A DNA stretch of 51,703 nt from Bacteroidales bacterium (GTDB taxonomy: Bacteria; Bacteroidota; Bacteroidia; Bacteroidales; P3), in NCBI GenBank assembly GCA_017443265.1, contig JAFSOU010000062.1:1-51703 (forward strand), given 5' to 3'. Position numbers and translations under genes: made by a program. This document shows positions 1 through 51,703 of this stretch, piece by piece. How positions within the stretch are numbered: position 1 is the first letter of the stretch; each line of letters begins with the position of its first letter. The notes below the pieces were generated by a model. That model made no database searches. It saw only the letters and a list, made by a program, of their open reading frames with translations, and had not been told where the DNA came from.

Positions 1-61
1 CACCTATCGAAGCGTGTATCAGATGGTTAGAACTGCAACCCGAACTTTTTTACAGAAAAAC

Positions 62-92
62 TTTGATAATCGGAAAAAATGTTATACCTTTG
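62..92 (+). promoter_or_regulatory. Bacteroidetes-type promoter pointing into the broken C10 peptidase gene
   Basis: A TTTG (-33) at 62-65 is followed after 19 bases by TACCTTTG at 85-92, matching the Bacteroidetes consensus TTTG-N19-TAnnTTTG closely. Transcription would begin near base 99 and run rightward. The first ATG is at 127 and is followed at once by DNA antisense to the C10 peptidase, so the gene this promoter once served appears to be missing. Seen directly: the two boxes and the spacing. Activity is inferred. Confidence 0.7.
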
Positions 93-124
93 CAGTGTGA
101 AAATAGCCATTTTCAACAATAACG

Positions 125-1171
125 TTATGAACTATTACAGCTATTATCGTAACCGTCGAGCACGAAAGCGTGACCTGCAGTTGTGTCGTATCCACTATAG
201 AGGATAGGACGAGGAGTGGCAGCGTCCAGTTCGGATTTCAGAAGGGCTATCCATTCTGCACTAGTAAAATCGGATTTGGAAACTGTATGAGCACTGCTGG
301 AGTATTTAAAATAATTCGTAAGTGCATTTTCTGCTGATGCATAGTTCAAACCGTAGCTCACAGTGGAAGCACCGCTGCCATTTATGCCATAATCCATTTC
401 ACAGGCTACGCCCACATGATACAACAAAGTGGCTATAGCTGTCTTCTGTGCTGAAGTACTCGACGATGACAATGAATTGGGCATGCTGCTCCATGCGTAA
501 GTAGTGGTTCCGAAGTTGGCACTCAAAGTACCGTATGTTCCGTGGCTGTAGCTGTGCGAACCACGACCTTGAGTAGGATGGTTCCAGTACTTCATAATCT
601 GTGCTGTGGCAACGGCGGTACAACCAGCGTAGGTGTAGGTGGAGCCGCTGTGGGGGCAAAGGTTGTTATATAGGGTTCCAGAAGGACCACCTTGTCCCCA
701 TTGGGTTGTAAGCAATGGACTTACCGATTTTTCGCGTGCACGTTCGGTAGGTTCGGGAAGCCCTTTTATTAATCGCGACCATTCGTCGGTGATCTCTTCA
801 GAGGCTTCAAGTTCGTTTACAATAATGTATTCCAACTCGTTGTCATACTGACGGAACCACGAATCGACATGCGGTGGGAGATCTGCAGGGTCGAAAGTGG
901 TGTTGGTGGAGTAGCCCAGAACTGGAATTGCCCTGTCGTCGGCGGAAAGTATAACGTTTCCGTTACCATTAGGCTCAACAAAGAAATACATGTGTCTGTA
1001 GGGCATCTGGGATGTAACGTCAACCAGTTCAACAGCATGGCCGCTTTTCTGGCTCAAGAAGTTTGTCGCCACTGTGCGTGCCGTTGCGGCATCAACAGGG
1101 TTGGCTTTCGATGACATGGTGCCTAACAGTGCCAAGCACAATGTCAGTACTGAAAAGAATGCTTTTTTCAT
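125..1171 (-). pseudogene. C10 family (streptopain-like) cysteine peptidase, 3'-truncated
   Basis: An exported cysteine protease of the SpeB/streptopain C10 family, 348 codons from the ATG at 1171. That start was chosen because it begins MKKAFFSVLTLCLALLG, a normal signal peptide; the frame is open a further 19 codons upstream. A pro-region (about residues 25-150) precedes the peptidase domain. The catalytic Cys is in AGCTAVATAQIMKYW (about residue 184) and the catalytic His in GHAFVLDGYD (about residue 334). Family members continue after GYD with an aromatic block (NWGWGG-type) holding a conserved Trp, then usually a C-terminal sorting region. Here the protein ends NSCNSS eight codons later, where the sequence switches to unrelated DNA. 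The core is therefore incomplete and probably inactive. It lies 31 bases downstream of sdhB on the same strand. Confidence 0.8.
127..207 (+). other. Chimeric 26-codon reading frame at a sequence junction
   Basis: The frame starts MNYYSYYRNR, 35 bases after the promoter at 62-92, and stops at TAG 205-207. From about base 146 onward it is simply the antisense strand of the C10 peptidase gene. It is best read as the first codons of an unknown gene joined to the peptidase gene by a rearrangement or an assembly chimera. I do not recognise the N-terminus. The 124 bases to its left hold the promoter and an unassigned stretch (1-60) with no recognisable gene. Confidence 0.3.
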
Positions 1172-1202
1172 TTCTTTACTCTTTGTTTTATTTTGTTGTT
1201 TA

Positions 1203-1961
1203 TTATTGTTTTTTCTCTTTTCCCACACGGGCCGCTATCCATTCGCGGTTCATGCGTGCTATGTTGGTTCGTTTTATCTGTTTGGGGCATTCCGCCTCGC
1301 AAGCGTATGTGTTGGAGCAGTTTCCAAAACCTAATTCATCCATTGCTTTAACCATTTTCTGCACACGGTCGGCGGCCTCTACCCTGCCCTGCGGCAACAG
1401 TGCCAGATGCGACACCTTGGCTCCGACAAAAAGCATTGCCGAGGCGTTTTTGCAGGCGGCCACGCAGGCACCGCAGCCTATGCACTCGGCGGCATCCATG
1501 GCCTTGTCCACTTTGTCTTTGGGTATTAGTATGCTGTTGGCGTCGGGCACACCGCCGGTGGTGGCGGATATGTAGCCTCCGGCCTGTATTATCTTGTCGA
1601 AAGCAGTGCGGTCCACCACTAGGTCGCGTATTACGGGGAAAGCTTTGGCGCGCCACGGCTCTATCCAGATAGTGTCGCCGTCGGTGAAACGGCGCATGTG
1701 CAGCTGGCAGGTGGTAACACCGTCGTCGTTGCCGTGCGGACGACCGTTTATGTACAGTCCGCACATGCCGCAGATACCCTCGCGGCAGTCGTTGTCGAAA
1801 CAAACGGGATGGGCTATCTTGTCGGCAATGAGGTGGCTGTTCAATATGTCAAGCATTTCAAGAAACGAGCAGTCGGGCGATATTTCGTCAACTGTATATG
1901 TTTCGAAACGGCCTTTGGCATTGGCATTTTCCTGCCTCCATATTTTCAGAGTGAATCTCAT
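1203..1961 (-). CDS. sdhB: Fumarate reductase/succinate dehydrogenase iron-sulfur subunit
   Basis: The electron-transfer subunit that links the flavoprotein to the membrane cytochrome b in fumarate respiration or succinate oxidation. The 252 residues are normal length. An N-terminal plant-type [2Fe-2S] domain carries the cysteines of [10 protein letters not shown] (about residues 59-68) with a further Cys near residue 79. The C-terminal half carries [16 protein letters not shown] (about residue 140) and, later, [15 protein letters not shown], the ligands for the [4Fe-4S] and [3Fe-4S] clusters. The gene starts 3 bases after the sdhA stop, so it is almost certainly translationally coupled. In an anaerobic Bacteroidetes the physiological direction is probably fumarate reduction; sequence alone does not decide. 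Confidence 0.95.
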
Positions 1962-1964
1962 TTT

Positions 1965-3905
1965 TTATTTGTAGTTTCTCTGTTTTATTTCAATATCCTG
2001 ATATTCAAGCGGCTCTTTATAAAGCATCTCTTTTTCGCCTTTGCCGTTGTACCGCCATGCGGCAACGTACATATAATCGTTGTCGTTGCGCTGGGTCTCG
2101 CCGTCGGCGGTCTGGTGCTCTATGCGGAAATGTCCTCCGCACGACTCGTTGCGGTGCAGGGCGTCGGTGGCTATCAGCTTGGCAAGCTCGAAATAGTCGG
2201 CCAAACGCAATGCTTTTTCCAGCTCGGGATTCATCTGCTCGTTGGTGCCCGGCACAAGCACGTCGTTTTCAAACTCTTTCTGCAGCTCGTCGATGGCACC
2301 GAGGGCTTTTTCGAGGCTCTCGGCGGTGCGTCCCATGCCCACGTTTTCCCACATTATATGCCCCAGTTTGCGATGGAAATAGTCCACCGGCTTAGTGCCT
2401 TGCACGGCCAGCAGGTTGTTTATACGCAGCTTGACTTCGGTCTCGGCCTTGTCGAATTCAGTGGTGTCGGTGATGGGTTTGGCGGTATATATTTCGTCGG
2501 CCAGATAGTTCTGTATAGTGTATGGCAGCACAAAATATCCGTCGGAGAGTCCCTGCATCAGTGCCGATGCACCCAGTCGGTTGGCTCCGTGGTCGCTGAA
2601 ATTGGCCTCGCCAATGGCGAAAAGTCCGGGAATGGTGGTTTGCAACTCGTAGTCCACCCACAGCCCGCCCATGGTGTAGTGCACGGCGGGATAAATCATC
2701 ATGGGAGTTTCGTATGGATTATCGGCGGTTATCTTTTCGTACATCTGAAAGAGGTTGCCGGAGCGGGCTTCAACCACGTCTTTGCCAAGACGCTGTATTG
2801 CCGAAGCGAAATCGAGGTACACCGCAAGGCCTGTCTTGCCCACGCCATAGCCGGCGTCGCAGCGTTCTTTGGCGGCACGCGAGGCCACGTCCCTCGGCAC
2901 AAGGTTGCCGAAAGCGGGATAGCGGCGTTCCAGATAGTAGTCGCGGTCTTCCTCTTTTATGTCGGTGGGCTGCAGCTCGCCGGAGCGCAGTTTCTCCACG
3001 TCGGTTTTGTTTTTCGGTACCCAGATGCGTCCATCGTTGCGCAGACTCTCGCTCATCAGCGTCAGTTTCGATTGGTAGTCGCCCTTGACGGGGATGCAGG
3101 TGGGATGTATCTGCACGTAGCAGGGGTTGGCAAAATAGGCACCGTGCTTATGGCAGTTCCACGCTGCCGAAACGTTGGAGTTCATAGCGTTGGTGGAGAG
3201 GTAATACACGTTGCCGTAACCACCGGTGGCCAAAACCACGGCATGTGCTGCAAAACGTTCTATCTCTCCTGTAACGAGGTTGCGGGTGATAATGCCGCGG
3301 GCCTTGCCGTCGACAACCACGAGGTCGAGCATCTCGTGACGCTCGTGCAGGGTGACGGTTTTGCGGGCTATCTGACAGCTGAGGGCACCGTAGGCGCCGA
3401 GCAGGAGCTGCTGTCCCGTCTGTCCGCGGGCGTAGAAAGTGCGCGACACCTGTGCTCCGCCAAAGGAACGGTTGTCGAGGTAGCCGCTGTATTCGCGGGC
3501 AAAGGGAACGCCCTGTGCCACACATTGGTCTATAATGTCGGAGCTGACTTCGGCCAAGCGGTACACGTTGGCTTCGCGGGCACGGTAGTCGCCTCCTTTG
3601 ATGGTGTCGGTGAAAAGTCGCTGTACGCTGTCGCCGTCGTTCTGGTAGTTCTTGGCAGCGTTGATACCGCCCTGTGCGGCGATGGAGTGTGCGCGGCGAG
3701 GACTGTCGCTGATGCAGAAAATATCCACATTGAATCCCAGTGCGCCAAGCGATGCGGCAGCCGAGGCTCCGGCAAGTCCCGTGCCAACAACAATCACATT
3801 GAGCTTGCGTTTGTTGGCTGGATTGACAAGTTTCTGTTTGGCCTTGTAGTTGGTCCATTTCTCTGCCAAAGGGCCTTCGGGTATCTTAGAATCTAATTGT
3901 GCCAT
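1965..3905 (-). CDS. sdhA: Fumarate reductase/succinate dehydrogenase flavoprotein subunit
   Basis: The catalytic FAD subunit interconverting fumarate and succinate on the cytoplasmic face of the membrane. The 646 residues are the length of the Bacteroidetes form, longer than the enterobacterial SdhA. The FAD-binding start is [20 protein letters not shown] (about residues 40-59). [12 protein letters not shown] supplies the His expected to bind FAD covalently. HPTCIPV and [11 protein letters not shown] are substrate and FAD contact regions. Gene order is sdhC-sdhA-sdhB with gaps of 15 and 3 bases. The whole set follows rho by only 24 bases, so either it shares the rho transcript or its promoter lies inside rho. 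Confidence 0.96.
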
Positions 3906-3920
3906 AGTTTAGTGCCTTTG

Positions 3921-4763
3921 TTAGAAGAAAAACAAAAAATAAACAGGTATTGCCGAAAAGCCAAGCACTATAACGGCAACGTAACCCCAAGTGAACCATT
4001 TTATGAAACCGTTGTATTTGTTGTGGTTCAGACCCAAAGTCTGAAACGCCGAAGGAATGGCGTGTGTAAGATGGATACCCAACACAATGAATATCAGCAA
4101 GTAAATTATAGAATACAGCGGTTGAGTGAACAGGTCGGCGGCCACGTGGTAGAAATCGGCTTTTACTTTCACCACGCCTCTCAAAGGCTCAGCTTCTTCG
4201 GAAGTGAGGTTGTATATCCATTTGCCGTCTTTGGAAAGGTGACTTTTCACATCAACACCACGTTCAAAATCGGCAAATTTTGCCATAACGGCCTCTTCTT
4301 CACCGTTCAAAGCACTTGTTGCCAAACATTCGTTCACCTTTTCCACATTTACCATATATTTTCCGTCGCTCCAGCCAAGTTTTACAAAAAAGAAATTGAA
4401 GAAATGCAATATCAGGAACAGGAAAATAAGTATTCCCGAAAGCATCATCAGCCGCGATGTGGACGATGTCTTTGTCTTGCTCTGGCGTTTGTATCGCACG
4501 GGACGCGCCTTGCGGTTCTGGATATAAAGTATTATGTTTAGCATAATATGCACAAACACGGCGGCAAAAAGCACTATTTCAAACACTTTCACCACGTAGT
4601 TGGAGCCCATAAAGTCGGATGCGGCAAGGAACCACTGTCCGTCGTCGGGACGCACCAGACAAAGGTTTATGCCCATGTGCACAAGCAAAAACAGGGCAAG
4701 GAACAAACCAGCCAGTGCCACAACAATCTTTTTGCTTATCGAGGCTATTTTCGGAAGATTCAT
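3921..4763 (-). CDS. sdhC: Succinate dehydrogenase/fumarate reductase cytochrome b subunit
   Basis: The membrane anchor that binds haem b and exchanges electrons with menaquinone. Five hydrophobic segments are visible (about residues 13-33, 56-80, 105-127, 213-236, 257-278), as in the B-type single-anchor enzymes of Wolinella and Bacteroides. Candidate haem-ligand histidines lie in LVHMG (29), FVHIML (72), LHFFNF (120) and GIHLTHAIP (231/234). At 280 residues it is longer than I would expect for this family; the extra length is a charged stretch of roughly 75 residues between segments 3 and 4 (about 128-205). It starts 24 bases after the rho stop codon. Confidence 0.93.
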   Translation of the reverse strand: MNLPKIASISKKIVVALAGLFLALFLLVHMGINLCLVRPDDGQWFLAASDFMGSNYVVKVFEIVLFAAVFVHIMLNIILYIQNRKARPVRYKRQSKTKTSSTSRLMMLSGILIFLFLILHFFNFFFVKLGWSDGKYMVNVEKVNECLATSALNGEEEAVMAKFADFERGVDVKSHLSKDGKWIYNLTSEEAEPLRGVVKVKADFYHVAADLFTQPLYSIIYLLIFIVLGIHLTHAIPSAFQTLGLNHNKYNGFIKWFTWGYVAVIVLGFSAIPVYFLFFF

Positions 4764-4787
4764 AGCGTTGATTGTTAAGTAATTGGA

Positions 4788-6833
4788 TTATTTATCTATC
4801 GAAAGCAGGAACTCTTCGTTGCTGAGGGTGTTCTGCATCTGCTTTTTGAGGAATTCCATAGCCTCCACCGAGGTCATTTCGGACACGAAGTTGCGCAGAA
4901 TGAGTATGCGTTGCAGCATGTCGGCGGGTATCAGCATATCGTCGCGACGGGTGCTGGAAGCCAGTATGTCGATGGCCGGGAAAATACGTTTGTTGGAGAG
5001 CTTGCGGTCGAGCTGAAGCTCCATGTTGCCGGTGCCCTTGAATTCCTCGAAAATAACGTCGTCCATCTTGGAGCCTGTCTCGGTAAGTGCCGTGGCTATG
5101 ATGGTGAGCGAGCCGCCGTTTTCGATGTTACGAGCCGCTCCGAAGAAACGTTTGGGTTTCTGCAGGGCGTTGGCTTCCACACCTCCCGAAAGCACTTTGC
5201 CGGAGGCCGGGGCCACAGTGTTGTAGGCGCGTGCCAGACGTGTGATGGAGTCGAGCACTATTACCACATCGTGGCCGCACTCGGTCATACGTTTGGCCTT
5301 TTCAAGCACGATGTTGGCTATCTTTACATGATGTTCGGCCGATTCGTCGAAAGTGGAGGCAATAACCTCGGCATTTACGCTGCGGCGCATGTCGGTAACC
5401 TCTTCGGGACGTTCATCTATCAGCAACACAATAAGATAAACTTCGGGGTGGTTGTAGGCTATGGCGTTGGCCACCTCTTTCAGTAGGGTTGTCTTACCGG
5501 TTTTTGGCTGAGCCACGATAAGTCCGCGCTGGCCTTTGCCTATGGGTGTTATCATGTCGATGATACGTGTTGACATGCTTTCCTGCGGATGGCCGGTGAG
5601 TTTGAATTTTTCTTCGGGGAACAGCGGTGTCAGCGAGTCGAAGGGCACGCGGTCGCGGATACGCTCGGGCGAAAGTCCGTTGATTTCAAGCACTTTCACC
5701 AATGGGAAGAATTTCTCGCCTTCGCGTGGCGGACGCACGGTACCACGTATGGTATCGCCGGTCTGCAAGCCGAACAGACGCACCTGCGACTGCGAGACAT
5801 ATATATCGTCGGGCGAGTTGAGGTAGTCGTAGTCCGACGAACGCAGGAAACCGTAGTTCTCGTTGGGGATTATCTCCAGAACGCCTTCGGCCTCCACAAC
5901 GCCGTCGCTGTCGAAAGGATATTCCTGTTTCTGCGGACGTTTGTTTTCGGCGGGTTTGTTTTCGTTCTGCTCTGCGGTTTTCTCCACAATTATCTGGAAG
6001 ATAGAATCTTCCGTTTCTTGTTTTTCTTCGGCATTGCTCTCTGCATATTCTTCCGAGGGAACATTGTCGGCGGGTTTATCCACTTTTTCCGCACGATTGG
6101 CCTCTTGATTGTTTTTCAAGGATGCAGGAACAATCACCTCGGGGATGGTGCGCGTTTCAGCGGCACCCTGTTCCACAGTGGTTTTGTCGTTATTTTTATT
6201 GTTCTTTTTATTCGTTCTTTCCTTGCGTTTGGAGTGTGCCGGCAAAGAAAGGGCCTCTTCGATTGTCTGCGGAGCGTTTTGTTCTGCTTCTGCAACGGGG
6301 TTCTCGGCTGTTTCGGGTTCAGCATCGAACTTATCGGGTTCAACAACTTTTCGCTCTATAAGATTCATATCTATCTCATCCATAACACCTTCGGAAAGAA
6401 TTATATCGTCGGGCAAATCGGTGATGTCGGGATGGCGAAGGATAAGGCGCGTGTTTGGAGTTTTAACCTCGGGTATTTGAGGCACTTCGGGCAAAAGGAC
6501 ATCGTTTATGTCGATTTTCGACGAGGGTTCGGGGTCCACGTCGGCAAACAGTTTCTTTTCGGGGGCTTTTTCTTTGGCCTGCTTTGCCCTGTGTGTGCCA
6601 GGAGCCATATTCGATTCGGCTATAGGCTTGGGTTTGAGCCTTGCGCGCTTGGGGCGGGGAGAAACTTTGGGTTTGTTTTCATCCTCCGGGTCGGGATTTG
6701 CGGCCTGATGGTCCAAAATTTTGTAAATCAGTTCGTTTTCTGTCAGTTTGGATGCTCTGGAAATACCTAATCCCTGAGCGATCTCTATCAAACTCACAAG
6801 AGCGGTTTTTGTCAGTTCTTCTTTAGTGTACAT
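4788..6833 (-). CDS. rho: Transcription termination factor Rho
   Basis: An ATP-driven hexameric RNA translocase that ends transcription of untranslated RNA. 681 residues from the ATG at 6833; a TTG lies just before it. The N-terminus ([20 protein letters not shown]) is the usual Rho N-terminal helical domain. Residues about 50-300 are a long, charged, low-complexity insertion typical of Bacteroidetes Rho. The RNA-binding cold-shock-like domain follows ([14 protein letters not shown], about 313-378). Then come the Walker [11 protein letters not shown] (about 440), Walker [12 protein letters not shown] (about 527), the Q-loop region [19 protein letters not shown] and the R-loop [20 protein letters not shown] -7 box at 6956-6963 implies a leader of about 115 bases, compatible with autoregulation. 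Confidence 0.96.
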
Positions 6834-6955
6834 CAAATATTATTTATTAATTGTCGAAATCAAAAATCACCACAACATCACAAGAAAATGTCAATATACT
6901 ATTTTTCAAATAAATGCAATGGTAAACTTTAAAATCGGACTTGATTTTTCGTTTG

Positions 6956-6963
6956 CAAAGATA
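6956..6963 (-). promoter_or_regulatory. Putative rho promoter (-7 box)
   Basis: On the minus strand TATCTTTG followed by CA matches the Bacteroidetes -7 element TAnnTTTG. I see no convincing TTTG 19-20 bases upstream. The transcript would have a leader of roughly 115 bases before the rho ATG. The rest of the 6834-7131 gap is AT-rich and shows no gene. Confidence 0.45.
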
Positions 6964-7131
6964 AGAAAAAAAATCCATTTCCGATATTTTTTTAGAAAAA
7001 TCGCATTCTTTTTTTTATCAACAGCCTAACTTTAATAACTATTTTTCGCCTTCAAACAATAAAAAGCACTCTGTTTAGTTTACAAAAATGTAATTATATA
7101 TATAATACGACAATTGTTTCTTGCCAACACA

Positions 7132-8964
7132 ATGACGTACAACAACATACATAAAACAATCTTATTTTTAGGCATAGTATTGTCATGCCTACTTTCACCA
7201 CGTTTCGCATGGTCACAAGGCGGTGTTTCCAATGCCGAAGACATGAAATATTTCATCGAAGCTTACGCAGCCAACTACGACAGCCTTGTCCACAACTATT
7301 ATTTCGGCAAGAACAAAAAAAAGATTGAGGACACCTACAAACTCTCCGCCCGCACCACTGAAAGAGTTGATTTTGAAACCGTTACCGACAGCATCATTTA
7401 CAAACGCCTGCTCACTCTGAACACCAAAGTGAAATTGGAATACAACCCAAGGGTAAGGGGCTACGTGAATATGTACATCAACAAAATGAGAAAAAGCATC
7501 GACATTACTCTGTCGTTGGCGGAACTTTACTTTCCTATGTTCGAAGAGGCGCTCGACAAATACGGTGTCCCTCACGAACTCGAATACCTTGCCATCATCG
7601 AATCGGCCTTGAACACCAACGCCGTTTCCAGAGCCGGAGCAACAGGGCTGTGGCAGTTCATGGTGCAGACTGGCAAAAACTACGGTCTGGAAATCAACAC
7701 TTTTGTGGATGAGCGACGCGACCCTCAGAAAGCTTCCTACGCCGCCGCCCGTTATCTGCGCGACCTGAACAAGATTTACGACAACTGGCCTCTCGCCATT
7801 GCCGCCTACAACTGCGGTCCCGGCAACGTGAACAAAGCTATCGCACGCTCAGGCAAACGCGATTTCTGGGGCATATACGACTGTCTGCCCCGCGAAACCC
7901 GCGGCTACATCCCTGCATATATCGGCGCCGTTTATATGATGAATTTCTACAAACTCCACGGAATAAAACCATCGCACATCACCATACCCACTGCCAACGA
8001 CACTATTGTTGTCCACAAAGACGTGGAATTTCAATCCGTCGTCAAATACCTGAACATCTCCATGGATGAGCTCAAAACACTCAACCCGCAATACAAACTC
8101 CAATTTATACCTCAATCCGAAAAAGGCTATACCCTGCGTCTGCCAAGCAACAAAATAACAACATTTATCAAATACCAAGACTCTATCTACTCTTATTCAC
8201 GCGATTCCATACTCAACAGCGCCGTAAAGGAATGGCGCTCGGTGAAGACCATCACGCACAAAGTTCGCAAAAACGAAACTGTAAACAGCATAGCTTCGCA
8301 ATATGGCGTGTCCGCTTCCGACGTCCGCCGCTGGAACCATCTGTCGAAAAAATCAAGATTGAAAAAAGGGCAAAATATTGTCATCTATAAAAAGAATATC
8401 ACCACCACCGACACCACAAAAAACATAGCTAAAGACTCCACCGCTACCAAAGATACCTTAGTTGCAAATACCGCAACGAAAAACAACACCACCGCTAAAA
8501 CAACAAACTCGAAAAACAACGACAAAGCCAGCAACACTGCCACCACCAACGATAATGTCAAGAACGCAAAAAACAACGACAAAAACAACAAAAAAACAGC
8601 TAAAAACGACATAAGCAAGACTCAAGACACCGCCACAGCCGCCACCGATACAGCTACTACGCAACTCAAAAGCAACGCAAATAAAAAACAGGAGACTGTG
8701 GCAGATAATAATGTGAAGAACGACACCGCCTCAACAACAACACAGCAAAAAGACTCCCAAAACAACAAGAAAACCAACAAAACCGAGACTAAAAAGACTC
8801 CTGCAAAACCTAAGCACAAAACCGTAACCCACACGGTAAAATCGGGCGAAAACCTTTACAGGATAGCCCTTAAATACAACACCACGGTTGACAAGATAAA
8901 GAAAGACAACAACCTGAAAAACGACAACATAGCCGTTGGCAGGAAACTAGTCATAAAGAAATGA
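7132..8964 (+). CDS. MltD-like lytic transglycosylase with two LysM domains
   Basis: An envelope enzyme that cleaves the MurNAc-GlcNAc bond of peptidoglycan. The ATG at 7132 (610 residues) is chosen over an upstream TTG at 7114 because it directly precedes a signal peptide (KTILFLGIVLSCLLSPRFAWS). The transglycosylase domain spans about residues 115-290: the catalytic Glu is in IIESALNTNA (Glu157), followed by SRAGATGLWQFM and AYNCGPGNVNKA. A LysM domain follows (about 385-425). Next is a stretch of about 140 residues dominated by Lys, Asn, Thr and Asp, probably a flexible spacer. A final LysM ends the protein (HTVKSGENLYRIALKYNTT to VIKK). It is monocistronic between divergent rho and convergent sdaA. 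No clear promoter was found; TAACTTTA at 7027-7034 is one base off the -7 consensus. Confidence 0.9.
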   Translation: MTYNNIHKTILFLGIVLSCLLSPRFAWSQGGVSNAEDMKYFIEAYAANYDSLVHNYYFGKNKKKIEDTYKLSARTTERVDFETVTDSIIYKRLLTLNTKVKLEYNPRVRGYVNMYINKMRKSIDITLSLAELYFPMFEEALDKYGVPHELEYLAIIESALNTNAVSRAGATGLWQFMVQTGKNYGLEINTFVDERRDPQKASYAAARYLRDLNKIYDNWPLAIAAYNCGPGNVNKAIARSGKRDFWGIYDCLPRETRGYIPAYIGAVYMMNFYKLHGIKPSHITIPTANDTIVVHKDVEFQSVVKYLNISMDELKTLNPQYKLQFIPQSEKGYTLRLPSNKITTFIKYQDSIYSYSRDSILNSAVKEWRSVKTITHKVRKNETVNSIASQYGVSASDVRRWNHLSKKSRLKKGQNIVIYKKNITTTDTTKNIAKDSTATKDTLVANTATKNNTTAKTTNSKNNDKASNTATTNDNVKNAKNNDKNNKKTAKNDISKTQDTATAATDTATTQLKSNANKKQETVADNNVKNDTASTTTQQKDSQNNKKTNKTETKKTPAKPKHKTVTHTVKSGENLYRIALKYNTTVDKIKKDNNLKNDNIAVGRKLVIKK

Positions 8965-9009
8965 CCTGTCCCCTGCCCCGTTTTTTATATTCAGCCAAAC
9001 AATCGGTTT

Positions 9010-10218
9010 TTACCGCGATTTAAGGTCGTTTTCGAGCAACGACAGTCCTCCCATAGCCGTCTCTTTGTACAAACTGGGTATGTCCTTGCCCGTAAGTTTC
9101 ATTGTGTCAACCACTTTGTCGAAACTGATTATGTGCTTGCCGTCGGACATCATGGAGTAAAGGTTGGCGTCCAAGGCCCTGAGCGCGGCAAAGGGATTGC
9201 GCTCGATGCAGGGTATCTGCACCAGTCCGCAGATGGGGTCGCAGGTGAGGCCTAGGTTGTGCTCCAAGCCAATCTCAGCGGCATATTCTATCTGTTGCGG
9301 ACTGCCACCGAAAAGCTGGTTGGCGGCGGCGGCTCCCATGGCACAGGCCGAACCAATCTCGCCCTGACAGCCCACTTCGGCACCAGCAATGGAGGCGTTG
9401 GCTTTTATCACGTTGGCAAACAAACCGGCAGTGGCCATGGCACGCAGTATCGACTTGTCGCCGTAGTCGTGGTTCTTTTTCAGATGATAAAGCACAGCGG
9501 GCAGCACTCCCGACGAGCCGCAGGTGGGTGCCGTAACTATCAGTCCGCCGGAGGCATTCTGCTCGGCTGTGGCCAAAGCGTAAGCCGTCACCAGACAACG
9601 TCCCTGCAACGAGGGCTTGTAGCTCTTGGCTTTGATGTAATACACAGCGGCTTTGCGTTTCAGGTACAATCCTCCGGGAATAACACCCTCGGTTTGAAGT
9701 CCTTCCTCGATGGTTGACTGCATTATTTTCCAACATTCGTTGAGATAATCCCAGATGTCGCTCTCCTCGTGCGATGCCACATACTCCCAATAGCTTGAGC
9801 CATAGCGTTCTATGTAAGGCAAGATTTCCGAAATACGGTTGTATTCGTAGATGTCCTCGCGGGTGAATTTGGTATTTTCGTCGCCCAGAGCTCCACCTCC
9901 GATGCTGTAAATCAGCCACTTGTCGATAACATTTTTGTTTGCGTCAAGTGCTTCGAAGTACATGGCGTTGGTGTGGAAAGGCTTGGTTTCTTCGGGTTTC
10001 CATACTATCTCTGTGGCTTTCGGCTGCAGCACGTCGATTATGGCTTTGTCGGTGAAGTGACCTTTGCCCGTGGCGGCCAAACTTCCGTAAAGTGTTACAC
10101 GATAAGCATTTGCGTTGGGCGTGCGCTGTTTAAACTGCTCTGCAGCCCTGTGCGGACCCATGGTATGACTGCTCGAAGGGCCGTGCCCTATGCGATATAT
10201 TTTTTTCAGTGTTTCCAT
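9010..10218 (-). CDS. sdaA: L-serine ammonia-lyase (L-serine dehydratase), single-chain, iron-sulfur type
   Basis: Deaminates L-serine to pyruvate and ammonia using an oxygen-sensitive [4Fe-4S] cluster. The 402-residue chain fuses the beta-like domain (start GHGPSSSHTMGPHRAAEQF) to the alpha domain. The alpha domain shows APTCGSSGVLPAVLYHL, GCQGEIGSACAMGAAAA and CDPICGLVQIPCIERN; these hold the cysteines expected to ligate the cluster. It is the last gene of the leftward run and begins 9 bases after the acyl-ACP thioesterase stop codon. It faces mltD tail-to-tail over 45 bases that contain a T-run but only a weak hairpin. Confidence 0.94.
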   Translation of the reverse strand: METLKKIYRIGHGPSSSHTMGPHRAAEQFKQRTPNANAYRVTLYGSLAATGKGHFTDKAIIDVLQPKATEIVWKPEETKPFHTNAMYFEALDANKNVIDKWLIYSIGGGALGDENTKFTREDIYEYNRISEILPYIERYGSSYWEYVASHEESDIWDYLNECWKIMQSTIEEGLQTEGVIPGGLYLKRKAAVYYIKAKSYKPSLQGRCLVTAYALATAEQNASGGLIVTAPTCGSSGVLPAVLYHLKKNHDYGDKSILRAMATAGLFANVIKANASIAGAEVGCQGEIGSACAMGAAAANQLFGGSPQQIEYAAEIGLEHNLGLTCDPICGLVQIPCIERNPFAALRALDANLYSMMSDGKHIISFDKVVDTMKLTGKDIPSLYKETAMGGLSLLENDLKSR

Positions 10219-10227
10219 AAAATGTTG

Positions 10228-10947
10228 TTATTCTGCCATTTGCATTTTGCAAACAAAACCGATGCCTTTGGCATTTTCGATTGCGAAATGGTATGTGTTG
10301 CCTTCTTTTAAACGCTTGATTGCGATTTGTTCGCCAAGCTGCGTTTCGTGGTTGTAGTTGATGTCGATAAAACGAATGGGCTTGCCCAAATCCTGCGGTT
10401 CCAAATTATCGCACACCCAGCGCAGATACAGGGAGTTGTTTACGTGCTGGGCTTTGTCGATGGCGGAGAAAGGCACTTCGAGGGTGTTCACCGTCTGCAA
10501 GCCGTCGGGTATGGCTATTTTGCCGAGTTCGTAGTCCAATGCACGCTGTGGCACTGGCTCGTAGCCGTGCATAAAACGGTCGCCCATGCGCAAAAGGCGA
10601 CGGCTGTTGATGTCTATCACCACCCATTTGGAGGCGCCTCGCACCATAACTTTTCCATCTTTCCCGACAAACTCGAAATCACGCAAGGCAAACACTCCTT
10701 CCGTACCCCGCGACCATGTGTACACTGTGCATTCCTCGTAAAGAGTGGGATATTGCACAATTTCGTAGCATATACGCGAAAGCACCCACGCAGTGCCGTC
10801 GTTCAGCATCGAATAGTAGTCCGAGCCAACGGCGTTGGTGTGTGCCTCGGCGGAGTCCTGAAACAGCTGTGCCATCGAAGGCAGCGTCATGCGGCAGTTG
10901 CGGTCGGTGTACTGCGAATGTATTTTGAAGAGTTCCTTCCAAATCAT
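10228..10947 (-). CDS. Acyl-ACP thioesterase (FatA-like)
   Basis: Hydrolyses acyl-ACP to release free fatty acids and ACP in the cytoplasm. The 239 residues show the two-hotdog layout of the family. The N-terminal half begins KIHSQYTDRNCRMTLPSMAQ and carries the helix LFQDSAEAHTNAVG and the WVLSRICYEI strand. The C-terminal half has the characteristic DKAQHVNNSLYLRWVCD, whose Asp, His and Asn are candidate active-site residues. It starts 3 bases after the argS stop codon and is followed by sdaA after 9 bases, so it sits inside an operon with unrelated housekeeping genes. Chain-length preference cannot be read from the sequence. Confidence 0.88.
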   Translation of the reverse strand: MIWKELFKIHSQYTDRNCRMTLPSMAQLFQDSAEAHTNAVGSDYYSMLNDGTAWVLSRICYEIVQYPTLYEECTVYTWSRGTEGVFALRDFEFVGKDGKVMVRGASKWVVIDINSRRLLRMGDRFMHGYEPVPQRALDYELGKIAIPDGLQTVNTLEVPFSAIDKAQHVNNSLYLRWVCDNLEPQDLGKPIRFIDINYNHETQLGEQIAIKRLKEGNTYHFAIENAKGIGFVCKMQMAE

Positions 10948-10950
10948 GAT

Positions 10951-12762
10951 TTACATTTTTTCGGGCACCTCTATGCCAAGTATGCCCATCATATTTTTGA
11001 TTACTTTCGACACAAAGACACAGAGTTTCAGTCTGAATTTCAACAAATTGACGTTCTCCTCGCGCAAAATGGGGGTGTCTTGGTAGAAACTGTTGAAACT
11101 CTTGGCAAGGTCATAAACATAATTGGCTATCATGGCAGGACTGTAGTTCTGGGCGGCCTGCTCGATAACCGAAGGTGCGTCGTGGAGCAGTTTTACAATA
11201 TCGCGTTCCTTGTCGTTAAGCTCTATGGCCGATGTGTCGGGAGCTTGCGAGAGGTCAATGTGGAGCTGTTCCTGCGATTTGCGGATTATGGAGCGGATAC
11301 GTGCGTGGGTATACTGTATGAACGGGCCTGTGTTGCCGTTGAAATCGATGGATTCCTGCGGGTTGAAAAGCATGTTTTTCTGCGGGTCCACCTTGAGGAT
11401 GAAGTATTTGAGAGCACCCATGGCAAGTATGTAGTACAGATGTGCCATTTCCTGCGGGTCGGCGCCTTCGTCGTTGCGGCCTTTTTCCTTGCTTGTGGCT
11501 TCGGCGGTGGCCACCATCTCGTCGATAAGGTCGTCGGCATCCACCACGGTGCCTTCGCGCGATTTCATCTTGCCGTTGGGCAGCTCCACCATTCCGTACG
11601 AAAGATGGTAAATTTTCTTGCCCCATTCGAAACCAAGTTTCTCCAAAATCAGCTTGAGCACGGTGAAATGGTAATCCTGCTCGTTTCCAACCACATACAT
11701 CAGTTTCTCGGCGTTGAAATCCTTTTGGCGGAGCTGCGCAGTGCCGAGGTCCTGCGTCATGTACACCGAGGTGCCGTCCTTGCGGAGAAGCAGTTTCTGG
11801 TCGAGGCCGTCGCCGGTGAGGTCGGCCCAAACGGAGCCGTCGTCCTTGCGGAAAAGCACACCGCTTTCCAGACCTTTCATAACGGTTTCTTTGCCAAGTA
11901 GATAGGTATTCGATTCGTAATAAATCTTGTCGAAATCTATGCCCAGACGTTTGTAGGTCTCGTCGAAACCTTTGTAAACCCATCCGTTCATTGTCTCCCA
12001 AAGGCTGTACACTTCGGGGTCCTTGGCCTCCCAGCGGCGGAGCATCTCCTGCGCTTCGAGCATCAGAGGTGCCTGCTTGGCGGCATCGTCCTCACTCATA
12101 CCTTGGTTATCAACAAGTTCCTTTATCTGTTCTTTGTAGTGTTTGTCGAAAAGCACATAGTATTTTCCCACAAGGTGGTCGCCTTTCATGCCCGACGATT
12201 CGGGAGTTTCACCGTTGCCGTATTTCAGCCACGCCAGCATCGATTTGCAGATGTGGATTCCGCGGTCGTTCACAAGGTTTACCTTTTTCACGTTGTTGCC
12301 GTCGGCTTTGAGCAGTTCCGACACCGACCAGCCGAGCAGGTTGTTGCGTATGTGGCCTAGGTGCAGCGGTTTATTGGTGTTCGGCGACGAATATTCCACT
12401 ACTATCGGAGCCTTGCCGTTTTCCGCTGTCTTGAATCCATACTTCTCCTCATCGGCGTTATTCATCACAAAATCAACCCAATAGTCTTTGTTTATCTCAA
12501 AATTCAGGAAACCTTTTATTACGTTGAACGAAGCCACCAACGGACATTTCTCCGCCACGGCGGCGCCAATCTCGTTGGCTACGGCCTCGGGAGCCTTGCG
12601 GGCGGCTTTCACAAAGGGGAACACCACAAGGGTGAGGTCGCCGGTAAATTCTTTCTTGGTTTTCTGAAGAGTTATCGTATTTTCTTCTGCATCAATATTA
12701 TACAGTTGTTTCAGTACGTTTGAAACGATATTTTGCAAAGTTTCTTCAATTCTCGTTTGCAT
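10951..12762 (-). CDS. argS: Arginyl-tRNA synthetase
   Basis: A class I synthetase that charges tRNA-Arg. 603 residues, a typical length. The N-terminal Add-1 domain (about 1-110) precedes the catalytic core with the HIGH-type motif PLHLGHIRNN (about residue 133). The region YGMVELPNGKMKSREGTVVD stands where the KMSKS-like loop lies. The C-terminal DALR anticodon-binding domain ends with VSKVIKNMMGILGIEVPEKM. It lies 73 bases after the hotdog thioesterase stop and 3 bases before the acyl-ACP thioesterase, consistent with one transcript. Confidence 0.97.
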   Translation of the reverse strand: MQTRIEETLQNIVSNVLKQLYNIDAEENTITLQKTKKEFTGDLTLVVFPFVKAARKAPEAVANEIGAAVAEKCPLVASFNVIKGFLNFEINKDYWVDFVMNNADEEKYGFKTAENGKAPIVVEYSSPNTNKPLHLGHIRNNLLGWSVSELLKADGNNVKKVNLVNDRGIHICKSMLAWLKYGNGETPESSGMKGDHLVGKYYVLFDKHYKEQIKELVDNQGMSEDDAAKQAPLMLEAQEMLRRWEAKDPEVYSLWETMNGWVYKGFDETYKRLGIDFDKIYYESNTYLLGKETVMKGLESGVLFRKDDGSVWADLTGDGLDQKLLLRKDGTSVYMTQDLGTAQLRQKDFNAEKLMYVVGNEQDYHFTVLKLILEKLGFEWGKKIYHLSYGMVELPNGKMKSREGTVVDADDLIDEMVATAEATSKEKGRNDEGADPQEMAHLYYILAMGALKYFILKVDPQKNMLFNPQESIDFNGNTGPFIQYTHARIRSIIRKSQEQLHIDLSQAPDTSAIELNDKERDIVKLLHDAPSVIEQAAQNYSPAMIANYVYDLAKSFNSFYQDTPILREENVNLLKFRLKLCVFVSKVIKNMMGILGIEVPEKM

Positions 12763-12835
12763 AGCTTGTTATTATCTTAAATCGTTATTACTCAATATTT
12801 TACACATTACGGGCGTTTTTCGAGGGGTCAAAGCC

Positions 12836-13246
12836 TTATCTCTTTATTTTCACTCCTGTGGTGGTGATGCTTGCCACGACGGTGCCAACCGCATCGGTGA
12901 CAGAAATTTGGTAGTGGCACACGGTTTTGCCCTCTTTCACGGGCTTTGCCTCGGCAAAAAGGGTGTCGCCCTGTGGCTGTGCCACAAACACTATGTTGCT
13001 CACCGACGAAACGGTGTTCAGTTGGTCCATATTGGCGGCGATGGCAAAGGCGAAATCGGCCAGAGTGTATATTGCACCGCCCATCACAGCTCCCATGGCG
13101 TTGCGATGCCGAGCGTCGACCTGCAATTTGCACTTGGCGTAATGCACGTCGGCCTCAACAATCTCTATGCCAGTGGTTTGTGTAGCAAACAAATCTTTGC
13201 CGAAACGCTCGTTGGCTAGTTTCAAAAGTGTGTCGCTATCATTCAT
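12836..13246 (-). CDS. PaaI-type hotdog-fold thioesterase
   Basis: A small thioesterase of the PaaI/4HBT superfamily, probably acting on an aromatic or medium-chain acyl-CoA; the substrate is unknown. The ATG at 13246 gives 136 residues. It overlaps the dapA stop codon by 8 bases (ATG and TGA in the run GATGAATGATAG), which implies translational coupling. A frame beginning five codons earlier would need a TTG start and has no advantage. The central helix shows RHRNAMGAVMGGAIYTLAD, the PaaI signature with candidate catalytic Asn/Asp, followed by the strand SSVSNIVFVAQPQGDTLFAE. Confidence 0.85.
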   Translation of the reverse strand: MNDSDTLLKLANERFGKDLFATQTTGIEIVEADVHYAKCKLQVDARHRNAMGAVMGGAIYTLADFAFAIAANMDQLNTVSSVSNIVFVAQPQGDTLFAEAKPVKEGKTVCHYQISVTDAVGTVVASITTTGVKIKR

Positions 13247-14126
13247 CGACGGTTGCAACAAGTTGTGACAGTTTGTTATACAGCGTTTTCGACACTTTCA
13301 CCAACGGCAGGCGCACGGTGCTCGACTCGATGATGCCTTGTATCTCGAGGGCGGCTTTCACTCCGCTGGGGTTGCCTTCTTCGAACAATGCGTTGGCAAT
13401 AGGCATCAGCTTACGATGGATTGGGAGGGCTTTCTTGAAATCGCCTTTCAAGCAGTAGTTCACCATCTGCGACATCTGTTTCGGGAAAGCGTTGGCAACC
13501 ACGGAGATAACACCCGTAGCGCCGAGCGACATCATGGGCAGTGTAAGGGCGTCGTCGCCGGAGAGCACCGAAAAACCGTCGGGTTTGTTGTTCAAAATGT
13601 TCATTATCTGAGCCATATTGCCCGAAGCCTCTTTCACGGCCACAATGTTGGAACATTCCTCGGCAAGTTGCAGAGTTGTTTCGGCGGCTATGTTGCAGCC
13701 GGTGCGTCCGGGAACGTTGTATATTATCATCGGCACCGGCGACACTTCGGCCAAACGTTTGTAGTGCATGTAGATGCCGCGCTGCTGTGGTTTGTTGTAG
13801 TAAGGTGCCACGGAGAGTATACCGCTTATGCCGGTGAAATCGGTTTTCTGAATGGTGTCGGCGATGGCTGTGGTGTCGTTGCCTCCAATGCCCATAACCA
13901 CGGGCACACGGCCGTTTATCATCTCAAGGATATTCTCCGAAAGGGCAAAACGCTCTTTCTGCGAGAGTGTGGCCACTTCGCTTGTGGTGCCGAGCATCAC
14001 GATATAGTCCACTTTGTTTTCTATAATATTGTCTATCAGCCTTTCCAAAGTGCTGAAATCGATGGTGCCCTGTTTACGGAATGGAGTTATCAGGGCCACT
14101 CCTGTGCCGGAGAAAGGATTTTTCAT
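13239..14126 (-). CDS. dapA: 4-hydroxy-tetrahydrodipicolinate synthase
   Basis: Condenses pyruvate with aspartate semialdehyde, the first committed step to diaminopimelate (peptidoglycan) and lysine. 295 residues, the normal TIM-barrel length. The N-terminus GTGVALITPF is typical. The catalytic Tyr is in IIYNVPGRTGCN (about residue 135) and the Schiff-base Lys in NIVAVKEASGN (about residue 164). GTTSEVATLS binds pyruvate. It begins 4 bases after the DUF6913-like gene and overlaps the downstream thioesterase, so it is embedded in the long leftward operon rather than clustered with other lysine genes. Confidence 0.96.
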   Translation of the reverse strand: MKNPFSGTGVALITPFRKQGTIDFSTLERLIDNIIENKVDYIVMLGTTSEVATLSQKERFALSENILEMINGRVPVVMGIGGNDTTAIADTIQKTDFTGISGILSVAPYYNKPQQRGIYMHYKRLAEVSPVPMIIYNVPGRTGCNIAAETTLQLAEECSNIVAVKEASGNMAQIMNILNNKPDGFSVLSGDDALTLPMMSLGATGVISVVANAFPKQMSQMVNYCLKGDFKKALPIHRKLMPIANALFEEGNPSGVKAALEIQGIIESSTVRLPLVKVSKTLYNKLSQLVATVDE

Positions 14127-14130
14127 ATTA

Positions 14131-14676
14131 CTAATTATTTTCTAAGGTAATCAGATTCAAATAATAAAGCACCTGCTTCAGGAACGACTTGATGTCGTCG
14201 TCGATGTCGTCCATGCGTATCAGCAGGTCGAAATACTTCTCGTTGTCCTCTTTGTCGCGCGAGATTTTGAAGTCGGCCATTGTCTTCAGCGACACGTATT
14301 GCGAGAAAAAATCGGGATTTTCGATGGTGTCTATCAGCATATCGAAATGCTGGTTGAGGAAATTGCCGACTGGATAATTTTTGGGCACGCCCCAGAAATC
14401 CACATCCTCGGCATTGAAAAGTATCACCGACGTGTTGGTGATGATAAAGTCGAGTTCTTTCTGTCTCTTGCGTCCGAGCAGGACCATATCTTTGCCGCGT
14501 TTGGAGAGTTCGGTGGCGAATTTGTTTATTATCTTCCACGAATGTTCGTCCTCCACGTCGAAAATCATAGCAATGCGTTTGGCGGTTTGCAGGTTGTGGA
14601 TTTTTTTGTTGCGTGTAAGTTGGAGCTGTTGTTTTAGCAGCCGTTTCTGTCGCAGTTTTTTTATTGTGTCGAACAT
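14131..14676 (-). CDS. DUF6913-like conserved Bacteroidetes protein
   Basis: A 181-residue protein of unknown function from the ATG at 14676 (MFDTIKKLRQKRLLKQQL). The frame is open further upstream only with a TTG start. The N-terminal 30 residues are a basic helix. The rest has alternating strands and helices (AKRIAMIFDVEDEHSWKII, DMVLLGRKRQKELDF, NFLNQHFDMLIDTI) and no membrane segment. It resembles a small protein usually found near dapA in Bacteroidetes; that assignment is from memory of the family. It lies 22 bases after rnhB and 4 bases before dapA. No catalytic motif was recognised. Confidence 0.7.
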   Translation of the reverse strand: MFDTIKKLRQKRLLKQQLQLTRNKKIHNLQTAKRIAMIFDVEDEHSWKIINKFATELSKRGKDMVLLGRKRQKELDFIITNTSVILFNAEDVDFWGVPKNYPVGNFLNQHFDMLIDTIENPDFFSQYVSLKTMADFKISRDKEDNEKYFDLLIRMDDIDDDIKSFLKQVLYYLNLITLENN

Positions 14677-14698
14677 AGCAATGGGTTTAGTTGGTGAT

Positions 14699-15295
14699 TT
14701 ATAAATCGAGAGCAAGTTGTTTGTCCAAAGTGAACGATTTGCGGTGGTAAGGCGTTATTCCGCAGCGTGCTATCGCCTCGTAATGTGCCTTTGTGGGGTA
14801 TCCCTTGTTCTTGTCCCAGTGGTAGTCGGGGTATTGGAGGTGCAGTTTTTCCATGTATTCGTCGCGGTGTGTTTTGGCAAGTATCGAGGCAGCAGCTATA
14901 GACATATATTTGGCATCGCCTTTCACAACGCAAATATATTCTATGTCCGTCTCGTTGCGAAAGCGGTTGCCGTCGATAAGCAGGAACTGTGGCCGCACTT
15001 CAAGATGTTCAACAGCCATGTTCATAGCGTGGAGCGAGGCCCACAGTATGTTCATCTTGTCTATCCCTTCGTTGTCGATGCTGCACACCGCCCATGCCAC
15101 GGCGTCGTGTTCTATAACCCGGCGCAGGTCGCGGCGCTGCTTTTCGTTAAGTTGCTTTGAGTCGTTGATAAGCGGGTTGTCGTAATCTGGAGGCAGCACC
15201 ACTGCGGCGGCAAAAACGGGACCCGCCAAGCAGCCGCGCCCGGCCTCGTCGCATCCGGCCTCAATCCTGTCGTCTGTGTAATGCTTTGCCAACAT
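14699..15295 (-). CDS. rnhB: Ribonuclease HII
   Basis: Removes RNA from RNA-DNA hybrids and single misincorporated ribonucleotides. The ATG at 15295 (198 residues) gives the family N-terminus MLAKHYTDDRIEAGCDEAGRG, with the first catalytic Asp-Glu pair in GCDEAGRGCLAGPVFAAAV. LLIDGNRF holds the next catalytic Asp, and GDAKYMSIAAASILAKTHRD the last. An upstream TTG would add 22 residues, but it overlaps the promoter at 15359-15390 and is unlikely. The gene probably has its own promoter as well as readthrough from the upstream genes. Confidence 0.94.
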   Translation of the reverse strand: MLAKHYTDDRIEAGCDEAGRGCLAGPVFAAAVVLPPDYDNPLINDSKQLNEKQRRDLRRVIEHDAVAWAVCSIDNEGIDKMNILWASLHAMNMAVEHLEVRPQFLLIDGNRFRNETDIEYICVVKGDAKYMSIAAASILAKTHRDEYMEKLHLQYPDYHWDKNKGYPTKAHYEAIARCGITPYHRKSFTLDKQLALDL

Positions 15296-15358
15296 ACTTA
15301 TATCAACTAACTGTCTGTCAATAAATTTTTGTCTTGTTTCTGGCACAAAGCCAATCTG

Positions 15359-15390
15359 CAAATATACTATTTTTTTTTCAAAAACCCAAA
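15359..15390 (-). promoter_or_regulatory. Promoter for rnhB and downstream genes
   Basis: On the minus strand TTTG (15390-15387), a 20-base spacer and TATATTTG (15366-15359) followed by CAG make a good Bacteroidetes promoter. It straddles the stop codon of the upstream DUF6427-like gene, giving an internal start for rnhB-dapA-argS and the genes beyond. Confidence 0.6.
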
Positions 15391-16364
15391 TATGCGTTCA
15401 CATACACCGCCGCCAAGAACAACACAAAAACCACGTTGCACACCTTTGGCTTTTTACGCAGCATAAGAAAGAAAGTGGGCAACATAAACGCCATCGGTAT
15501 GGCATAGTTCTGATGGTTGGCGGGGATCACTATGTCGTATAACGAGAACAAGATGCCGACAAGCATCAGGAAAAGTATCACCGTGGCTTTTTTTCGGTAT
15601 ATAATCACCTTTTGTGACAGTCCGCCCAAAATAGCAACCGCCGACACCAATGCAAACACAGTCATCGCCGCACCGCATACAAGCCGCACCGTTTGCGACA
15701 AATTATATGTTATCGAAAAACGGATAGCCTCGGTGGAAAGTTTCTGCAAAACCACATCCAAACTGTCCACTATGTAATAATAGGCGAACAACGAGAAAAA
15801 AGGAGCTATGAAACCTAGAAGAAGCACCAGCCATTCGCGCCAATAGTACAGTTTGTACACCACAAAGGTGATTATCACGAACAAGAGCATAAACACCGAT
15901 GGAAAATAAAACAGGAAGGCCAGCGCTATGCAGAACGAGGCGTTGAACACTTTTTCGTAGGAATGTTCCTGATTGTAGCAGTTGATGATGTTGTGAAGGG
16001 CTATCAGCAAAAAGATGTTCGAAAAAAGCTGCGGGGTGAACGTCTGATTAGCCACATCGGAGCCCATCAACATAATATAAGCGAATGCGGGAAACAGCGT
16101 AGTGCTGTGTATCAAGTTGTTAGATACCAAAATATGGTTCAAATAGAAGCCTTCGGCAATAACCAGAACAAAGGCTATGATAACGGCAAGCAAATGATGA
16201 CTTAAAGCGAACGATTCCAAATGACTGTACACCAACGAATAAGGCTCCGACACTACCGCCGCTCTAGCAGAAAAGAACAAACTCTTGCCCCACAAAGCTA
16301 TGGAGGCGAAGGCAATGAACGCCACCTGTTGTATGTAGTCCTTTTTGAAAACGTCTATGAACAT
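15378..16364 (-). CDS. DUF6427-like multi-pass membrane protein
   Basis: A 328-residue integral membrane protein of unknown function with about nine to ten hydrophobic segments spread over its length, e.g. LLAVIIAFVLVIAEGFYL, ALAFLFYFPSVFMLLFVIIT and VILFLMLVGILFSLYDIVI. It resembles the Bacteroidetes DUF6427 family in overall pattern; the assignment is from family memory. Short polar loops and the N-terminal MFIDVFKKDY suggest a cytoplasmic N-terminus. It begins 12 bases after the S8 protease stop codon and is probably co-transcribed with it. No transporter signature was recognised. Confidence 0.7.
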   Translation of the reverse strand: MFIDVFKKDYIQQVAFIAFASIALWGKSLFFSARAAVVSEPYSLVYSHLESFALSHHLLAVIIAFVLVIAEGFYLNHILVSNNLIHSTTLFPAFAYIMLMGSDVANQTFTPQLFSNIFLLIALHNIINCYNQEHSYEKVFNASFCIALAFLFYFPSVFMLLFVIITFVVYKLYYWREWLVLLLGFIAPFFSLFAYYYIVDSLDVVLQKLSTEAIRFSITYNLSQTVRLVCGAAMTVFALVSAVAILGGLSQKVIIYRKKATVILFLMLVGILFSLYDIVIPANHQNYAIPMAFMLPTFFLMLRKKPKVCNVVFVLFLAAVYVNAYLGF

Positions 16365-16376
16365 CGTCGTTTGTAT

Positions 16377-18542
16377 TTATCTTGCGATGACAAGTTTTGA
16401 AGTGCCTGAGAAGGATTCCGAAAAAACTCTTACTATGTACATGCCCTGACTCAGATGCGACACATCGATGAAATTATTCTTCAACACGCTATTTATCAAC
16501 AATTTGCCGTCAAGAGTATAAACTTGTGCTTTAAGCTCGCCATTGGTTCCGCAATTCACATAGACCATTCCTTTGGCTGGATTGGGATAGAGAGCTATCT
16601 TGCCCGATACGGCATCGGGCTGCTGTATCGAAACGGTTTCCAACGCCTTTTTCACACAAGCCATAGCATCGATTTTGCCATAGCCCCAACGGATGCTGCA
16701 GTTGCCGTTCAGGTTGCCAGTCATATTGTCGGTGCGTGCGGTGCTGATGATTATGTCGCGCACCTGATCGACAGTAAGGTAGGGATTTGCTTCGAGCATA
16801 AGAGCCACCACACCTGTTACCGTCGGCGATGCCATTGAGGTGCCCGACAGTCCGGTAAAATGGTACGGCCGGCCGCGGTATAGCACCGTGATTACGGGTG
16901 TTATGACATCGGCGGTGTAGGAGTTTGTTGATGACACAACGCTCACTCCGGGAGCCGAAATCTCAGGCTTGTTGGAGTTGGTCATAGTAGGACCGAAACT
17001 GGAAAACGAGGCTGTGTTGCCTACCACGTAAGAGCTGTCGCGAGGATTCAAACGGTCGGCATAGTGAGCGGCCACTGTGATGCACTTGTCGGCGATGGTG
17101 GGCTCGCTGAGACCGTAATAGCGGTCGCCACCCACATAGCCGTCGCGGCTGTCGGAAACGAAGGCCACTCCTGTGTTGCCTGCATGGTCTTTTTTGTTAT
17201 AAACGTTCCACAGATGAACGGTGTCGCCAAGTTGGGCTGTTACAAACAGATGCACTTTCAAGCTGCTTTTGTCGATATTCAGAAATGCGTAGGGACGTCC
17301 GTTGTTCACATTAGCCGACTCCATCGCCACATCGTAACGAACGGTGTCGGCACCTATTATCAGAGTCGTGTCGAAATAGAAAACACTCTGGCTGGTCTCA
17401 AAAAAAGGTGTGGGCACAAAAACGCTGTCGCCCGAACTGAAAGCCAGTCCCACTTTGAAACCGCCACCTACACTTCCCCATGCCGAGATGCCCTCGCCGA
17501 CACCCGCATTGTTGAATTGCACTACTGTACGAAGGGTGTCGGGCAACGAGTCGAAAACTTTCATCAAATGGAAATTGACGTCGCCGTTGTTTCCGGCGCT
17601 CGAAACAAACACAACCCCGCTGTCGGCGTAGGAATTTATTGCCTGACTCATAAGCGATGTGCCGTCGTTGGCACCGAAAGAGTACATACCCCAGCTCATA
17701 TTCACAACAAGCCTTTTGCCAGCCTCCTTGGCTTGATTCTTAAGCCACGCGAAAGCGTCGAGGGCACCGGCCTCGTTCAGCTTGAACGACACAAACATAA
17801 GATTGGCGTCAGGGGCCATGCCTTTGTATTTGGTGCCGCATCCTGTGCCTGCCGCAATGCCGGCCACGTGCGAGCCGTGGGTGGAGTAGTTATAAACGCC
17901 CGGGGTGTCGCATTTGGCGTCGAGCAAAGCCTCTTTGGTGACCAGTTCGGTGCCGTAGCCGAAACCGGCGGGAGCAGGACCCGACAGCTTGAACTGATCC
18001 CATACTTTATATATACGGTACACGCGGCGTGTAGTATCGTAGAAATTGGGGTTGGTGTAGTCGAACCCCCAATCGGTGATGCCGATAAGCACATCCCTTC
18101 CCGTGTAGCCTTGTGGCAGGTCCAGACCTTGCTGTACGCTGTCGGCTCGGGTGTCGAAACGGCTGTTTTGCAGATGAGGATACACCGGGCGGGCAAGGTC
18201 GTACTGCACAATGTCGGCGTTGGACTCAAGAATGTCAAGCTTATCTACAGGCACTTGCATCGTTACTATGTTGCCTACCTGCGAACCTGTTTTTATGCCA
18301 TATACATAAAACTCCTCTTTCTCGAAGCGCTGCGAAACTTTGGCCACGACGCTTACGTACAACCTCTCCACTTCCCTGCACGGACTGAATTTTTGCATAT
18401 ATGCATTGTTTTCCCAAGCCAGCACACTCTTTTCCTTTGCCACCTGGGAGCGGAATATCTTTGTTTCCAAACCGCATTTGTTCTGTGCCTGCAAGGCCAT
18501 CACAGCCGCACACAACACGGCCAATAGCGCTATTTTTCTCAT
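16377..18542 (-). CDS. Subtilisin-like (S8) serine protease with T9SS C-terminal sorting domain
   Basis: A secreted serine protease, 721 residues. A signal peptide (MRKIALLAVLCAAVMALQAQ) is followed by a short pro-region. The S8 domain has the catalytic triad: Asp in GITDWGFDYTN (about 153), His in STHGSHVAGIAAGTG (about 221) and Ser in GLSGTSMASPTVTG (about 571). The last 75 residues match a T9SS type A sorting domain: LYPNPAKGMVYVN, then GELKAQVYTLDGKLL, then MYIVRV and the terminal KLVIAR. It would be exported by Sec, moved through SprA, and have its tail removed at the surface. A large insert (about 330-480) between the His and Ser regions is usual for this subgroup. It heads a leftward run of housekeeping genes; its promoter is at 18567-18595. 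Confidence 0.93.
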   Translation of the reverse strand: MRKIALLAVLCAAVMALQAQNKCGLETKIFRSQVAKEKSVLAWENNAYMQKFSPCREVERLYVSVVAKVSQRFEKEEFYVYGIKTGSQVGNIVTMQVPVDKLDILESNADIVQYDLARPVYPHLQNSRFDTRADSVQQGLDLPQGYTGRDVLIGITDWGFDYTNPNFYDTTRRVYRIYKVWDQFKLSGPAPAGFGYGTELVTKEALLDAKCDTPGVYNYSTHGSHVAGIAAGTGCGTKYKGMAPDANLMFVSFKLNEAGALDAFAWLKNQAKEAGKRLVVNMSWGMYSFGANDGTSLMSQAINSYADSGVVFVSSAGNNGDVNFHLMKVFDSLPDTLRTVVQFNNAGVGEGISAWGSVGGGFKVGLAFSSGDSVFVPTPFFETSQSVFYFDTTLIIGADTVRYDVAMESANVNNGRPYAFLNIDKSSLKVHLFVTAQLGDTVHLWNVYNKKDHAGNTGVAFVSDSRDGYVGGDRYYGLSEPTIADKCITVAAHYADRLNPRDSSYVVGNTASFSSFGPTMTNSNKPEISAPGVSVVSSTNSYTADVITPVITVLYRGRPYHFTGLSGTSMASPTVTGVVALMLEANPYLTVDQVRDIIISTARTDNMTGNLNGNCSIRWGYGKIDAMACVKKALETVSIQQPDAVSGKIALYPNPAKGMVYVNCGTNGELKAQVYTLDGKLLINSVLKNNFIDVSHLSQGMYIVRVFSESFSGTSKLVIAR

Positions 18543-18566
18543 ATTTTTAATACTTTAAACAAACTG

Positions 18567-18595
18567 CAAAGATACAAAAAAAATGTGAATAGCAA
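18567..18595 (-). promoter_or_regulatory. Promoter of the S8 protease operon
   Basis: On the minus strand TTG (18595-18593), 18 bases and TATCTTTG (18574-18567) followed by CAG. The spacer is one or two bases short of the ideal 19-20. The leader to the ATG at 18542 would be under 20 bases. Confidence 0.55.
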
Positions 18596-18663
18596 GCGGT
18601 TTTATTGTCTAATCGTTTTGTCGTTTGATTGTTTTATTGAATTTGTGGAATTTACATCTTTGC

Positions 18664-18691
18664 ATAAAAAAAAGCGGCCGCAAGGCCGCTT
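18664..18691 (-). terminator. Rho-independent terminator after the TPR gene
   Basis: AAGCGGCC (18672-18679), loop GCAA, GGCCGCTT (18684-18691): a perfect 8-bp GC-rich stem with a four-base loop. On the minus strand it is followed by a run of eight T. It ends transcription of gyrA and the TPR gene just before the S8 promoter. Confidence 0.88.
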
Positions 18692-18733
18692 CCAATATAA
18701 AATCTAAATATTATGAAAAAAATCATTTTTCCA

Positions 18734-19975
18734 TTACTGTTCGTAAACTTTCAAATCGTCCATCGGTTTGTTGAGGCTGACATAGATATGTTTCAAGCCG
18801 CGCAGAGCCTCGGCATATCTTTGAACAAGCTCACGAGTTGATTTGTCGTTTATCTCGAGAGATTTTTTGTACATCTTTATAGCTTCCTCGAACTCAACCT
18901 TGGCCTGGGCAAGCAGCTCGTCGTATTTATCGGTCTGGTCGAATGGAAGGGCGTCAGCTTGCTGTTTGATGTCAAATCCTTTGTTGAAGTACATACGTCC
19001 CAAGCCGTTGTAAACCATCGGGTTGTTGGGCGACACTTCGAGGGCGTGGTTGAACTCTTTTATAGCTGTTTCGTAATCCATCATGTCGGTGTAGATGTCG
19101 GCCACACTGCTCAAGAAGTTGGAACGCTGGGCAGGGTCCTGAATATTAGCTGATTTTTCGATAGCCTTGTTGGCATAGTTGCGGGCGTTCTCAACATTTT
19201 TGGCACCTGCACTCACTTTTGCGGCAAGTATATAGGAGCTGAGGTCGTCGGGCTGGTTTTCGGTGAAAGTCTTTGCCACTTTCATTGCCTCAACGGTGTC
19301 TTTGTCGTTCAGATAGATAGACACAAGTGTTTGATATACGTATGCTTTGTCGTATTTTGCTTTTACAAGGGGTTTGTAGAATTTTACAGTGGATTTGTTG
19401 TCGCCGATAGCTCTTGCGGCTGCACCGCCTATAAAGCGTGCGTAGTTGAGGCTGGCTTTGATTTCTTTGTCGTTGGTGGCTCCGGAGCTTTGGAATATTT
19501 TCACGCCCTTGTCGACTTTGGTTATACACGATCTGTAGAGGGGGTTGCCAACGGTTGTATCGTTACTTTCGCCGGCTTTTTCGTAATCAGAGTAAGCCTC
19601 TTCGATAAAGCGACCGGCAACGGTTTTGAAAACGGCATTGTTCAGTTCGATGATAGATGCCTCTTTTTCGGTGTTCAGCTCTTTGCTTTTCAGAGCGGCC
19701 TCGTAGGCTATGTCGGCCCAGTTGGCGGGGGTCACCTTCTGGTGTTTGGGTTTGTCGCTTTCGCCCAGACGGCAATAGATAAGGCCTTTCCAAGCCCATA
19801 CTTCGGCGTTGTTTTTGGTGCCTTCGTCTTCGCAGGCGGCGTCGATTTCCACTTTAGCCTTGTCGTAGTATCCTTTTTTGGGATTTGCGTAGTTTTTGGC
19901 GTTGTCAAGTCTCAGCTGCGCGTTAGCGGTAAGCGCAAAGGCGGCAAAAGCTATTATTACTGCTATTTTTTTCAT
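18734..19975 (-). CDS. Exported tetratricopeptide-repeat protein
   Basis: A 413-residue protein with a signal peptide (MKKIAVIIAFAAFALTANAQ) and helical repeats. The clearest TPRs are YETAIKEFNHALEVSPNNPM with YNGLGRMYFNKG (about 305-340), the VEFEEAIKMYKKSLEINDKS unit, and earlier ones around VYQTLVSIYLNDKDTVEAM. It probably acts as a periplasmic or outer-membrane scaffold; partners are unknown. It starts 84 bases after the gyrA stop codon on the same strand, with no promoter visible in the gap, and ends at the strong terminator at 18664-18691, so it is probably co-transcribed with gyrA. Confidence 0.85.
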   Translation of the reverse strand: MKKIAVIIAFAAFALTANAQLRLDNAKNYANPKKGYYDKAKVEIDAACEDEGTKNNAEVWAWKGLIYCRLGESDKPKHQKVTPANWADIAYEAALKSKELNTEKEASIIELNNAVFKTVAGRFIEEAYSDYEKAGESNDTTVGNPLYRSCITKVDKGVKIFQSSGATNDKEIKASLNYARFIGGAAARAIGDNKSTVKFYKPLVKAKYDKAYVYQTLVSIYLNDKDTVEAMKVAKTFTENQPDDLSSYILAAKVSAGAKNVENARNYANKAIEKSANIQDPAQRSNFLSSVADIYTDMMDYETAIKEFNHALEVSPNNPMVYNGLGRMYFNKGFDIKQQADALPFDQTDKYDELLAQAKVEFEEAIKMYKKSLEINDKSTRELVQRYAEALRGLKHIYVSLNKPMDDLKVYEQ

Positions 19976-20059
19976 CTTTTTGTGATTTTAAATGTTTCTA
20001 CTTTTAATATTTTGCTTATTTGTAACTTATTATGTGTTTATCTTATTGTGCGAAAGTTT

Positions 20060-22636
20060 TTACTGTTGGTCGTCAGTGTCGGCTTGAGGTGTTTCGTTTT
20101 TGGCCTCAGGCGTTTCCTCTGCAGGATTTCCGGCGTTTTCGGCAATGCCTTCTGCGACCTCTGTTTCTTCCTCGGTGTGTTCCACTTTGGTTATGGAGGC
20201 AATGGAGTCGTTGCCGCGCAGATTTATCAGACGCACGCCCTGTGTGTTGCGTCCCATCACGCGCAGGTCGGCGATACGCATGCGGATAAGCACTCCCGAC
20301 TTGTTGATAATCATCAGGTCGTTGTCGTCGGTAACGTTTTCGATGGCCACTATGCCGCCGGTTTTGTCGGTAACTTTCATGGTCATCACGCCCTTGCTGC
20401 CGCGGTGTGTGGGGCGATAGCCGAGATTTTTCTCCGGTTCGTATTTCAGCTGCGAACGCTTGCCATATCCTTTCTCGCTTACCACAAGGATATCTTCGTC
20501 CTCGCTATTGGTGCACAGCATGTTGATAACTGTGTCGTTGTCGTCTTCCAATGTGATACCTTTAACGCCGGAGGCTCCGCGTCCCATCGGGCGGAACTCG
20601 TCCTCCATGCAGCGCACCACTTTTCCTTGCCGCGAGGCAATAAGTATCTGGCTGTTGCCGTTGGTGAGTTTGGCTTCGAGCAGCTCGTCGCCGTCGCGCA
20701 CCGTTACAGCTATGATACCGTTCTGTCGCGGACGTGAGTATGCCTCCAAGGTGGTCTTTTTGACGATACCGTTCTTGGTGCACATTATAATATAGTTGTT
20801 TTTGAGATAATCCTCGTCGGAGAGGTTAAGCACGTTGACATAGGCTTTCACCTTGTCGTCGGGGTCGATGCTGATAAGGTTCTGAATGGTGCGGCCTTTG
20901 GAGTCCTTGGCACCTTCGGGAATCTCGAACGCCCTGAGCCAGAAACACTTGCCTTTCTCGGTAAAGAAGAGCAGGTAGTTGTGGTTTGTGGCGGTGAAGA
21001 TATGTTCCACAAAGTCCTCGTTGCGCACCGAGCTGCCTTTTGCCCCCACTCCGCCGCGGTTTTGAATGCGGTATTCGTTGAGGAGGGTGCGTTTTACATA
21101 ACCAAGGTGCGAGATGGTGATAACCACATCGCTGTCGGGGATGGTGTCCTCTATGCGGAAGTTCGACGAAGCATATTCGATGCGGGTGCGGCGTTCGTCG
21201 CCGTATTTATCGCGGGTTTCGGCAAGTTCGGTCTTGATAACTCCCATAAGAACACTGTGGTCTTCGAGAATCTCTTTGCAGCGGGCTATTATCTTGCGGA
21301 GATCTTCGCCTTCGGCCTCCAGTTTTTCGCGTTCCATGCCGGTGAGCTGTCGCAGACGCATCTCCACTATGTAACGTGCTTGAGTATCGGTGAACTGGAA
21401 TTTCTCCATCAAGGCGTTGCGTGCGTCGTCAACGGTTTTGGAGGCTCGTATGGTGTTTATCACCTCGTCGATGATGTCGAGCGCCTTGAGCAGGCCTTCG
21501 ACAATGTGCAGACGTTCTTCGGCTTTGGCCAGTTCGAAACGCGTGCGGCGTGTTACCACATCGATACGGTGGTCCACAAAATGACGGATGAGGTCCTTGA
21601 GGTTGAGTAGCACAGGACGTCCGTTGACAAGAGCTATGTTGTTGATACTGAACGAGCTCTGCAGCTCGGAATACTGATACAGTTTGTTGAGAACCACTTT
21701 TGCCACAGCGTCGTGTTTCAGCTGATAAACCACGCGGATACCGCTTTTGTCGGACTCGTCGCGGATATCGGATATGCCGTCGATTTTGCCTTCTTTCACA
21801 AGGTCGGCCTGACGTTTCACCATTTCGGCTTTGTTCACCATATAAGGTATGGTGTGTGCCACTATCACGGGACGACCTTTATGGTCTTCCTCGATGGTGG
21901 TTTCGGCACGGAGCACCACCCTGCCTCTGCCCGTTTCGTAAGCCTCGCGCACGCCGTCGTATCCGTAGATGACGCCGCCGCCGGGAAAATCGGGGGCTTT
22001 GATATGCTGCATCAGCTCGTCGGTGGTGATGTCGTTGTTGTCGATAAAAGCGATGCAGGCGTTTATTGCCTCTGCAAGGTTATGCGGAGCCATATTGGTG
22101 GCCATACCCACGGCGATACCGGCAGCGCCGTTCACCAAAAGGTTGGGAATACGTGTGGGCAGCACCACGGGTTCTTTGCGCGAGTCGTCGAAATTGTTCT
22201 GGAAATCAACGGTGTCCTTGTCGATGTCGGCTAGGAGTTCGTTGGAGATTGTCTCGAGTCGGGCTTCGGTGTAACGGTAGGCGGCTGGGCTGTCGCCGTC
22301 GATGGAGCCGAAGTTACCCTGTCCGTCCACCAATGTGTAACGCATCGACCACGGCTGTGCCAGACGCACCAGGGCATCGTACACGGAGCTGTCGCCGTGG
22401 GGGTGGTATTTACCGAGCACGTCACCTACGATGGTGGCGCATTTTTTGTGTGGCGAGCTGTGGACGAGGCCAAGTTCGTTCATCGAGTAAAGTATGCGGC
22501 GGTGTACGGGTTTGAAACCGTCTTTAACATCGGGCAGCGCCCTCGACACTATCACCGACATTGCATAGTCGATGAAAGAGGTTTTCATCTGCGATTCAAT
22601 ATCTACTCTGACAATTTTTTCGTTCTCTACGTGCAT
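20060..22636 (-). CDS. gyrA: DNA gyrase subunit A
   Basis: The breakage-reunion subunit of gyrase. 858 residues, normal length. The N-terminus shows [20 protein letters not shown]. The catalytic Tyr is in [10 protein letters not shown] (about residue 121). The quinolone-resistance region reads [18 protein letters not shown], with Ser and Asp at the positions equivalent to E. coli Ser83 and Asp87, so the classical resistance substitutions are absent. The C-terminal beta-pinwheel contains [12 protein letters not shown], the GyrA-box type motif, which distinguishes it from ParC. The end is a roughly 35-residue acidic tail rich in Glu and Ala. Confidence 0.97.
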
Positions 22637-22706
22637 CTGTCTATGTATGTTTAGTACTTTGTTTCTTAATAGTTTATGCTATCACGCGATTTTTTATAAA
22701 GTATTG

Positions 22707-22737
22707 CAAAAATACGGAAAAAAAATGAATTATGCAA
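22707..22737 (-). promoter_or_regulatory. gyrA promoter
   Basis: On the minus strand TTG (22737-22735), 20 bases and TATTTTTG (22714-22707) followed by CA. It fits the Bacteroidetes consensus and lies about 70 bases upstream of the gyrA ATG at 22636. Confidence 0.6.
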
Positions 22738-22790
22738 GTGAAAATTGCATGGTTTTTGCTTTTGCGCCGTCAAGTTTTTGGAATCTGTTG

Positions 22791-23933
22791 TTATTGTTGA
22801 AATTTCAAGCAGTTATCTACTGGATTGGCATAAATATGCAGGAAAATATTATCTATATCCTCGTGGTGCGGGAATTCCAATGCAGCTATACCGGAGTGCA
22901 TATATTCTTCGAACGCTTTCTTGTCGTCGACTGTGTAGCGGTCGGCGAAATGGTGTGAGTCGGAGAGGATGTCGTGGGCTATAAAGTTGGTTTTGAAGAG
23001 CTTGTAGTTGCTATATATGCGTTCGTCGATGATTTCGGCAAGATGTGTGAATTTTTCGTTTTTCTCGAAAGTGTCGCAATATTCGAGTTCCTCGCGGGTG
23101 ATGGGTTTTGCGACAACGAACTCCACATCGCCTTTTTGCTGCATAAAGCCTTTCATTATGCTGTTCATATCCTCGTTTTTGCCTTTCATATATTTCTGAT
23201 AGGTAGAGACATACATTTCGGCTGCTTTGAGGAAATCGCAGGGGTCGTACTCGTACGAAACGGCTACTGGATTAATTCTAAGTTCGTCCATACTTTCCAC
23301 AAAATCGTTGTTGCCGCTGAGGGAGAACATTTTGAGCACTCCCACCTCAGTTTTGTCGTTGCCGTCCTTGGTACGTCCGTTGCGCTGGGCTATCCAAATC
23401 GACTGATGCTTTTGGGTAACCACATATCGCATATAGTTGGACACCTTGACGGAATTGTTGTAGAAATCGCGGGCACTGCCTTCTCGCAGTATAGGCACCA
23501 TTTTGTTCACTTTGCCAAAATCGGCTATAAAGTCGGACTTTATGAGGTTGTCGCCGAAGGTGATCTCCGACGATTCGATACCTTTTTTAAGAAAGGCGAT
23601 GTTAAGCACGGCCGGGTCGAGGACAATGTCGCGGTGGTTTGAGATAAACACATGCTTTGGCTCGTTGCCCATCTCCTCTATTCCTTTGCAGGTGAAGGAT
23701 GTCATGGAGTCGGCAGTGATATTGTCGACGACCGTCATGACAACCCTGCGCTGGAATTCGTCGACAGTTTTGATGCTGAGCAGTCGTTCGCGACATTCGA
23801 GCATGTCCATTTCGGGGAAGAAAATTTTGGACAGCATCGGGAACCAATGACTGTTCACCATTCGCCGCATGGCATTGGGGACTTCAGCATCGGTATAAGG
23901 ACGCAAATCTTCAAAATCAAAATCTGTATTCAT
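22791..23933 (-). CDS. PlsC-like 1-acyl-glycerol-phosphate/glycerol acyltransferase
   Basis: A 380-residue acyltransferase of the large Bacteroidetes PlsC-like group, probably acting in phospholipid or ornithine/glycine-lipid assembly at the inner membrane; the substrate is unproved. The acyltransferase core begins KHVFISNHRDIVLDPAVLN (about residue 98), a block with the catalytic His and Asp, here spaced HX5D instead of the classical HX4D. The second block is VPILREGSARDF, the third IWIAQRNGRTKDGNDKTEVG. The C-terminal 150 residues have no recognised motif. It is followed by gyrA, which has its own promoter. Confidence 0.78.
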   Translation of the reverse strand: MNTDFDFEDLRPYTDAEVPNAMRRMVNSHWFPMLSKIFFPEMDMLECRERLLSIKTVDEFQRRVVMTVVDNITADSMTSFTCKGIEEMGNEPKHVFISNHRDIVLDPAVLNIAFLKKGIESSEITFGDNLIKSDFIADFGKVNKMVPILREGSARDFYNNSVKVSNYMRYVVTQKHQSIWIAQRNGRTKDGNDKTEVGVLKMFSLSGNNDFVESMDELRINPVAVSYEYDPCDFLKAAEMYVSTYQKYMKGKNEDMNSIMKGFMQQKGDVEFVVAKPITREELEYCDTFEKNEKFTHLAEIIDERIYSNYKLFKTNFIAHDILSDSHHFADRYTVDDKKAFEEYMHSGIAALEFPHHEDIDNIFLHIYANPVDNCLKFQQ

Positions 23934-24018
23934 CTATAAATATTCTTGTTTTTTTTGACTATGACAATTAAATTTAACGTGCAAGTTTCGTTTTTATTTT
24001 GTGTTTGTGTGTTTTTTC

Positions 24019-24061
24019 CGGGGATTTCATCCCCGTTTGAATTCTATCGCCCTTTCAGGGC
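24019..24061. repeat. Two short palindromes (REP-like hairpins)
   Basis: CGGGGAT-TTC-ATCCCCG (24019-24035) and GCCCT-TTC-AGGGC (24049-24061), both perfect stems with TTC loops. They lie between the acyltransferase and agmatine deiminase genes. The second is identical, with flanking bases, to one at 29704-29716. Neither is followed by a long T-run on either strand, so simple terminators are unlikely. Confidence 0.75.
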
Positions 24062-24073
24062 TTAAATAGTTAT

Positions 24074-25147
24074 TTATCGTTTATTATTTACTAATGCGGG
24101 CTCTTGTTGGCTTAGGCAATGGAAACTGCCGAGTCCCCATATAATGTCGGTGCTGTCGATGGGCACTATGGTGCGGCCGGGGAAACAGTCTTCGAGTATC
24201 TGGCAGGCACGGTCGTCGGCTTTGCAGCGGTAGGCGGGAACCACCACCACGTTGTTGGCCACGTAGAAATTGGCATACGATGCTGGCAGACGCTGGTCGT
24301 CCCACACAACACGCTCGGGCATAGGCAGTTCCACCACCGTGGGCTGTTTGCCGCTGGCCAGACGTATTTTATTTAGTGTGTTGAGGTTTTGCCTCAACGG
24401 TTCGTAATTTTCGTCGTTGCGGTCGGTTTCCACGGCGGTGACAATGGTGTCGGCGTTGCAGAAACGCGAAAGGTCGTCGACATGGCCGTCGGTGTCGTCG
24501 CCGTCGATGCCGTCGCCAAGCCATATCACGTTGTCAACACCGTAATAGTTGCACAGGTATTCCTCAATCTGTTGCTGACTGAGATGGGGATTGCGGTTTT
24601 CGTTGAGCAGACAAGAGGTGGTGGTGAGCACGTCGCCGCAGCCGTTGAAATCCACCGAGCCGCCCTCCATCACTATTCCCGGCTTGAAAACGGGCAGTCC
24701 GAGGTAGTCGGCAATCTGCGCGGGGATAAGGTTGTCCAAATCGCATGGGTATTTTCCGCCCCAAGCGTTGTAGTTCCAGTCAACGACGGCTTTTAGGTCG
24801 GGATTGTCGCGGTTGAGCAGAAAGGCCGGACCGTGGTCGCGACACCATGCGTCGTTGGTCGGAAACTGGTGAAATACAAGGTTTTGCATATTAGTACCGA
24901 TGGCACGGAGTGCGGAATCCACACTGTCGGCCATAGCCTTGTCAAGCACGTTGATATGCACCAACTCATTGTCGGCCAAGGTTTTGATAAAAAGATGGTA
25001 CGACGGAAAAATCGTCTCTATCTTGCCCGGCCACGAGTTTTCGTTGTGCGGGTAGCTGAGCCATGTGGCCTCATGTTTCGCCCACTCGGCGGGGAAGTAA
25101 TATCCTTTTAATTCGGAGTTCGGATTGTGGATTTCGGAATTATTCAT
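24074..25147 (-). CDS. aguA: Agmatine deiminase
   Basis: Hydrolyses agmatine to N-carbamoylputrescine and ammonia, a route to putrescine. 357 residues, typical. Family motifs: GYYFPAEWAKHEATWLSYP near the N-terminus, NDAWCRDHGPAFL, MEGGSVDFNG, DTDGHVDDLSRF (catalytic His) and near the end WGLGSFHCLSQQEPA with the nucleophilic Cys. The usual GNIHC here reads GSFHC. Residues 2-13 are encoded by a degenerate intergenic-type repeat (see findings), so the true start may be uncertain by a few codons; homologous sequence begins only at about residue 14. No carbamoylputrescine amidase gene is nearby. Confidence 0.92.
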   Translation of the reverse strand: MNNSEIHNPNSELKGYYFPAEWAKHEATWLSYPHNENSWPGKIETIFPSYHLFIKTLADNELVHINVLDKAMADSVDSALRAIGTNMQNLVFHQFPTNDAWCRDHGPAFLLNRDNPDLKAVVDWNYNAWGGKYPCDLDNLIPAQIADYLGLPVFKPGIVMEGGSVDFNGCGDVLTTTSCLLNENRNPHLSQQQIEEYLCNYYGVDNVIWLGDGIDGDDTDGHVDDLSRFCNADTIVTAVETDRNDENYEPLRQNLNTLNKIRLASGKQPTVVELPMPERVVWDDQRLPASYANFYVANNVVVVPAYRCKADDRACQILEDCFPGRTIVPIDSTDIIWGLGSFHCLSQQEPALVNNKR

Positions 25148-25184
25148 TGTATCTATTTTTTTCCTTCAGTAAATCTTTATTTTT

Positions 25185-25354
25185 TTCTCCTGCTCAGCTT
25201 CGCTTCGCGAGATCTTGTAAATCTTGTTGATTTTTCATTTTTTGTTCTCCTGCTCGTTTCACCCGCGAAATCTTTTAAATCTTGTAAATTGCTTTCGCCT
25301 ACGGCGAAATTATTGTTGAGATTTACGAGATTTCAGCCGCTTGCGGCTAGGAGC
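25185..25354. repeat. Composite intergenic repeat, two direct copies and one inverted copy
   Basis: Copy 1 (25185-25226) and copy 2 (25245-25284) both start TTCTCCTGCTC and end with ATCTT..TAAATCTTG. Copy 3 (about 25318-25354) is the same element inverted (reverse strand TGCTCCT ... GAAATCTCGTAAATCTC). Between and within them are perfect palindromes TTTCGCC-TAC-GGCGAAA (25293-25309) and AGCCGC-TT-GCGGCT (25335-25348). This fills most of the 242-base gap between murF and aguA. Confidence 0.7.
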
Positions 25355-25358
25355 ATTT

Positions 25359-25406
25359 CAACTTTCAATTATCAATTTTCAATTCTCAACTACAAACTTT
25401 CAACTA
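25359..25406. repeat. AT-rich CAATT-type repeat overlapping the murF stop codon
   Basis: A run of CAACTTTCAATTATCAATT-like units (TTTCAATT, TTCAATTCTCAACT, TTTCAACT). The last murF codons and its TAG lie within it. Similar tracts occur at 29915-29955, 38905-38985 and 40556-40605. Confidence 0.6.
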
Positions 25407-26682
25407 AAATTCCCATTTTCGTGCTGTTGGAGCCTTTTATCAGTATCGTGCAGTCGTTCAGCGGGTTATCGGTAAAATATTGTTTTGCGTCCTGCGAGGT
25501 AGCGAACCACAACACGTTGTCGGCCAGACCTTTGACAAAAGCAAACTCTTCGCCGACAAACACCATCTTGCTGAAACCGAAGCTCTGTGCCATTGCAACC
25601 ACATTGCGGTGTTCCTGCTCCGAGGTGGGACCCAGCTCTTTCATTCCGCCGAGCATCACCACAGCATTAGCACAATGCATCTTGCCGAAATTCTCCACGG
25701 CGGCTTTCATGCTCGACGGGTTGGCGTTGTAGCAGTCGAGGAACAGTTTGTTGTGCTCGGTCTGCTTGAACTGAGAGCGGCTGTTGGTGGGGGTGTAGGC
25801 CTCCAGCGCCTCTTTTATGTCGAACAGCTCCACGCCGAAATGCCTGCCCACGCACACGGCAGCCATGGCGTTGGCCAGATTGTAGCCGCCCAAAAGGTTG
25901 GTCTGCACGGAATATACGTTGTCGCCGTTTTCGAAATAGAATTTCATATAAGGGTTGGCGCCCACATACGAGCCTTTGGTGTCGGCATCGGCGGCCTGGC
26001 CGTAGGTAACGCGGCGCAGCGGCTGGCTGTGCTGCATCAGTATGTCGTCGTCGGCATTGACGAAAACCTGTCCGCCTTTTCCGGCAAGGTATCGATAAAG
26101 TTCTGTCTTGGTGTTGATTACGCCCTCAAACGAGCCAAACCCCTCCAGATGTGCCTTGCCCACGTTGGTGATAAGTCCGAAATCGGGTTCGGCGATATGG
26201 CAGAGGAAATCAATCTCGCCCGGGTGGTTGGCGCCCATCTCCACCACGGCAATCTGGGTGTCCAAGGGCATGGTTAGCAGCGTGATAGGCACTCCGAGGT
26301 GGTTATTGAAATTGCCCTGCGTGGCGTGGGTGCGGTAGCGTTTGCGCAAAACGGCGGTTACCAGCTCCTTGGTGGTGGTTTTGCCGTTGGTACCAGTGAT
26401 GGCGAGCACTGGTATTTGGAATTGCCGACGATGGTAGGTGGCAAGTTGCTGCATGGTTTGCAACACGTTGTCAACCAATATGCAGCGGTCGTCGGTGCGG
26501 TACTGCGGATTGTCGATAACGCAGTACGAAGCACCTTTGGCGAAAGCCTCCGCAACGAAAGTGTTGCCGTCGAAAGTGGCGCCTTTCAGTGCGAAAAACA
26601 TAGTCCCCTCGCCTATCTGACGGGAGTCCGTGGTAATGGAGCCACTTTTGCGAAACAGATCGTAAATTTCTTTAATATCCAT
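25390..26682 (-). CDS. murF: UDP-N-acetylmuramoyl-tripeptide--D-alanyl-D-alanine ligase
   Basis: Adds D-Ala-D-Ala to UDP-MurNAc-tripeptide, the last cytoplasmic step of peptidoglycan precursor assembly. 430 residues. The N-terminal domain has TTDSRQIGEGTMFFALKG, the uridine-binding region of MurF. The central ATPase domain has AITGTNGKTTTKELV (P-loop, about 95-110), TQGNFNNHLGVPITLL and VVEMGANHPGEIDFL. The C-terminal ligase domain contains LDCYNANPSSMKAAVENF. The last few residues (VESL) lie in an AT-rich repeat. It is followed by aguA after 242 bases of repeats. A -7 box is at 26726-26733. Confidence 0.96.
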   Translation of the reverse strand: MDIKEIYDLFRKSGSITTDSRQIGEGTMFFALKGATFDGNTFVAEAFAKGASYCVIDNPQYRTDDRCILVDNVLQTMQQLATYHRRQFQIPVLAITGTNGKTTTKELVTAVLRKRYRTHATQGNFNNHLGVPITLLTMPLDTQIAVVEMGANHPGEIDFLCHIAEPDFGLITNVGKAHLEGFGSFEGVINTKTELYRYLAGKGGQVFVNADDDILMQHSQPLRRVTYGQAADADTKGSYVGANPYMKFYFENGDNVYSVQTNLLGGYNLANAMAAVCVGRHFGVELFDIKEALEAYTPTNSRSQFKQTEHNKLFLDCYNANPSSMKAAVENFGKMHCANAVVMLGGMKELGPTSEQEHRNVVAMAQSFGFSKMVFVGEEFAFVKGLADNVLWFATSQDAKQYFTDNPLNDCTILIKGSNSTKMGILVESL

Positions 26683-26725
26683 ATATCAAGCACTTATACA
26701 AAAAGTATGTTTGAACATACCACTG

Positions 26726-26733
26726 CAAAAGTA
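26726..26733 (-). promoter_or_regulatory. Putative murF promoter (-7 box)
   Basis: On the minus strand TACTTTTG followed by CAG fits TAnnTTTG. No good -33 box was found. It lies 44 bases upstream of the murF ATG and directly upstream of the palindrome at 26705-26720. Confidence 0.45.
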
Positions 26734-26803
26734 CGTTTTTTTTTCTGCATTTTTGGATTTACGGAAAGAGTTTATGCACAGCCTCGGCAAAAAAATTGTT
26801 GAT

Positions 26804-26857
26804 AACTCGAAACGCATAATACTTTGAAATCCAATTTTTACAAAGTAAGTTCGAGTT
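26804..26857. repeat. Imperfect inverted repeat between murF and the POT gene
   Basis: AACTCGAA (26804-26811) pairs with TTCGAGTT (26850-26857), and inside it TACTTTG (26820-26826) pairs with CAAAGTA (26841-26847). The two paired blocks are separated by 8 bases on one side and 2 on the other. It is a possible structured RNA or operator; no function is assigned. Confidence 0.5.
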
Positions 26858-26908
26858 GCGAAGTGTTTTATTTTGATAAAAAAAGTGTGTTTTTTCAAAA
26901 AAAATGCG

Positions 26909-26916
26909 TAACTTTG
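26909..26916 (+). promoter_or_regulatory. Putative POT transporter promoter (-7 box)
   Basis: TAACTTTG followed by CG matches TAnnTTTG. The -33 position is not a clear TTTG. The leader to the ATG at 26996 would be about 75 bases. Confidence 0.5.
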
Positions 26917-26995
26917 CGAAACTAAAACGTAAAGTCAAACGTTTTTGTAATTGCAAATAAAAACAACACTAATTAATAATTAAAATCAAAAAAAC

Positions 26996-28687
26996 ATGTC
27001 AGAATTTTTCACTAATCTGTGGCAGAATAATGCTGCACTTGTTATGCTTATTTGCATAATAATCCTAGTAATTCCTTTCATCGTCTTTTATGTAGTAAAG
27101 GCATTGAAAGAGCATCCCAAGGGCCTTATCCCTGCGGCTCTCAGTAATATGGGCGAGCGTTTCGGATACTATATTATGAACGCAGTGCTAACACTATTTC
27201 TTGTATCGAAATTTGGACTGCCCAAAGAAGTTGCGGGAATTATATTTTCCGTTTTTTACTTCGGCATATACATCCTGAGTTTGGTGGGAGGTATCATTGC
27301 CGACCGCACCCAGAAATATAACCGCACTATCCAATGGGGTGTAACTCTTATGGCTTTTGGATACATAGCTTTAGCCATACCATTGTTTAGCAAAGAGGGT
27401 GGCTTGATTGTTGACCATAATGGCACTTGGTGGGCGATCCTTATCTTCACTTGCGTGGCCTTGTTACTCATCGCCTTCGGTAATGGTCTGTTCAAAGGCA
27501 ACCTGCAGGCTCTGGTAGGTCAGATGTACGACAATTTCGAAGCCGAAGCCGCCAAAAAAGGTCCTGAAGCCTTGGCCGAAGCCAAAGACAAACGCGACAG
27601 CGGTTTCCAGATTTTCTACGTGTTTATCAACATCGGCGGTGTGATAGCTCCTTTCGTGGCTCCATTAATTCGCACATGGTGGCTGAAAATCCACAACTTT
27701 GTCTATAATGCCGACATGCCGGCTCTGTGTCACCAATACATTGCAGACGGTCAAGTAACGCAGAAATTCACTGAAACCATGAACAACTCTGTGATTGATC
27801 CTTCCATGCTTACCACTCCGACACAATTCAGTTCCGACTATATAGATGTATATAACACTGGTATTCACTATGCATTTATTGCATCGGCACTTGCTATGGT
27901 TATTTCACTTATAATATTCTTTGCAAACAAAAAAGGTTTCCCACAACCTGCTAAGAAAGTTGCTGCCGAAACAGCAGGCTATACAGCCGAAGAAAAAACA
28001 GCAATGGCAAAAGAAATTAAACAAAGACTTTACGCTCTCTTTGCTGTGCTTGGTATCGCTATTTTCTTCTGGTTGTCGTTCCACCAAAACACACAATCAC
28101 TAAAGTTCTTTGCAAGTGATTTTGTAAACACCTCTATGTTCCCCGCTGAAATTTGGGATTCAATGAATCCTCTATTCGTAATAATCCTAACACCTATTAT
28201 TATGATACTTTTTGCAGCTCTGGCACGTAAAGGCAAACCTGTTTCCACTCCTCGCAAAATCGCCCTCGGTATGGGTATCGCAGGCTGTGCATATCTGTTC
28301 CTGATGATATTCTCCATCATGAAACATTATCCTTCCGGAAATGAGTTTACTAGTATGGATGCGACTGCAATGGCCCAAGCTGGTCTGGCTAAAGCCGCTC
28401 CGTGGGTGATGATAGTTACTTACTTCTTCCTCACCGTGGCAGAGTTGTTCATCTCTCCGCTGGGACTTTCGTTTGTGTCGAAAGTAGCTCCGCGCCACAT
28501 GGTTGGCTTGTGCCAAGGTCTGTGGCTGGGCGCTACCGCCATCGGAAACCTGTTCATTTTCGTTGGAACCGTTATGCTCAACGCTTGGCCCATCTGGCAG
28601 TGCTGGGGAGTATTCCTCGCAATCTGCTTGGTATCTATGACAGTCATGCTCTGCATGGTGAAATGGCTCGAAAGAGTTACCCAGTAA
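26996..28687 (+). CDS. Proton-dependent oligopeptide transporter (POT/PTR family)
   Basis: Imports di- and tripeptides with protons across the inner membrane. 563 residues with about 12-14 hydrophobic segments. The family signature is present as SNMGERFGYYIM, in which Asn stands at the first Glu of the usual ExxER motif; I believe this is normal for Bacteroidetes members. The next motif is the GGIIADRTQKYNRTI loop between helices 2 and 3. FVFINIGGVIAPFVAP-type sequence occurs as YVFINIGGVIAPFVAPL (about 208-224). ELFISPLGLSFVSKVAPRHM near the C-terminus is also typical. It is monocistronic, divergent from murF, and ends at the terminator at 28708-28740. Confidence 0.92.
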   Translation: MSEFFTNLWQNNAALVMLICIIILVIPFIVFYVVKALKEHPKGLIPAALSNMGERFGYYIMNAVLTLFLVSKFGLPKEVAGIIFSVFYFGIYILSLVGGIIADRTQKYNRTIQWGVTLMAFGYIALAIPLFSKEGGLIVDHNGTWWAILIFTCVALLLIAFGNGLFKGNLQALVGQMYDNFEAEAAKKGPEALAEAKDKRDSGFQIFYVFINIGGVIAPFVAPLIRTWWLKIHNFVYNADMPALCHQYIADGQVTQKFTETMNNSVIDPSMLTTPTQFSSDYIDVYNTGIHYAFIASALAMVISLIIFFANKKGFPQPAKKVAAETAGYTAEEKTAMAKEIKQRLYALFAVLGIAIFFWLSFHQNTQSLKFFASDFVNTSMFPAEIWDSMNPLFVIILTPIIMILFAALARKGKPVSTPRKIALGMGIAGCAYLFLMIFSIMKHYPSGNEFTSMDATAMAQAGLAKAAPWVMIVTYFFLTVAELFISPLGLSFVSKVAPRHMVGLCQGLWLGATAIGNLFIFVGTVMLNAWPIWQCWGVFLAICLVSMTVMLCMVKWLERVTQ

Positions 28688-28707
28688 CACCTGACAAGAA
28701 TATAACA

Positions 28708-28740
28708 CAAAAGGCAGGCCATTACGGTCTGCCTTTTTTA
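28708..28740 (+). terminator. Rho-independent terminator after the POT gene (bidirectional)
   Basis: AAAAGGCAGGCC, loop ATTAC, GGTCTGCCTTTTTTA: a 12-bp stem with one G-T pair followed by T6. The reverse strand also has a T4 run, so it could serve the convergent membrane-protein genes too. Confidence 0.85.
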
Positions 28741-28772
28741 GTATGAGATGCGGACAATCCTGCATATGAAAA

Positions 28773-29207
28773 TCAAAAGTAATTATTAAACTGGTGTGTG
28801 AAGTAAAACAAAAGGCAAACGGCAATAGCAATTACAAACGAAAGTATCAGATACAATGTTGAATGTTTCCAGAAGAGCCTTTTGTTGGCCATTGCATCGT
28901 CCAGAGCGTCGCTGTCGCGGTTGTTTATGGCTTTTTTGACCAAAATGCTGTAGGAGAACATGTTATAGGTTACCGCCACCATTAGCAGAAAGGGCACTAA
29001 AAGCAATAGCAAGGCTGTCAGTTCGATATAATTGAACTTTGGTTCGAGACTGAAAAACAACAACACCAAAACTACGACATTGGCAAACAATAACAGCGCA
29101 CTGACGCTGGCCATAAAAAGCACCCAGCCTGCAGTTTTCGACAGATGCCGTTCGGCTTGGGGTGTTACCACTATGTTTCTTTCCTGTGTTTCAAACTGTT
29201 GTTCCAT
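28773..29207 (-). CDS. Small membrane protein, paralogue A of a four-gene array (DUF5362-like)
   Basis: 144 residues, unknown function. A polar N-terminus (IVVTPQAERHLSKTAGW) leads into hydrophobic segments at about 27-52, 62-85 and 115-138. Before the last segment lies ILVKKAINNRDSDALDDAM. The pattern [polar head, A..L.K.AGW, hydrophobic, AI...D...L..A, hydrophobic] is shared with the next three genes upstream. It is the last gene of the leftward set and lies 16 bases after paralogue B. The family name is a resemblance, not a proven match. Confidence 0.65.
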   Translation of the reverse strand: MEQQFETQERNIVVTPQAERHLSKTAGWVLFMASVSALLLFANVVVLVLLFFSLEPKFNYIELTALLLLLVPFLLMVAVTYNMFSYSILVKKAINNRDSDALDDAMANKRLFWKHSTLYLILSFVIAIAVCLLFYFTHQFNNYF

Positions 29208-29223
29208 GGTTTTTCAAAATTAA

Positions 29224-29694
29224 TTAGCTGTTAGAAAGAATCAACCCAATAAGAATTCCCCAATATGCAACTGTGTACAAGATATAGATTATCAGCAAGA
29301 TACCTGCATATTTCGACAAGCCTTTCATATTCCGTGAGGCGTGCTCGAAACGTTCGCCGTCGCAGCTGTCGGCCGCAAGACGCGCGTTTTTCGAATGGCG
29401 GAAAAGGAATATCGCCGGGGCTATGGCGAGTGGCAACAGCACTATGAAGACAGGCAACAGATATAATCCCGTCATAACGACTGGCGGGATAATCATTACT
29501 ACCATCATCAGGGAGAGACAGAACATCAAAGGGACATAGAGGCACAGAAACACTATGCCTATTATGGCAAAGATGCGCGACCACTTAGCCGCTCCGGCCA
29601 AGCTCTCCACTCCCGCCTCGCTCAGCACAAGCGGTGTGGGATTTTCAGACGTGTTGGGTAATTCCATATCAGATTCAAGCATTATATTTTTCAT
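29224..29694 (-). CDS. Small membrane protein, paralogue B (DUF5362-like)
   Basis: 156 residues. The head contains PLVLSEAGVESLAGAAKWSR and is followed by FAIIGIVFLCLYVPLMFCLS and further hydrophobic segments. FRHSKNARLAADSCDGERFEHAS precedes the last segment, ILLIIYILYTVAYWGILIG. This gene is the closest of the four to my memory of DUF5362 (LSEAG..L...AKWSRIFAIIG). It is separated from paralogue C by 273 bases packed with hairpins and sits 16 bases before paralogue A. Confidence 0.68.
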   Translation of the reverse strand: MKNIMLESDMELPNTSENPTPLVLSEAGVESLAGAAKWSRIFAIIGIVFLCLYVPLMFCLSLMMVVMIIPPVVMTGLYLLPVFIVLLPLAIAPAIFLFRHSKNARLAADSCDGERFEHASRNMKGLSKYAGILLIIYILYTVAYWGILIGLILSNS

Positions 29695-29703
29695 TAATCT
29701 GTC

Positions 29704-29899
29704 GCCCTTTCAGGGCTCATCGGTTGTGGTTGTCCTTTATACAGGGGCTCACGCCCCCGCCTGTTGTCTTGAAATTCTCCGCTCCCTTTGGTCGCTATCG
29801 AAACTGCCACTGGCAGTTTCTTCACCCCTTCGGGGTTCATTTCTCCGCCCTCTGGGCTATCGAAAAGTCCACTGGACTTTTCTTCACACCTTCGGGGCT
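29704..29899. repeat. Cluster of short hairpins with a tandem 62-bp unit
   Basis: The hairpins are GCCCT-TTC-AGGGC (29704-29716), GGGGC-TCAC-GCCCC (29744-29757), GAAACTGCCA-C-TGGCAGTTTC (29800-29820), CCCC-TTC-GGGG (29825-29835), GCCC-TCT-GGGC (29847-29857) and GAAAAGTCCA-C-TGGACTTTTC (29862-29882). The stretch from about 29778 to 29899 is two diverged copies of one unit with period 62. They lie between paralogues C and B of the membrane-protein array. Confidence 0.8.
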
Positions 29900-29914
29900 T
29901 TTACTGAATACTGT

Positions 29915-29955
29915 CCTGTAATTTTTAATTGTAAATTGTCAATTGATAATTGTTA
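29915..29955. repeat. AT-rich TTAATTGTAAATTGTCAATT-type tract
   Basis: The units TTAATTGT, AAATTGTCAATTGATAATTG and TTAATTAT follow each other just downstream (in gene direction) of the paralogue C stop codon. They resemble the tracts at 25359-25406 and 38905-38985. Confidence 0.6.
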
Positions 29956-29967
29956 ATTATCCCGAAC

Positions 29968-30381
29968 TTATTCAACATAGAACTCCATTGTGAAGAGACT
30001 TCCCATGTACCACGCAAGGCAGATGATATTGCACAGGGTGTAAAGGAAATAAAACACGATGAAGCGATGCAGTTTGTCGATGGCATTGGTCAGAGTCTCG
30101 CCATCGCCGGTGCGTATTGCGTTGTTAACCAAACGTTTGAAGCGTACCGACAGCACCAAAGCGGCTATCGAGAAAGCGCACATCAGCAGAGCGGCCACAA
30201 ATAGGCTGGTACGGAAACCGACGGTGTGAGGGATGGTGAACAAGCTTATGACAATGGCAAACACCGAAAGCACGCACATCATCACGCTGAAAATGAGCGC
30301 CCAACGTCCTGCTTTTTTCAGATTGTTTGTAGCCTTGTCGTCCAATTCTATCGTATATTTCTGATTAGTAATTTCTTCCAT
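29968..30381 (-). CDS. Small membrane protein, paralogue C (DUF5362-like)
   Basis: 137 residues. The head TIELDDKATNNLKKAGRW is followed by ALIFSVMMCVLSVFAIVISL, a second segment LFVAALLMCAFSIAALVLS, then RLVNNAIRTGDGETLTNAID and a last segment FYFLYTLCNIICLAWYMG. The AGRW and AIRTGDGETL blocks align with paralogues A and B. It begins 12 bases after paralogue D ends. Function is unknown; a cytoplasmic N-terminus is likely. Confidence 0.65.
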   Translation of the reverse strand: MEEITNQKYTIELDDKATNNLKKAGRWALIFSVMMCVLSVFAIVISLFTIPHTVGFRTSLFVAALLMCAFSIAALVLSVRFKRLVNNAIRTGDGETLTNAIDKLHRFIVFYFLYTLCNIICLAWYMGSLFTMEFYVE

Positions 30382-30393
30382 AAGTCATAAGAT

Positions 30394-30930
30394 TTAATAG
30401 TTAAAAACTATGGTTGTGTCAGCGGAATTTATGCCCGTCACCACCAATATCATTGCCAAGAAAACCGCAACCATAATCACGATGCCGGAGACAAGAAAGA
30501 ATGTTTTGATGTGTCTTGCCGAGCGCAGCAGTGCTTTGGAATTGCCTTTGGACGTTTTTTTCGCCGCAACAGCAAAGCAGAACATAAACACCGCCGAAGG
30601 AACAAGCAGAATCGACGTCCAAAGCATAATAATGCCGGTCAATGCCAAAGTTAATGGCTCCATTTCGATGTCCAGCTCATTGTCCATCAAACTAGATAAG
30701 GGCACTGAAGAGTTACCGAACGCATAACCAATTAAATACATCAGCGCAATAAGTACGCACTGCGCTATGGCCGCACGGAGCATCGCCTTGCCCGCTTTGG
30801 CATAGTTATTCACAAAAGCCTGTCCAATGGTAAATTTCTGTGGCTGAGGCGGTTGACAAAACTGCTCGCTTGGCTGTTGTGGCGGCATTTCGGTTATCGT
30901 AGTAACCTCAAAATTTGTTTCTTCTTCCAT
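30394..30930 (-). CDS. Small membrane protein, paralogue D
   Basis: 178 residues, the most divergent member. A Gln/Pro-rich polar head (PPQQPSEQFCQPPQPQ) precedes FVNNYAKAGKAMLRAAIAQ, then segments at about 60-75, 95-125 and 148-170. The KKTSKGNSKALLRSARHIKT loop corresponds to the AI...D...L..A block of the others. It starts 26 bases after the sprA stop codon with no promoter visible between, so readthrough from sprA is likely. Membership of the same family is inferred from layout more than from identity. Confidence 0.55.
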   Translation of the reverse strand: MEEETNFEVTTITEMPPQQPSEQFCQPPQPQKFTIGQAFVNNYAKAGKAMLRAAIAQCVLIALMYLIGYAFGNSSVPLSSLMDNELDIEMEPLTLALTGIIMLWTSILLVPSAVFMFCFAVAAKKTSKGNSKALLRSARHIKTFFLVSGIVIMVAVFLAMILVVTGINSADTTIVFNY

Positions 30931-30956
30931 AATATATTATATTTCAATTTATTGCA

Positions 30957-33900
30957 TCAGAACGAGAACCTTACCGTAATACCGCCTTTGGTGGTGGAGT
31001 TGGGGTACGAGTTGGAGATAAACGGTTTGTTGATAGTAGTTTCGAAGAACAGGCGCACGGTGAGCGACGAGGAGATGGCGTATTCTGCCGAAAGGCCTCC
31101 CGTCCACACTTCGGAGCCCGACGAAATCTGCGAGGTATTCTGTGCTATCTTGCGAATCTGGCTCTTGTTTTGGTTATACGAAAGGTTGGCCTGTATCACT
31201 ATGTCGCTCTTGATGTTGTGGGTTTTCTGTCCGGTGGTGATGGTGAAAGCCACGTCCTTGATGCGATAGCCTGCGCCCAAAGTGAATCCATCGCGGCTCA
31301 TCTCGGTAAGTTGGTTGTTGGAGAAACTGAGCGAGAGGGTGCGGGCGCGCTGGTAGGCGATATTGAATTGGAAGCTGTTGACCATCACCACATCCACTTT
31401 GAGGAATGGGTTGAACTGCTCTGTGAGCTGTATCTGGTCGATGCTTTCCTTGGGGATGAAGTCGTTGGAGGCGTTGAGCACGCTTTCCATGCCGTAGTCG
31501 TAATTGTCGATGTTGGCTATGGCCATGTCGGTGGTGTAGTTGCTTACGGTGTAGGTGGAGTTGTAGCGGTGCGAGAGAGAGATGTTGGAGAACCACTGTT
31601 TAAGGAATTCCACCTTGTTCAATCCGTTGTAGGTTACGCTCCAGTTGGGCAGCGGGAAGCCGAGGAAGGGCGAGAATCCCATGCTGTGCACGTCGCGGCC
31701 GAGGTATGTGGCGAGGAACGATGTCATAAGCACCTGCTGCGAGTTGGGGCTGTATCCGCCCGGGAACACCAGTCCGCTGAGGCTGTCGAAAATATATTCG
31801 TCGGTGTAGGGGTCGGGGTTGATGGCCGCCAGACGGTTGGCCACCACTGCCCTGTTTTCCAAGAACTGGGCGAACAGCTCGTCGGCATCGTTGAAAGATG
31901 TGCCTATCATGCAGATAGTTGTGGAATAGGAGCCGAAACGCGTAGGCGACAGCGGCCCGTCGATATAGCCGAGGTTGTTGTTGTACTTATAATAATAGGA
32001 CTCCTGCGAGGTGTAGTTGCGTGTGAAGTTGATGTCGATTTTCAAATCCCTGATAGGCTCCACAACGGCCTGTATAGCAAGCACATCGTTGGTTTTCGCC
32101 ATGTGAGGGGTGTTCAGCAGGGTATCTTTCGAGAGATAGTCGTTTTCAAGCAGTCCGCCCACTATGTCGCTCTGTCCGCCGAAAACGAAGGCAAGTCCCG
32201 GCGACCACAGGTTGGAGTTGTCCATACCAAGCAGCGTAGCTTGTGGCATAAAGCCAGGTATAAGAGTGCCTTCCGAGAGTGTGTATTTCACCGAGAAGTT
32301 TTTAAGTCCGGTTACAGCACGTATTGAGAAATAACCCACTTCGCGCAGTATTTCAAGGAATTTGTTTTCTTTCAGCGAATCGGCAACGGTGTCGTTCTTT
32401 GTCTCGAGCTCTTTCTTGTCTTTATCCTTGTCTTTGCCTTTATCTTTATCTATATTCTTATTTTTTCCTTTGTCCAGCTCCTTGTTTTTATCTTTGGCAC
32501 CGGGGCCATTTCTCATGCCGAGACGGTCTTTGCCTTTTCCTTTTTCGTTGGCATTTTTGGGCTGGTAGGCTTTCTTTATAAATTTGAACTTGTCGTAAAG
32601 GGTTTTCATCGTTCCGTTTACTGCAGCCGATACTATGCGTGTATTCTCGATGGTGTTGCCCAGAGTTTCAGTAGATGGTGTGCTGCCTGTAAACAGGTAT
32701 GTAGATTTGTACGACAGCGGAGTGCGAAGGAAGTCGAGGTAGGGGAAACGCTCGATGGGGAAATCCCACGTTACCGAGAGGTTTTGCGAGAAGTTGCGCA
32801 TCCTTCCGAACTCAAGAACGCTCTGCCAAACGGAGTCGTTTTTGGTTTTGGTGTCGATTTTGCCCATTGGCTCCTCCACATCGGCATTGGCGTTAGCGTC
32901 GTACTGCAAACGCAGGGTTTTGGATAAATCGTATTGCAGGTTGTACACACGCTCCCACGTAAACTGCTTGTAGTAAGTGGGTTTTATTATGATGTCGCCG
33001 GCACTCTTGTTGCGGAGCTTGGTTTCCTGAAAATCGCGGAACACCTCGGTACGGAACGACATGCTCTTGGGCTGGTAGTAGAAATTGAGCTCGCGTATGA
33101 ATTTCAGATACTTGCTTTTGAAGAAATCTATCTTGTCGAAAGGCTTGATCTGTTTCGGCGTAACGCTGAAATTGTATGTAAAACCGCCTCGGTGCTGTTT
33201 TTTGTCGTAGTATTCCACATCAACGTCCGACTGATTTTCGCCGGAGAAAGCGTATGAGAAGTTGAAGTTTTCTATCTCGTAGAAATGAGGTGTTTTAGTG
33301 GTGGCCTTGCCTGCGCGTTCCTTATGCAGATTGACAAGGTTGATGTTGGTGCGCGACAGGTGTTCGCGTGTCATGTTGCGTATGGAGTCGCGTTCTTCTC
33401 CTGTGAGATACGAGCGGATATCGCGTCGCAGGTTCACGTCGGGGTCGAGGGGGTTGTACTCCGGAGTTCCGATCTTGGTGGAGTGGTCGAAATGGAAAGG
33501 TATCTTCAACCCCCAGTCTTCGGGGAGGAACTTGTCGAGGTCGAGGTTAAGAGCCACCTCCACGTTGGCATCGTTAAGACCGTCCAAGTCGCTGATATTT
33601 TGTTCCAACGAACCGAAACGCGACGAGGTGTAGGCCCCGTAGAGCGAAAGGTCGCCAATGTCGGCAAGGTTGGTGCGAGCCAATGCCATTGCCGCAAAAC
33701 CGCTCTTTCGGCTGAAATCGCCAAGTCGCAGCTCGTTGATCCATACTATTGCCGACTTCGGAAGCATGTCGTTGCCGTCGCCGATAGACTGTTTTCGGGG
33801 ATTGCGCACACCTATCATTATCACCTTCACGGCGCCGATGTTGGGAGTGCCGAGCACGGAATATTTCTTGCTGCCGTCGTATTCGAAATAAATGTCGTTT

Positions 33901-36900
33901 TGCGAGTATTCGGTGTTGCCTGAACGTATCTGTTTGTTGCGGTTTTCCTTCACCCCCACCAGTCTTTCGAGGTCTATCTCCACGTTATTTTCTTCGGGCC
34001 ATATCACATCGTCCTCGCTCATGCTCGTGCCCCACGGGGTGAGTTTCAGCGGAATCTCGTATTCATAGTAGTTCTTGGTGAAGTCGTTGCCCAAGCGTAC
34101 AAACAGCGTAAGGTCGCCGTTTTTGAGGTTGTCGGTCTCGTAGAGTTTCTCGGCGTGTGCAAACATCTTAAGCGAGCCGAAATAACGCAGGTCGTAGGCG
34201 GCATTTTTGTAGATGGCGCGGGCGTCGCCGGAGGCAAGGTCCTCGATTTCGAGCTGCAGCGACTGTTCGTTCATCTGATAGTACGACGAGTTGCTGTACC
34301 ACTCCTCGCGGTCTATTCCCGGAGGCAGCACATAAGGAACGGGCGAACGGTAGCCGTTTTCCTCGATATTCACAGTAGAGGTGGTGAACTTGGTGTTGGC
34401 ATCGCCGCCGGTGGGAATATCGCCGGGCTGGTAGAGGTCTTGGTCGTACTTGCGCCAAGTGCCATAGACAAGCTCCAGAGTGGCAAAGCGCAGTATTATA
34501 GGCTGGTCGAACTCGCGCATAAACATACGCATAAAACGTATCGACTGATACCCTTGTATGCTGCCCACTTTCTTTTCGGGATTGCGCACAGGTATCTTGA
34601 ACTGGTACCATTTGCAAGTGGTGGTGCTTCCGTCGGGGAGTTTTATGTTTTGAGCCTCCTGAATGTCGGTAATGTAGTTTTGGCCTATGACCATATTCTC
34701 CGGTCGGAGGTCGATGCTGTACTGGTAGTAGTTCTCGCTTTCGCTGAGGGTGTTGTCGTTGTTGATGTCTTCGCCGTTGGGGTACGATGTGGCGGCGGTG
34801 GGATAGTCTTCGCCGCTGCTGCCCGATGGTGCCGAGTTGCCTTCGGCGTTGTTGTAGTATTTGTATCGGTCGTTGATTTTTACATTGGCGTTGTCGTAGC
34901 GGCTGCTGCGGAAGTAGGTGAAGTCGTCGGCGGAGGGGTCGTTGTAGGCATTGAGGTAGGCTGCCGATGTAGTTCCGAAACGCTGTGCCACGGCTTGCAG
35001 ATAGGCATCGAAGAAAGTGCGTTCGTCGCCGCTGTTAAGGCCGTCGTAGCCGATATCCTGACGCACACGGGCGTCCTCATCGTTGTCGAAAGCGTTCACC
35101 ACCGACTGAATGGTAGGCACACGGCCCCAGATAGTGGTATCTACGTTGATAATGTCGTTGCCCGTGGGCAGGCCGTTCTCGAAGAACTTGCGTCCGTCGC
35201 GCAAGATATCTTCCGACACATCGCCGAGGTTGAAATAGAGCTTGCCGCCCGTGTGGTCGGGATTGTCGATAAACGGGTCCATCAGCCAGAACTCGATGGT
35301 TTCGATGTTCTGGGTTTCGAAATCGGTGTAGTCGAGCTTGCGCATGATGCCGCCCCAGCGGGATGTGGGATTGGTCAAAGTGCCGTCGGAGTTGAGGCCG
35401 TTCACGTCGTAGTTGTAAGGACCTCTTTCGGAGGGATAGAACGCCAAGTTGAGCTCGTAGATATTGGTGGTTTCGCCTGCGGCCAGCTCTTTGTTGGGGA
35501 ACACCTCCTGCTCGGAGATGCGGCGGGCGTATGGACGGGAGCGGTCGGCGTCGCTTATGTTCGACGGCGAGTTGCTGCTATAGAAAATATCGTCGATGCG
35601 GTACCACGCCAGCCGTGCACGGTTGTAGCCATACTCCAAGTCGGATCCGATGCGGGTTTCGGGGAACATTGGGTTGGGGGTGGACCAATCCTGCGGGGTG
35701 CTTGCCAGATGCCAGCTTGCCACGTTTTTCAGGTCGATACCCGACTTGGCGCCTTCGAAATCGTCGATATACGAAGTGCCGCTCTCGCTTGTTTTCGACA
35801 TTCCGGGTATGAAATGCGCAAATTCCGCATTCAGCGTAAGTTCCGACGGTGTTTTGGTGCTTATTCCGGGCAGCCAGTCGATGGCTTTGGTGAGCCACGG
35901 CATATCGTGCTGGAACGAGAGGTCCAAGCCCCAGATGGTGTTGTTGAGCGGCTCGTCGCCGAAGTTGTTTTTCTGCGTAAGCGGCCTCTGGTGAAGGTTA
36001 AGGATGGTGGCGCCGAGGTTGAATTTAGGGTTGAACTCGTAGTTGAGGTGCATCCCCATCATACGTTTCGTCATCATACTGAACGAGTTGCTCTCGCTCG
36101 ATATGCTGATGGGAGTGCCGGAGCTGAGCACACTTTCGTTGATGATACGCACCTTACCCATCATATAATCCACGGTGTAGTCCACACCTTCCACTAATGG
36201 TATGCCACCTGCTGTAACTTTCACCGAGCCTTCGGGAATATTGAACCCGAGCGAAATTTCGCCGCTCATGGCGGTGGAGTAGCTGCCTTCGAGGTAATAC
36301 TTATCCTTGTCGGGATACTGCTGGGCAAGGGTTTTGGTAAGGGTGTACAGCGAGTCGAAACAATATTTGTTGGCCGCGGCGTCGTCGCCGAGGATTTCAC
36401 GCAAGTCTTTGCCGAAAGGTTCCACGTATGGGAAAAACACACGTCCCGTGGAGGCTTGGATGATACCCGCGCCTGTGGTGGCGTTGTCGAGCCAGTCGAA
36501 AACACCGTCGGCGTAGGGGTACTGCATGGCGTCCATGCGGTCGAGGCCGAAAACCTCTATCAGCGGAATGCCTTTCTTCGGTCCGTCGGCGAAATAGCCC
36601 GTCATCACACCGCCGTCGTCGCCCTCGTAAAGCACGTTGAGGCGGAACTTGTCGGGACTTATCTGGGTGCTTTTCAGGAAATAGACGTTTTTCATCATCA
36701 GTTTCCACAACGGGCTGCGCGTGTTGATGGTGGTGCTTTTCAACAATTTGACTACCAAAGTGTTGGGATCGACAATACCGTCGGTGGTAAACTCACCTAC
36801 TTGATACACGGTGGTGTCGCCTACAACTTGGTACTGGAAAGCCACGGCCAAAATCTGGTCGGCGCTAAGTGCTTGGTTAAGAGAGATGAAACCCAACTGC

Positions 36901-38294
36901 GGATTGAAAGTGTATTCGCTAGGATTGAGCTTTCGGGCACTCTCCACCTTTTCGTAGTCGCGTCCCGACACAAAGCCTTTGCTCTGCAGGTAAGGCGTAA
37001 TCTGTTTCACACTGCGGATTGCCGAACGGTCGATAACATTGAAAATATTGTTGGAGTTCTCGCTGGGCAACGTACGTCCCGAGGGGTTGTAAAGGCTGCT
37101 CATATATGGGTTTTTCTCACCCAAGTCGGTAAGAGCCACAATGTTGCGGTTTTCGGTAACGGCAGCTCCCACGTTGGTACGCCACACCTCCAGTTTGATG
37201 ATTTTGATGTTGGAGTTGAGCACCGGGAGGGTGGACATGGCCTTGTTATAGTTGTCGTAGAAATACTGGGCAAGGAAGAAGTGGCGGTTTTCCTCGTATT
37301 CGTCGGCTTTTATCTGGAACTCCTCAGTTTGTGCACCGCCCTGCACCTGAAGATTCTGCGATTCGGTTTTCTGCTCGGAAAACACTCCGTCGATGGTAAG
37401 TTTGCCAAATTTAAGTTTGGTGTGGAACCCGAACAGGCTCTGACTGCCCTGTATCAGCTTGGTGTTGAGCGGCATGGCGATATTGCCTGCCTCAATAAGC
37501 TGCAGTATGTCGTCTTCTTTGCCTTCGTGCTTGAGTTTCAACGTGTTCTCGAAATCGAAAACTGCTTGTGTGTTCTGGTTAAGGTCGAAATCGACAAGGT
37601 CGCCGATTTTTGCGTTGAGGTTTATCTGTATGTTTTCGTCGAAATCGAAATTGGTGACGCTGCGCTTGTTCACGTCGATGGCAGGGTCTTCGCGTTTGTT
37701 GTTCACAATGGCGAAGGTAAGTTCGGCCGAACCGCTAGGGGTTATCTGTATAGCATTGGGACCAAGCAGGTTTTCGGCAAGTCCGGCCAATTTGCTCACT
37801 CCGGGGATGTTGTCGAGCAGATTATTGGAGTTACCAGTGTTTTTGTCCAAAGCGGCGGTTTTGGTCTTGTTGCTCCAGTAGTTCTGCATCAGTTGCTCCA
37901 TTTGGTAGTTCTGATACTCCTCGAAAGTCATATACTGACGGTCCACCACCAAGTCGCCTATTTTCTTGATTATCAAATAGTCGTTTGATTGCGGGTTGTA
38001 TTGAACCTCGGTAGTGAAATTTTTGGGGTTCTTTGCGCCAATCTTGCCGCGTCCGTCCTTGGGCACCGTATCACCTTGTGCCACAGTGTTTTCTAAAGGA
38101 ATTTCGGCTTTCAATGCGGTCTCAAATCCGCTGGGCGACACATTAGTTTCGGCCGCAGGTTCTGCCGGTGCAATATCAAAGGCCGTGTTCTGCCTTTCAG
38201 AAACGCCAAAGGTGTCGCCCATGGCAACACCCATCAGCGTTGTGCCAAGCAGGAGCAACGATACCCTTAACATTTTTTTCTTCGGCAGTAACAT
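30957..38294 (-). CDS. sprA: T9SS outer-membrane translocon barrel SprA
   Basis: The giant outer-membrane beta-barrel through which type IX cargo leaves the cell (also called Sov in Porphyromonas). 2445 residues, in the usual range. It has a signal peptide (MLRVSLLLLGTTLMGVAMG after a short basic lead) and long repeated stretches of amphipathic strands. Several aromatic, glycine-rich family blocks are present, such as SYIDDFEGAKSGIDLKNV, TIEFWLMDPFIDNP and IVWINELRLGDFSRKSGFAA. It ends in a barrel-type strand KGGITVRFSF. Residues about 1905-1965 are a Lys/Asp/Gly-rich insertion (repeated KDKDK). The gene starts 18 bases after ruvA; the ruvA-sprA order is known from other Bacteroidetes. Confidence 0.96.
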   Translation of the reverse strand: MLLPKKKMLRVSLLLLGTTLMGVAMGDTFGVSERQNTAFDIAPAEPAAETNVSPSGFETALKAEIPLENTVAQGDTVPKDGRGKIGAKNPKNFTTEVQYNPQSNDYLIIKKIGDLVVDRQYMTFEEYQNYQMEQLMQNYWSNKTKTAALDKNTGNSNNLLDNIPGVSKLAGLAENLLGPNAIQITPSGSAELTFAIVNNKREDPAIDVNKRSVTNFDFDENIQINLNAKIGDLVDFDLNQNTQAVFDFENTLKLKHEGKEDDILQLIEAGNIAMPLNTKLIQGSQSLFGFHTKLKFGKLTIDGVFSEQKTESQNLQVQGGAQTEEFQIKADEYEENRHFFLAQYFYDNYNKAMSTLPVLNSNIKIIKLEVWRTNVGAAVTENRNIVALTDLGEKNPYMSSLYNPSGRTLPSENSNNIFNVIDRSAIRSVKQITPYLQSKGFVSGRDYEKVESARKLNPSEYTFNPQLGFISLNQALSADQILAVAFQYQVVGDTTVYQVGEFTTDGIVDPNTLVVKLLKSTTINTRSPLWKLMMKNVYFLKSTQISPDKFRLNVLYEGDDGGVMTGYFADGPKKGIPLIEVFGLDRMDAMQYPYADGVFDWLDNATTGAGIIQASTGRVFFPYVEPFGKDLREILGDDAAANKYCFDSLYTLTKTLAQQYPDKDKYYLEGSYSTAMSGEISLGFNIPEGSVKVTAGGIPLVEGVDYTVDYMMGKVRIINESVLSSGTPISISSESNSFSMMTKRMMGMHLNYEFNPKFNLGATILNLHQRPLTQKNNFGDEPLNNTIWGLDLSFQHDMPWLTKAIDWLPGISTKTPSELTLNAEFAHFIPGMSKTSESGTSYIDDFEGAKSGIDLKNVASWHLASTPQDWSTPNPMFPETRIGSDLEYGYNRARLAWYRIDDIFYSSNSPSNISDADRSRPYARRISEQEVFPNKELAAGETTNIYELNLAFYPSERGPYNYDVNGLNSDGTLTNPTSRWGGIMRKLDYTDFETQNIETIEFWLMDPFIDNPDHTGGKLYFNLGDVSEDILRDGRKFFENGLPTGNDIINVDTTIWGRVPTIQSVVNAFDNDEDARVRQDIGYDGLNSGDERTFFDAYLQAVAQRFGTTSAAYLNAYNDPSADDFTYFRSSRYDNANVKINDRYKYYNNAEGNSAPSGSSGEDYPTAATSYPNGEDINNDNTLSESENYYQYSIDLRPENMVIGQNYITDIQEAQNIKLPDGSTTTCKWYQFKIPVRNPEKKVGSIQGYQSIRFMRMFMREFDQPIILRFATLELVYGTWRKYDQDLYQPGDIPTGGDANTKFTTSTVNIEENGYRSPVPYVLPPGIDREEWYSNSSYYQMNEQSLQLEIEDLASGDARAIYKNAAYDLRYFGSLKMFAHAEKLYETDNLKNGDLTLFVRLGNDFTKNYYEYEIPLKLTPWGTSMSEDDVIWPEENNVEIDLERLVGVKENRNKQIRSGNTEYSQNDIYFEYDGSKKYSVLGTPNIGAVKVIMIGVRNPRKQSIGDGNDMLPKSAIVWINELRLGDFSRKSGFAAMALARTNLADIGDLSLYGAYTSSRFGSLEQNISDLDGLNDANVEVALNLDLDKFLPEDWGLKIPFHFDHSTKIGTPEYNPLDPDVNLRRDIRSYLTGEERDSIRNMTREHLSRTNINLVNLHKERAGKATTKTPHFYEIENFNFSYAFSGENQSDVDVEYYDKKQHRGGFTYNFSVTPKQIKPFDKIDFFKSKYLKFIRELNFYYQPKSMSFRTEVFRDFQETKLRNKSAGDIIIKPTYYKQFTWERVYNLQYDLSKTLRLQYDANANADVEEPMGKIDTKTKNDSVWQSVLEFGRMRNFSQNLSVTWDFPIERFPYLDFLRTPLSYKSTYLFTGSTPSTETLGNTIENTRIVSAAVNGTMKTLYDKFKFIKKAYQPKNANEKGKGKDRLGMRNGPGAKDKNKELDKGKNKNIDKDKGKDKDKDKKELETKNDTVADSLKENKFLEILREVGYFSIRAVTGLKNFSVKYTLSEGTLIPGFMPQATLLGMDNSNLWSPGLAFVFGGQSDIVGGLLENDYLSKDTLLNTPHMAKTNDVLAIQAVVEPIRDLKIDINFTRNYTSQESYYYKYNNNLGYIDGPLSPTRFGSYSTTICMIGTSFNDADELFAQFLENRAVVANRLAAINPDPYTDEYIFDSLSGLVFPGGYSPNSQQVLMTSFLATYLGRDVHSMGFSPFLGFPLPNWSVTYNGLNKVEFLKQWFSNISLSHRYNSTYTVSNYTTDMAIANIDNYDYGMESVLNASNDFIPKESIDQIQLTEQFNPFLKVDVVMVNSFQFNIAYQRARTLSLSFSNNQLTEMSRDGFTLGAGYRIKDVAFTITTGQKTHNIKSDIVIQANLSYNQNKSQIRKIAQNTSQISSGSEVWTGGLSAEYAISSSLTVRLFFETTINKPFISNSYPNSTTKGGITVRFSF

Positions 38295-38312
38295 CAGCGT
38301 TTATTCGTTGTT

Positions 38313-38900
38313 TTACAGCATTTTAAGTGCCATCTTTATAAGATTCTCAACAGTGGCGTCGGGGTTGCCATCGGAAGCTTTGCGCACAGCTTTTTCGGCT
38401 GCCGATTTGGGAAATCCCAATGCCAACAAAGCAGATAACGCCTCTTCTTGGTTTTTATTGCCCTGCAAACCTTTTGTCGGCACAACGGCGATGTCGTCGA
38501 GCTTGCCGAGTTTGTCGTGGAGCTCCAGCACAATGCGCTGAGCCGTTTTCGGGCCTATGCCCTTTATGCCCTGTACTGTCTTGACATCCTGCGAGATAAT
38601 TGCATTTGCAAGCTCGTCGGTGGAGTACGACGAAAGCATAACACGAGCCGTGGCCACCCCTACCCCGTTCACCGCTATCAGCTGGCGAAACAGCGAGCGT
38701 TCTTTCTCTTCGTAAAAGCCGAACAGCAGCTGGGCGTCCTCGCGCACAACGAAATGCACAAGCAGTTTCACCTCGCTTTTGTCTTTTATCTGCGTATAGG
38801 TATTGAGGGAAATTTCAAGTATATAACCCACTCCCCCACAGTCGATTACGGCGTACGCAGGCGACACTTCTACCAATTTTCCGGATATGTAATTAAACAT
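38313..38900 (-). CDS. ruvA: Holliday junction branch migration protein RuvA
   Basis: Binds Holliday junctions and loads RuvB during recombination repair. 195 residues, normal. The N-terminal OB domain is MFNYISGKLVEVSPAYAVID. The helix-hairpin-helix pair is at about 72-125 (FRQLIAVNGVGVATARVML and VQGIKGIGPKTAQRIVLEL). The C-terminal RuvB-binding domain includes EALSALLALGFPKSAAEKAV. It is the first gene of the run leading into sprA. Upstream (38901-38973) is an AT-rich repeat rather than a clear promoter. Confidence 0.96.
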   Translation of the reverse strand: MFNYISGKLVEVSPAYAVIDCGGVGYILEISLNTYTQIKDKSEVKLLVHFVVREDAQLLFGFYEEKERSLFRQLIAVNGVGVATARVMLSSYSTDELANAIISQDVKTVQGIKGIGPKTAQRIVLELHDKLGKLDDIAVVPTKGLQGNKNQEEALSALLALGFPKSAAEKAVRKASDGNPDATVENLIKMALKML

Positions 38901-38904
38901 AGTG

Positions 38905-38985
38905 ATTTGTAATTAGTGATTGTGATTAGTGAACTGAAAACTGCAAACTAATAAATTGTTCATTGTTAATTGTTCATTTTTCCGT
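38905..38985. repeat. AT-rich degenerate repeat upstream of ruvA
   Basis: The units GTGATTTGTAATTAGTGATT, GTGATTAGTGA and TTGTTCATTGTTAATTGTTC follow one another. The left end of the tract reaches the ruvA start and the right end overlaps the 3' end of the beta-helix lipoprotein gene. Similar to 25359-25406 and 29915-29955. Confidence 0.55.
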
Positions 38986-40437
38986 TTCTTCAAAGAATTC
39001 AAACGCCCCTATCGACGGGGGATTGGAACGCACTCGGTTGTCCAAATCGGTCTGCTGTTTGAGATAGACGGTGTTGCCTTTGCCGCGTGCTGGCGAGTCG
39101 GCTTTCAGATGGTAGTCGGCGGCGGTGTGGTCCAAAAAAAGCGGGTCTTGGTTTATCAAACAGTTGGTTATTAGTGACTGAGGTATAGACATTTGCGTTT
39201 TCAACAAACAGTTGGTGAACGAGAACGAGGCCGTGCCGCTTTGGGCGAAATCCATGGCAAGTTCCTCGTTGGCGGAGCCGTAAATAATGCAGTTGTAGAA
39301 ATCGGCCTGCTGCAGCGGACGCAGCTGTATAGCCCCGTCGGCACTCTCGTACCAGTTGTTGAGAATCACTTGCGGCGAACGGCGCACGCTGTAGCTCCAG
39401 TAGTTGGCAAAAGTGGAGTTGCTGAACAGATACCTGCCGCCGAGCGTGAGAGCCAGAGTGGCTGTCTGGCAGTTGGTTACAAGCAGGTTATCGCCTTCTA
39501 TGTGCGCGCCTTGCCCGTAGATTCCGGCTAGCGACATGTTTTCTATCAACGTGTTGCGTATGTCGAGCGTTGGGTTGGAATTCACCACCGTGTCGGCCAG
39601 AAAGCCTATGTATCCGTTGCGCACTATGGCGTGGTTAACGGTGTTGTCGCGGCTGCCCGACGAAAGCCAGATATAGCCCCACTGTCCGGGCAGGTCGGCG
39701 TAGTGGCCGTCGTGGCGGATGGAGGTGAACAGTGCCGGTGCGTCGGTGGTGCCGTTCACATGCAGCGTGCCTCCGTCATACACCCAAAGCACGGCATCAT
39801 TGCCGAAATAGACCTCGGCGCCGTGTTCCACATTCAAAGTAAATCCCTCGTCAACAACGGCATAGCCGAAAATCACGTGGGGCATGGCGTCGGTCCACGG
39901 CTCGGAGCAGTCGATAACGGAATAGGGATAGCTGTTGCCCGCCGCGTCGTGGATAACGTGGTCGGGGTAGTGATAAATGGCGTTGCGGCCGTAGGCTGTG
40001 AGCGGCAGGTGCTGACTTGCGCTGCCTATGCTGAACAATATGCTGTCCTCTATCAGAAACGGCGACGAAGCCGAGTTGGGATTCACATTGACTCGGGCGA
40101 AGATAAAAATGCTGTCGTGGGCAAGGATTTCGATGTTGCGTGCCACAAGCGAGGTGTCGCCGTCCACGTTGAGGCGGAAGCGCGAGGCGGAGCCGTGGGC
40201 CAAGGTAACACGGTCGATTTTTACAGGCTGGTTGCCGTTGTTGTACACCTTTACGCTGCGCACTGTGGAGCCGATGGTGGTGAATACGGTATCGAACTTG
40301 AGGGTGTCGGCCGAAAACTCCAGCACGGAAATATCTGTAAGGTATTCATCCTCCTTGGTGCAGGAGGGTGTCAGAAATTCCAAAACGCAAACAGCTATAA
40401 ATAAGCCTGTTATATATTTGATTGTCGTTAATTTCAA
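38974..40437 (-). CDS. Beta-helix lipoprotein of unknown function
   Basis: 487 residues. The signal peptide ends in a lipobox (FLTPSC, Cys about residue 26), so it is anchored in the outer membrane, probably surface-facing. Residues about 40-140 resemble a small beta-sandwich (DTVFTTIGSTVRSVKVYNNG and ILAHDSIFIFARVNVNP). Residues about 180-440 look like a right-handed parallel beta-helix with repeated short strands (GAEVYFGNDAVLWVYDGGTL, NPTLDIRNTLIENMSLAGIY, QADFYNCIIYGSANEEL). This architecture is common in Bacteroidetes exported proteins. No catalytic motif is visible. It is the last gene of a leftward set that includes the broken CAP and FISUMP/FN3 genes. Confidence 0.82.
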   Translation of the reverse strand: MKLTTIKYITGLFIAVCVLEFLTPSCTKEDEYLTDISVLEFSADTLKFDTVFTTIGSTVRSVKVYNNGNQPVKIDRVTLAHGSASRFRLNVDGDTSLVARNIEILAHDSIFIFARVNVNPNSASSPFLIEDSILFSIGSASQHLPLTAYGRNAIYHYPDHVIHDAAGNSYPYSVIDCSEPWTDAMPHVIFGYAVVDEGFTLNVEHGAEVYFGNDAVLWVYDGGTLHVNGTTDAPALFTSIRHDGHYADLPGQWGYIWLSSGSRDNTVNHAIVRNGYIGFLADTVVNSNPTLDIRNTLIENMSLAGIYGQGAHIEGDNLLVTNCQTATLALTLGGRYLFSNSTFANYWSYSVRRSPQVILNNWYESADGAIQLRPLQQADFYNCIIYGSANEELAMDFAQSGTASFSFTNCLLKTQMSIPQSLITNCLINQDPLFLDHTAADYHLKADSPARGKGNTVYLKQQTDLDNRVRSNPPSIGAFEFFEETEK

Positions 40438-40555
40438 TATCGTTATTTTTTATGACGTTTGTCCTTGTGGCGAACAACTTTGTAATAACGACATTGAGGT
40501 GATAATATTTTGTGTTGCAACAAAAAAAAAGAGTTTTTTTTCGAAAATCAAAGTG

Positions 40556-40605
40556 AATGATGAATATGAAATCGCATTTCGACAATTCGACATTCACCAT
40601 TCACT
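40556..40605. repeat. AT-rich repeat at the broken end of the CAP remnant
   Basis: The sequence reads ATTTCGACAATTCGACATTC, then ACCATTCACTAC. The CAP remnant loses homology at its right border, so the deletion or insertion point is probably here. The rest of 40438-40593 contains no gene. Confidence 0.45.
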
Positions 40606-40871
40606 ACAGACGCGGCAGGCCATGTCGAGGGCTTTGCTGGTGGCGAGAGTGTCGTTCCAGCGGAGCTACGGCTGCGCTTTTACGGAGCCGAGGTCCACAC
40701 CTATTTCTTCGGAGTAGGCGGTGTGGGGTTGGCGCATCAAGTTCAGGTAGTTGCAGGCCACTATGGTTTCGTTGGCGGGGCGGTTGGAGTCGTGGTGCGG
40801 AAGCACGAGAAACGACATCGCAACCAATCCTGTGCAAAGCAGATCCTCAGGTTTATATATTTGGTTTTCAT
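40594..40871 (-). pseudogene. Remnant of a CAP/SCP-domain secreted protein gene
   Basis: Read leftward, a frame gives NETIVACNYLNLMRQ, then YSEEIGVDLGSVKAQP, then an in-frame TAG (40668-40666), then LRWNDTLATSKALDMACR. This is the start of a CAP (SCP/PR-1-like) domain, in which an N-terminal helix with N-LM-Q-P is followed by L-WND-LA---A--DMA. The frame then ends VCSEW and TGA in an AT-rich repeat, so the rest of the domain is gone. The likely original start ATG at 40871 (MKTKYINLRI) is in a different frame from LLCTGLVAMSFLVLP, implying a further indel in the signal peptide. It lies 57 bases downstream of the FISUMP/FN3 gene. Confidence 0.7.
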
Positions 40872-40928
40872 AGGATTGTGTGTCTAATTGGGGGTTGGCT
40901 TTGTTGGTTTGCCTTGCCCAAGGGAGAA

Positions 40929-43900
40929 TTACTGGGCGGTGCGGACAAGGCGGACAGACCGACCATAGTAGCGATAGTGGATTATGCCGGCAGAAACACC
41001 GCCTCCGAAATTCAAGTAATAGGCGTCGTTGTGAAAGCTTTCCGTGGTGGTCGACCAGTAGTCGCCGCTGGAACCAACGTTGCTGACCGAAGTCCCTAAG
41101 CGCCTTCCTGCGGCAGGCAGGAAGGCGCATCCGGCATTTTCCAAAGTGGCCCACTGCGCGGCGGTGAGAACATTGGCGTTAAAAGCCGCTCCAGAAGTGT
41201 TTGTTGAGTTAAGTGCATAGGTGGAGCTACTCCAGTTGTCGGGGACTAATATAAGTCCCGGCACGCCGTTCACTGTGGCCTTGGCATAGCTTATGCCTGA
41301 GGGGGTGTTGCGGTCATGTATCAGATATATCAATTCTTCTTCTGTAAGGGTGCGCCAAGTGCCGGGGGCGTCGGTGGTCTGCGTCTTGGGGTTGTATATG
41401 GCGTTATATACACCCCAGTCGTAGTTGGTACCAGAAATGTTGTTGGTGCCGTTGCCATAGTCTAAATTAGTTGTGTTGTTAGTCATATACGGATATTTAT
41501 TGTTGTATCCGCTTGTGCCCCATCCGAAGAGGTCTATCCATCCGGAGTAGGATGATGAGATGTTTCTGTTGTTGGCTCCAATGGTATCCCACTGGTTGGG
41601 TGCGAAACGCCAAGTGCCTGCCGCCGTGCCGCCTCCCGCCACGGTATGGGTTGTGGCTGTAGAGCCGCCATTTTTGGCACTCCATTGCAAGTTGCCGGGC
41701 GAGAAAACCACTCTGTCGTTTGCCGAAACGGAGAAAGTGTTGGAAGTTGTAAACGTAACTTGGTTGCCGTAGCCCGTTCCTGCGGAGTTTGTGGCGTAGG
41801 CGCGCACATAATAGGTTCTGGGGGTAAGGCCGGCAAGGCGGCTTGTGAAAGTGCCTGTGCCAGAGCCGTCGGTGGTGTGTCTGCCACTAACGGTGGGGTT
41901 GGGCGAGGTGCTCCAGCACACGCCGCGTGCCGTAACCGTGGCTCCGCCATTGGAGGTTACATTGCCCCCAGTGGTGGCGGAGGTGGATGTTATGTTGCTT
42001 GCGGCGGCGGTGGTAACGGTGGGAACAACGGCAGAAGTTTTAAACGTTACTTGGTTGCCGTAGCCCGTTCCTACGGAGTTTGTGGCGTAAGCCCGCACGT
42101 AATAGGTGGTTCCAGGGGTAAGACCGGTACGGCGGCTTGTGAAAGTGCCCACACCACTACCGTTGGTGGTGTGACTGCCGCTAACGGTGGGGTTGGGCGA
42201 GGTGCCCCAGCACACGCCGCGTGCCGTAACTGTGGCTCCGCCATCGGAGGTTACATTGCCACCTAAGGTGGCGGAGGTGGATGTTATGTTGCTTGCGGCG
42301 GTGGTGGTTACTGTTGGAACTACGGAAGGAGTGGTGAAACTCACCTGCGCTCCGTAAACCGTGCCATGGGCGTTGGTGGCGTAGGCGCGCACGTAGTAGG
42401 TGGTGTTGGGCGCAAGGCCTATCATGTTGCTACTATAATGCCCCAAGCCGCTACCATCGGCAGTGCGTCGGCCGTTGATCACGGGATTGGGTGAGGTGTC
42501 CCAGCAGATGCCACGGGTGGTAACGGTGGTGTCGCCGTCGAGGACAACAGTGCCTCCGCACAAGGCCGTAGTGCCGGTGATATTACTTATGGTGTCGGTA
42601 ACCACTGTGGGTGTGGTGTGCGCCATAAAGGCTATCTGCTGGCCGTAGGCGGTGCCTATGGTGTTGGTGGCGTAGGCGCGCACATAGTAGGTGGTGCCGG
42701 GTATCAGGACTGTCATGCTGGCGCTGAAAGTTCCCAAGCCGCTGCCGTTGGTGGTGTGGCTGCCACCTATGGTGGGATTTTGCAAGGTGTCCCAACAGAT
42801 ACCGCGGACCGTAACAGGGGTGCCTCCGTCGGCGGTTACATTGCCAACAGCTGTGGCCGATATGTTGATGATGGTGTGCACTGTTGTGGTAACCACTGTG
42901 GGCAAGTCGTAAGTGGTAACCACCATTTGGTTGCCGTACGACACTCCCACTGCGTTGGAGCAATAAGGCCTCAGGTAATAAGTGGTTCCGGGCGCAAGGC
43001 CGGTGATGAGGCTATTAAACCCGCCTGTGCCGTTGCCGTCAACGGTGCGGCTGTCGGCTATGGTGGGGTTGGGCGAGGTGCTCCAGCACACGCCACGCAC
43101 CGAAACGGCTGCTCCGCCGGCGCTGTAAACGGCGCCACTGGTGTTTATCGAGGTGTCGGCGATATGCGTTACGCTGTCGATACGTACCATGGGCAGTGTG
43201 TCGGTCTTGAACATTATCTGAGTGCCGTAGGACGTGCCTAAGGCGTTGGTGGCGTAGGCGCGCACATAGTAAACGGTGCTCATGCTCAGGCCGCCGATAT
43301 GTGTGGAGTAGTTGCCCAAGCCGATGCCGTTGGTGGAGTGGCTGCCGGCAATAGTGGGGTTGGGCAGGGTGTCCCAGCAAAAACCTCACGCAGTTACCGA
43401 GAGTCCGCCCTCGGAGTTCACCCTTCCGCTGACGGTAAGGCTTGTGTCGGTGATATCGTTTGTATCCACGGTAACCACTATGGGCATCGAGAGTGTGGTG
43501 AAATTAACCTGAGCGCCGTAGCTTGTGCCGATGGCGTTGGTGGCATAGGCGCGCACGTAGTACGTGGTGCCGGGTATAAGTCGCGGCAGTAGGCTGGTAA
43601 AAATACCGGTGCCGCTACCGTCGATGGTGTGGCTGTCGGCCACGGTGGGATATTGCGAGGTGCTCCAGCACACGCCTCGGGCTGTTACGGGAGTGCCACC
43701 GTCGTTGGTAACCCTGCCGCCGCTGGTGGCTCCGCTGTCGCTTACGTTGCTTGCCATGGTGGTGGATACCGATGGCAGTGCCAATGTGGTGAAACTGAGT
43801 TCGGCTCCGTAGGCCGTGCCGATGATGTTGGTGGCGTAGGCACGCACGTAGTACGTGGTGCTGGGGACAAGCTGTGTAAGTATGCTGGTGAACGATCCTG

Positions 43901-45857
43901 TGCCGCCGCCGTTGGTGGTGTGGTTGCCTGAAATGGTGGGGTTGTGCGTGGTGTCCCAGCACACGCCGCGGGCCGTAACGGTGGTGTTGCCGTCGAAGGT
44001 AACCCTGCCTCCGCCGGTGGCCGTGGTGTCGATAATGGTACTCATGGCCGCTGTGGTTACTGTGGGTATGTCGAGGGTGGTGAACACCATTTGCTGGCCG
44101 TATGACGTGCCCACCCTATTGGTGGCGTAGGCGCGCAAGTAATAAACGGTGTTGGCGCTGAGGCCGGAGAGACTGATAGTGAAGGCTCCTGTGCCGGTGC
44201 CGTTGGTGGTGTGGTTGCCAAAGATGGTGGGGTTGGGTGAGGTGCTCCAGCACACACCGCGCTCTGTTACGGGGGTGCCGCCGTCGGAAACCACGTTGCC
44301 GCCGGTACGGGCGCTATGGTCGTCGAGGTTGCTTATGGAGTCGGTGGTAACGATGGGTAGGATGGCCGTTTCGTCGCACACAAGACGCACCGACCCTCCG
44401 CAATAGCGGAAATTGCCGAACGAACGCATACCGGTGCCGGTGAAACGCAGCGAGTGCGCGTCCCTCTCGTCGTAGTATGTGGATAACCACACATTGCCGC
44501 TCACGCCAACGTCGTTAATCTGGGTGCCGTAGCGGTAACCCGCCGCAGGCAGGAACACGCATCCCGCGGGCTCCAGAATGGAGATCCAGTCAGACTGCAC
44601 TATGTTGTTCACCGAAAAATCGGCGCCGCCGTCGTTGGCGTTGTTTATGGCGAAAGCCGTGGAATCCCAGTTGTCGGGGAACAGAACCAAGCCCGCCGTG
44701 TTCTCCAAGGTTGCTTTGGCAAAGATAATCCCTGAAAGGGTATGCCGGTAGAATAGCAAGTACTGCATCTCGTCGAAGGTGAGAGTGCGCCATAGGTCAG
44801 GGGCGTCGCCGCCGTTGGAGATGGCGTTGAACACTCCCCAGTCGTAGTTGGTGCCGCTGATGCTGTTGACTCCGTTCACGTAAAACGCCGGGCGCTGCTC
44901 GATGAGGTAGGGGTGCTTGTTGCCGTAGCCGCTGGTGCCCCAGCCAAAGAGGTCTATCCAGCCGTTGTACGACGATGATATGTTGGCGTTGGACTCGCCT
45001 ATCACATCCCATTGGTTTGGGGCGAAACGCCAAGTACCGTCGGCGGTGCCCGCTCCGGCCACGGTATGTGTGGTGGTACTCATCATGCCGCCAGTGGCCG
45101 ACCACTGCAGGTTGCCCGACGAAAAATGCACCCTGCCATTCTGCGATACGGAGAAAACGCCCGTAAGAGCGCCCTGTGGCATCACGCTGGCTTCGTCGAA
45201 GACGAGGGTGATGTCCTCGCTCCCATCCTGACGCTGGTGTTTCGCGGCACTTTTCAACTTGCGGCGGTCAAAGGTGGCGTAACCCGTGTATTTCATGGCG
45301 TCGCCCATGCCGAAAGGTCTTGTGGTTACGCCTTTCGCCACCGCCACGCCGGTGAATATTAGGTTGGACACGGCGTTGGAGGAGCCGCCGTGGGTATTGA
45401 CGAGTTTCAGTGTCTGCCGGCCTGTGGGCGTGGCCACCGCAAGCAGATACACCTGCTGCGCCTCAAGGCTCACGTTGAAGGCATAGGCTCCGGCCTCCAA
45501 AAAGGCGGAGTGCCATGCCACGGAGCGCCCCGAAAGGTCGTAAACAGATATGATTACCGTGCCGCTCTGTGCCAACGACATGCTTACGGTGGTGAGTCCG
45601 CCCATGGGGTTGGGGTATGCGCTAAGCGACGACACGCCACCCTGAACGTCGTTGATGCCAACGTTGGTGAACGAAAGCACGGTGTCGGGATAGACAAGGG
45701 TCTCGCTCCAAGCGCGGGTTATATTTTCCACTTTCACGCTGTCCAAACAGACAAAACTGCCGCCCGAAAGCTGGCCCGTGAAACGCAAATCTACAGTCTG
45801 CGACATGGCCGAAAACGCCATTGCCACGGCAAACAGGAAGGATGTCGTTTTATTCAT
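40929..45857 (-). pseudogene. Giant FISUMP / FN3-like repeat surface protein, split by one TGA
   Basis: One reading frame of 1642 codons plus stop, interrupted only at codon 824 (TGA, 43388-43386), where sister repeats encode Arg (ARG[VI]CW). The downstream part has no credible start of its own. Architecture: signal peptide (1-20); a segment with VENITRAWSETLVYPDTVLS; a region like a T9SS tail (SAYPNPMGGLTTVSM ... DLSGRSVAW, about 80-155); FISUMP domain 1 (about 240-500, GNLQWSATGG, GTWRFAPNQWD, FLPAAGYRYGT, SVRLV); nine FN3-like repeats of 96-98 residues (about 500-1375), each with RGVCW.TSPNPT and TYYVRAYATN; FISUMP domain 2 to the end (VRLVRTAQ). It is probably a cell-surface adhesin or binding protein. 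As read, it would yield an 823-residue product ending in repeat 4. A sequencing error is not excluded. Confidence 0.85.
41735..44370 (-). repeat. Nine tandem ~290-bp FN3-like repeats
   Basis: Each unit encodes about 96-98 residues with the same order of motifs: GG.V..DGG..VTARGVCW, TSPNPT..GSHTT.GSGTG.F, L.PGTTYYVRAYATN..GT.YG.QV.FTT. Units 8 and 9 (about 42026-42320 and 41738-42025) are nearly identical to each other; the rest have diverged. Confidence 0.9.
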
Positions 45858-45889
45858 GATAACGGTATTTTTATATTTGTATCAAACTG

Positions 45890-45897
45890 CAAATATA
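45890..45897 (-). promoter_or_regulatory. Putative promoter (-7 box) of the FISUMP/FN3 gene
   Basis: On the minus strand TATATTTG followed by CAG, 32 bases upstream of the ATG at 45857. No TTG is present at the -33 position. Confidence 0.5.
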
Positions 45898-46009
45898 CGT
45901 TTTATTTTGTAAAAAATAAAAAAAAATAGTTAATGTTTTTTCACAGACGGTGCGCGAGCATCTGTACAATTTCCCTTTTAGTGGGCCAGAGGGTTTCAAC
46001 GCACAAAAG

Positions 46010-46033
46010 AAAAGACGCCGCAGGGCGTCTTTT
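46010..46033 (-). terminator. Rho-independent terminator after dnaN
   Basis: AAAAGACGCC, four-base loop, GGCGTCTTTT: a perfect 10-bp stem. On the minus strand it ends TTTTCTTTTG. It lies about 30 bases after the dnaN stop codon. Confidence 0.88.
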
Positions 46034-46063
46034 CAAAAAGATGTGTTCTATAAATGTCGCCTA

Positions 46064-47206
46064 TCAGCTGTTGGCCAGCATAACAGGCATAACAAGCATA
46101 AGAATATCTTCTTTGTTGTTTTCGTCGTCGATCACCGGAGTGATGATGCCGGCGCGGCTGGGGTGCGAGAGCTGCATCACAATGTTCTCGCTGTCGAGGT
46201 TGGATATCATCTCCAGCAGGAAACGTGCGTTGAATCCTATTTCCATAGGTTCGCCTTCGTATTCGCAGGCAAGGCGTTCGCGAGCGTCGTTGCTGTAATC
46301 GACATCTTCGGCGGTGATTATCACCTCGTTTCCGCCGGTTTTGATACGCACCTGATGGGTGGTTTCGTTGGCGAAGATGGACACGCGGCGCAGCGAGTTG
46401 AGGAACGAAGCCCTGTCCAAAGTCAGACGGTAGGGGTTCTCCTTGGGGATGGCACGTTCGTAGTCGGGGTATTTGCCGTCCACCAAGCGGCAGGCCACAA
46501 ACATATTTTCAAACGAGAAAAACACGTTGGTGTTGTTGTATTCGATAGTTATTTCGCATTCCTCTTTGTTGGCCGAGAGTATGTTCTTCACCAGATTGAT
46601 GGGTTTTTTGGAGAAAATGAAACTCTTGGCTTCGTCGGCAACGACGTCGAGGCGACGGTAGCGCACCAGTTTATGGGCATCGGTGGCCACAAAGGTGGTG
46701 TGTTCAGGGGTGAGTTCGCAATAGATTCCCGACATCTGTTGGTGCATATCGTCGGTGCTTGCGGCGAAGGAGGTCTTGGTGATGGCGTTCACCAAAGCCG
46801 AAGCGCTGATGGTTACGCTGTTGGTCTCGCCCTTGGGCTGCATTTCGGGGAACGATTCGGGATTCTGGCCGGCCAGACGGTATTGTCCTTCGCGCGACTT
46901 CAGCTCAACGCTTAAAGTCGATTCATCAACGGTGAAGGTGATGGGCTCGTCGCTCACACTTTTCATTATATCGATGAGTTTTTTAGCGGGAACGGCTATC
47001 TGGCTCAGATTGTCAGTCTCGGCCTCCTCAAGTTCGATGGTGGTGGTTACGGTTGTCTCCAAATCGGTAGCCTTGACGGTGAGAAGTTTGTCCTCCAGAT
47101 TGAAATGGAAGCAGCTGATGATGGGCACGTTGTTGTTTGTGGTAAGCACTCCGCTTAACGCTTGCAAATTTTTTGCAAATAACTGACTGTTAATTATAAA
47201 TTTCAT
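46064..47206 (-). CDS. dnaN: DNA polymerase III beta sliding clamp
   Basis: The ring-shaped processivity clamp for replication. The ATG at 47206 gives 380 residues and the canonical N-terminus MKFIINSQLFAKNLQALSGV; the upstream extension of the frame is not part of the family. Three similar domains are visible, with family blocks VPAKKLIDIMKS, EGQYRLAGQNPESFPEM, ATDAHKLVRYR and GKYPDYERAIPKENPYRL. The C-terminus LVMPVMLANS fits the clamp family. It is not next to dnaA or recF; its neighbour is cvpA, 117 bases upstream. It ends at a clear terminator at 46010-46033. Confidence 0.97.
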   Translation of the reverse strand: MKFIINSQLFAKNLQALSGVLTTNNNVPIISCFHFNLEDKLLTVKATDLETTVTTTIELEEAETDNLSQIAVPAKKLIDIMKSVSDEPITFTVDESTLSVELKSREGQYRLAGQNPESFPEMQPKGETNSVTISASALVNAITKTSFAASTDDMHQQMSGIYCELTPEHTTFVATDAHKLVRYRRLDVVADEAKSFIFSKKPINLVKNILSANKEECEITIEYNNTNVFFSFENMFVACRLVDGKYPDYERAIPKENPYRLTLDRASFLNSLRRVSIFANETTHQVRIKTGGNEVIITAEDVDYSNDARERLACEYEGEPMEIGFNARFLLEMISNLDSENIVMQLSHPSRAGIITPVIDDENNKEDILMLVMPVMLANS

Positions 47207-47239
47207 TGTATGACGTTTTTTTCCGTTTAAAACACGTTG

Positions 47240-47247
47240 CAAAATTA
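47240..47247 (-). promoter_or_regulatory. Putative dnaN promoter (-7 box)
   Basis: On the minus strand TAATTTTG followed by CA, 33 bases upstream of the dnaN ATG. No clear -33 box. Confidence 0.4.
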
Positions 47248-47323
47248 ATGCTTTTTCGACGATGTTTGAAAAATTGTTTTCTTTTTTTATCAACAATTTG
47301 TTAATAAGCTAAGGCAGTGGAGT

Positions 47324-47815
47324 TTAGTCTTTGCTATGCGTTGCAACATACGTTTTCACGCCGCCTATGACGAGGTTGCCGGCACTCTCCACAGGATGAT
47401 AGAGCAGCGAGTGCTGTTTCACCTGAGGGGTTATCAGCTTGTCCTTGTTGTCTATCAATGTAACGTAGTACATCAGCACGCTGAGGATGCACACGCATTT
47501 GAGCATGCCGAAAAAAGCTCCAAGTATTTTGTTTAGCATGTCGAGTTTCATCACCTTGAGTATGCCGTTGCCCATTTTGCCGGCGAAATAAGACAGCACC
47601 ACCACGCCTACGAAAGTTACAAAAAAAGCCACCAATATGGCACTGCTCCCTTCGATGCCCAGCAGTTCGGCCACAAAAGCCGAGAAATGCACCGCCGCCC
47701 AAGTGCCGAGCAGCAGTCCCGCCAAGGCGAAAAGCTCGTAAACCAGCCCTTTCTTGAATCCTTTGTAGGTAAACCACGCCAGCGGCACCACCAAAATCAA
47801 ATCCAACCAATTCAT
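47324..47815 (-). CDS. CvpA family membrane protein
   Basis: 163 residues from the ATG at 47815 (MNWLDLILVVPLAWFTYKGF). This start was chosen because the family begins so; the longer open frame is low-complexity leader. Four hydrophobic segments (about 5-18, 25-48, 62-85, 103-122) and the typical GFKKGLVYELFALAGLLLG match CvpA, named for colicin V production but widespread and linked to envelope stress resistance. The C-terminal 40 residues are soluble. A -7 box lies at 47869-47876. It is separated from dnaN by 117 bases that include a likely dnaN promoter. Confidence 0.85.
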   Translation of the reverse strand: MNWLDLILVVPLAWFTYKGFKKGLVYELFALAGLLLGTWAAVHFSAFVAELLGIEGSSAILVAFFVTFVGVVVLSYFAGKMGNGILKVMKLDMLNKILGAFFGMLKCVCILSVLMYYVTLIDNKDKLITPQVKQHSLLYHPVESAGNLVIGGVKTYVATHSKD

Positions 47816-47868
47816 ATATGTTTTATTTTCAAATGAATACTTAAAGAAAAACACTATTTGTTTTTCTG

Positions 47869-47876
47869 CAAATTTA
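47869..47876 (-). promoter_or_regulatory. Putative cvpA promoter (-7 box)
   Basis: On the minus strand TAAATTTG followed by CAG, 53 bases upstream of the cvpA ATG. No clear -33 box was seen. Confidence 0.45.
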
Positions 47877-48024
47877 CACATTTTTCGCATTTTTTTTCTT
47901 CGCAATACACATTATTTTATTTACACACAACTGTAAAGAAAAAATCTTTTTCCTATAATTATTTAATTTATAGCAATTTTCAGAATTTATTTTTAAAAAA
48001 AAATCAACAATTACAAAAAAAATG

Positions 48025-48032
48025 TATATTTG
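48025..48032 (+). promoter_or_regulatory. Putative promoter (-7 box) of the T9SS-tailed secreted protein
   Basis: TATATTTG followed by CAG matches TAnnTTTG. The leader to the ATG at 48114 would be about 75 bases. The AT-rich 47906-48024 shows no gene. Confidence 0.5.
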
Positions 48033-48113
48033 CAGGGAGAAACGGTGCGATATTTAAGGCACTTCTTTTTGAAAAAACAATGAAAACATAACACCCTAAA
48101 AAATAAAACGATT

Positions 48114-49727
48114 ATGAAAAAATATGTTCTTATCGCATTATCACTTGTAGTGATGTGGCAAGCCGGCACGGCTCAAGTTCAGGATTACAATATAATTATA
48201 GCCGGAGTACAAGTTACCGACACCAATGCCGACAGCATCACCGGACAGCTCATTACGGGCACCGTGAAATACATCGATTCAACAAAAACCCTTTTCCTGA
48301 AGGGCGCCACTATTGGCAGCAGGTTATCTCACAGCGGTGCCTTAATCACAACCACCGCCCCACTGACCATAGTTTTTGAAGACACCAACTATATCGAGGG
48401 TAACGGCTGCTTGCCTATGATATTGTTAAGAGACACAACGGTGTTTGCTTCCGCCTCGTCGAGCAGCGTGCTGAACATCGGACACAACCAATGCAACAGT
48501 TCCTCCTTCACATCATTCATACAGTCCAATGACATATTTTTTTCTGCTTCAGGCACCATCAACATCGGATATTTCGACACTTTGACAAATGCGGCACATG
48601 GAACCCCGTTGCTTAAATTGATGTACCAAAACGATGCAAAAATCCACATAACCGACGGCACACTAAATCTTTGTGGAAGCACCAATCCAATTGTGGGATA
48701 TAAGGATTTGGTGATGCAAAACCGCTATCTAACCTCGCCGCGCAACACCTATTACGACACCGTCGCGCGCAGGCTATCAAATCCGTTATACCCGCTTGGC
48801 ATCCTGCTAATAAGCAGCGAATACACACCGCCCTACCGTCGGCCGGTGTACCCCATCAAAGTGGCCGGCACACAGGTTAATGTGCTCAACGCCGACAGCG
48901 TCGTAGGTCCGGGCATTAGCGGCCACGTGAGTTTCGACAGCATTTCCAACACCCTGACTCTCGAAAACGCAACCATAACTACCACCGAACACAACGGAAT
49001 AGAGGCCGACAGCAGCATAACCATCAATTGCATTGGATACAACATTGTGAACTGCTGTAACAACGACGCTATTAGCCATAGCAAAATACCGCTTTTGCTG
49101 AAAGGTGCCGACTTCACAATACAAGGTGTATCAGGAAACGACACTCTCGCCATAAGCACATATCGACTCCCCACAATATCCACAAGCGACAACCTGCACA
49201 TCAGTAACTTGAATCTGCTATCCAATTTCGGCGATGGCATTTCCAAATACGACACTAACAACACCGGTGACTTGACGATAACCAACAGCATCGCCAAGAT
49301 AATCGGAGGTATAAACTGCGGCCCAATAAGCATGTACAACAACCTAAACCTTATTCAATGTGAGATTGTAAGACCCGTGGGTCACCGCTACTCCACCGCC
49401 AACCAACGCATCGAAGATCCGGCAGGAAACCTCATAAGATATCTGGACACCCTTGTCATCGAGAAGACACACGTCGGCATACTGTCGGCAGGTAAAGAAA
49501 AAGCGGAACTTATGCCCAACCCCGTCTCGACAAATCTCCATGTAGTTTCCGAAAGCGTTATCGACCAGCTGCAGGTTTTCGACACCTACGGCCGGCTGCT
49601 CAAAACCCTCGTCCCCAACACAAAACGGGCCATTGTCAACGTCAGGGAACTGCCAAACGGCGTTTACACTATTAAAATAAAGACCGATGGCGGCATCATC
49701 ACAAAGAGGTTTGTTGTAAGACACTAA
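48114..49727 (+). CDS. Secreted protein with internal duplication and T9SS C-terminal tail
   Basis: 537 residues, function unknown. A signal peptide (MKKYVLIALSLVVMWQAGTA) is followed by two related segments. The first (about 25-85) has YNIIIAGVQVTDTNADSITG; the second (about 242-300) has YPIKVAGTQVNVLNADSVVG. Both run on with I.G.V..D....TL.L..ATI. Segments with short beta-strands follow each, suggesting two beta-solenoid-like halves. The last 75 residues form a T9SS type A sorting domain (LMPNPVSTNLHVVSESVIDQ, FDTYGRLLKTL, LPNGVYTIKIKTDGG, TKRFVVRH). It would be exported through SprA and anchored or released at the surface. It is transcribed alone, divergent from cvpA. Confidence 0.85.
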   Translation: MKKYVLIALSLVVMWQAGTAQVQDYNIIIAGVQVTDTNADSITGQLITGTVKYIDSTKTLFLKGATIGSRLSHSGALITTTAPLTIVFEDTNYIEGNGCLPMILLRDTTVFASASSSSVLNIGHNQCNSSSFTSFIQSNDIFFSASGTINIGYFDTLTNAAHGTPLLKLMYQNDAKIHITDGTLNLCGSTNPIVGYKDLVMQNRYLTSPRNTYYDTVARRLSNPLYPLGILLISSEYTPPYRRPVYPIKVAGTQVNVLNADSVVGPGISGHVSFDSISNTLTLENATITTTEHNGIEADSSITINCIGYNIVNCCNNDAISHSKIPLLLKGADFTIQGVSGNDTLAISTYRLPTISTSDNLHISNLNLLSNFGDGISKYDTNNTGDLTITNSIAKIIGGINCGPISMYNNLNLIQCEIVRPVGHRYSTANQRIEDPAGNLIRYLDTLVIEKTHVGILSAGKEKAELMPNPVSTNLHVVSESVIDQLQVFDTYGRLLKTLVPNTKRAIVNVRELPNGVYTIKIKTDGGIITKRFVVRH

Positions 49728-49781
49728 CATTCCAGCTTCAATTCTCTTTTTAGCAAAACCTTCATCATTTGAAAAAAAACG

Positions 49782-49789
49782 TATTTTTG
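49782..49789 (+). promoter_or_regulatory. Putative promoter (-7 box) of the MORN-like lipoprotein gene
   Basis: TATTTTTG followed by CAAC, only 18 bases before the ATG at 49807, so the leader would be about 10 bases. The -33 element is not clear. Confidence 0.45.
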
Positions 49790-49806
49790 CAACATATTCT
49801 CTGTTC

Positions 49807-50646
49807 ATGCGAGACACATTGAAAACCACGATAATTGCCATATCAACAGCATTTGCTGCGTGTCTTTGCTTCTCTTGCTGTTGCCGAAACAACACACCAA
49901 ACGAGGGACAAGTCATATCCGACAAAGAAGTTTACGACAGTATTGTAAACAAAAAATGGGGTACTCTTAACAATGAAACACCCGATTCTTTGAAAGTACC
50001 TTTATATGAATATGATTACGATACATATTTCGCATTCAACAGCGACAGCACCGTTGATTTCTTCGATGATTATCCATTCGACGAGACAGGTATTTATAGC
50101 ATTGATGGACAACTCATCACTTGTCTGTTTACAATTTACTTTGACAACGACCGTACAAAACAGATTTTCCAAAAAGTCGACGACGACCACAACTACAAGA
50201 TTGTTTTTTTGTACAAAGACGGGCTTTTGTACTATCATGACGAACAGGTGCGATACAAAAAATGGGGCTGGGCAAAAGTTGTGCCGTACAGCTTCAAGGC
50301 AAACCAATATCTAAGCAATGCAGGAACATATATAAACGACAAATACAATGTATATAACAGAGCCGATCTGAAACCCCGCGAGCCATACGACACCACTGCC
50401 GATGCCCTGTGCGTGGTGGAACGTTTCGACTGGCGTACCGAAACCACTTTCAAAAACGGCAAACGCAACGGATTGTTTAAAAAATACGTCAACGGCAGAC
50501 TCTATTATATAGGTTTCTTCAAAGACGGACAGCCTTGTGGCGACTGGTTCCAGTTCGATAGTGAAGGCGACGAATATCACTGGAAAGAGGAAAAAGATTG
50601 CAATTGCGACGACTTTTATAATGATAATGATTTAGATTATGAGTAA
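49807..50646 (+). CDS. Lipoprotein with a C-terminal MORN-like repeat
   Basis: 279 residues. The signal peptide ends in a Cys-rich stretch (AACLCFSCCC) that offers several possible lipidation Cys, about residues 19-26. The middle part (about 40-190) is acidic and rich in Tyr and Asp, with no recognised domain. Near the C-terminus FKNGKRNGLFKKYVNGRLYY followed by IGFFKDGQPCGDW is a MORN_2-type motif (G..nG.w..y...G.l...g.y..G...G.W), often in exported Bacteroidetes proteins. The end is acidic (NDNDLDYE). Function is unknown. It stands alone between two promoters. Confidence 0.75.
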   Translation: MRDTLKTTIIAISTAFAACLCFSCCCRNNTPNEGQVISDKEVYDSIVNKKWGTLNNETPDSLKVPLYEYDYDTYFAFNSDSTVDFFDDYPFDETGIYSIDGQLITCLFTIYFDNDRTKQIFQKVDDDHNYKIVFLYKDGLLYYHDEQVRYKKWGWAKVVPYSFKANQYLSNAGTYINDKYNVYNRADLKPREPYDTTADALCVVERFDWRTETTFKNGKRNGLFKKYVNGRLYYIGFFKDGQPCGDWFQFDSEGDEYHWKEEKDCNCDDFYNDNDLDYE

Positions 50647-50682
50647 GAAATCTTAAAAAAACAGCTTCAAATAGTAACACTT

Positions 50683-50714
50683 TTTGCCTAACTTCTTTTT
50701 TTTTGCTATATTTG
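50683..50714 (+). promoter_or_regulatory. Carbamate kinase promoter
   Basis: TTTG (50683-50686), 20 bases and TATATTTG (50707-50714) followed by CAC. It matches the Bacteroidetes consensus well. The leader to the ATG at 50776 would be about 55 bases. Confidence 0.7.
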
Positions 50715-50775
50715 CACTTTCATCCGACAATAGGTCGAAAGTATAACTAATTGACAATTAAACACAAACGACAAT

Positions 50776-51703
50776 ATGAGAAAACTTGCTGTAGTGGCAT
50801 TTGGCGGCAACGCCCTGCTACGAAGCGGACAAAAAGGAACCTACGAGGAACAGCTGGCCAATGTGGAACAGACCTGCGAATGCCTCTGCAACCTCATCAA
50901 ACGCGGTTACAACATAGTTATCGGACACGGCAACGGCCCGCAGGTGGGCAACGTGATGCTACAGCACGAAGCCGGCGCCAAAAATTTCAACATACCATCC
51001 ATGCCCATGGACTACAGCGTGGCCGAAACTCAAGGCTCCATTGCCTACCTGATAGAGATAGCCCTGCGCAACATGTTTGCCAAATACTACATCTACAAAG
51101 ATGTGGTAACCATTGTAACACAGGTGGCCGTAAACAAACTCGACCCCAAGTTCCAGAACCCCACCAAACCCGTGGGCCCCTACTACACCAAGGAAGAAGC
51201 CGAACGTCTGCACAACGAAACCGGAGCCATCTACCGCGAAGACCCCAAAGGCAACGGCTGGCGCAAAGTGGTGGCCTCGCCCAAGCCCAAACGCATCAAC
51301 AACATCAAGATTATCAAGCAGCTGGTACGTGCCGGCAACGTGGTGGTTACCGTCGGCGGCGGCGGAATACCCGTGGTGGAGGAAAACGACTACGTGCGTG
51401 GCGTTGAGGCGGTTATCGACAAGGACCTTGCTTCGGCTCTCTGCGCCATTCAGATAGAGGCCGACGAACTCTACATCCTCACCGACGTGCCCAAGGTTTA
51501 CATCAATTTCCGCAAGGAAAACGAGCAGGCTCTCGACACCATGACCATCGACGAGGCCAAACGCTACCTCGAAGAAGGCCAGTTTGCCGAAGGCTCCATG
51601 GCCCCGAAGGTGCGCGCCGGTATCATGTTCCTCGAAAACGGCGGCAAAGAGTGTATCATAACCGAAGCCGGACAGCTGGAAAACCCCTACTGCGGAACGA
51701 GGA
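50776..51703 (+). CDS. arcC: Carbamate kinase, running off the window end
   Basis: Makes ATP from carbamoyl phosphate and ADP (or the reverse) in the cytoplasm. 309 codons are visible with no stop before the window ends; the family is about 310 residues, so nearly all is present. The start MRKLAVVAFGGNALLRSGQK is the classic N-terminus. Other blocks are VIGHGNGPQVGNVMLQHEAG, VVTVGGGGIPVVEENDYVRG, GVEAVIDKDLASALCA, LTDVPKVYINF and EGSMAPKVRAGIMFLE. In arginine or agmatine catabolism it follows a carbamoyltransferase; agmatine deiminase is present but 25 kb away, so a link is only possible. It has its own promoter. Confidence 0.95.
   Translation, partial: MRKLAVVAFGGNALLRSGQKGTYEEQLANVEQTCECLCNLIKRGYNIVIGHGNGPQVGNVMLQHEAGAKNFNIPSMPMDYSVAETQGSIAYLIEIALRNMFAKYYIYKDVVTIVTQVAVNKLDPKFQNPTKPVGPYYTKEEAERLHNETGAIYREDPKGNGWRKVVASPKPKRINNIKIIKQLVRAGNVVVTVGGGGIPVVEENDYVRGVEAVIDKDLASALCAIQIEADELYILTDVPKVYINFRKENEQALDTMTIDEAKRYLEEGQFAEGSMAPKVRAGIMFLENGGKECIITEAGQLENPYCGTR

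Follow-up and report, generated by a model that had tools for sequence, protein, structure and literature searches.

Two tandem units in a mosaic of hairpins

How do the arms of two neighbouring palindromes come to differ in sequence and still pair, and what reads the fold that is kept? The question is raised by contig JAFSOU010000062.1 of assembly GCA_017443265.1 (51,703 nucleotides; this whole stretch is the window), from an uncultured gut bacterium of the Bacteroidales whose genome (G000) is 2.77 Mb and 99% complete. A sequence-only reading of the window had described tandem 62-bp units with compensating changes in their hairpin arms. Both hairpins were recovered, as CTATCGAAACTGCCACTGGCAGTTTCTTCAC at 29795–29825 and CTATCGAAAAGTCCACTGGACTTTTCTTCAC at 29857–29887 with 62 bp spacing, and the three bases altered on one arm between copy 1 and copy 2 are exactly compensated on the other. 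These are the only matches in the window to the pattern CTATCGAAA-N3-CCACTGG-N3-TTTCTTCA, for which the chance expectation is 0.

Alignment of copies sets the true unit borders at 29775–29824 (50 bp) and 29841–29886 (46 bp), so the 62-bp spacing comprises an element of 50 or 46 bp plus a remnant of a CCCCTTCGGGG-type hairpin. On the plus strand, copy 1 of this CTATC element consists of TTCTCCGC, hairpin A (GCTCCCTTTGGTCGC), TATC, hairpin B and TTCTTCA, and copy 2 of TTCTCC, hairpin A (GCCC TCT GGGC), TATC, hairpin B and TTCTTCA, with hairpin A of unequal length in the two (GCTCCCTTTGGTCGC versus GCCCTCTGGGC). Hairpin B, as placed by folding, occupies 29800–29820 in copy 1 (GAAACTGCC-ACT-GGCAGTTTC, with a stem of 9 bp and a loop of 3 nt) and 29862–29882 in copy 2 (GAAAAGTCC-ACT-GGACTTTTC). 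Folded as single-stranded DNA, the two units have z-scores of −4.1 and −4.9, and on either strand each unit forms two hairpins (z −4.0 to −5.7).

Around the pair, the window holds a regular mosaic of several palindromic motifs, as in a BIME: REP1, REP2, the CTATC element and a REP1 remnant, all annotated on the plus strand. A REP1-type hairpin, TGTCGCCCTTTCAGGGCTC, lies at 29700–29718 and is itself a dispersed repeat with 25 copies in the genome at ≤1 mismatch. It is followed by a REP2-type hairpin, TACAGGGGCTCACGCCCCCGCCTGTT, at 29740–29765, other copies of which hold a CTATC element in their loop; the dispersed hairpin at about 29740, TACAGGGGCTCACGCCCCCGCCTG, forms a mosaic with the window copies and TGTCGCCCTTTCAGGGCTC. 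The CCCCTTCGGGG remnant, which is REP1-like, separates the two units at 29825–29835; elsewhere, too, many copies of the element have this hairpin directly on their 3′ side. A second REP1-like remnant, CACCTTCGGGGCTT, follows at 29887–29900. Four neighbouring ORFs on the minus strand, encoding small membrane proteins of 144, 156, 137 and 178 aa, span 28773–30930, with the element pair between the second and third.

Copy number, distribution and turnover

Searching the genome for the pattern and counting agreement of its N3 blocks, as the earlier reading had advised, gave 62 copies at ≤2 mismatches and 65 at ≤3, with the strands about equally represented and pairing far above chance; a reversed-pattern control in the same genome gave 0 matches. 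Across aligned copies the borders are sharp, conservation falling off on the 5′ side of TTCTCC and on the 3′ side of TTCA. From 5′ to 3′ the unit, 42–50 bp in all, runs TTCTCCGC, hairpin A of varying length, CTATC, hairpin B (9 bp, loop ACT), TTCTTCA. Hairpin A changes length with its pairing kept (CCTTCGGG, ACTTCGTG, CTACGG, TTCG). CTATC (rarely CTGTC) stands before hairpin B and TTCTCC before hairpin A; read on the opposite strand, the preceding bases are TGAA for hairpin B and GATA for hairpin A. No GTAG/GGAG or CGTC tetranucleotide was found 5′ of the hairpin foot, which sets the element apart from the GTAG and CGTC REP superfamilies. Neighbouring copies form 7 tandem and 5 inverted pairs. 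A BIME-like mosaic recurs in another genus, in the arrays of genome G028 (period about 74 bp), where one locus has the motif order of the window and a 74-bp array of similar hairpins is interrupted by a CTATC element.

Of 190 genomes of the family, 39 have the pattern; they belong to 2 of its 12 genera, and copy number ranges from 0 to 66. No genome sampled from >100 other families of the order has it. Among the matches listed in a scan of named genomes, the carriers are uncultured Bacteroidales, most of which come from ruminants, deer and horses. In a close relative, G183, the genes flanking the window site are 95% identical and the orthologous gap holds unrelated sequence. Clean orthologous empty sites were sought and rejected, most orthologous gaps being too diverged for a precise junction. 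At about 12.8 kb of the window (about 12770–12840) lies a site without the element at which G182 and G183 carry one. The element is dispersed and extragenic, with covarying stems, fast turnover and restriction to one lineage.

G000 also carries another repeat of about 117 bp (GGGGACTTCTAATTTTACATTATTTCTGATTTCATAGTC...), 93–98% identical among several recurrences, at 360–2260 of the stretch C61:1–6000 (L254) and on contigs C38, C4, C14 and C106; a 2-kb part of C61 has it 3 times, flanked by small membrane or lipoprotein ORFs.

Stem pairing is conserved across variants

Covariation was measured on 62 distinct hairpin-B sequences from G000 and related genomes. Their stems have 92.1% Watson-Crick pairs, versus 16–45% when the 3′ partner is slid by 1–3 bases. 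Of the 248 pairs in the variable four-pair block 217 match, where 5,000 shuffles averaged 110 and reached at most 138, and 15 different fully paired 4-bp blocks occur. Two-sided changes are found at pair positions 9–12 and also at 5, 6 and 8. The earlier reading had offered copies whose N3 blocks do not pair as grounds for abandoning its claim. Some copies do have one or more mismatches, 26 of the 62 hairpins being incompletely paired in the variable block, but over the whole set pairing is far above the shuffles. As a palindromic repeat within 20–65 nt, in many extragenic copies and with stem pairing kept across variants, the CTATC element is a REP in the broad sense. Because REP subfamilies are known to retain pairing through complementary changes (PMC2817692, PMC3733652), the principle of the compensatory stem is already established and not new here.

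Either selection on a DNA hairpin or templated palindrome correction may lie behind such pairing, and the data fit both. Under quasi-palindrome correction, mutation and not selection keeps the arms paired, template switching between arms turning one-sided changes into two-sided ones. This predicts covariation without wobble bias, as seen: the stem cells that are not Watson-Crick comprise 7 G-T, 12 A-C and 25 others. It leaves dispersal and copy number unexplained, however; some one-mismatch variants (CAGC/GCGG and CGGC/GCAG) have multiplied uncorrected, and the pairing of hairpin A survives changes in its length. We consider it unlikely to be the explanation, although it is compatible with the one preferred below.

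Genomic context argues against an RNA element

Context was scored for 69 full-length copies drawn from fetched stretches, with simple home-made gene calls. Only 4 of the 69 fall within a called gene; each sits where an ORF begins, at its 5′ end, and these are likely due to start misprediction or chance; a coding origin of the repeats was rejected, since the copies are extragenic even though reading frames are present. The gaps that hold copies are codirectional in 31 cases, convergent in 12 and divergent in 5.

The earlier reading took conserved pairing as a sign of selection on structure, either as RNA or as a bound palindrome. The conserved pairing is statistically overwhelming; the RNA branch of that reading fared less well. 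A structured RNA or transcript-level element (a terminator, mRNA stabiliser or riboregulator) would account for covarying stems, the excess of convergent over divergent gaps points the same way, and the adjacent CCCCTTCGGGG hairpin receives a weak terminator-like call. The stems show no wobble preference on either strand, however, which argues against constraint as RNA. Within codirectional gaps 10 copies are sense and 21 antisense, neither position nor orientation relative to genes is fixed, and copies form both tandem and inverted clusters. Neither strand has a T-run after hairpin B (of 8 bases, 3.3 and 1.1 on average are T), and on this ground an intrinsic terminator was rejected. Membership of an RNA family was likewise rejected, as a search of Rfam gave no family match to the units and two chance-level hits, below gathering score, outside them. 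Selection of the hairpin as RNA is, on this evidence, distinctly unlikely.

Y1 transposases flanked by inverted hairpins

A REP-associated tyrosine transposase had been predicted, and six Y1 (PF01797) genes were indeed found in G000, mostly with the signature of another subclass instead of the canonical GTAG-REP type. The encoded proteins are about 150 aa long and carry [DN]H[IV]H, and Y-x3-Q-x2-HH is present in nearly all; one reads QKELH and one (L065) is truncated. In a 2018 survey, the Y-x3-Q-x2-HH motif defines TnpA_Y1 subclass 1.2, to which no REP or IS200 structures are given there (PMC6006769). By these motifs the present proteins fall in that subclass (PF01797, about 148 aa, HUH motif, Y-x3-Q-x2-HH). 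Their NCBIfam scores are near the IS200 cut-off and far under the REP-transposase cut-off, and the nearest solved structures, at a distance, are ISDra2-type transposases (ISDra2 TnpA 2xm3, E 6e-6, and relatives).

Many of the Y1 genes with this signature are arranged like REPtrons, that is, between inverted copies of one multicopy hairpin. The arrangement was found for two hairpins, TGCCGCCCCTACGGGGCTC and H1. The Y1 gene of G028:C113 has inverted TGCCGCCCCTACGGGGCTC on both sides, and TGCCGCCCCTACGGGGCTC has 144 copies in G028; at this locus (L251, G028:C113:81300–85700) the subclass-1.2-type gene, its inverted flanks and a 74-bp tandem array occupy positions 1970–3110. In a set of 30 clade-1 Y1 genes, H1 occurs in minus orientation within 200 bp upstream in 12 cases, in plus orientation downstream in 13 and in the other orientation in 3. 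H1 is a modest repeat: in 13 genomes its copy number runs from 0 to 16, and the copies often group near the gene. At the clade-1 loci (L274–L303) it reads CCACACT...GTGTGGKGTTA, inverted around the genes, and its loop contains an extra small stem with pairing-preserving changes of its own (GCACACCTACGGTGTTT, GCGCACTTCGTGTTT, GCGTCTTCCGACTT). The other Y1 genes of G000 (L060–L062 and L065) each have different flanking hairpin repeats, of GCCCCGAAGGGGC, GAGCCCTTCAGGCTC, GCGTGCCGTTGGCACGC and AAGTCCGAAGGACTT types. The query for another Y1-flanking hairpin, GTCGCCTNNCTCCGANNAGGC, was one base too long, and its 0 matches are uninformative.

Links between the element and Y1 genes

A CTATC element begins about 35–120 bp downstream of three Y1 genes, in the same orientation (G000:C23, G184:C16 and G028:C113). 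The three belong to three lineages, and a single cognate Y1 lineage was accordingly rejected. No Y1 gene was found with the CTATC element on both sides, so the REPtron arrangement does not extend to this element and its cognate enzyme is putative. Within g4, a large genus, clade-1 Y1 genes are present in 17 of 35 genomes with the element and 16 of 85 others (p = 0.0015), and other Y1 genes have no association with it (p = 1.0), both comparisons being uncontrolled for phylogeny. Four genomes (G008, G033, G068 and G069), two of them incomplete assemblies, have 4–15 copies of the element and no detected Y1 gene.

The element also sits inside other hairpins. Four loci of G000, the G184:C16 locus and several loci in each of G182 and G183 have it between H1-type arms, and the H1 hairpins that host it in their loop are of the type that flanks clade-1 Y1 genes. 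At further loci it occupies the loop of a GGGGGC/GCCCCC hairpin, with varying filler. Compared with shuffled flanks, loop insertion was counted 55 times where the arms are 5 bp or longer (mean 35 and maximum 50 in the shuffles) and 14 times where they are 6 bp or longer (versus 10); being only weakly above the shuffled flanks, insertion into hairpin loops was rejected as a global rule. REPs are known targets of IS elements (PMC1525189), and a position inside hairpin repeats at several loci would also suit a non-autonomous derivative of a DDE or IS110-type IS that targets REP hairpins (compare ISPpu9/10) and is no Y1 substrate. Against this, the element is a two-hairpin unit of 42–50 bp, its flank profiles lack terminal inverted repeats or target duplications, and no parent IS with these ends was seen in a search that was not systematic; we regard such a derivation as quite improbable. 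A chromosome-organising site, which a dimeric host protein would bind in duplex form, would fit perfect, extragenic palindromes but is highly improbable, as the half-site is free at 4 positions provided that they pair, which sequence-specific recognition of duplex DNA does not predict, and related genomes range from 0 to 66 copies.

A putative single-strand substrate

The CTATC element is best read as dispersed, extragenic and REP-like, set among the other hairpin repeats of a BIME-like mosaic. The stems of the element probably covary to keep a fold, most likely one used by an HUH/Y1 transposase: copies would have to remain foldable, as a hairpin of single-stranded DNA or as a cruciform, and this fold would be what the putative transposase binds and copies. 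Genomic context makes a Y1 transposase like those encoded here the candidate reader, because inverted multicopy hairpins flank Y1 genes, the element lies beside those hairpins or inside them, and it co-occurs with one Y1 clade. From the same context we infer that the element is most likely mobilised by a Y1 transposase. More tentatively, and with slightly less than even confidence, we suggest that subclass 1.2 Y1 proteins could be the transposases that process REPs in Bacteroidales, every one of them having an untagged hairpin family of its own, and that the CTATC element could be non-autonomous, spreading through these hairpins, and partly into their loops, by the same single-strand machinery.

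Comparison with known systems

The closest parallel is the proteobacterial REP/BIME system with its RAYT (TnpA_REP) proteins, which shares short dispersed extragenic palindromes with complementary subfamily changes (PMC2817692, PMC3733652), mosaic clusters and Y1 genes between inverted hairpin copies, although here those hairpins are other than the CTATC element, which was itself not found on both sides of a Y1 gene. The CTATC element further differs in having two hairpins per unit and no GTAG/GGAG or CGTC tag, and in being confined to one Bacteroidales family, and the Y1 genes here are of another subclass. These proteins resemble TnpA_Y1 subclass 1.2 (PMC6006769) in length (about 150 aa), [DN]H[IV]H, nearly universal Y-x3-Q-x2-HH, low copy number and occurrence in Bacteroidetes; unlike the subclass as surveyed there, many lie between inverted multicopy hairpins, and clade-1 proteins have WT, not WQ. 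Insertion into hairpin repeats recalls the IS elements that enter REPs (PMC1525189), whereas the CTATC element is non-coding and 42–50 bp long. REPINs (PMC3116915) are likewise non-autonomous palindromic repeats maintained in populations, but they are inverted REP doublets, and the CTATC element occurs as single two-hairpin units in mostly tandem clusters.

Within the searchable open literature, the element, its lineage and the REPtron-like context of subclass 1.2 appear to be new; the CTATC element is a real REP-like element of two hairpins, with strongly covarying stems, and has apparently not been described before. What is known of REP/RAYT biology comes mostly from Proteobacteria and is built on the GTAG tag. 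An element with two hairpins and no tag, together with the REPtron-like setting of subclass 1.2 in gut Bacteroidales, would bring a transposase group without an assigned substrate into single-strand palindrome mobilisation, and these genomes supply concrete pairs of protein and hairpin for cleavage assays.
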